DNA of 32,547 nucleotides, taken from contig NZ_JAFUSK010000057.1 in assembly GCF_017471675.1 (NCBI RefSeq), forward strand, positions 1-32,547. Reading direction: 5' to 3'. The DNA comes from Pseudobutyrivibrio sp. GTDB taxonomy: Bacteria; Bacillota; Clostridia; Lachnospirales; Lachnospiraceae. Below the pieces are notes generated by a model, which saw only the letters and a program-made list of their open reading frames with translations, was not told where the DNA came from and searched no databases. The stretch's first letter is position 1. Each line of letters opens with the position of its first letter. Below are positions 1 to 32,547 of this stretch, in pieces. The translations under genes were made by a program, and so were the position numbers.

Positions 1-1383
1 CATCTCCAGTGTGCCTCGCTCCTTCTCATCAAACAATGAATAAGCCCCATTATATGTAGCCATTCTAAGAGCATCGTATACTGAAACGGATTCTTCAGCA
101 TTGGTATTGTTACATGCATCATGAATCCATTTAATAGGGTCAGGATCCGATGCTGGTGCATCTGAATTGAAGCACACCCTGATTCCCAAATCCCGCATTG
201 TCTTAAGTGGATTAATAAATTTATACTGATTTTCTGAAAGTATTCCCTTAATGTACTCTTCAACACCATTAATGTGAGAAAGCAACGAAGGCTTAACAGA
301 AATCATTATATTATATTTAGCGCAAATCTTTAAGCATCTTTCTGTTGGAAGTGAGCCATGCAATATAATGTGTCTATGGTCATACCTTGGGTAATCCTCC
401 AGTGCCATTGCTATTGCATTGACGGCTTGCTCAAAGGCAGCATCTCCCACTGCGTGTAATGCAATCTGATAGCCTGCACGGTTAGCATTTATACAGAATT
501 TCTGAACATCAACATCATCATAATATGACACACCCTTATGCTTAGCTCCTGCATATTCATCAATAAGTGCTGCATCCTGATTAGCAAAGGTTCCATCCAG
601 ATTGGCAAACACCACTCTAGTCATGTCTTTCTTTGCAATCTTGTCTACATTGGCACATTGATAAGCCACACGAATCTGCATGCCATTATCAAGTCCCTTT
701 GCAACAGACCGTTCCATATCAAAATCGTAGTCCCTAACAAAGCCCAGGCCGCTGGCAGAGCAAATAAGTCCAACTCCTTTGCTTGCCAAAAAATCTGCTG
801 TCTCCACCATGGAATCTATAACCTTCTTAGTAGAAAGGCCATGGGATACAAATTCTGCCGCAGCCACAAAGGCTTCCTGCTTAAGCTCACCAGTTTCTGG
901 ATTGAATCCACGTAAGTTTTCTATCTTGGATTTTACAGCATCAATAAACATGCTGTTACAAACAGCTGAATGAGCATCATGCTTTAAAATGATGGCAGGC
1001 TTGTTTGGACAAGCCTTATCCATCTGCTCTCTAAGAATCAAATATCCCTCTGATACAGCAAACTCTGTAGCACCAAATCCTACCACAATGTTTTCTTTGG
1101 TGGTGTTAGCATAGTTTTCAAGCTGCTCAAGAATCTTTGCATTAGAATCTGCATCACTAATAGGAAACATCCTGTGTAATACAGAAAAGCCTGAATAATG
1201 GGTGTGCGTATCAACAAATGCAGGAAGCGCAACGTTTGCTCCTAGCTCAATAGGTGGCACAACCTCATATTGAGTAGGCAAAGTATCACCGATATAAGCA
1301 ATTCTACCTTCTCTTTCAACTAGATAATTTGCAATCGTATTATTTTCATCACATGTAATTATTGTTCCATGAAAAACCTGCAT
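1..1383 (-). CDS. Amidohydrolase family 3 protein (YtcJ-like), 3' end cut by window
   Basis: A reading frame of 461 codons stays open to the window edge, so the C-terminus is missing. The start ATG (1383-1381) follows a strong GGAGGGG site. Metal-binding landmarks of the amidohydrolase superfamily are visible in order: FVDTHTH near residue 60, a LKHDAHSA segment, ALHAVGDAAFE with the conserved His, ILHGSL with a second His, and FNSDAP with the catalytic Asp. This order and the HAVGDAA signature fit the YtcJ/amidohydrolase_3 group, which hydrolyses amide or related C-N bonds with one or two metals. The substrate cannot be told. No signal peptide is seen, so it is probably cytoplasmic. It begins 18 nt after the phosphofructokinase gene and is probably the last visible gene of the carD operon. 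Confidence 0.88.
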   Translation of the reverse strand, partial: MQVFHGTIITCDENNTIANYLVEREGRIAYIGDTLPTQYEVVPPIELGANVALPAFVDTHTHYSGFSVLHRMFPISDADSNAKILEQLENYANTTKENIVVGFGATEFAVSEGYLILREQMDKACPNKPAIILKHDAHSAVCNSMFIDAVKSKIENLRGFNPETGELKQEAFVAAAEFVSHGLSTKKVIDSMVETADFLASKGVGLICSASGLGFVRDYDFDMERSVAKGLDNGMQIRVAYQCANVDKIAKKDMTRVVFANLDGTFANQDAALIDEYAGAKHKGVSYYDDVDVQKFCINANRAGYQIALHAVGDAAFEQAVNAIAMALEDYPRYDHRHIILHGSLPTERCLKICAKYNIMISVKPSLLSHINGVEEYIKGILSENQYKFINPLKTMRDLGIRVCFNSDAPASDPDPIKWIHDACNNTNAEESVSVYDALRMATYNGAYSLFDEKERGTLEM

Positions 1384-1401
1384 TTTACCCCTCCATACAT
1401 T

Positions 1402-2643
1402 TTATTTTTTTCTTTTTGGTCTGCAAATATGACGAGGAATTCCATCAACCATGATAGGAGCCACATCCCCTTGAATAAGTGGCTTAGCATAAGTGATGAA
1501 TGCCTCTGTTACATAAGTACCATCATGTGTAATCCAATTTCTTGGAACCAGCTTTTCGTCGTTTGCAATCTTGTGAACATCCTTAACCTCTGTTCCGCAC
1601 TGATAAGGATCATCTGAATGACGAATAAGAGTTACCATCTTACCTGTATCACCTTCATCTGCAGCAAGCACTGCAGCACCACCTACCTGATATGCCTCAA
1701 GGATATCAATACGTGACGCAAGATGAGAACCTGCACGCTGAAGTGTTGAAAGCTCAATAGCTCTGGTCTTGCATCCAATCTCGCGACCAATAAAGTTGCA
1801 TAGATATGATGCTGTACCTGTAAGCTGCTTGTGGTTAAATGCATCTACAAACTCTACATTATCTCCAAGCTCGCATACATACTTGCCTTCCTTGGTATGA
1901 ATTCCTTCTGAAACACATACTACAACAGAATGTTGCTGGGCTAAAAGCTTTTCTACTCTTTCTTTAAATTTGTCAAGGTCAAATGGAACCTCTGGAAGAT
2001 ATATCAAATCTGGTCCCTCACAATCCTCGCCCTTTGCTAAGATTGAAGCGCCTGTAAGCCAACCGGCATTTCTTCCCATTATCTCCACTATAGTAACAAG
2101 TCCCTTATCATATTCAAGACAGTGACCATCTCTAATGATTTCCTTAACAGATGTACCGATATATTTAGCTGCACTACCATATCCTGGTGTGTGGTCTGTA
2201 AGAGCCAAATCGTTATCGATTGTCTTAGGGCATCCTATAAATCTGATGTTTGAACCTGTGATAATTGCATAATCAGAAAGCTTCTTGATGGTGTCCATGG
2301 AATCATTTCCACCGATGTAAATCAAAGCTTCGATTTCGAGCTTGTTGAGAATTCCGAAGATTTTTTCGTAAGTTTCCATATCCTCGTGGATTTCTGGAAG
2401 CTTGAAGCGGCATGAGCCAAGATAAGCAGCTGGTGTACGCTTTAGAAGCTCTACATCCAAATCATTCTTGATGTAATCGGAAAGGTCTATGTAATCCTCT
2501 TCCATTAATCCTTTGATTCCGTGGAGCATTCCGTAAATCTTATTTGCACCACGATCCTTTGCTGTCCTGATAACTCCTGCCAAAGAAGAGTTGATTGCGG
2601 CGGTTGGTCCGCCTGATTGTCCCACAATTACGTTTCCAGTCAT
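1402..2643 (-). CDS. pfp: Pyrophosphate-type 6-phosphofructokinase
   Basis: This 413-residue enzyme phosphorylates fructose 6-phosphate in glycolysis. The N-terminal QSGGPTAAINSS loop, the GGNDSMDT loop (residues 111-118), PKTIDND (139-145, catalytic Asp143), TPGYGSAAKY and VEIMGRNAGW are all present. Family knowledge: Asp instead of Gly at the second loop position (here D114) and Lys before TIDND (K140) mark pyrophosphate rather than ATP as phosphoryl donor. The residue before D114 is Asn (N113), where most family members have Asp. The start ATG lies about 9 nt after GGGAGG, and an overlapping ATG-AAA-TGA just upstream is probably not used. It sits 30 nt after a small membrane protein gene in the same direction. 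The family call is firm. The donor preference is inferred from the two residues. Confidence 0.93.
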   Translation of the reverse strand: MTGNVIVGQSGGPTAAINSSLAGVIRTAKDRGANKIYGMLHGIKGLMEEDYIDLSDYIKNDLDVELLKRTPAAYLGSCRFKLPEIHEDMETYEKIFGILNKLEIEALIYIGGNDSMDTIKKLSDYAIITGSNIRFIGCPKTIDNDLALTDHTPGYGSAAKYIGTSVKEIIRDGHCLEYDKGLVTIVEIMGRNAGWLTGASILAKGEDCEGPDLIYLPEVPFDLDKFKERVEKLLAQQHSVVVCVSEGIHTKEGKYVCELGDNVEFVDAFNHKQLTGTASYLCNFIGREIGCKTRAIELSTLQRAGSHLASRIDILEAYQVGGAAVLAADEGDTGKMVTLIRHSDDPYQCGTEVKDVHKIANDEKLVPRNWITHDGTYVTEAFITYAKPLIQGDVAPIMVDGIPRHICRPKRKK

Positions 2644-2673
2644 TTCATAATACCTCCCAACTATTATTAGTAA

Positions 2674-2934
2674 CTAGTCTTCTCTAGGGTCATCCCTGAA
2701 AAAACCTGCGATAATATCGCACACACACCAAATACCTCCTCCAATAGTGGATGCGATAAATATCTTAAATATATTGATTATGAGAATGCCAGCTGTAAGT
2801 GTCCCCCCTGTAAAGCCAGTTACAAGCCAATAGACAGGACGAACAAACAACCAATATCCTCCAATATACAATCCTAATACTGAGCCAAGAACGCTAAAAA
2901 ATATAGCCAAAGCCTTCTTTGCATTTTTCTTCAT
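2674..2934 (-). CDS. Small two-helix membrane protein of unknown function
   Basis: The protein has 86 residues. Its basic N-terminus (MKKNAKK) is followed by a hydrophobic helix around residues 8-30, and a second hydrophobic stretch covers about 45-77, broken by a Gly-rich STIGGGIW segment. The C-terminus is charged (FFRDDPRED). A GGGAG ribosome site lies 6 nt before the ATG. The gene is spaced 31 nt and 30 nt from its neighbours in the same direction, so it is probably translated as part of the carD-PAP2-pfp operon. I do not recognise a family. Its position next to the PAP2 membrane phosphatase suggests only a membrane location. Confidence 0.75.
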   Translation of the reverse strand: MKKNAKKALAIFFSVLGSVLGLYIGGYWLFVRPVYWLVTGFTGGTLTAGILIINIFKIFIASTIGGGIWCVCDIIAGFFRDDPRED

Positions 2935-2965
2935 ATATCACTCCCAAACGAAAAATATATTTATA

Positions 2966-3499
2966 TTAAAATGGTAGCATAACAAGACCGAAAACGCCAC
3001 AAAAAATACCATAACAAACAATTGATATGATTAATGCCATGAAAAAACCTGCCACAACATCCTTTATAAAGTGTACTCCGCCAACCACTCTTATGATGGC
3101 AAGCAAGAACCCCAGCACACAAATAACAGCTCCAACCACTGGAAAAGCCTGAAAAACTGTGAATGCAACTATGAAAATAGAAAAAACATGCCTGCTAGGA
3201 AAGCTTTTGCCCTTAGTATCCTTCTTAAGAACCGGTGTAAACCCATAAACCTCGTATGGTCTTGGAGCACTTAAAAGCTTTCTGTAAACACTTACGATAA
3301 TAAATGAAACCCCTGGTATCAAAATGCTTCTATATAAAAGAAGCCCCTTATCCTCAGGAATCTGTAGAAATCCATAAATAAGAAAGATTAAATACACTAT
3401 TACTGTGATATAAGTAATGGCCTTGTCTAGCACATTAAGTGCTGTGACAAGACCATTATTATTTTTAATTCGCTCTGTAATTTCTCTGTAAGATATCAT
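2966..3499 (-). CDS. PAP2-family membrane phosphatase
   Basis: This 177-residue integral membrane protein has about five hydrophobic helices. It carries the three type-2 phosphatidic acid phosphatase motifs: motif 1 RKLLSAPRP around residues 73-81 (Arg replaces the usual first Lys), motif 2 SFPSRH (Arg replaces Gly of PSGH), and motif 3 RVVGGVHFIKD with the catalytic His and partner Asp. Such enzymes remove phosphate from lipid phosphates, for example undecaprenyl pyrophosphate or phosphatidic acid, at the outer membrane face. The substrate here is not determined. The ATG lies 3 nt after the carD stop codon, so translation is probably coupled, with only a weak AGGTG site. Confidence 0.87.
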   Translation of the reverse strand: MISYREITERIKNNNGLVTALNVLDKAITYITVIVYLIFLIYGFLQIPEDKGLLLYRSILIPGVSFIIVSVYRKLLSAPRPYEVYGFTPVLKKDTKGKSFPSRHVFSIFIVAFTVFQAFPVVGAVICVLGFLLAIIRVVGGVHFIKDVVAGFFMALIISIVCYGIFCGVFGLVMLPF

Positions 3500-3502
3500 A
3501 AA

Positions 3503-4036
3503 TTAAGCACCTATAAGGAGTGTATCCTGTAGGCTAGCCTTAACTGCGTCCTCAAAAAGATTCTGTGCATAAGCAATATCCTTACCCATTGCAAATGCCA
3601 TTTCCTCATATAGCTTACGACCTGCTACATTAAGAACCTTCTCATCCATAGCCATAACCTTCTTACCAGCTGCAATACGATTCCATTTTCTGATAAGAAC
3701 TGTCTTCACTACACTAGCCATAGACTCTGGTGTGAACTCAGCCATAACTGCTTTGAATTTGTCCTGAAGGGCTCTCTCGTTAGCCTCTTCAATACACTCG
3801 ATGTCGTCAATGTTGTCAAGAATTCTAGTAAATGTGTCAAGTCCAGCTACCGGACGAAGCCTAACAGTTGAACCAACAATTGGAGTAAATACTTTTGCGC
3901 CTGCCTTAAATACTGGAGACATGCAGTAGTAAGTTTTGCGAGAACCTTTGCCCATAAGCTCCATGTCATCAATGTCTTCCACCTGACAAACTCCACTACC
4001 CTCATGAACTAAATAATCGCCTACCTGATAATCCAT
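3503..4036 (-). CDS. CarD-like / TRCF RID-domain transcriptional regulator
   Basis: The protein has 177 residues. The N-terminal 60 or so residues (YQVGDYLVHEGSGVCQVEDI, then KTYYCMSP and VFTPIV) match the CarD/CdnL RNA-polymerase-interacting beta-barrel. The remainder is predicted to be helical, as in the DNA-binding tail of this family. Members bind the RNAP beta lobe and influence open-complex stability, often at rRNA promoters. It is the first gene of a five-gene run in which PAP2 follows after 3 nt. AAGGA upstream of the ATG is a modest ribosome site. An extended -10 element lies about 75 nt upstream. The family is clear. The regulon is unknown. Confidence 0.88.
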   Translation of the reverse strand: MDYQVGDYLVHEGSGVCQVEDIDDMELMGKGSRKTYYCMSPVFKAGAKVFTPIVGSTVRLRPVAGLDTFTRILDNIDDIECIEEANERALQDKFKAVMAEFTPESMASVVKTVLIRKWNRIAAGKKVMAMDEKVLNVAGRKLYEEMAFAMGKDIAYAQNLFEDAVKASLQDTLLIGA

Positions 4037-4107
4037 TTTTCACCATCCTTCTAAACCATAACAACAAGTACCTCCATAACTCTTCCCCTTTGACTTAACA
4101 TAGTTAT

Positions 4108-4116
4108 AGTATATCA
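4108..4116 (-). promoter_or_regulatory. Putative extended -10 promoter for the carD operon
   Basis: On the minus strand TG-A-TATACT occurs 70-80 nt upstream of the carD start. No good -35 hexamer lies at 16-18 nt, which is compatible with an extended -10 promoter. It lies downstream of the RNase P RNA 3' end, so carD could also receive read-through. Confidence 0.4.
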
Positions 4117-4221
4117 CCTTTTTCGGTTAGAAGGACACAAAAATTTCACATTCGTTAATAATTCCCACTAAAAAATAAAATTAGCTTATCTTTTTTGTAA
4201 ATATTGTCCTATATTCAGACA

Positions 4222-4581
4222 AATTAAAAGGGTTAGACTGTGAGCCGGGTTATGTCTTTTAAAGTAGTCATCTATCTAGGACCACTGTCGCCAGTGGCCT
4301 CAAGCGTTCAACCTAGCGCTGGCGGGCCGCGTACGCGCTGCTTAGAACTTGCTTCGGATGGGGTTTACATGGCTACCGTTGTTACCAACGGTACGGTGGT
4401 CTCTTACACCGCCTTTCCACCCTTACTCATATTGCTATGAGCGGTTTATCTCTGTTGCACTATCCTTGGAGTTACCTCCACCAGCCGTTAGCTGGCATCC
4501 TTGCCCTGTGAAGCCCGGACTTTCCTCTCCCCTACCATTACAGTAAGGCAGCGACTACTCATCTAGCCCCTTATTTAATTG
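4222..4581 (-). ncRNA. rnpB: RNase P RNA (bacterial type A)
   Basis: This is the catalytic RNA of RNase P, which matures tRNA 5' ends. On the minus strand the 5' P4 block GAGGAAAGTCCGGGCTTCAC is followed by ACAGGGC. The 3' P4 block ATAACCCGGCTCACAG lies near the end. These are the universally conserved RNase P signatures. The ends were set from P1 pairing: GGG-C-TAGA near 4562-4570 pairs with TCTA-A-CCC near 4231-4238, with an A/T-rich extension on both sides. Length is about 360 nt, normal for the class. It begins about 25 nt after the nucleoside kinase stop codon, so it may be processed from the upstream operon or use a promoter inside that gene. The ends are accurate to perhaps 10 nt. Confidence 0.93.
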
Positions 4582-4606
4582 TTCTAAATCCCGTAGGAAA
4601 ACGGAT

Positions 4607-6271
4607 TTAAAGTATACAACTTCCACCTATGAACTCTCTTACCAGAGAATTATTAGGAATATAATCTGGTGCCATAGGTAAGAAGTAATCTAATAGCTTA
4701 ATAAGCCTCTTTGCCTCAGCATACATAGGATGGTCTGGCTCTATAGCGTATAACTGAGGATCGACGTATAATTTTAACACAGCCATCTCATAAATTAAAG
4801 CCGTATTAAACAAATAATCTGCTTTTTCTTGGAATGGGAAAATATATTTCTCTTCTCCTCTTCTAACTGAATCCCACATAGCTATGGTTTCAGCAGCAGA
4901 TGTGGCGCGTGTTCTAGAGTCACGCACTATTCTTCGAATCAATCTTCCATCTGTAGTAGACAGCGGATTGTGCTCGTCTATAGAAAGCTGTGTCAATGCT
5001 GACAAATAAATCTTATATTTGCTTTCTGCTGGAAGTGATGCGCTCATTCTATCATTAAGCCCGTGGATACCCTCTATAACTAAGATATCGTTTTTGCCTA
5101 ACTGCATGTAATGGTCGTTGTACTCTCGCTTACCAGTCTTAAAGTTAAAGTTTGGAAGCAATACTCTTTCTCCCTTAAGGAGCTTTACCATACATTCGTT
5201 GAAATATGGAACATCAAGACCTTCTATAGATTCAAAATCCTTTTCTCCATATTCATCAATAGGCATCTGATCACGGTTCAAATAAAAATCATCCAGTGGA
5301 ACAGGATGTGGAACACATCCTAATGCCCTCAGCTGAGCTGAAAGCTTATGAGAAAATGTAGTCTTGCCTGATGAAGAAGGACCTGCCATCATAACAAACT
5401 TAACATCTTTTCTGTCTACAATAGTACGGGCTAATTCCCCGATATTGCGCTCCATGATAGCTTCCTGGGAAAGAACTATGTCCTTAATCCTGCCTTTTGC
5501 GATTGCCTCATTTAAGGCTCCTACAGTAGGCACTCCCATGGTCTCGCCAAATTTAGAAGCAGCCTGTTGAACAGAAAACAGCTTCATCGGTCTGGTAAAC
5601 TCAGCAACCTTTCTTGTGTCCCCTGTAAGCTTGTTGCCGTTAGGGAACATGAGCATAACTCCATTTTCAAATTTAAGTAAATCAAAATATCCCAGACAGC
5701 CTGTAGATGGAACCATATATCCGTAGAAATAATCCTTGCAGCCATCCAAATTATATACATTTGTAGTAGAGCTGGTTCGATATTTTAAGAGCTGTTCCTT
5801 GTTAATCATATTATAATTATGGAACATCTCTCTGGCCTGGCTTGTTTTAATTGTATTCTTTTCAAGAGGAATATCCTTTTCTACCAGGTCATGCATTACC
5901 TTTTTCAATTCCTCTATTTTTCCATCTGTAATCTCATCAACGCCTTCAAAGGTACAGAAATCTCCCTGCCCTAAAGAATGCTCTACCCTAAGATAAGCAT
6001 GTTCTGGACGTGGATAAACCTGCATAAGGGCACGCTGTAACAAAAACACAACGCTTCGCCTATATGCCCTTCTGCCATCCTTATCTGCTGTAGTTAAGAA
6101 CTCAATCTCAGCATCTTCAGTTACAGCCTTGCTTAGTTCTGTAAGATTGCCATTATATTTAGCAAGAACGATATCATCCTTGTAATCTTCCTTATGAAGT
6201 GCAGCAATCTCAATTAATGTAGTGCCATCTTTAAATGTCTCTTCTTTCCCGTTAATGATTACTTTAGCCAT
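4607..6271 (-). CDS. Uridine kinase-like nucleoside kinase with N-terminal TGS / ThrRS-like domain
   Basis: The protein has 554 residues. Residues 1-60 form a TGS-type domain (VIINGKEETFKDGTTLIEIA). A segment related to the threonyl-tRNA synthetase N-terminal region follows (about 60-240, with RRSVVFLLQRAL and RVEHSLGQGDF). A phosphoribulokinase/uridine kinase P-loop domain starts near residue 293 (MMAGPSSSGKTTFSHKL), with PLDDFYLNRDQMP and VIEGIHGLND downstream. Plain uridine kinases have about 210 residues, so this is the long clostridial/Thermotoga-type architecture. The kinase domain is expected to phosphorylate a nucleoside with NTP. What the TGS part senses is unknown. The start ATG overlaps the end of trmK by coupling (TAG-CC-ATG) with GGAGGGG as ribosome site. 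It ends 25 nt before rnpB. Confidence 0.87.
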   Translation of the reverse strand: MAKVIINGKEETFKDGTTLIEIAALHKEDYKDDIVLAKYNGNLTELSKAVTEDAEIEFLTTADKDGRRAYRRSVVFLLQRALMQVYPRPEHAYLRVEHSLGQGDFCTFEGVDEITDGKIEELKKVMHDLVEKDIPLEKNTIKTSQAREMFHNYNMINKEQLLKYRTSSTTNVYNLDGCKDYFYGYMVPSTGCLGYFDLLKFENGVMLMFPNGNKLTGDTRKVAEFTRPMKLFSVQQAASKFGETMGVPTVGALNEAIAKGRIKDIVLSQEAIMERNIGELARTIVDRKDVKFVMMAGPSSSGKTTFSHKLSAQLRALGCVPHPVPLDDFYLNRDQMPIDEYGEKDFESIEGLDVPYFNECMVKLLKGERVLLPNFNFKTGKREYNDHYMQLGKNDILVIEGIHGLNDRMSASLPAESKYKIYLSALTQLSIDEHNPLSTTDGRLIRRIVRDSRTRATSAAETIAMWDSVRRGEEKYIFPFQEKADYLFNTALIYEMAVLKLYVDPQLYAIEPDHPMYAEAKRLIKLLDYFLPMAPDYIPNNSLVREFIGGSCIL

Positions 6272-6273
6272 GG

Positions 6274-6990
6274 CTACCCCTCCATTTTGCTTAAGAGCCT
6301 GTCTATGATACTAAGCTCTTCTTCAAGCTCTTCTATTCTTTTTTGTATAGGTGAACCCTCTGCTATATCCTTTCTGGAATTTAACTTTTCTAGAATTGAC
6401 AAGTATTCATTTTTGTTTTTTTCAAGAAGCCTTACAAGTAATGGCAATTTCTTTTTAATGATAACAGGGCCATACAATAGCTCTTCTTTTGATAGCTCAA
6501 AAGATGAATCAGGTGTATAGCTAACCTTGATAATCGGATAGATTTTGCCTTCTTCTATGCAAAGCTCTTCATCTAAAAACGAAAAATGATTGGAAGCTAA
6601 GAACTCTCTTAGCTTATCATATTCAGATTGGGGCTCTACTATAAGCGTCTTTGCGCTCCTTGCCACATCAATACCTGCATCAAGTATTCTAGTAATAAGT
6701 GCGCCACCCATACCACAAATACATATGGTATCAGCTTCGGCTTCTGTAAGCTTTGCAAGGCCATCAGATAATCTAAAATCCACATTATCTAAAAGGCCGT
6801 GAGCCTTAACATTTTCCTTAGCTGAATTAAGTGGTCCTTTGTTTACATCCATTGCAATGGCCTGGTTGCAAACACCTCCTTCTAATAAAGAGATAGCTAA
6901 ATAGCCATGATCGCAGCCCACATCGCAAACGGTGTTACACTTAGGCACCATACCATATATAATTTGTAATCTTTCCGATAATTTTATCAT
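6274..6990 (-). CDS. trmK: tRNA (adenine22-N1)-methyltransferase TrmK
   Basis: This 238-residue SAM-dependent methyltransferase has the TrmK fingerprint: VCDVGCDHGYLAISL (SAM loop, residues 21-35), AMDVNKGPL, DGLAKL, and the catalytic-loop sequence ICGMGGALI near residue 92. A C-terminal coiled coil (about 185-235, rich in Leu, Glu and Lys) is characteristic of the family. It makes m1A22 in tRNA. It follows rpoD by 32 nt, the usual Firmicute order sigA-trmK. No strong ribosome site is visible before the ATG. Directly downstream lies the kinase with a tRNA-synthetase-like domain, then RNase P RNA. Confidence 0.92.
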   Translation of the reverse strand: MIKLSERLQIIYGMVPKCNTVCDVGCDHGYLAISLLEGGVCNQAIAMDVNKGPLNSAKENVKAHGLLDNVDFRLSDGLAKLTEAEADTICICGMGGALITRILDAGIDVARSAKTLIVEPQSEYDKLREFLASNHFSFLDEELCIEEGKIYPIIKVSYTPDSSFELSKEELLYGPVIIKKKLPLLVRLLEKNKNEYLSILEKLNSRKDIAEGSPIQKRIEELEEELSIIDRLLSKMEG

Positions 6991-7022
6991 TTATTTATGT
7001 CTATTCTGTATATTCTTTTATT

Positions 7023-8423
7023 TTACTGGTCTAAGTAATCCTTAAGCTTGCGGCTTCGGCTAGGATGACGAAGCTTTCTTAAAGCCTTTGCCTCAATCTG
7101 ACGGATACGCTCACGTGTAACGTTGAATTCCTTACCTACTTCCTCAAGTGTACGAGCCTTACCATCTTCAAGACCAAATCTAAGTATAAGTACTCGCTGC
7201 TCACGCTCTGTAAGTGTATCAAGTACTTCGTGAAGCTGTTCCTTAAGAAGTGTAAATGTAGCAGCTTCTGCTGGAACTGGCACATTCTCATCTGGAAGGA
7301 AATCACCAAGGTGGCTATCTTCCTCTTCACCGATAGGTGTCTCAAGAGATACTGGCTCCTGAGAAATCTTTAGAATCTCATGTACTCTGTCTACTGTAAT
7401 TCCCATTGCCTCAGCAATTTCTTCTGGAGTTGGTTCACGGCCGAACTCCTGTAGTAACTGACGTGAAACTCTGATAAGCTTGTTGATAGTCTCAACCATG
7501 TGTACAGGAATACGGATTGTACGAGCCTGGTCAGCGATAGCACGTGTGATAGCCTGACGAATCCACCATGTAGCGTAAGTAGAGAACTTGTAACCCTTAT
7601 GGTAATCAAACTTTTCAACAGCTTTCATAAGACCAAGGTTACCTTCCTGGATAAGGTCAAGGAAAAGCATACCACGTCCAACGTAACGCTTAGCAATAGA
7701 AACAACAAGACGAAGGTTTGCCTCAGCAAGCTTATTCTTAGCCTCCTGGTCTCCCTCTTCCATTCTCTGGGCAAGCTCAACCTCTTCCTCAGCAGAAAGA
7801 AGTGGTACCTTACCGATTTCCTTAAGGTACATACGAACAGGATCCTCGATGCTGACTGAATCTGGAACTGACATATCAATGTCTTCCATATCCTCGTCAT
7901 CGCTTGCAAGAAGAAGTGCATCTGATGGACCAGATGAGAAGTTTACATCGATGCCCTTCTTATCAAGGTATGTAAGAATACGTTCCATCTGCTTAGCATC
8001 GATTTTGTAATCCTTTAAGAACTCTGAAATTTCGTAGTCTTCGATAATGCTCTTCTGTGACTTTGCTATTTTAACAAGCTCTGCCACCTTAGAATCAAGC
8101 TCATCGCTTCCGAATGAATCCTCATCGTCATCATCCATATCGTCATCTACGTCAACAGATGTCTTTGCACCAACTGATGCTAAGAATTCATCTACGTCAT
8201 CATCATCTTCTGTCTCATCAATGTTGTCAAAATCATGCTCGTTAAACTCAAGATCCTCAGCTGAGATTTCTTCCATATCACCGAAATCTACATCCTTGTC
8301 ATCAGCCTCTACATCAGCATCATCTTCCTCTGCTGCCTCTGCATCAGCCTCTGCTAAGAAAGCATCAGCTGCAGCCTTTAAATCTCCGTTTTCGATTAAT
8401 TCGTCAACTTTCTTTTTTGCCAT
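7023..8423 (-). CDS. rpoD: Housekeeping RNA polymerase sigma factor (sigma-70 / SigA)
   Basis: The protein has 466 residues and directs RNA polymerase to most promoters. Region 1.2 ([21 protein letters not shown]), region 2 ([20 protein letters not shown] through [17 protein letters not shown], which melts and reads the -10), region 3, and region 4 ([20 protein letters not shown], which reads the -35) are all intact. A helical region 1.1-like segment ([13 protein letters not shown] to KGIDV, about 110-165) precedes them. Before it lies an extreme acidic stretch of about 100 residues rich in Asp and Glu, longer than in Bacillus SigA (about 370 residues). The start ATG has AGAAAGGA upstream, overlapping the dnaG stop region (12-nt gap). 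Confidence 0.97.
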
Positions 8424-8435
8424 TTTAATTCCTTT

Positions 8436-10205
8436 CTAGATTGAAATATCTAAGCGTTCAAGACGCTGTAGTTGCTTTTTACCATCCACTAAGCTCTTTA
8501 AATCTGCCCCGTTTTTCTGTGCAATCTCCAGTGAATTCTTTTTTATTCTAAGCAATGTCTCCTTAAGAGCCTTGCTAAGATCCGTATTGTCTGTCAGCTC
8601 TCCAACTGTTGTGTTGAAAATAGCTGCCACAGTCTTACGCTCCTCCTCTTCCATAAACATATCTACGATTCGAGCTGTATCAACTGTTTTGTCTTGGCTA
8701 AGGCTGTCAAATACCTCAACCGCAACCTTTTTATATACCCCCTCTTCAAAATCCTGTGGGGATACATAATCCTTTATCTTAGGATAAATATCATTTTGTT
8801 CAACAAGCCATGTCAAAAGAAGTCTCTGGGACATCTTCATACCATCATCCTTAGGCTTTTGAGCTGTACTTCTATTTTCTCTTGCTGCTGTATTTGATTT
8901 AGCAGTGATTCCCGACTGGCCAAGCTCTATGATGTACTTGCCAAGTGCTGCCTTTGGAATATTAAACCTTGCTGCAACAGATTCCGTATAGTTTTCCCTT
9001 TCAAGCTGAGTAGGAAACTCTGTAACAATCATCCTTGCAACTTCCTTTTGAAAATCAGATTTCTTCTCAGGGTCGGTAAGGTCGTAATTCTTCTCTTTCA
9101 TCCTAACCTGATACATAAAGCTGTTTTCAGCATTTTGAATACGTTTTTCATATTCCTCGGCTCCTAGAGCCTTTATAAACTCATCAGGGTCCTTGTAAGG
9201 GGACATATTAATAATCCTGCAGGAAATGCCCGCATTCTTAAGAATAGGTATCGCCCTAAGGGCAGCTTTTTGCCCGGCACCATCTGAATCATAGCTAAGA
9301 TATACATCCTTAACATAACGTTTAAGCATACCTGCATGGCCTTCTGTAAGGGCTGTGCCAAGGGATGCTACTGCATTATCAAAGCCAGCCTGATGAAGGG
9401 ATATAACATCCATATAGCCTTCGCATAGTATAAACTGCTGTCGCCTTGTCTTTCTAGCAAAATACAAGCCAAAAAGTGTTTTGGATTTGTTGAATATTTC
9501 CGTCTCAGGTGAGTTCAAATATTTAGGCTCTCCATCTCCCATTACTCTTCCACCAAAGGCAACCACCTTGCCATTAGCATCGAATATAGGAAACATCGCC
9601 CTATTCCAAAACTTATCATGACCGCCACGCTTTTCATCAATGGTAACAAGACCACAGTCCTTTAGGATATTATCATCATATCCCTTGCCTCTAAGGTATT
9701 TGTACAAAGAATCAGAGTATTTGCTGGTACAGCCTAAGCCAAATTTATGAAGGGTATCAGCTGTAAGCTCACGCTTTGTAAAATATGCCATAGCCTGTTG
9801 CCCCTCAGGGGAACGAAGCATTTTGTAATAGTAGGCTGCCGCTTCCTTGTTAATTTCAAAAAGTCTAGTTCGCCTATCGGCACGCTGACGCTCCTGGGCT
9901 GTCATCTCCCTCTGCGGAAGTGTAACTCCACACTTAGGTGCCAAATCCTCAACCGCTTCCTTGAAGGTCATGTTCTCGTACGCCATCAGAAAGCTGAAAA
10001 CATTTCCTCCTGCGCCGCAGCCGAAGCAATAATACATTTGCTTTTGCGGGCTAACAGAAAATGAGCCCGTCTTCTCATTATGAAAGGGACAAAGTCCAAA
10101 ATATTGGCTGCCCTTTTTTTGTAAGTTAACATATTTTGAAATTACATCGACAATATCTGTTCTGGAGCGAACTTCTTCGATGATTTCATCAGAATAATAA
10201 GGCAT
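8436..10205 (-). CDS. dnaG: DNA primase
   Basis: This 589-residue enzyme synthesises RNA primers at the replication fork. An N-terminal CHC2 zinc ribbon has C39, H42, C60 and C63 (GLCPFHNEKT and YYCFGCGAGG). The RNA polymerase core follows. The Toprim part shows FILCEGYMDVISLHQAG and SYDSDGAGQKAALRA with the metal-binding acidic residues. The C-terminal helical part (about 450-589) should be the DnaB helicase-binding domain. The start ATG has GGGAG upstream. It lies between dgt (25 nt) and rpoD (12 nt), the classic macromolecular-synthesis operon order. Confidence 0.97.
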   Translation of the reverse strand: MPYYSDEIIEEVRSRTDIVDVISKYVNLQKKGSQYFGLCPFHNEKTGSFSVSPQKQMYYCFGCGAGGNVFSFLMAYENMTFKEAVEDLAPKCGVTLPQREMTAQERQRADRRTRLFEINKEAAAYYYKMLRSPEGQQAMAYFTKRELTADTLHKFGLGCTSKYSDSLYKYLRGKGYDDNILKDCGLVTIDEKRGGHDKFWNRAMFPIFDANGKVVAFGGRVMGDGEPKYLNSPETEIFNKSKTLFGLYFARKTRRQQFILCEGYMDVISLHQAGFDNAVASLGTALTEGHAGMLKRYVKDVYLSYDSDGAGQKAALRAIPILKNAGISCRIINMSPYKDPDEFIKALGAEEYEKRIQNAENSFMYQVRMKEKNYDLTDPEKKSDFQKEVARMIVTEFPTQLERENYTESVAARFNIPKAALGKYIIELGQSGITAKSNTAARENRSTAQKPKDDGMKMSQRLLLTWLVEQNDIYPKIKDYVSPQDFEEGVYKKVAVEVFDSLSQDKTVDTARIVDMFMEEEERKTVAAIFNTTVGELTDNTDLSKALKETLLRIKKNSLEIAQKNGADLKSLVDGKKQLQRLERLDISI

Positions 10206-10230
10206 TTATTCTCCCGAAAAAAAATAATTT

Positions 10231-11247
10231 TTAAAATCCATCTACTACCCACGCCTTAGGCATAAAGTATTCGTTGAATTTGGTAATACAATATTGGTCT
10301 GTCATACCTGAAATATAATCGCAAATAATACGTTCCTGGCTAGTGCCATCATCTTCCATTGCTCTATATCTATCAGGTAGCTCTTCAAAATGATAGGTGT
10401 AGTATTCGTAAAGCTCACGAATCATACGCTTAGCCTTTACTTCCTCTACCTTGGCAACAGAATCCTTGTAAACATTGGCAAACATAAATGCTCGTAAATC
10501 CGACATAGCCTCTTCGATTTCAGGTGACATCTTAATCACAGGGCTATCCTTGCTTTCGATGATAACATCATGAATAAGTGTGTCTAAGCGAACTGCTGAG
10601 GTCATACCAAGTGTCTTTCTGATTTCCATTGGTATATCTTCCTCAGTAAGAATGTGTGCCCTGATAGCATCATCAATATCGCTATTAACATAAGCTATCT
10701 TATCTGACAATCTAACAATCTGTCCCTCAGGTGTGGCTGGATGACCGCTGGTTTGGTGATTGCGGATGCCATCGCGAACCTCCCAGGTAAGGTTAAGACC
10801 CTGGCCGCCCTTTTCAAGCTTTTCCACAATACGCACACTCTGCTCAGAATGCACAAAGCCAGTAGAGCACATAGCGTTAAGCTGTGCCTCACCTGCATGA
10901 CCAAATGGTGTATGACCCAAGTCATGGCCTAGTGCAATAGCTTCAACCAAATCTTCATTAAGACGAAGAGCCTTAGCTATTGTTCTGGCATTCTGTGAAA
11001 CTTCAAGGGTATGAGATAATCTGGTTCTGTAATGATCACCCTGAGGTGTAAGAAAAACCTGTGTCTTATTCTTAAGACGACGAAACGCCTTGCTATGAAG
11101 GATCCTGTCTCTATCCCTTTGGAATAAAGGTCTGATATCACACTGTGGCTCATCCTTCTCTCTACCACGCGAATTAGTGCTCTGGGTAGCATAAGGACTA
11201 AGTGTCTCTCGTTCCATCTGCTCAATCATTTCTCTAATTGTGCCCAT
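10231..11247 (-). CDS. dgt: Deoxyguanosinetriphosphate triphosphohydrolase-like HD protein
   Basis: The protein has 338 residues. It begins with LFQRDRDRILHSKAFRRLKNKTQVF and continues with DHYRTRLSHTLEVSQ (H79) and ALGHDLGHTPFGHAGE (H108, D109). These are the metal-binding HD-domain residues of dNTP triphosphohydrolases. These enzymes split dNTPs into the nucleoside and tripolyphosphate, tuning pools for replication. The short form without insertions fits the dGTPase-like family of Gram-positives rather than E. coli Dgt (about 500 residues). It has an excellent AGGGAGG ribosome site. It is the first gene of the dgt-dnaG-rpoD-trmK run. Confidence 0.92.
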   Translation of the reverse strand: MGTIREMIEQMERETLSPYATQSTNSRGREKDEPQCDIRPLFQRDRDRILHSKAFRRLKNKTQVFLTPQGDHYRTRLSHTLEVSQNARTIAKALRLNEDLVEAIALGHDLGHTPFGHAGEAQLNAMCSTGFVHSEQSVRIVEKLEKGGQGLNLTWEVRDGIRNHQTSGHPATPEGQIVRLSDKIAYVNSDIDDAIRAHILTEEDIPMEIRKTLGMTSAVRLDTLIHDVIIESKDSPVIKMSPEIEEAMSDLRAFMFANVYKDSVAKVEEVKAKRMIRELYEYYTYHFEELPDRYRAMEDDGTSQERIICDYISGMTDQYCITKFNEYFMPKAWVVDGF

Positions 11248-11300
11248 TTTTGCCTCCCTTTATGCATTATAACGACACTCCTATAAAACATATTACATGG

Positions 11301-11322
11301 AAAAAAAGGATATCCTTTTTTT
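11301..11322. promoter_or_regulatory. Perfect 22-bp palindrome upstream of dgt
   Basis: The sequence is A7, then GGATATCC, then T7: a perfect dyad centred at 11311/11312, 54 nt upstream of the dgt start codon. As RNA it could form a 9-bp stem with an ATAT loop and run into U-rich sequence in either direction, so it could be a weak bidirectional terminator for the upstream tRNA. As DNA it could be an operator or cruciform. I see no convincing paired -35/-10 for dgt around it, although TATAAT occurs at 11266-11271, close to the ribosome site. Confidence 0.4.
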
Positions 11323-11371
11323 GAACAAAAAAAACTTTTCTTCGCTAGTTGCATATCTAATCTTGTGCACA

Positions 11372-11417
11372 ATAAAATGAAAAGACCAACACATCTGTGT
11401 TAGTCTTTTCATTTTAT
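11372..11417 (-). terminator. Long hairpin terminator after tRNA-Leu(AAG)
   Basis: Two 22-nt arms (11372-11393 and 11396-11417) are inverted repeats with one difference. In minus-strand RNA that position is a U-G wobble, so the stem is fully paired. In plus-strand RNA it is a C-A mismatch. The 3' arm is U-rich (CTTTTCATTTTATTG). This favours a terminator for minus-strand tRNA transcription. Confidence 0.8.
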
Positions 11418-11419
11418 CG

Positions 11420-11504
11420 TGCGGAAGATGGGACTTGAACCCACACGACTGCAATAGCCACAAGATCCTTAGTCTTGCTCGTCTGCCAGTTCCGACACTT
11501 CCGC
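11420..11504 (-). tRNA. tRNA-Leu, anticodon AAG
   Basis: The 85-nt minus-strand cloverleaf has acceptor GCGGAAG/CTTCCGC and discriminator A. The anticodon stem CAAGA/TCTTG has loop CTAAGGA, giving anticodon AAG (reads CUU and, if A34 becomes inosine, CUC and CUA). It has a class II variable arm and a T-arm with the normal TTCAAGT loop. CCA is not encoded. It is preceded by a strong promoter and followed by a hairpin. Confidence 0.96.
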
Positions 11505-11544
11505 ATGTCCTTCGCTAATTAATATCTCTCGCGACGACTCATTT

Positions 11545-11573
11545 ATAATAGCTCCCAAAGCCCATTTCGTCAA
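11545..11573 (-). promoter_or_regulatory. Promoter of tRNA-Leu(AAG)
   Basis: On the minus strand TTGACG (11573-11568), a 17-nt spacer and TATTAT (11550-11545) form a near-consensus sigma-70 promoter. Transcription should start near 11538, about 33 nt before the tRNA. The -35 overlaps a 9-bp imperfect inverted repeat (arms 11571-11579 and 11590-11598) that could end the upstream SGNH gene transcript. Confidence 0.75.
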
Positions 11574-11649
11574 CACTTTTTTGAAAATTAAAGTGTCGAA
11601 TTTTTAAACACCATATCTGAATATTCTGACACATCCCTTTTCATGTCCT

Positions 11650-12507
11650 TTATTCTACCCCATGTTCTAGTAAATACTGGTGCCATGGCTCGTAGCAGGC
11701 CCCCTTCAAATGTACACCATCTCCTGTGGTCTCAGCCCTAAGATTTCCATTTTCATCATCAACAGCTTCATTGATATCCAGATAAAAAACTGTACGATTA
11801 TCAGCCAGGCCTTTTATAGCTTCGTTTCTAATATTGATATTTGTATTGTTATATAGTTCATCAGTGTTGTTCTTTTCTTCTGACACATGCATAATGCTGT
11901 TAATAAAAATAGTTGCATCCGGCTGTAGATATTTTAGTCCCTCAATTACCTGAGCATATACCTTACGAAAGCGTTCCTCATCACCAGTTCCCAGTTCATT
12001 AATGCCAACCATAAGATAGATTTTTTTGAAGTGTTTTCCCTCTAGTGCTTTGGCGATAGACATTTCCGTACCATCTTCTGCCTCTATCCACTCCTTGTTT
12101 CTAATATCAAAAATGGTAAGAGATTTTTTAGCAAAGAATGTAGCCCTAGAATCTATTGCCGCACAGTACTGGGATAAACCAACCATTCTAGAATCGCCAA
12201 TAAATAAAGCATCATCAAAATATGAATCATCTACAGTTTTGAATTCTTTTATCTCTCTAGCTTCTTGTTGAGCCACTGTAACCGCTGAGGAAGCAGTTTT
12301 TTCCTCTTTATTTTCAGGTAAAGAAACCTTTGTCCATGGAAAAACCCCATCTGTCATAGCCTTAAAAGGCACTGCTTCCATGGGAACCTTTGCAAAATTA
12401 CTATAGTAATCCTTATAAACAGAATTCCTTAAGCAAAATGAAGTAATCGATATACCTATGGATGTAATTGTAATTAAACTAAGTAATAAAAAACCTTTTA
12501 CTTTCAT
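11650..12507 (-). CDS. Membrane-anchored SGNH/GDSL hydrolase, partner of the MBOAT protein
   Basis: The protein has 285 residues. An N-terminal hydrophobic helix (about 5-24) should act as uncleaved signal anchor, leaving the rest outside the membrane. SGNH features are FIGDSRMVG (catalytic Ser106), the Gly/Asn block VGINELGTG, and the C-terminal DGVHLKG (Asp263, His266). It starts 8 nt after the MBOAT stop codon with an AGGTGAT ribosome site. Family knowledge: MBOAT plus SGNH pairs move acyl, usually acetyl, groups across the membrane onto extracellular polysaccharides or peptidoglycan (AlgI/AlgJ/AlgX, PatA/PatB, DltB-type systems). The acceptor here is unknown. It could also be a de-acylase. 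Confidence 0.85.
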   Translation of the reverse strand: MKVKGFLLLSLITITSIGISITSFCLRNSVYKDYYSNFAKVPMEAVPFKAMTDGVFPWTKVSLPENKEEKTASSAVTVAQQEAREIKEFKTVDDSYFDDALFIGDSRMVGLSQYCAAIDSRATFFAKKSLTIFDIRNKEWIEAEDGTEMSIAKALEGKHFKKIYLMVGINELGTGDEERFRKVYAQVIEGLKYLQPDATIFINSIMHVSEEKNNTDELYNNTNINIRNEAIKGLADNRTVFYLDINEAVDDENGNLRAETTGDGVHLKGACYEPWHQYLLEHGVE

Positions 12508-12515
12508 AACATCAC

Positions 12516-13880
12516 CTAAAATCTAAGATACATAAATGGGTTGCCAGCCGAATTTGACAAGCTAAAAATACTAATAAAAAACATAACAAAAATACAAAGA
12601 ACAACTAATATATTATCCTTGTGCTTTTTATAAAATCCAGTTAAGGCAGGTATCGTAAATACGATACCAAGCAATAAATACAGCCAGTAATCTGACAAAT
12701 AGTAATATATATCATTTTTATTTACTGCAACCGAAACATCAATTACAGGAAACATTCTAAGCAAATATACACGTAAGCTCGACAGCGAATGTATTGCAAA
12801 AACCACCCATGTGATTGGAATAATAACAAGTACATTGATGTGGCCTATTATAGCTAAAAGCTTAGGGCTACGGCTAAGAACAAACTTTTCAAAAAGGATA
12901 ATGACACAAATAGACATAGCCCAAACAAAAAAGTTAGCTGTATAGCCGTGCCAAATTCCTGTAAGAAGCCAAACTATAAAAATATTAATAGCTGTGCGTC
13001 CCTTTCCTTTTCTGCTGCCACCTAAAGGAAAATACACGTAATCCTTAAACCACTCCCCCAGGGTGCTATGCCACCGTCTGTAAAATTCTGAAATAGATGA
13101 AGACAAATATGGCTGATTAAAGTTTCTGATAAATGGGAAGCCAAGCATCACACCAATTCCTGCTGCCATTAAAGAATATCCCCAAAAATCAAAATATAAA
13201 TTCAGGGAATAAGCATAAGCACCAAGCCATGCAAGTGGTGTGGAAATACTCTCATATCCAATAACCTTAATATCACTCCACAAAACAGCCAAATGGTCTG
13301 CTATGATTGCTTTCATAAATAGACCGCAAGCCATTAGCTTAAGCCCCTCTTCAATCTGAGTTAAGATTTTGAATAATCGCTCCTTCTTAGCCCCTTCTGC
13401 CTTAAGCCACATAGGATTATTCTCCACATAGCTGAATTTGGCAATAGGACCAGAGATAATCTGTGGAAACATAAGGAAATAATCCGTCGCTTTAATAAAG
13501 CTGACTTCTTCTATCTTGCCCCTATATAAATCCACCTGATATGAAATCATTTTGAAGATGTAGTAGCTTAGGCCAAGTGGAATGATTAAAGATAAACCTG
13601 CCAGCTTAGAAAACTTAAAAAGCCCGAGCACTGACACATTAAGCACCACAATAACAGCAAGTACAGCCTTAGAGGTAGTCCTTTTTATTAGCTTTGCGAA
13701 TAACAAATTAATAACTGTCATGACTACAAGCACTAAAATAAGCCTTGGCTCATTAAGATAATAAAAGCCAAGGCTGCCTAGCAACAAAGCCCACTTTCTA
13801 AGTGAAGCAGGCATAATATAATATATAATTAAAAAGATTGGTAGCAATCTAAAAATAAAATTCAAATCAGAAAAGGTCAT
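12516..13880 (-). CDS. MBOAT family O-acyltransferase (AlgI/DltB-like)
   Basis: The protein has 454 residues with about ten or more hydrophobic helices. The MBOAT core is seen as FYRRWHSTLGEWFKDYVY (His271), FPLGGSRKGKGR, and WLLTGIWHG with the invariant catalytic His311. Members accept an acyl group in the cytoplasm and hand it to an extracellular partner. The SGNH gene follows after 8 nt, so the two form one functional unit. AGGGAG precedes the ATG. An 87-nt gap separates it from the upstream carboxylesterase gene, and no clean promoter is visible there. Without DltA/DltC-type neighbours, O-acetylation of a surface polymer is more likely than D-alanylation, by inference. Confidence 0.93.
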   Translation of the reverse strand: MTFSDLNFIFRLLPIFLIIYYIMPASLRKWALLLGSLGFYYLNEPRLILVLVVMTVINLLFAKLIKRTTSKAVLAVIVVLNVSVLGLFKFSKLAGLSLIIPLGLSYYIFKMISYQVDLYRGKIEEVSFIKATDYFLMFPQIISGPIAKFSYVENNPMWLKAEGAKKERLFKILTQIEEGLKLMACGLFMKAIIADHLAVLWSDIKVIGYESISTPLAWLGAYAYSLNLYFDFWGYSLMAAGIGVMLGFPFIRNFNQPYLSSSISEFYRRWHSTLGEWFKDYVYFPLGGSRKGKGRTAINIFIVWLLTGIWHGYTANFFVWAMSICVIILFEKFVLSRSPKLLAIIGHINVLVIIPITWVVFAIHSLSSLRVYLLRMFPVIDVSVAVNKNDIYYYLSDYWLYLLLGIVFTIPALTGFYKKHKDNILVVLCIFVMFFISIFSLSNSAGNPFMYLRF

Positions 13881-13967
13881 CGGTATTCTCCCTAGTTATA
13901 AAATCCAATATCAGTATACAATAACCTTTTCCTTTTTTCTCTTAATATTTCTAAATATACTCAAATT

Positions 13968-15779
13968 TTATTTAATTGAGTTTTGATATTTATCAATAAC
14001 CTGATAAAGCTGATGGTTTGGATCATCTATCATCTTGATAGTTGTATCAAGCTGTAATAACTTATCCTGGCCTTCTGCACGCATCTGCCACTTAGGCAAT
14101 CCCGCTCCATTAGGGTCTCCTGTCTTGGCAAAATTAACCCAATACTGCTGCATTATATCAGAAAGCTTATAATCCTCGTCACTATAAAGCCCTGGATGAC
14201 GCCAGAGATTTCCATAAGCATAAGGCAATTCTCCCGCATGATAATTAGACAGCATATTATTTTCTTTAGTAAAATAATATTCATAGGCAGGCTTGCCCTG
14301 TTCAACCATATAGTTGTTCCATAAATAATGTGAATAACTAAACCATATAGCAGAATAAGCTTCGTTCAAAGCCCCTTTAGCATCTCCCAAAGCATCCACT
14401 ATGAAATGCTGGTCACGCTGAGGTGAATCTGCTGGCACAACATTTGCCATTTCTGAGGCATAATCTTCTAAATCCTCTGCCAAAAGCTCTTCATAGTTAT
14501 CAGCAGTTGCCTTAATGCCAAGATTAAATGCATCCGCTTCCTTAGCATTAAAGCCATTTAACAGTGCCTTTTCATGGTTTTTGCCCTTTTCATAAGTAAG
14601 ATAAGGCTGCTCTACTATGGCATAGCCATCTACTGTCATAGCTGACTGGTCGGTAGCTGTTTGCACAAGCTTTTCAGCTGGAATATCTCTTAACTCCTGT
14701 GACGAATTAACACCGAACTCTTCCCTAACTTTATCCCCCTGCACTGTAGCCTCATTATAGTCTCTAAATGTATGAAATGGCTTGTGCGCAAGGATTCCGC
14801 TTGATTCTGCAATAGCATAATTAAACATGCCTTCTGTAAGAGGCGATACACATATTGCATTCACACTTGAGGAACCTGCTGATTCCCCGGCAATGGTAAT
14901 CTGATTAGGGTCGCCTCCAAATGCAGCTATATTTTCCCTCACCCAGTTAAGGGCTGCTATCTGATCAAGTAAGCCATAGTTTCCAGTAGTTCCATTAGGT
15001 GATTCTTCCTTTAAGTCATCGGCAGTGTAATAGCCAAATACGCCCAAGCGATATGCAAAATTAACAACGATAACTCCTCTTTTTGCTAAATCCTCACCAC
15101 GATATTCTGTGTAAGATGACTGACCTGTAGTAAGACTGCCACCATGGATGTAAAAAATTACTGGAAGAGGTTCTTCTGCCGCATCCCCTGGTGCATACAC
15201 ATTAAGATACAAGCAATCCTCGCTCATAGGCTCTAAGTACTCATCACCAAACTTTACCTGATAATCATGCCACCCAAGGATATGTGAAAGGCTATTATAT
15301 AATGTGTTTCCTCTAGACTGCATTGCCATAGGGCCAAATGCATCGCAGGCCTTCACTCCCTCCCAGGCTTCCGGTGCCTGTGGCTCTTTGAATCTAAGCT
15401 CTCCCACAGGTGGCTTAGCATAAGGAATACCTGCATAAACTTTGGCAGAATGGTCAGCATTATATACACCTGTCAAATCCCCTTGTGTGACATGTACCAC
15501 CTCTGTCACATCAGGATTCTTGTTATCCACTGCTGGAACATTCTTGTATGGTGGGCTGGTCATAAGATAATTAATACAAAGAATTCCTATAAAGGCTCCC
15601 CAAATAATTAATTGGGTTCTAAGATTGAGCTGGCCTTTTTTAGTAAGACTGCTTCTTGTTAGGATTGCTGCCACTGCTGCAAGTACCCCAATAACCCATC
15701 CTAAAATAATATTTTTGGATAATTCTAGAATGATTAAATATAGGATTGTCAAAAGAATAATTAAACCTGTAAACAACAT
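13968..15779 (-). CDS. Membrane-anchored type-B carboxylesterase
   Basis: The protein has 603 residues from the ATG at 15779, chosen because AAAGGAG lies 5 nt upstream. A longer TTG start at 15806 would put that ribosome site inside the gene. Residues 1-75 contain three hydrophobic helices, an unusual N-terminus for this family, followed by a type-B carboxylesterase domain. That domain has AGIPYAKPPVGELRF, the signature EDCLYLNVYAP, oxyanion HGGSLTTG, nucleophile elbow GESAG (Ser300), an acidic residue in FNAKEADAF, and the catalytic His in NYHAGELPYAYG. Such enzymes cleave esters of varied acids. In a fibre degrader, acetyl or feruloyl side groups are plausible but unproven. It has its own promoter, divergent from a plus-strand RNA promoter. 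Confidence 0.92.
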   Translation of the reverse strand: MLFTGLIILLTILYLIILELSKNIILGWVIGVLAAVAAILTRSSLTKKGQLNLRTQLIIWGAFIGILCINYLMTSPPYKNVPAVDNKNPDVTEVVHVTQGDLTGVYNADHSAKVYAGIPYAKPPVGELRFKEPQAPEAWEGVKACDAFGPMAMQSRGNTLYNSLSHILGWHDYQVKFGDEYLEPMSEDCLYLNVYAPGDAAEEPLPVIFYIHGGSLTTGQSSYTEYRGEDLAKRGVIVVNFAYRLGVFGYYTADDLKEESPNGTTGNYGLLDQIAALNWVRENIAAFGGDPNQITIAGESAGSSSVNAICVSPLTEGMFNYAIAESSGILAHKPFHTFRDYNEATVQGDKVREEFGVNSSQELRDIPAEKLVQTATDQSAMTVDGYAIVEQPYLTYEKGKNHEKALLNGFNAKEADAFNLGIKATADNYEELLAEDLEDYASEMANVVPADSPQRDQHFIVDALGDAKGALNEAYSAIWFSYSHYLWNNYMVEQGKPAYEYYFTKENNMLSNYHAGELPYAYGNLWRHPGLYSDEDYKLSDIMQQYWVNFAKTGDPNGAGLPKWQMRAEGQDKLLQLDTTIKMIDDPNHQLYQVIDKYQNSIK

Positions 15780-15824
15780 AAAAGCTCCTTTATCAATTCT
15801 ACGCAATTAGATTTTATACAATTT

Positions 15825-15853
15825 ATTATAAATCCATTTCTAGCTTCAGGCAA
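15825..15853 (-). promoter_or_regulatory. Promoter of the carboxylesterase gene
   Basis: On the minus strand TTGCCT (15853-15848), 17 nt, then TATAAT (15830-15825). The predicted start near 15818 gives a leader of about 38 nt to the ATG at 15779. Its -35 lies 16 bp from the -35 of the divergent plus-strand promoter. Confidence 0.7.
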
Positions 15854-15869
15854 GGAAATTTATTTTTTC

Positions 15870-15898
15870 TTGAATGTATAGATTCAAATCTATATAAT
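15870..15898 (+). promoter_or_regulatory. Strong plus-strand promoter of the structured RNA
   Basis: TTGAAT (15870-15875), a spacer of exactly 17 nt, and consensus TATAAT (15893-15898). The start is predicted at about 15905. No protein frame follows. A multi-helix RNA does. Confidence 0.75.
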
Positions 15899-15904
15899 AT
15901 GCTT

Positions 15905-16140
15905 TGCCTGGTTGCATAAGTTTAGAAGGGACAGAATAATGATGTTGTTCGTAGAACTAGCCCAGTTAGCAGTGAATATTATTCGCTTGCTATATGAAAT
16001 CTGGCACAATCGTCGCGAAAGTGACTGCTAGTTAGTCTAGCCTTATAATGCAACAGAAGCTCTTCTGGAAGGGCAGTGTAGCCTGTAAGCTCAACCCGTT
16101 CAATTGAGACATTAAATCTTATGCCACCCACAGGCAAGGC
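15905..16140 (+). ncRNA. Putative structured non-coding RNA, about 235 nt
   Basis: No reading frame of note is present. Starting right at the predicted transcription start, GCCTG (15906-15910) pairs with CAGGC (16131-16135) and GCATAAG (15914-15920) with CTTATGC (16118-16124), closing the domain. Inside are AACTAGC/GCTAGTT (15955-15961/16027-16033), CCAG/CTGG (15962-15965/16001-16004), and an 11-bp bulged hairpin at 15967-15992. There are also a GAAA-tetraloop hairpin at 16012-16025, CAGAA/TTCTG at 16054-16067, and CTCAA/TTGAG at 16090-16108. GTTGCAT (15911-15917) can instead pair with ATGCAAC (16048-16054), a competing or pseudoknot helix. It lacks tmRNA, SRP, 6S and T-box signatures that I know. 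The raiA-motif RNA is a family of similar size and host range worth testing, but I cannot confirm it. The 3' end is uncertain, and the first clear terminator is at 16264-16290. Confidence 0.6.
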
Positions 16141-16168
16141 ACCACAAAAGAGAGTGGAGTTGTATTAT

Positions 16169-16196
16169 TTGACAATATTAAAAAAAGTGTTATTAT
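16169..16196 (+). promoter_or_regulatory. Putative second plus-strand promoter
   Basis: Consensus TTGACA (16169-16174), 16 nt, then TATTAT (16191-16196). The predicted start near 16203 lies just upstream of a short sequence that ends in a strong terminator. Confidence 0.55.
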
Positions 16197-16202
16197 GATT
16201 AT

Positions 16203-16290
16203 ACGAACAACAGAGGTCATTATTATGAACTTCTAATCGCAGCCTGAACAACTGCAACAATGTAGCACCCTTTTGGGTGCTTTTTGTTTG
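16203..16290 (+). ncRNA. Putative short terminated transcript of about 85 nt
   Basis: The unit lies between a TTGACA/TATTAT promoter and a classic terminator. Its only translatable element is AGAGG followed 8 nt later by ATG-AAC-TTC-TAA, a three-codon frame. That is too short to call a gene, but it could act like a leader peptide. GCAG/CTGC around 16239-16254 gives a small hairpin before the terminator. It could equally be the 3' part of a longer version of the RNA starting at 15905. No downstream protein gene exists on this strand. Confidence 0.4.
16264..16290 (+). terminator. Rho-independent terminator, plus strand
   Basis: AGCACCC, TTTT loop, GGGTGCT, then TTTTGTTTG. The U-tract follows only on the plus strand, since the minus strand continues TACATTG. 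This supports plus-strand transcription of the preceding RNA or RNAs. Confidence 0.88.
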
Positions 16291-16378
16291 TCAACACTTT
16301 TCATAGTGTAAATTCTCACAAAACATCTTATCGAACATTGAAATATCTGACAAAAATATTTTTAATCACCGAATTGAC

Positions 16379-16406
16379 TTGCAATTTAATATCAAGGGGC
16401 TATAAT
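16379..16406 (+). promoter_or_regulatory. Putative third plus-strand promoter
   Basis: TATAAT at 16401-16406 has TTGCAA at 16379-16384 (16-nt spacer). TTGACT at 16374-16379 is a better hexamer but sits 21 nt away. Transcription would start near 16413 and run through three repeats into a long hairpin. Confidence 0.5.
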
Positions 16407-16442
16407 AGACTTATCAAATGACAGATAAATAATTTTTTTGAA

Positions 16443-16590
16443 AGGGAGGTACGGTCCACCAGAGAATTAAGTTAGTAATTATTCAAAATCTAGGAATTGG
16501 AGGTATAGTCCACCAGAGAATTGAATGTAACACGCGACAATGTAACTGATAAAAATAGATAGATTGAGAGGTATAGTCCATTGGGATCGA
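16443..16590 (+). repeat. Three direct repeats with SD-like GGAGGTA core
   Basis: Copy 1 begins at 16445 (GGAGGTACGGTCCACC, then AGAGAATT) and copy 2 at 16499 (GGAGGTATAGTCCACC, then AGAGAATT). Copy 3 begins at 16567 (AGAGGTATAGTCCATT, then GGGATCGA). Spacing is 54 and 68 nt, and the sequences between are unrelated. Copies 1 and 2 can fold as GG-A-GG / CC-A-CC with six-base loops. On the minus strand each copy carries an anti-SD-like ACCTCC or ACCTCT. Confidence 0.75.
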
Positions 16591-16597
16591 TAATTAG

Positions 16598-16648
16598 GGG
16601 CGGCACCAGTTAGGAATCGGTTGATTTCGAATTGGTGTCGCCCGTTTG
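16598..16648 (+). terminator. Long terminal hairpin of the repeat RNA
   Basis: The outer stem GGGCGGCACCAGTT (16598-16611) pairs with AATTGGTGTCGCCC (16630-16643) over 14 bp including two G-U pairs. An A/G mismatch follows, then GGAATC/GATTTC (6 bp, one G-U) closed by a GGTT loop. On the minus strand the three wobbles become A-C mismatches, so the structure belongs to the plus strand. Only a short GTTTGT follows, so termination is possible but not certain. Confidence 0.6.
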
Positions 16649-16650
16649 TA

Positions 16651-16734
16651 TGCAGAAGATGGGACTTGTACCCACACGATATTGCTACCACAGGCACCTG
16701 AAGCCTGCGCGTCTGCCAATTCCGCCACTTCTGC
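16651..16734 (-). tRNA. tRNA-Leu, anticodon CAG, with unusual T-loop
   Basis: The 84-nt minus-strand cloverleaf has acceptor GCAGAAG/CTTCTGC and discriminator A. The anticodon stem CAGGC/GCCTG has loop TTCAGGT, giving anticodon CAG (reads CUG). It has a class II variable arm, and CCA is not encoded. The T-loop reads TACAAGT, so position 55, almost always U (pseudouridine), is A. The other tRNA-Leu in this window has TTCAAGT. All stems remain paired and a promoter is present, so it may still function. Confidence 0.9.
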
Positions 16735-16745
16735 GAACATTTAGT

Positions 16746-16774
16746 ATTCTATAGAATTTCCGCCTACAAGTCAA
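16746..16774 (-). promoter_or_regulatory. Promoter of tRNA-Leu(CAG)
   Basis: On the minus strand TTGACT (16774-16769), 17 nt, TAGAAT (16751-16746). Transcription should begin only a few nucleotides before the tRNA 5' end at 16734. The -35 lies 18 nt after the dtd stop codon. Confidence 0.65.
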
Positions 16775-16792
16775 GGCTTTAGAAGGGGAAAA

Positions 16793-17239
16793 TCAACAAA
16801 TATCATCAGAATCTAATATGATTGTAAATGGTCCATCATTTAAAAGGGAAACCTTCATATCTGCACCGAACTCTCCCGTCTCAACATGAAACTGTTCACT
16901 GCACTTTGAGATAATATATTCATACATTTCATTTGCCATATCAGGGGCGCCTGCCTCTATAAAGGATGGGCGATAGCCCTTCTTGCAATTAGCGTACAAA
17001 GTAAACTGAGAAATCAAAAGCAGCTCTCCGCCTACATCTGTAAGGGAAAGATTGATTTTGTCGTTCTCGTCATCGAATATGCGAAGCCCCAAAAGCTTCT
17101 TAACCATCTTATCAGCAATTTCTTTAGTATCGCTGTCAGAAACACCTATCAGCACCAAAAATCCCTTGCCAATCTTACCTATTACATTTCCATCTACTGC
17201 TACTGATGCCTCAGTTACTCTTTGTACTACAAATTTCAT
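16793..17239 (-). CDS. dtd: D-aminoacyl-tRNA deacylase (DTD)
   Basis: This 148-residue cytoplasmic enzyme hydrolyses D-amino acids, and misloaded glycine, from tRNA and so protects translation. Landmarks are [17 protein letters not shown] at the start, [18 protein letters not shown] (Ser77-Gln-Phe-Thr and the GxRPSF loop), and LLNDGPFTI, which holds the cross-subunit Gly136-cis-Pro137 chirality filter. Length is normal. GAGGT precedes the ATG. The gene begins 14 nt after the GH27 stop codon, so it is likely co-transcribed with it, followed immediately by a tRNA-Leu gene on the same strand. Confidence 0.96.
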
Positions 17240-17253
17240 TGTTTACCTCGCTA

Positions 17254-18567
17254 TTATTTTATTTCAATCGCTAAAACCGAATGTGGATTAATAGCTTTAC
17301 TATAATCCGCTGTTATCTTATATTCCTCTTTTGTCCAGATGTCTAAACCATTAAAGCTATCTGAAGATACTGCTGCAAAAACATCTGATTTATAATCTGC
17401 AAAATCAAAAGCCTTATCAGATAGATTAAACACCGCAACTGCCTTCTTTCCAGCAGCAGCATTTTCTGTTACCCATATAGCATAGTCATCATCTCTTGCT
17501 ATCTGATGCGCCCTATATCCATCCTCCATATAAGATAACAATGTCTTATTGGTAAGAAGAGATAAATCCTCATCTGATAACTTAGTAAGCTCCGCTCCTA
17601 TCATAAGTGGTGAGCGGAACATGCACCAAAGTGTCATCATTGTTTTTGCTTCATCCATAGTGAAATTAGAATGACGCTCACTGTTAAAGCCTGCACCAAC
17701 CATTCCTATTGGAAGCATATCGCAATCTGGAAAGCAGCCAGCCCTAACATGATCCTGCCACATTTCACAGCGCCAGAACATGTTCTTAAGAAGCTCCCAC
17801 TTATCCCAAAAATCATCAGTGATACGCCACATATTAGCATTGTCCTGATAATGGAATGCCTTATCGATGTGAGCTGGTCCTGGTGAAAGACTAAGAACAA
17901 TTTCACGGCCAGATTTCATAATAGCCTTATGAAGCATTCTGGTTTCATGCCAGCCACTGAAGTTCTCATCCCTGTACATCCATGAATCACAAATGTCATC
18001 GCATTTAATAAAATCTACACCCCAGTCAGCATACATGCTAATCAGGGAATCATAATAAGCCTGGCCTTCCTTGCAGTCTCTTACGCCGTACATATCAGGA
18101 TTCCAACCACAGATGCTGGATGGATCTGCAATATCTGCTGCTGTCACAGCTGTTCCATATACTGGAAGATGACGCTCTGCTGCAACACGTGGAATGCCTC
18201 GCATGATATGAATACCAAACTTAAGACCTAAGTTATGGCAATAATCTGCTAGAGCCTTAAAGCCAACCCCTCCTTTAGCTGATGGGAAGCGTGTAGGGCT
18301 TGGTATAAATCTGCCATACTCATCTATTTCATCATCACCAAATGGAATGTACTGATACTTGTCACGCATGGTGGCAGCATCGTTTGAATACCATTCAATA
18401 TCAACTACTACGTATTCATAGCCATAATCCTTAAGATGCTTAGCTAGAAAATCTGCATTAGCCTTTACCTGCTCCTCTGTAACCGCAGTGTCATAATAGT
18501 CGTAGCTATTCCACCCCATAGGTGGAGTAAGCGCAAAATCATTTTTATTCACCACATTAACCCCCAT
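17254..18567 (-). CDS. Alpha-galactosidase, glycoside hydrolase family 27
   Basis: The protein has 437 residues from ATG 18567, five bases after the cobI stop codon. The frame extends to a TTG at 18612 inside cobI, which I consider less likely. No clear ribosome site precedes the ATG, so translation may depend on coupling. GH27 features are LTPPMGWNSYDYY near the start, VVVDIEWYSND, the nucleophile region VDFIKCDDICDSW (Asp about 190), ITDDFWDKW with a candidate acid/base Asp, and a C-terminal beta-sandwich (about 345-437). No signal peptide is present, so it should act on imported alpha-galactosides. Beta-L-arabinopyranosidase activity is also known in GH27 and cannot be excluded. Confidence 0.9.
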   Translation of the reverse strand: MGVNVVNKNDFALTPPMGWNSYDYYDTAVTEEQVKANADFLAKHLKDYGYEYVVVDIEWYSNDAATMRDKYQYIPFGDDEIDEYGRFIPSPTRFPSAKGGVGFKALADYCHNLGLKFGIHIMRGIPRVAAERHLPVYGTAVTAADIADPSSICGWNPDMYGVRDCKEGQAYYDSLISMYADWGVDFIKCDDICDSWMYRDENFSGWHETRMLHKAIMKSGREIVLSLSPGPAHIDKAFHYQDNANMWRITDDFWDKWELLKNMFWRCEMWQDHVRAGCFPDCDMLPIGMVGAGFNSERHSNFTMDEAKTMMTLWCMFRSPLMIGAELTKLSDEDLSLLTNKTLLSYMEDGYRAHQIARDDDYAIWVTENAAAGKKAVAVFNLSDKAFDFADYKSDVFAAVSSDSFNGLDIWTKEEYKITADYSKAINPHSVLAIEIK

Positions 18568-18572
18568 GATAT

Positions 18573-19268
18573 TTATTTTTCTTTGATGATGATTGTCATC
18601 ATATATTTGCAAGCCTCTGGAATCATCATCGCGCCTTTGTAGATTTGCTCTGTTTCTTTACCGCAATCTACTACCGCATATACGATAATTTTATCAGCCT
18701 CTTCTAAAGGAATCAACTTTTCTTTGATGACTGAAATATTTTTTCCACTCTTCATTATAATCTTAGTTCCAGAAAGCTTTAGCTCCTCATCTATGTTCCC
18801 CTGGCCTGAGATGATATGGATATTCTCCTCTCCTTCGCTTAAAAGAATACCTGCCGCTGCTGCAGAACCGCAAAAGGATGTTATGCCGTTTATTATCTCT
18901 ACCTCTATACCATCCTTTTTGGCAAGCTTCATAATATAGCCAAAGGTAGAATAAACTGTAGGATCACCAATGGTAAGAAATGCCAGGTTATATCCTTCCA
19001 TCAATAGCTGTTTGTATTTTTGGTAGAATTCCCCATGGATTTTCTCCAAGCGCTCCACGTCACTTGTCATTTCAAAATCCAGACTGATTGTCTTTTTATA
19101 TCGTATTTCCGGTACAGCAGGAAGTGCGATTTGATAAGCCATGCACTTACCCTTGTCAGCCTTTGGAAGACAAATAACATCTGCTTCCTTAATAGCCTTA
19201 ACAGCTTTAAGGGTAAGCATATCTGGGTCTCCCGGCCCCACTCCTATTCCAAATAATACTCCAGCCAT
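18573..19268 (-). CDS. cobI: Precorrin-2 / cobalt-factor-2 C20-methyltransferase
   Basis: This 231-residue SAM-dependent tetrapyrrole methyltransferase adds the C20 methyl in cobalamin ring synthesis. It shows GIGVGPGDPDMLTLKAVKAI at residues 7-26, TIGDPTVYSTFGYI near 100 and GITSFCGSAAAAGI near 128, the arrangement typical of CobI/CbiL. An anaerobe would use the cobalt-factor-2 form (CbiL). The ribosome site AGGAGG is strong. No other cobalamin gene is visible nearby. Instead GH27 and dtd follow. The region upstream holds a periodic repeat array and a candidate promoter. Confidence 0.9.
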   Translation of the reverse strand: MAGVLFGIGVGPGDPDMLTLKAVKAIKEADVICLPKADKGKCMAYQIALPAVPEIRYKKTISLDFEMTSDVERLEKIHGEFYQKYKQLLMEGYNLAFLTIGDPTVYSTFGYIMKLAKKDGIEVEIINGITSFCGSAAAAGILLSEGEENIHIISGQGNIDEELKLSGTKIIMKSGKNISVIKEKLIPLEEADKIIVYAVVDCGKETEQIYKGAMMIPEACKYMMTIIIKEK

Positions 19269-19308
19269 ATTTGTCCTCCTGTCTAACTAATCTATTCCAT
19301 TTCAGTTC

Positions 19309-19338
19309 ATAATCCACTTGTACTAGGAAGGCATTCAA
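19309..19338 (-). promoter_or_regulatory. Candidate promoter of the cobI-GH27-dtd operon
   Basis: On the minus strand TTGAAT (19338-19333), 18 nt, GATTAT (19314-19309), about 40 nt upstream of the cobI ATG. The -35 lies 7 bp from the first copy of the alternating repeat array, which therefore sits in the position of an upstream operator region. Confidence 0.45.
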
Positions 19339-19345
19339 GAAACTT

Positions 19346-19640
19346 TACTAGCTACAATTGAAAATCCATTATAGATAGTAGTGAAAAATCAATTAACTAC
19401 TATCTAACATCAAAAATAAGCTCTAGGTAGTATACTTTTTCAGCCCCATTACTATCTATAGTAATAAATACATCACAGATAGTAATCTCATACTAATTCA
19501 TTACTATCTATAGCTGACAATAATCCCTAGATAGTAGTTTACTCTAAAATCACTACTATCTACAACTCGAAATCTCACATAGATAGTAAATATATTCAGA
19601 TTCACTACTACCTGGTTAAAATAAATTATCCTAGGGGGTA
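19346..19640. repeat. Periodic array: 9-bp motif alternating in orientation every 26 bp
   Basis: Copies of TACTATCTA (a) and its reverse complement TAGATAGTA (b) alternate with exactly 26 nt from start to start. Positions are 19346 a (TACTAGCTA), 19372 b, 19398 a, 19424 b (TAGGTAGTA), 19450 a and 19476 b (CAGATAGTA). They continue at 19502 a, 19528 b, 19554 a, 19580 b, 19606 a (TACTACCTG) and a decayed 19632 b (TAGGGGGTA). The 17-nt spacers between copies share no obvious sequence. The array lies between the xylanase terminator and the cobI promoter. Pairs b-a (19372/19398, 19476/19502, 19528/19554) extend to 11-bp complementary arms. No protein frame or cas gene is associated. Confidence 0.95.
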
Positions 19641-19699
19641 ATTTTCATCTTTGTCTCTGAATCCTATTGATATCCTCTGTATCTATGTTGAATATAATC

Positions 19700-19737
19700 A
19701 AAAATAGGGTTGGCATCAATATAGACGCCAACCCTAT
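19700..19737 (-). terminator. Rho-independent terminator of the xylanase gene
   Basis: Perfect 11-bp arms ATAGGGTTGGC (19704-19714) and GCCAACCCTAT (19727-19737) surround a 12-nt loop. In minus-strand RNA they are followed by TTTTTGATT. It lies 13 nt after the xylanase stop codon. Confidence 0.9.
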
Positions 19738-19750
19738 AAAATCAATTATT

Positions 19751-22700
19751 TTATTTAAGCTTGATAATTACAACTCTCTCGCCAAATAAAGGATCATTTC
19801 CCTTCATGTGAACAAGACCAAGACCTGTAAATCTCTCTCTAAATACTACTGTTGCCTCAAAATCCTTACCTGCCTCAAGAACGACTCTTGAACCCTTCTT
19901 AACACCAAAGTATTTAGCCTCTGAATTTGTCTTAACTGTATAGTTAGCCTTAAGGTTTACAGCACCTGTCTTCTTATTGTAAGAAGCTGAACGCCATACT
20001 TCTGCCTTGAGAACATGGATGCTAACGTTCTCTAGGATATCAAGCTCTACGCTTGTAGAACCAACAAAGTTCTTGCCCTTAGCTGTTACTACTGCATAGT
20101 ATGTACCATCTGCATTAGAAGCATGTGCTGGAAGCTTGTTAAGAAGCTTGCCATTCTCGCCAAGTCTATACTGTAGTGTATAGTTTGTCTTAGCAAGATT
20201 CTTGCCGTTGAAGCGTACTGTAACACCAGGACGAGTTGCAAAGATGCTTTCTACAAATGTGTCAACTGGCTCTACCTCAATTGCATCCTCGCTTGCAAAA
20301 TCTACAGGAGCGATTGTGAAGTTTGCCTTAACAGCTTCGTTGTCTGCATACTCCCCAATGAACTTAACCTCTACTGTAGGAAGTGAAGCATTGAATTCCT
20401 CACCCATACCGCTTCCTACCTTAGCAGCTGCATTCTTGTTGTTTGCGTAAGAAACTGTGTAATCAACATCCTTTACAAGCACCTTATCACCCGCTGTAAC
20501 AACTACCTCTGGAGTAACCTTAGCACCTGTGTAAACTGCATCAGCAACCTCTGCAACTGATGGAGTAACAACTACAGGCTCATCTGGAGTATCAGGAGTT
20601 TCCTCGCCATCAGAAAGTGTTACCTCACCAAATACCTTTGGTGCTGACCAGCCGTTACCTGTCTCATCATACCAGCTACGTGTTCCGATACGTGCACCGC
20701 CTTCGCCATCATTAATCTGTAAATCAAGACCAATAGCAGTTCCAACCTCTGGTGTGATATCTGTCCAAGCAAATGCAGCCTCTACCATATAGCCGTCATC
20801 TGTAAGCTTAACAGCATGCTTTACATTTTCCTCAACACACTTGGTACCATTGAAGCTTGTTTCATTTAAATAGTTAATTCTGTACTGCTTGTCATCGTCC
20901 TCGTATGCCTCAGACTTGTTATTGTTTTCATCAATAAATACTTCTACTGAATCTTTTTCATGAACAGCTGATGCTGTTGCATCAAGGTTAGCATCCTTTA
21001 CATTCATAAGAACATATAGGTTCTCATTATCCCAAAGGAGCTTAGCAGTAGCTGTTGCCTTAGGGCTGCTGCCTGGTACTGAAAGAACTACTTCCTTAGC
21101 AACTTCCCAAGCATCATCCACTTCACCATCAACTGTAACTGTGCCCTTGTTAACATTTGCATAAGGCTTGCATGTACCCTTTGCGTAGTACTTGCTGCCC
21201 TCATCCTGTGTAAGACGAAGGTTGTTGAATGCATGGTCACCCTCTGCATCTGTAACAACAACATCAAGTGCAATACGTGTTGCTGCTGAAAGTGTTGCAT
21301 CTGTTGCTACCTCAAGTACGCATTCACCATTCTTATCTAAAGTAGCCTCAGCTGTAGAAACCTTAGCTCCATCTTCCATTGTAGTTGCAAAATCAACATA
21401 AAGCTTAGCAGATGTTGCACCAGCAGCCTTAACCTTAACTGAGAGCTTACCATCCTCCCAAACAGGAACGAATGTATAATCTGTGCCCTCAATTGTTGCA
21501 GACTTGCCATGTACGAATTTATCTTCGCCTGTTGCTGCCTGAGTGATATTGATGCTCTTGATTGCTGGCTCAAGCTTAGATGGGTCAACTAACGCCCAGT
21601 AAGCTGGCTTAGCCATGTAATCACCATCAAATAGAAGTGGAACCTGCTTTCTGTTTCCGTTAGCACCGCCACCTGCACTGTTTGATGTCTGTAACCAAGA
21701 GTTAGGATCGATTACACCCCAAACTGTAAATCCATTTACATCGATGTCTGGATCTGCATCAATTTCCTTGTATGCTTCATAGATTTCCTTATAACGATAA
21801 GCTTCTCTTGTGTACTCAGCTGACTCTGTTGCTGATGTTCCATCATATTCATCTGAGCACTTGAAATCAAGCTCTGTTACCTGAATCTTTCCAACAATCT
21901 TACCATAGCGCTTACCGCAATCTATAACCTTCTGCTTACTTGGGCTTAACATATTATAATGTCCCTGCATACCAAAACCAGAGATTCTAGTAGGAAGAAC
22001 ATCATCACTCTCATGTCTCTTTACACTCTCAAGTAACTGAGCAATTGCATCTGGCTTGTTGCCTGAGCACTCGTTGTAATCGTTGTAGTAAAGCTCTACA
22101 TCATCCTTGCCCATCTTGTGAGCATAGTAGTTTGCATATCTAAATGCATTAAGGATGTAATCTGGAGCATCCTCCTTGCTGCCTGTTCCATAGATTCTAG
22201 CCCAGTTAGAACGCTCGCTTGCGCTGGCGCTTCTGTATGTACCTGTGCTATCTGAACAAGCCTCGTTTACAACATCCCAGCCGTAAAACATATCCTTGTA
22301 CTCAGAAGAGAATACATGCTCGAATACGCTCTTGATGTACCACTCATGACGAAGTGTCATTTCCTCTGGTGATACCCAGTCACCGTTTGGATCATAGTTC
22401 TCTTTGAAGAACCACTCAGGTGTCTGTGAATGCCATGTAAGAACGTGGCCTCTGATTTTGATTTCCTTATCAGGATGCTCGTCATTCCAATCCTTGATTA
22501 CGCGAAGCATTCTCTCTGGACGTGAGAAATCAAGCTTTGGTACAGCCATATCCTTATGTGTAACGCCCTTAGCATCTGTCCATGTTTCTGTGATAATCTG
22601 TCCATCTGCTGGCTTAGCGTTGTTGTAATTCATTAATGAATCTGGCTTGAACTCGTTACCAAATGTTACAGCATTAAAATGTTTCTCAACAATATCCATC

Positions 22701-23590
22701 AAAGCTTCATCAGTAATTTCTGAAACCATGATAGCAGCACCAGTATGGCTATCCTTGCCAAGACCCTTTTCGCTAGAGACATAATCTCTTAAATCAGGGA
22801 TATCCCACTGTATCTCAGGCTTTGTGTTGTCATCCTTTATCTCGCTTGGTGTTGGGTAATCAGCTGCGTCACCCTTGAGAGTAAGTGTAATGCTTTGTAT
22901 TGTAAATGTTGTTCCACCGCCTGAGCTATTCATTAAGCCGATTCCATCGAATTCAGCTTTGTCTGTATTTTCAATAACATCTGTTCCATAAGCTGCCTTT
23001 ACTTCCTCACCCTTGTTTCTGAACTTAAGTGAGAAACCTGACTTGCTGCCCTTTAACAGATTTGCTTTTACTGATACTACATCTGTGCCTTTAATTCCTT
23101 TAGGTAGACCAAAAACTTTCTCCGCATAGTTTCCGCTGTACTCAATTTTTACTCCACCCTTTGATTTTGTAACAGTTGAACCCCATGAACCGCCTTCATA
23201 ACTGTCATCAAAATCGAACATGCTATATGTGATTTCACATGTCTTTTTAGACTCTTCATCGTCCTTCTCTTCCTTTTCAGAGTCCTCTTCCTCTAAGGCT
23301 TCTTCAGTGTTCTCATCTGATTCCTCCTTAGAATCTTCCTTAACTTCTTCTTTTGATTCTTCTGCTTCTTTCTCAGAATCTTCTTTTACTTCTTCTTTAG
23401 AATTCTCTTTTGTTTCATCCTTAGATTCTTCCTTAGAGTCTTCCTTTAATTCTTCTACCACTTCCTCTGTGGTATCTTCTGGTAATTCTTTTGCATTGAC
23501 TAATGCTGGACTTGGTGTCGCCATCAACATGCTAGAAGCCATAGCTACAGATAGCGCCTTGTAGATTTTTCTTTTTACCATAACCCTCAA
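19751..23590 (-). CDS. Secreted multidomain GH10 xylanase with CBM9
   Basis: The protein has 1279 residues. The signal peptide spans about 1-33 (basic start, hydrophobic SVAMASSMLMA, cleavage near VNA-KE). A Lys/Glu/Ser/Asp low-complexity segment covers about 36-117. A CBM-like beta-sandwich follows at about 118-242. The GH10 catalytic domain is at about 262-670, with acid/base Glu443 in YGWDVVNEA and nucleophile Glu573 in IQVTELDF. Next come a linker sandwich (about 680-815) and CBM9 (about 820-1010: GEVDDAWEVAKEV, DSVEVFIDENN, VGTAIGLDLQIND). Ig-like surface modules continue to the end (DYTVSYANNKNAAAKVG). It cleaves beta-1,4-xylan outside the cell. No sortase motif is seen. AAGGAG best fits the TTG start at 23590. 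An ATG three codons later is the alternative. It is monocistronic. Confidence 0.95.
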   Translation of the reverse strand: MRVMVKRKIYKALSVAMASSMLMATPSPALVNAKELPEDTTEEVVEELKEDSKEESKDETKENSKEEVKEDSEKEAEESKEEVKEDSKEESDENTEEALEEEDSEKEEKDDEESKKTCEITYSMFDFDDSYEGGSWGSTVTKSKGGVKIEYSGNYAEKVFGLPKGIKGTDVVSVKANLLKGSKSGFSLKFRNKGEEVKAAYGTDVIENTDKAEFDGIGLMNSSGGGTTFTIQSITLTLKGDAADYPTPSEIKDDNTKPEIQWDIPDLRDYVSSEKGLGKDSHTGAAIMVSEITDEALMDIVEKHFNAVTFGNEFKPDSLMNYNNAKPADGQIITETWTDAKGVTHKDMAVPKLDFSRPERMLRVIKDWNDEHPDKEIKIRGHVLTWHSQTPEWFFKENYDPNGDWVSPEEMTLRHEWYIKSVFEHVFSSEYKDMFYGWDVVNEACSDSTGTYRSASASERSNWARIYGTGSKEDAPDYILNAFRYANYYAHKMGKDDVELYYNDYNECSGNKPDAIAQLLESVKRHESDDVLPTRISGFGMQGHYNMLSPSKQKVIDCGKRYGKIVGKIQVTELDFKCSDEYDGTSATESAEYTREAYRYKEIYEAYKEIDADPDIDVNGFTVWGVIDPNSWLQTSNSAGGGANGNRKQVPLLFDGDYMAKPAYWALVDPSKLEPAIKSINITQAATGEDKFVHGKSATIEGTDYTFVPVWEDGKLSVKVKAAGATSAKLYVDFATTMEDGAKVSTAEATLDKNGECVLEVATDATLSAATRIALDVVVTDAEGDHAFNNLRLTQDEGSKYYAKGTCKPYANVNKGTVTVDGEVDDAWEVAKEVVLSVPGSSPKATATAKLLWDNENLYVLMNVKDANLDATASAVHEKDSVEVFIDENNNKSEAYEDDDKQYRINYLNETSFNGTKCVEENVKHAVKLTDDGYMVEAAFAWTDITPEVGTAIGLDLQINDGEGGARIGTRSWYDETGNGWSAPKVFGEVTLSDGEETPDTPDEPVVVTPSVAEVADAVYTGAKVTPEVVVTAGDKVLVKDVDYTVSYANNKNAAAKVGSGMGEEFNASLPTVEVKFIGEYADNEAVKANFTIAPVDFASEDAIEVEPVDTFVESIFATRPGVTVRFNGKNLAKTNYTLQYRLGENGKLLNKLPAHASNADGTYYAVVTAKGKNFVGSTSVELDILENVSIHVLKAEVWRSASYNKKTGAVNLKANYTVKTNSEAKYFGVKKGSRVVLEAGKDFEATVVFRERFTGLGLVHMKGNDPLFGERVVIIKLK

Positions 23591-23660
23591 TATTCTCCTT
23601 TTTATAATTGTAAAAACACCGCGGTAAAATCATTTTAGCAAAGGATATTTTAGGCAAAGC

Positions 23661-23689
23661 ATGATAATGTTTAGAATAAACCCCGACAA
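23661..23689 (-). promoter_or_regulatory. Candidate promoter of the xylanase gene
   Basis: On the minus strand TTGTCG (23689-23684), 17 nt, TATCAT (23666-23661), giving a leader of about 65 nt to the start codon. It lies just after the terminator of the upstream operon. No catabolite-control site is evident. Confidence 0.45.
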
Positions 23690-23701
23690 ATTAAATGTGT
23701 T

Positions 23702-23731
23702 CAAAAAAAGACATCTGGATAAGACCAGATG
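23702..23731 (-). terminator. Rho-independent terminator closing the polyamine operon
   Basis: In minus-strand RNA, CATCTGG (23731-23725), a six-base loop, CCAGATG (23718-23712), then TC and a run of seven T. It lies 14 nt after the methyltransferase stop codon and ends the long run of genes from the right edge. Confidence 0.9.
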
Positions 23732-23744
23732 CCTGAATATTCCT

Positions 23745-24557
23745 TTAATCTTCTTTACATAATTCCCAAAATGTTACAGCTGACGCTGCTGCAACATTTA
23801 AAGAATCCACTCCGTGATGCATAGGAATAATGGTGACATAATCGCTTGCATCAATTGTCTCCTGTTTAATCCCTGTGCTTTCTGTGCCAAATATAACAGC
23901 AAGCTTTTCCTGCTGCTTTAATGCAGGGGCAGAAAGCGGAATGGCATTATCCTTTAGTGCCATAGAAACTACAGCAAATCCGTTTTTATGAAGAACGCTC
24001 ACGTAATCTGAACCCTTATCAAAATATGTCCATGGCACCTGAAAAACTGTACCCATAGCAACACGGGCAGCACGCCTATAAAATGGGTCTGCACTGTCAT
24101 GAGTAAGAATGATTCCATCTACCCCAAGTGCTGCTGCAGACCTGAATATTGCCCCCACATTGGTAGGATTCATAACATCCTCTAAAATGGCAATTCTTTT
24201 TGAAGACTGTAACAGGCTTTCTACATCAGGAAGGCTAGGGCGATGGCAGGCTGCAAGCACTCCACGTGTCAGATTAAAGCCTGTTATTTTATTGATTACA
24301 TTAAGCTCTGCCACAAAAATATCTACATCATCATCTACGTGAGACAATAATTCTGTAACCACTTCTGATTCGTAAGCCTTTTCCTCAACAAGAAATGCTA
24401 TAGGCTCTGCCCCCCTATCAAGGGCCCTTTTTATTACCTCAGGGGTCTCTGCTATAAAAACCCCAGGCTTTGGCTCATAGTAATGGTAAAGCTGAGCCTC
24501 ATTATATTTTGTAAAAATATCTACCCTTGAATCATCTATACTATCTATCTTAATCAA
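23745..24557 (-). CDS. SpoU/TrmH-family rRNA or tRNA 2'-O-methyltransferase
   Basis: This 270-residue protein has an N-terminal substrate-binding part (about 1-105) and a SPOUT methyltransferase domain. The three knotted-fold motifs are visible: EDVMNPTNVGAIFRSAAALG (motif 1), VIFGTESTGIKQE (motif 2), and TIIPMHHGVDSLNVAAASAV (motif 3, cofactor loop). It should methylate a ribose 2'-OH in rRNA or tRNA. The exact nucleotide cannot be told. The start is TTG at 24557, chosen because AGGAG lies 6 nt upstream and no suitable ATG exists. It follows the DUF815 ATPase by 12 nt and is the last gene before the terminator. Confidence 0.9.
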   Translation of the reverse strand: MIKIDSIDDSRVDIFTKYNEAQLYHYYEPKPGVFIAETPEVIKRALDRGAEPIAFLVEEKAYESEVVTELLSHVDDDVDIFVAELNVINKITGFNLTRGVLAACHRPSLPDVESLLQSSKRIAILEDVMNPTNVGAIFRSAAALGVDGIILTHDSADPFYRRAARVAMGTVFQVPWTYFDKGSDYVSVLHKNGFAVVSMALKDNAIPLSAPALKQQEKLAVIFGTESTGIKQETIDASDYVTIIPMHHGVDSLNVAAASAVTFWELCKED

Positions 24558-24569
24558 TATTTACTCCTA

Positions 24570-25877
24570 TTATTTCTGTTCACCCATAATATGATAAATG
24601 AACTGCTGGGCTGTTCTTCCTGAAAGGCCGCCCTGCTCCATTTCCCATATCTTAGCCTTAGCTACAAGCTCTTCCTCTGGCATAGTAATACCAACTCTCT
24701 TTGCAAGGCCAAGAACTATTTCGATATACTCCTTTTGCATAGGCTTGGTGTAGCTGATGGTCATTCCAAATCTATGAACTAAGGACAGCTTCTCCTCCAC
24801 AGTGTCAGAGTGATGTCTGTCATTAGAATTATCCTGGTCATTTCTATCGTTCCATGTTTCCTTAATCAGATGACGACGATTAGATGTGGCATAGATTAAG
24901 ATGTTATCAGGCTTTGTTTCCACACCGCCTTCAATAACAGCCTTAAGGAATTTGTACTCAATCTCATGCTCCTCGAAGGATAAATCATCCATGTAAATGA
25001 TATATTTGTAATTCCTGTTTTTGATGCTGGCAATTATCTTTGATAGATATTTAAACTGATGCTTGTAAATCTCTATCATGCGAAGTCCACTATCATAATA
25101 CTGATTTACAATAGCCTTGATGCTGGTGGATTTACCTGTGCCACTGTCACCAAAAAGAAGCACATTGTTAGCCTTTTTGCCAGAAACAAAGCTTTCAGTG
25201 TTAGAAATCAACTGCTCCTTTTGGTATTCATAGCCTATTAAATCATCCAGTACTACTTCGTCCATATTGTTAATCGGCACAAACTTAATATCGTTAAAGC
25301 CTGTCTCCTCAATACGAAATGCCTTGTTAAGGCCAAACATTCCAACGCCGTATGCCTTATAAAAATCCGTAATTACGTTAAAGAATTCCTTTTCATCTGC
25401 GCAAGCCTCCAGCTCCTTAGAAAGCTTTCTAACCTTTGCTGACACATTGCGGTTATACATCTGCTGATTTTTCTTAACTGCACTGTAGCTTGAAAATACA
25501 CTAAAGGATTCAATGCCTAATTCCTTTTCAAGGGAAGAAAAGTCATAATCGAAAAGCTCCTTTAAAATCCTAAAATCATTCTCCACCAAATGATTAACAG
25601 AACCTGGCTTTACATCGGTCTTTTCTGTAACAAGAGAAAACGGATTCTCGTTCATTATTATGTAGAAGGTCAGATAATTATGCCAAAGATTTTCGTCAAA
25701 GCCATAATCAGTTGCAAGCATAAGCAGCTGCTTTGATATAGCGTTAATCTGCCTTGTAAGCTCACGCTTGTTATAATCACCAGATTCAACTTCATCTATT
25801 GCGCGCCCTAGCTTATAAAGAATGCTATCCTCTGATAAATCACCATACATTAACAATCTTGAAATCTTGTCGTACAT
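24570..25877 (-). CDS. DUF815-family AAA ATPase
   Basis: The protein has 435 residues. The N-terminal half (1-205) is helical and unremarkable. An AAA-type ATPase follows with Walker A GDSGTGKST (residues 243-251), Walker B YIIYMDDLSF (Asp298, Asp299), the sensor-1-like IYATSNRRHL, and a C-terminal lid containing GLSGRTAQQFI. This layout and the DD-LSF sequence match the DUF815 family, whose function is unknown to me. AGGAGG precedes the ATG. It sits between aguB (32 nt) and the RNA methyltransferase (12 nt), so it is probably co-transcribed with polyamine genes, though a functional link is not shown. Confidence 0.85.
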   Translation of the reverse strand: MYDKISRLLMYGDLSEDSILYKLGRAIDEVESGDYNKRELTRQINAISKQLLMLATDYGFDENLWHNYLTFYIIMNENPFSLVTEKTDVKPGSVNHLVENDFRILKELFDYDFSSLEKELGIESFSVFSSYSAVKKNQQMYNRNVSAKVRKLSKELEACADEKEFFNVITDFYKAYGVGMFGLNKAFRIEETGFNDIKFVPINNMDEVVLDDLIGYEYQKEQLISNTESFVSGKKANNVLLFGDSGTGKSTSIKAIVNQYYDSGLRMIEIYKHQFKYLSKIIASIKNRNYKYIIYMDDLSFEEHEIEYKFLKAVIEGGVETKPDNILIYATSNRRHLIKETWNDRNDQDNSNDRHHSDTVEEKLSLVHRFGMTISYTKPMQKEYIEIVLGLAKRVGITMPEEELVAKAKIWEMEQGGLSGRTAQQFIYHIMGEQK

Positions 25878-25909
25878 AATCTGCCTCCTAAATTTATCCT
25901 TACTGACTG

Positions 25910-26785
25910 CTATACTAAAATATCACCATAACATTCTGGTCTTCTATCTCTAAACAATCCCCAGCTTAATCTGTTAGCTGCTATCTCATCCAAGTCATAG
26001 GTGTGAATAAGAATCTCTTCCTTATCACGTGAAGCTGTCTCAAGCAGCTCACCTGTCTCATCAGTCATAAATGAGCTGCCATAGAAATTAAGGCTTGATG
26101 ACTGCATAGCATTTTCCTTACAAGGCTCCACACTTTCTAAGCCAATGCGATTAGCTGCAATAACAGGCATCAGGTTGCTTCCTGCATGACCTTGCATGCA
26201 ACGTCTCCAATGTGACATGCTATCGCACTCAATAATAGGCTCGCTGCCTATAGCTGTTGGGTAGAAAAGAAGCTCAGCTCCTTGAACTGCCATGGCACGT
26301 GCTGTTTCAGGGAACCACTGGTCCCAGCAAATGCCTACACCGATAGTGCCATATTTTGTTTCCCAAACCTTAAAGCCTGTGTTGCCAGGTGTGAAATAGA
26401 ACTTCTCCTGATAGAAATGGTCGTCAGGAATATGGGTCTTTCTGTATACCCCAAGGACTGTTCCATCGGCATCTATCACTGCTACAGAATTATAAAGGAC
26501 ATTCACATCCTTCTCATAAAAGCTAACAGGGATAACTACTGATAATTCCTTGGCAAGCTTTTTGAAATGATTTACGGCATCATTTTCTTCTACTGATTTG
26601 GCAAAATCATAGTATTCGTATCTGCGCTCCTGGCAAAAGTACTGACGTTCAAAAAGCTCAGGAAGAAGAATAATCTGTGCCCCCTTAGAGGCAGCCTCGC
26701 GAACCATTTTGTCTGCTTTTTCAATATTTTCTGAAAGGATTGTTGAGCAGCTCATCTGAATGGCTGCAACTGTTATTTTTCTCAT
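25910..26785 (-). CDS. aguB: N-carbamoylputrescine amidase
   Basis: The protein has 291 residues and belongs to the nitrilase superfamily. It converts N-carbamoylputrescine to putrescine, CO2 and ammonia. The catalytic triad is visible: Glu43 (LLPELFE), Lys116 (VYRKTHIPDD) and Cys153 (VGICWDQWFPE). The DDHFYQEKFYFTPG stretch and the C-terminal RRPECYG agree with plant and bacterial carbamoylputrescine amidases. The start ATG overlaps the aguA stop by four bases (ATGA). Its GAGGTG ribosome site lies inside a palindromic repeat element that also codes the end of AguA. Confidence 0.95.
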   Translation of the reverse strand: MRKITVAAIQMSCSTILSENIEKADKMVREAASKGAQIILLPELFERQYFCQERRYEYYDFAKSVEENDAVNHFKKLAKELSVVIPVSFYEKDVNVLYNSVAVIDADGTVLGVYRKTHIPDDHFYQEKFYFTPGNTGFKVWETKYGTIGVGICWDQWFPETARAMAVQGAELLFYPTAIGSEPIIECDSMSHWRRCMQGHAGSNLMPVIAANRIGLESVEPCKENAMQSSSLNFYGSSFMTDETGELLETASRDKEEILIHTYDLDEIAANRLSWGLFRDRRPECYGDILV

Positions 26786-27930
26786 AATTTCACCTCATCC
26801 GTCAGCTTCGCTGACACCTTCCCCTCAAGGGGAAGGCTATTTGGGATTTGTTGGGTGATGCAGTGTATGTTGCCACCACCCACGATAATTGCTCTTGCAT
26901 AGATTGGATAAATCTTTCTATCAGGGAAAAGGCTGCTAAGTAGCTTTACTGCCCCTTCGTCGTTTTCGTCATCAAACTGAGGTACAATAACTCCTCCATT
27001 TGATATGTAGAAATTAACGTAGCTGGCAGCTAAGCGCTCACCTACTTCTCTTACATCTTCTCCCTCTTCAAACTCATAGCCTTCTAATTCCTCAGCTGTA
27101 ATACAAACAGGATTCTGTGGAATTAGCATTTTATGAACTATAAATGGTCTGCCTTTTGCATCTACTTCACTTTCTAGTACCTTAAGACAGGCCATGCTCA
27201 TCTGGTATTGTGGGTCTGCCTCATTATCTGTCCAGGCAAGCACCACCTCGGCAGGGCCTACAAAAGCACATACGTTATCCACATGCTCGTTGGTCTCATC
27301 ATTATATATTCCACTAGGAAGCCAGATAATCTTGCCCACTCCAAGATATTCCTTTAGCTTTTCTTCTATCTGAAGCTTAGTAAGTGAAGGATTTCTGCCA
27401 CCACTAAGTAGGCAGGCTTCCGTAACAATCAGTGTGCCTTCACCATCGCTATGAATACTGCCTCCCTCTAACACAAAAGGATGAGCGTCATAATAATCCA
27501 TTCCCAGCTCGTTGCAGATTAAAGCTGCTGCCGCATCATCCCTATCCCAGTGGGCATACAGGCCGTCGTAATCTCCGCCCCAGGCGTTGAACTGCCAATC
27601 TATACCTCGCACTTCACTTCCATTTACCACACAGGTAGGGCCTACATCCCTGGCCCAGGCATCATCTGTAGGAATGCAGATAGGATGAACATGTTCATCA
27701 TCCTTAAACTCATCCCTAACCTCATTTATATGAGCCTCATCTGACAGCATCCAAAGCTCTTCGCTTTCTGCAATAGCACGGGCAATCCGAGAAAATACCT
27801 GCTTTGCTTCAACAGCCCCATTTGGCCATGAGCCAGGTCTAATAGGCCATATCATCACTGTGCCTTTGTGAGGCGAATACTCAGCAGGCATATAAAATTT
27901 GTCTTTACTTGGTGTACTGTTTATTTTCAT
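26782..27930 (-). CDS. aguA: Agmatine deiminase
   Basis: This 382-residue enzyme of the guanidino-group-modifying fold converts agmatine to N-carbamoylputrescine and ammonia. Typical segments are MPAEYSPHKGTVMIWPIRPGSWP, DDAWARDVGPTCVVN, LEGGSIHSDGEGTL, NDETNEHVDNVCAFV, and the catalytic Cys357 in GGGNIHCITQQIP. The family usually ends soon after this Cys motif. Here about 17 further residues (NSLPLEGKV and onward) come from a repeat element inserted at the 3' end. The ATG follows nspC by 9 nt without a clear ribosome site. aguB overlaps by 4 nt. Confidence 0.96.
   Translation of the reverse strand: MKINSTPSKDKFYMPAEYSPHKGTVMIWPIRPGSWPNGAVEAKQVFSRIARAIAESEELWMLSDEAHINEVRDEFKDDEHVHPICIPTDDAWARDVGPTCVVNGSEVRGIDWQFNAWGGDYDGLYAHWDRDDAAAALICNELGMDYYDAHPFVLEGGSIHSDGEGTLIVTEACLLSGGRNPSLTKLQIEEKLKEYLGVGKIIWLPSGIYNDETNEHVDNVCAFVGPAEVVLAWTDNEADPQYQMSMACLKVLESEVDAKGRPFIVHKMLIPQNPVCITAEELEGYEFEEGEDVREVGERLAASYVNFYISNGGVIVPQFDDENDEGAVKLLSSLFPDRKIYPIYARAIIVGGGNIHCITQQIPNSLPLEGKVSAKLTDEVKL
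26791..26837. repeat. Palindromic interspersed repeat fused into the end of aguA
   Basis: On the plus strand CACCTCATCC is followed by hairpin GTCAGC-TTC-GCTGAC (26801-26815), and then by CCTTCCCC-TCAA-GGGGAAGG (26817-26836). I recognise this two-hairpin layout as a type of dispersed repeat common in clostridial gut genomes (general knowledge, not searched). It encodes the last residues of AguA in frame and supplies GAGGTG, the ribosome site of aguB. Confidence 0.75.
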
Positions 27931-27939
27931 AATACGTAT

Positions 27940-29091
27940 TTACGATAATCGATTTTTAAAATCCTCATAGTCAAATTTCTTTACCAGTTCCATATCTCCA
28001 TTATCACGAAGAAGATAGATGCTAGGAAGTGGTATACCATTAAAGGTGTTATTCTTAACCATGGAATAGATTGCCATATCCTCAAATATTAACCTATCCC
28101 CTACCTTTATCTCATGATCAAAGGAATAATCACCTATTATATCTCCTGCCAGGCAAGTATAGGAGCTTAGCCTGTATTCATAAGGCTTATGGCCCCATTC
28201 TCCTGAATCCATAAGAGGTGGACGATATGGCATTTCCAGAACATCAGGCATGTGGCATGCTGCAGAGCCATCTAAAATAAGTGTCTTGATTCCATTATCT
28301 ACTATATCAAGAACCTCTGTGACAAAATATCCCGCATTAAGGGCGATAGCCTCTCCCGGCTCCAAATACACTGTAAGGTCATATTGAGCCTTAATATCTT
28401 TTACAAGCCTAATTAATCTATCCACATCATAGTCAGCCCTTGTGATATGATGTCCACCACCCATGTTAAGCCATTTCATCTGTGATAGATATTTACCAAA
28501 TTTCTCCTTAAATGCTATCAGGGTAGTTTCCAAATCATCTGAATTCTGCTCGCATAGTGTATGAAAATGTAATCCATTGACACCATCTAACACACTAGCA
28601 TCCTTTGAAAGTGCCTCATCAAGAGCTGCTATAGTAACTCCAAGGCGAGAACCTGCAGCACATGGGTCATATATTGCGTGGTCCCCCTGGGTAGAACACT
28701 CAGGGTTTACCCTAAGACCAATCTCCACTCCAGCATCAAGGCAGATAGACTTGTATTTCATTAACTGTGCCACAGAGTTAAAAATGATATGGTCGCAGAT
28801 TTTTACAAGCTCATCCATATCTGCAGCCTTATAGGCTGGAGCAAATACATGATTTTCCTTGCACATTTCCTCTTTTCCAAGACGGGCTTCGTAAATGCCA
28901 CTTGCTGTAGTGCCGGCCAGATACTCACCAATAAGTGGGTATACAACAAAATTAGAGAATGCCTTTTGGGCCAGCAGTATTTTACAGCTGGCCTCCTCTT
29001 GCACTCTCTTTAAAATCTTAAGATTATCAATTAGCTTCCCCTCATCAATAACATAGGATGGGGTCTCTATACTATATAATTTTGACAGCAT
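27940..29091 (-). CDS. nspC: Carboxynorspermidine/carboxyspermidine decarboxylase
   Basis: This 383-residue PLP enzyme of the alanine-racemase fold decarboxylates carboxyspermidine to spermidine. The PLP lysine is K43 in LLAQKAFSNF. Further features are GLRVNPECS, GLHFHTLCEQ, MGGGHHITRADYD, the phosphate-binding YLEPGEAIALNAG, and DGSAACHMPDVLEMPYRPP near the cross-subunit site. The specific CHMPDVLE and PPL sequences distinguish it from diaminopimelate and ornithine decarboxylases. AGAGGG precedes the ATG. It follows its pathway partner, the synthase, by 15 nt. Whether its natural substrate is carboxyspermidine, carboxynorspermidine or carboxyaminopropylagmatine cannot be read from sequence. 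Confidence 0.94.
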   Translation of the reverse strand: MLSKLYSIETPSYVIDEGKLIDNLKILKRVQEEASCKILLAQKAFSNFVVYPLIGEYLAGTTASGIYEARLGKEEMCKENHVFAPAYKAADMDELVKICDHIIFNSVAQLMKYKSICLDAGVEIGLRVNPECSTQGDHAIYDPCAAGSRLGVTIAALDEALSKDASVLDGVNGLHFHTLCEQNSDDLETTLIAFKEKFGKYLSQMKWLNMGGGHHITRADYDVDRLIRLVKDIKAQYDLTVYLEPGEAIALNAGYFVTEVLDIVDNGIKTLILDGSAACHMPDVLEMPYRPPLMDSGEWGHKPYEYRLSSYTCLAGDIIGDYSFDHEIKVGDRLIFEDMAIYSMVKNNTFNGIPLPSIYLLRDNGDMELVKKFDYEDFKNRLS

Positions 29092-29106
29092 TTTTCCCTC
29101 TCAAAA

Positions 29107-30366
29107 TTAATCTACAAGAACAGGATTTTCTACAACCTGCCATGGCAAGCCCCACTTGTTAAGTGCTTCCATGTATGGGTCTGGATCAAACTCATCTGTT
29201 GTAAATACACCAGGCTGCTTCCACTGGCCTGTAACTACCATCATAGCACCAATCATAGCTGGCACACCTGTTGTGTAGCTTATAGCCTGTGAGCCAACCT
29301 CTTTGTAGCATTCCTGGTGGTCGCATACATTGTAGATGTAGATTGAACGCTCCTTACCATCCTTGATACCTGTGAAAATACAACCGATATTTGTCTTACC
29401 AACTGTACGAGGTCCAAGTGATGCAGGGTCTGGTAACAATGCCTTTAAGAACTGAATTGGCACGATTTCCTGTCCGTTAAAGTTGATTGGAGTAGTGCTA
29501 AGCATACCTACATTTTCAAGACAATTCATGTGTGTAAGGTAGCTTTGTCCAAATGTCATGAAGAAACGGATTCTCTTAACCTCTGGCATGTTGCGACCAA
29601 GAGCCTCAATTTCCTCATGGTGAAGAAGATACATATCCTTCTTGCCAACTCCATCAAAATCGTACTCTCTCTTGATGCTCATTGCAGGTATCTCTACCCA
29701 CTTACCATTTTCCATATAAGAACCTGGAGCAGAAACCTCACGAAGGTTAATCTCTGGGTTAAAGTTGGTAGCAAATGGATAACCATGGTCACCACCATTG
29801 CAATCAAGAATATCTATTGTATGAATCTCATCGAAGTAATGCTTCTTAGCATAAGCTGCAAAAACGCTTGTTACACCTGGGTCAAAGCCTGTTCCAAGAA
29901 GTGCTGTAAGACCAGCATCCTTAAACTTGTCCTCATAAGCCCACTGCCAGCTATAATCAAAATATGCGCTAAAGCCTAATTCCTTGCAGCGCTTCTCATA
30001 GATAGCGCGCCACTTAGGGTCATCTGTGTCCTCTGGCTCGTAGTTTGCTGTATCAATATAATGAACACCTGCTGCAAGACATGCATCCATAATAGTAAGG
30101 TCCTGATAAGGAAGTGCTACGTTAAGCACTGCATCTGGAGCATAATCCTTAATAAGCTTTGTAAGTGCCTCTACATCATCTGCATCAATCTGTGCTGTCT
30201 TGATAACTGTCTTTGTAGTGCCTTCAAGCTTTTCCTTCATTGCCTCGCACTTTGATACTGTGCGGCTTGCAATCATAATCTCCTCAAATACATCACTGTT
30301 CTGGCAGCACTTAGATATTGCAACCTGTGCTACTCCACCACATCCAATAATTAATAATCTTGCCAT
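29107..30366 (-). CDS. Carboxyspermidine dehydrogenase (saccharopine dehydrogenase family)
   Basis: The protein has 419 residues. An N-terminal Rossmann fold has LLIIGCGGVAQVAISKC (NADPH site), followed by VLNVALPYQDLTIMDACLAAGVHYIDTANYE and LLGTGFDPGVTSVFAAYAKKHYFD. This is the pattern of the Lys1-like carboxynorspermidine synthase group. It condenses L-aspartate semialdehyde with a diamine (putrescine or, in some bacteria, agmatine) and reduces the imine. Its place directly before nspC, and with speA, aguA and aguB, makes carboxyspermidine the likely product. GAGGAG precedes the ATG. It lies 14 nt after speE. Confidence 0.93.
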   Translation of the reverse strand: MARLLIIGCGGVAQVAISKCCQNSDVFEEIMIASRTVSKCEAMKEKLEGTTKTVIKTAQIDADDVEALTKLIKDYAPDAVLNVALPYQDLTIMDACLAAGVHYIDTANYEPEDTDDPKWRAIYEKRCKELGFSAYFDYSWQWAYEDKFKDAGLTALLGTGFDPGVTSVFAAYAKKHYFDEIHTIDILDCNGGDHGYPFATNFNPEINLREVSAPGSYMENGKWVEIPAMSIKREYDFDGVGKKDMYLLHHEEIEALGRNMPEVKRIRFFMTFGQSYLTHMNCLENVGMLSTTPINFNGQEIVPIQFLKALLPDPASLGPRTVGKTNIGCIFTGIKDGKERSIYIYNVCDHQECYKEVGSQAISYTTGVPAMIGAMMVVTGQWKQPGVFTTDEFDPDPYMEALNKWGLPWQVVENPVLVD

Positions 30367-30380
30367 TTATTCTCTCCTCA

Positions 30381-31268
30381 TTAATCTATATTTTCTTTGC
30401 TTTCTTTTTTCGCTGCACGCTCTTCTTCCTCAAGCAAATCCTCCACGTACTTAGGTAGCATGAAAGCCCCTTTATGTAGATTTGTTGTGTAATACCAGGT
30501 CTTAAGCTTTCTTTCCTTCCAACGCTTTGCGTCTAAATCCTTAAGGGGATGATACTTCTTGGAAGCGAAGCCAAACATCCAATAGCCTGATGGACAGGTA
30601 GGAATATTAGCCTGGTATACTCTATTGATAGGAAAGCTCTTGTAAGCTTTACGATGCATAGCCCTAAAGGCTTCCTCGTCCTCATCATAGAAAGGACTGC
30701 CATGCTGATATACCATAATACCATCTTCCTTTAAGGCTCTATAGCAGCTGCCGTAAAACTCTCTTGTAAAAAGACCTTCCGCATAGCCAAATGGGTCTGT
30801 GGTATCGTTAATAATAAGATCATATTTGTCCCTACATCTACGCAAGAAACGTAAACCATCCATGTGAGTGACTGTTACCCTGTCATCATCAAAGCCCTTA
30901 GCTGTCTCTGGGAAAAATTTTTTACTTATCTCAAGAAACATTTCATCCTGCTCTACCACATCTATGTGTTCAATCTCAGGATACTCAGTGAGGACTCTGG
31001 CAACACCGCCATCGCCTCCACCTATAATCAGCACCTCCTTGACATTAGGATGCACAGCCATAGGCACATGAACAATCATTTCGTTATAAATAAATTCATC
31101 AGCCTCTGAAAAAATGATTTCGCCATCAAGAACAATCATTTTACCAAGCTCTTGAGTATCAAAAACATCAATACGCTGATACTCACTTTGGGCGCTGTAA
31201 AGCTGCTTGTTAACACGGATGCTTGTCTTTACATGCTCCGTCTCCATCTGTGAAAACCAAAAATCCAT
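30381..31268 (-). CDS. speE: Spermidine synthase-like aminopropyltransferase
   Basis: This 295-residue protein has the N-terminal beta part (MDFWFSQMETEHVKTSIRV) and a class I methyltransferase-like fold: EVLIIGGGDGGVARVL (nucleotide loop), HIDVVEQDEMFLEISKKFF, DGLRFL, and the active-site block IINDTTDPFGYAEGLFTREFY. It would transfer an aminopropyl group from decarboxylated SAM to a polyamine. The C-terminus is Lys/Glu rich. GGAG lies 7 nt before the ATG. No SAM decarboxylase gene is in view, and the neighbouring genes make spermidine without decarboxylated SAM, so its donor and acceptor here are open questions. It follows speA by 12 nt. Confidence 0.94.
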   Translation of the reverse strand: MDFWFSQMETEHVKTSIRVNKQLYSAQSEYQRIDVFDTQELGKMIVLDGEIIFSEADEFIYNEMIVHVPMAVHPNVKEVLIIGGGDGGVARVLTEYPEIEHIDVVEQDEMFLEISKKFFPETAKGFDDDRVTVTHMDGLRFLRRCRDKYDLIINDTTDPFGYAEGLFTREFYGSCYRALKEDGIMVYQHGSPFYDEDEEAFRAMHRKAYKSFPINRVYQANIPTCPSGYWMFGFASKKYHPLKDLDAKRWKERKLKTWYYTTNLHKGAFMLPKYVEDLLEEEERAAKKESKENID

Positions 31269-31280
31269 TACATTTCTCCA

Positions 31281-32547
31281 CTATTCTATAACACTAATCA
31301 AATTTACCTCAGGGTCTTTAGTGCCTTGCAGGCTACATCCCTTTTCCTTGGCAAATTCGATGTATTCTATTATTTCTTTTGTGATGCGCTCACCAGGTGT
31401 AAGAATTGGTATTCCCGGTGGATAGCACATAACAAGCTCTGCACAGATTCTGCCATCAGATTCAGCTACTGGCACCTGCACCTTGTTAGCGTAAAAAGCC
31501 TGCTGAGGTGTCATTACATTCTCTGGCTGGATAAAATCTCCACAGTATAAATCCGATGAATCCTTTTCATATAGACGCTTAATGTCCTCTAAAGCTCCTA
31601 CAAGTCGTTCAATATCCTGGATTCTATCACCTATGGAAATGTAAGCAAGTATATTTCCGATATCTCCAAATTCTATTTGGATATCGTACTCATCCCTAAG
31701 CAAATCGTATACCTCTATACCTGTAAGGCCAATGCCCTGGGTATAGATAGATAGCTTAGTTACATCAAAATCGTAAACACTGTCACCATCAATAAGCTCC
31801 TTGCCGTATGCATAAAAGCCACCGATTTCGTTAATCTCGTTTCGTGCATACTCTGCCATGTGAGCCACCTTTTTAAAGGATTCCTCACCCCTAAGAGCCA
31901 GGTTTCGTCTGGACAAATCCAGGCTTGATAGTAACAGATATGATGCGCTGGTAGTCTGTGTCAGATTAATAATCTGCCTTACATACTCGGCATCCATATC
32001 CTCTCCACAAAGAAGGATGGAGCTTTGAGTTAAAGACCCGCCTGATTTGTGCATGGATACAGCAGCCATATCAGCCCCTGCTGCCATGCCTGAGATAGGC
32101 AGATTATCATTAAAATACAGGTGAGTACCATGAGCCTCATCTGCTAACACCTTCATACCATGCTCATGTGCAATCTTAACTATTTCCTTAAGATTAGAAC
32201 ACACACCATAATAAGTAGGGTTGTTTATAAGAATAGCCTTGGCATCTGGATTGGCATCCATAACACGTCTTACCTCTTCCACCTCTACACCAAGTGCTAT
32301 ACCGATTTTAGGGTTAACCTTTACTTCTACATATACAGGTACCGCACCGCACAGTACCATTGCATTGATAACACTCTTATGGACATTTCTAGGAATCAAA
32401 ATCTTGTCACCAGCCTTGCACACTGAAAGAATCATAGTCTGCACTGAACTGGTGGTTCCATTTACCATAAGAAAGGCATGAGCAGCCCCAAATGCATCTG
32501 CTGTAAGCTCCTCTGCCTCCTTGATAACAGAAATCGGATGTCCTAAG
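31281..32547 (-). CDS. speA: Biosynthetic arginine decarboxylase (Orn/Lys/Arg decarboxylase, fold I), N-terminus missing
   Basis: The gene runs past the right edge. About 421 residues are visible, and family members of this short type have about 480-490, so only some 60-70 are lost. Landmarks are FLMVNGTTSSVQTMI, VLADEAHGTHLYFND (PLP ring contact), the PLP lysine in VSMHKSGGSLTQSS, and the C-terminal CYPPGIPILTPGE. The alternatives in this family are lysine or ornithine decarboxylase. Arginine is preferred because agmatine deiminase and N-carbamoylputrescine amidase follow in the same operon. This is an inference. It is the first visible gene of the polyamine operon. Confidence 0.92.
   Translation of the reverse strand, partial: LGHPISVIKEAEELTADAFGAAHAFLMVNGTTSSVQTMILSVCKAGDKILIPRNVHKSVINAMVLCGAVPVYVEVKVNPKIGIALGVEVEEVRRVMDANPDAKAILINNPTYYGVCSNLKEIVKIAHEHGMKVLADEAHGTHLYFNDNLPISGMAAGADMAAVSMHKSGGSLTQSSILLCGEDMDAEYVRQIINLTQTTSASYLLLSSLDLSRRNLALRGEESFKKVAHMAEYARNEINEIGGFYAYGKELIDGDSVYDFDVTKLSIYTQGIGLTGIEVYDLLRDEYDIQIEFGDIGNILAYISIGDRIQDIERLVGALEDIKRLYEKDSSDLYCGDFIQPENVMTPQQAFYANKVQVPVAESDGRICAELVMCYPPGIPILTPGERITKEIIEYIEFAKEKGCSLQGTKDPEVNLISVIE

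Follow-up and report, generated by a model that had tools for sequence, protein, structure and literature searches.

Helically phased arrays of inverted sites in Pseudobutyrivibrio and their linkage to genes for nuclease-like proteins

Our findings on an array of alternating inverted 9-bp motifs in the window, i.e. the whole stretch of 32,547 nucleotides from Pseudobutyrivibrio sp. that we analysed, suggest that the array is probably a platform of double-stranded DNA on which a cognate nuclease-like protein, encoded elsewhere in the same genome, docks. Beyond the single array, we envisage an undescribed modular system in Lachnospiraceae with several nuclease-like proteins per genome, each of which would recognise inverted sites in a helically phased array of its own. 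As landing strips with cooperative binding, the arrays would load the nuclease or hold it back and would spread through the genome like REPINs, with new specificities arising through N-terminal divergence and a code that assigns protein domains to words of 8-9 bp; to this wider proposal we give somewhat less than an even chance. If true, it would mean an unrecognised repeat system, made of a nuclease-like protein and a long phased DNA array, in a common rumen and gut bacterial family, and 57 nonredundant protein/motif pairs would allow the recognition code to be worked out directly. The question why dispersed intergenic repeats persist in bacterial genomes is touched on as well, since constraint on motif versus spacer is measurable here at orthologous copies. 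To our knowledge, no other known family fits a system of repeats plus nuclease-like protein. The literature we searched held no description of it, judged from titles and the starts of abstracts and hence as weak evidence, and with the motif itself as a search term no title among the matches listed was that of a related paper.

Layout and surroundings of the window array

Eleven clear copies of TACTAYCTR or its reverse complement YAGRTAGTA occupy positions 19346..19614 and alternate in orientation at exactly 26 bp from start to start (19346+, 19372-, 19398+, 19424-, 19450+, 19476-, 19502+, 19528-, 19554+, 19580-, 19606+); a typical dyad unit of 35 bp (19346..19380) reads TACTAGCTA-N17-TAGATAGTA. 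Of these copies, seven match exactly, three deviate at one position and the one at 19606 deviates at two. A decayed twelfth copy on the minus strand, TAGGGGGTA (19632..19640), has three changes and is genuine, as its counterparts in orthologous arrays (L064 and L095, for example) are somewhat better kept, with two changes. Homology between the window array and a copy at another locus (L037) stops about 10 bp beyond it. In the real window there is one chain of 11 copies, while alternating chains of four or more were absent from 50 base shuffles of the window (these shuffles and those used in the scans for chains near genes are plain base shuffles and not dinucleotide-preserving). The sequence-only reading, which had seen eleven in-phase alternating copies plus a decayed one, is borne out by this copy listing and by the shuffles. 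Genome-wide, the exact 18-base motif pair occurs seven times and its reversed-pattern control not at all. Single motifs with one mismatch are no rarer elsewhere in the window than chance predicts (13 seen, 11.8 expected), and what sets the array apart is the order and spacing of its motifs, not their frequency. Tandem Repeats Finder reported nothing that overlaps the array because only motif and spacing recur in it and the spacer does not.

On its left, the array is neighboured by a gene for a cobI-like tetrapyrrole methylase (PF00590; 18573..19268, minus strand) that starts about 77 bp away, and on its right by a gene for a GH10 xylanase-type protein with CBM9 (19751..23590, minus strand) whose 3' end faces the array. 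Between the array and this 3' end lies an inverted repeat, TAGGGTTGGC...GCCAACCCTA (19705..19736), which by eye is terminator-like; a comparable one, again by eye, is also present at the array-free sites L215 and L216. We considered a functional link between array and cobI and rejected it, since arrays elsewhere adjoin unrelated genes and two close relatives have the same junction without an array. Other features of the window, i.e. RNase P RNA (4225-4570) and two tRNA genes (11420-11504; 16651-16734), are ordinary.

Distribution and helical phasing

The window's genome (G000; 3.1 Mb in 92 contigs) has ten contigs that carry arrays of four or more copies, 11 arrays in all, with two on C7. Among 29 genomes of the genus, a pattern of three motifs with no more than 3 mismatches matched in 13 (one of these with a single match), and a two-motif pattern with one mismatch matched in 12 of 61 relatives, all 12 from the same genus. 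Across the GTDB collection (84,980 species), which may omit records very near the window's genome, all of the 47 exact matching stretches carry titles naming Pseudobutyrivibrio, a member of Lachnospiraceae; the exact three-motif pattern had no match in IMG/VR viral contigs. Arrays of TACTAYCT are found in 13 of the 29 genus genomes, as are (13/29) arrays of another motif, TTACCACT, and those of a third, TGTCACA, in 6/29, the reversed control giving single matches in four genomes.

The anatomy of TACTAYCTR arrays was drawn from 61 arrays with 682 copies. Steps from a plus to a minus copy measure 26 bp (268), 27 bp (60) or 28 bp (1), and those from minus to plus 26 bp (263), 15-16 bp (13), 25 bp (4), 23 bp (1) or 27 bp (1); another ten steps jump over a missing copy. 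The linkers of 15-16 bp are one helical turn shorter and most belong to P. xylanivorans copies, which are related, so they may derive from few events. Most arrays start with a plus copy and end with a minus copy, which makes the plus-minus dyad TACTAYCTR-N17-YAGRTAGTA the natural unit. Its spacer has an A/T-rich centre (AWWWT), and nearly every copy of the motif is preceded by a pyrimidine. Open reading frames, by our own calls, flank 47 of the 61 arrays on both sides within the sequence examined at each locus, 37 times in tandem, eight times convergently and twice divergently, and the neighbours (ten examined by scan, others by eye) have no function in common. One neighbour does recur, a protein of 263 aa without Pfam match, whose gene has an array on either side in three genomes (L031, L059, L067) and a single array next to it at four more loci (L068, L089, L090, L096).

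The spacing between copies of like orientation, described earlier as close to five helical turns for the window array alone, turned out to be a case of helical phasing. In 72 arrays of at least five copies upstream or downstream of genes for the nuclease-like family (see below), the distances between copies of the same orientation cluster at 49-54, 61-64 or 72-75 bp (535 of 544), classes that equal 5, 6 and 7 helical turns, and just two (58 and 66 bp) lie in the gaps between classes. Distances of 73, 52 and 63 bp occur together in one array that two relatives (L142, L156) have retained, and a later set of nine genes again gave 51-53, 63-64 and 74-75 bp. Turn length is not sharply fixed by the fit, values from 10.2 to 10.8 bp doing about equally well.

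Dispersal, empty sites and motif constraint

Arrays recur at many unrelated places, and the spacers of the window array are homologous to those of copies at other loci. The copy at L037 (contig C79, inverted) is 85% identical over 310 bp, the whole length of the array, with homology ending near the array edges, whereas two others (L084, L103) are 96% identical to each other and extend 27 and 66 bp past the array. With L071 and L080, the window array has 127 bp of flank in common on its cobI side. At the window junction itself, an array is present beside 4 of 24 cobI orthologs (at least 70% identity), and in G023 and G008 (97% and 96%), which are among the closest relatives, cobI is followed directly by the GH10 gene. 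In two further strains, the cobI/GH10 junction holds a segment of about 4 kb or about 14 kb between two array copies of the same orientation (L064:7549-7845 to L086:3623-3891; L093:3749-4017 to L058:2002-2270), which is partly masked and, going by a sequence motif, may contain a toxin-like cassette. At yet another locus (L082:1708-2006), a comEC-like gene, one array and an LprI-like gene follow each other without the nuclease-like gene, other strains having the order array-gene-array; possibly, the gene was lost here by recombination between the arrays.

In P. xylanivorans and P. ruminis CF1b, arrays lie inside MITE-like elements with terminal inverted repeats around AGAGGTTTAGTCTATGGCTAAACCTCT (by eye; L074, L075, L077, L081, L088, L094, L099 and L100, with L088 and L100 cut by contig ends). 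Many pairs of these elements are about 93-98% identical, so their dispersal looks recent. Read by eye, the window array shows no terminal inverted repeats, and no target duplication was established.

Orthologous arrays diverge unevenly. Over 15 orthologous array pairs, some of which have a sequence in common, the motif core (seven fixed positions) shows 17 changes in 1224 positions (1.4%) versus 411/2793 (14.7%) for spacers and 382/3253 for flanks; 11 of the 17 core changes come from one pair (L032/L104), and because the arrays were found by their motif, those that lost it are uncounted. The twelve pairs of dispersed arrays, which lie apart from the gene, behave alike (core 16/944, spacers 362/2154). 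So the earlier view of a DNA-binding array with constrained motif and spacing gains from a motif core about ten times less divergent than the spacers as well as from helical phasing, the binding itself being predicted from sequence. The associated idea that the filler between motifs drifts stands in part, in that the core is so much better kept, while the spacers are not wholly free. Tandem duplication, which had been discounted before, is at odds both with the silence of Tandem Repeats Finder and with the different divergence of core and spacer. Nor are whole units including spacers homogenised here, as they are in satellites, although other arrays (L034, L036) do show near-identical units.

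These data could also be read as selfish REPIN-like repeats, copied by means of the nuclease and without any role for the host, a scenario which to our minds is unlikely but deserves to be weighed. It would account for homology that ends near the array edges (L037), for the 96% identity of L084 and L103, for the empty window site in two close relatives and for the segments found between array copies of the same orientation at this junction in two strains. However, the retention of motifs in orthologous arrays whose spacers drift is needless for a purely selfish, fixed copy, and many P. xylanivorans copies ride in an element with terminal repeats of its own. The latter, together with the 127 bp of flank common to the window, L071 and L080, suggests that ordinary recombination or another mover may act; the protein might have a part in dispersal.

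Linkage to genes of a nuclease-like family

The recurrent 263-aa neighbour leads to a protein family, with the reference protein of the window's genome (G000:C7:39603-40391) being flanked by two 14-copy arrays. Among 94 distinct family genes, many of them related and thus not independent, 90 have at least 200 bp of upstream sequence, and 63 of these 90 show five or more alternating copies in the 450 bp upstream of the gene, as opposed to 8/93 downstream and 0/90 in shuffled controls. Seven of the genes also came from loci selected by their arrays, and without them upstream arrays are present in 56/83; 27 of the 90 genes have fewer than five upstream copies. Where present, arrays mostly lie 20-200 bp upstream of the start codon. 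A motif-blind scan for alternating inverted words detected chains at 38 of 64 loci, whereas 442 kb of base shuffles had none (some loci overlap, and at L134, L149 and L155 the chain is about 1 kb from the gene). In a wider family scan, chains appeared at 16 of 30 loci and not in 99 kb of shuffles; one of these loci (L175) is from the window's genome, and two chains (L178, L181), short and with odd spacing, may have arisen by chance. Nine previously unused genes gave a mixed result (at least five copies upstream in three, downstream in two more, neither in four), which indicates that linkage is frequent rather than universal. Presence of a close gene ortholog and of a TACTAYCT array likewise go together in the 29 genomes (9 genomes with both, 4 with the gene only, 3 with the array only, 13 with neither; P = 0.008). 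The four gene-only genomes lack matches to the three-motif pattern, yet in two of them (G003, G014) a variant array adjoins the gene. Eight family genes (L176, L182, L185, L188, L189, L193, L197, L202) begin no more than a few hundred bases from the start of their contig, as might be expected if short-read assemblies broke at upstream arrays.

Paralogs have different motifs, such as TTACCACT, GCATCC, TGTCACA, GACACG, CTACGTGG or TACGGTT, and these differences follow the variable N-terminal part of the adjacent protein. A Mantel test on 57 nonredundant genes related motif similarity to N-terminal identity with C-terminal identity held fixed (partial r 0.19, reached in 0/2000 permutations), and the reverse test on C-terminal identity with the N-terminus fixed did not (r -0.04, reached in 1514/2000). 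Consistently, 31 pairs with C-termini at least 65% identical and N-termini below 40% have motifs that are unrelated (median similarity 0.281 versus 0.285 overall), and 43 pairs with N-termini at least 55% identical have a median of 0.67. Shared descent may give orthologous arrays and genes like motifs and like sequences, but joint descent of gene and array does not suffice to account for the difference between the protein's two halves.

This difference is one reason why it is improbable that an unrelated regulator or nucleoid protein binds the arrays with the nuclease-like gene as merely one of its targets. Such a protein would fit the position of arrays shortly upstream of start codons as well as the upkeep of motifs in orthologous arrays, and there are precedents in long spaced palindromes such as the biotin and purine operators. 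BirA and B. subtilis PurR bind to one or few operators of this kind, with inverted half-sites of about 9 bp that are about 16-17 bp apart, and these regulators are not known to be nuclease-like. Here, however, the sites form long runs of phased copies with a nuclease-like partner, dispersed arrays flank functionally unrelated genes and, with motifs that differ between paralogs and track the N-terminus of the adjacent protein, a separate regulator per motif would be needed. Quite improbable, too, is a role as chromosome-organising, centromere-like sites for a domesticated and perhaps inactive nuclease. While each genome does have several long phased intergenic arrays with conserved motifs, their positions are not fixed between relatives and several motif systems coexist in one genome.

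Evidence from covariation and folding

If the two halves of a dyad were paired in RNA or in single-stranded DNA, covariation between them would be expected. We compared 329 plus-minus and 265 minus-plus pairs and saw no covariation in either set. At the T/C position, 218 of the 329 plus-minus pairs agree versus 214.4 (sd 4.5) expected from shuffling within arrays, i.e. no covariation, and at the last motif position there are 102 agreeing pairs, fewer than the 117.8 (sd 5.8) expected. In transcript sense, loci between tandem genes have more C-A mismatches (37) than U-G wobbles (21; P 0.048). The window array does fold better than its shuffles (z -7.5 and -5.5), but so must any chain of inverted repeats, and a chain of RNA hairpins, which the sequence-only reading had kept as an alternative, was rejected on the covariation and mismatch tests in spite of its folding energy. 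Transcription of the arrays with the nuclease as RNA elements, be it such a chain or a CRISPR/TIGR-like guide array, is therefore highly improbable: adjacency to a nuclease-like gene and good folding are outweighed by these two tests, by the lack of an Rfam match at the window array, by spacers that diverge between copies through point mutation and by periods that fit helical turns. CRISPR had been set aside from the outset, and rightly so, since CRISPR-Cas repeats are direct, in the same orientation and separated by unique acquired spacers, with cas genes alongside, whereas the motifs here alternate in orientation and their spacers are common to copies and diverge by point mutation.

Putative mechanism and relation to known systems

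The docking of a nuclease-like protein on double-stranded DNA, which we favour, may be pictured as follows. The variable N-terminal part (about 140 aa) would read the 8-9 bp motif, and each plus-minus dyad would take up two protein subunits. With successive dyads an integral number of helical turns apart, bound dimers would come to lie on one face of the DNA and might bind cooperatively, and the C-terminal PD-(D/E)XK-like domain would be the effector, putatively a nuclease. Expression of the gene, too, is probably regulated by the array that adjoins it, in which case the protein would control its own expression. Arrays may then be copied to intergenic sites through recombination or as passengers of MITE-like elements and be kept there as working sites.

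As far as the excerpts of the cited papers go, REPINs are defined as inverted REP doublets with a variable spacer (PMC8049555, PMC8266576), BIMEs are tandem elements of REP and inverted REP, and REPs themselves are imperfect palindromes with a GTAG tag (PMC8266576). Seen against these descriptions, our arrays resemble REPIN-RAYT systems, or REPtrons, in that a gene is flanked by paired repeats and repeats are dispersed in intergenic DNA; inverted doublets, several repeat lineages per genome and repeats in genomes without the gene are further features in common. They differ, again with respect to these excerpts, in that the partner here is PD-(D/E)XK-like, RAYT being a HUH/Y1 enzyme (TnpA_REP), in that the halves do not covary and no hairpin is kept, in the strict helical phasing of many copies and in a multicopy protein family with different motifs and up to 11 matches per genome. 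So, despite the association of gene and repeats and the intergenic dispersal, we do not file the arrays under REPIN-RAYT, as profile matches and covariation indicate neither a HUH (Y1) enzyme nor a hairpin that is kept. BIMEs, from what the same excerpts say of them, likewise have alternating orientation, an intergenic location and often consecutive tandem copies, while the sites described here are asymmetric words of 8-9 bp and it is the distance between them that is regular.

The nuclease-like protein family

Family members combine the variable N-terminal part of about 140 aa with a PD-(D/E)XK-like C-terminus. Matches occur in 28 of the 29 genus genomes and reach 11 in one genome, some being fragments. 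E160, P190-D191-F192, E206 and H207 are invariant among 33 sequences; the usual lysine position of PD-(D/E)XK is not occupied by one, with H207 following E206 and no lysine kept two residues after E206. Purifying selection acts on the protein (dN/dS 0.08-0.26 in 7/7 pairs tested). No Pfam family matches more than 3 of the 33 members at E values up to 1 (the best, 5e-4, is for one member), and among the Pfam families that match at this level there is no transposase. The C-terminal 105-130 aa, however, match the end of models for the PADLOC candidate PDC-S68 in 7/7 proteins (best E 1.5e-23 to 3.5e-28). PDC-S68 proteins are large and have a similar C-terminal domain, in contrast to the proteins of about 260 aa with variable N-terminal half and linked DNA array described here. 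PHROG resolvase/endonuclease families match the C-terminus at best with E 1.9e-5, one of the seven proteins having no match. An RSxxE..YE..PDF pattern is in common with T7 endonuclease I, yet at E 0.3 this is not significant, and neither is the match to any solved structure. For the N-terminal half, no profile match marks it as DNA-binding, and integrase-like matches are weak (PHROG 9e-4; Pfam Arm-DNA-bind 0.07 in 1/33 members).

Among 120 Lachnospiraceae genomes, one per genus, 43 match, by our count 34 with full-length proteins and nine with partial ones or with C-terminal parts of large proteins. Of 299 genomes across the phylum, 16 match, full-length in four, all Lachnospiraceae, and partially in the other 12. 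Five plasmid records (H4-H8) have C-terminal matches only, four of them under genes annotated as AAA family ATPase. A phage origin was considered and rejected, since the exact three-motif pattern has no match in viral contigs and nine IMG/VR relatives of the protein (L205-L213) match only within residues 141-263; in GenBank, three unannotated phage records match, one over 87% at 31% identity. Finally, in genomes outside the family Lachnospiraceae, two loci (L257, L258) weakly matched the N-terminal half alone (1e-4, 5e-4) in frames of about 110 aa with an internal stop; by sequence, these are possible stand-alone N-terminal domains or else chance matches.
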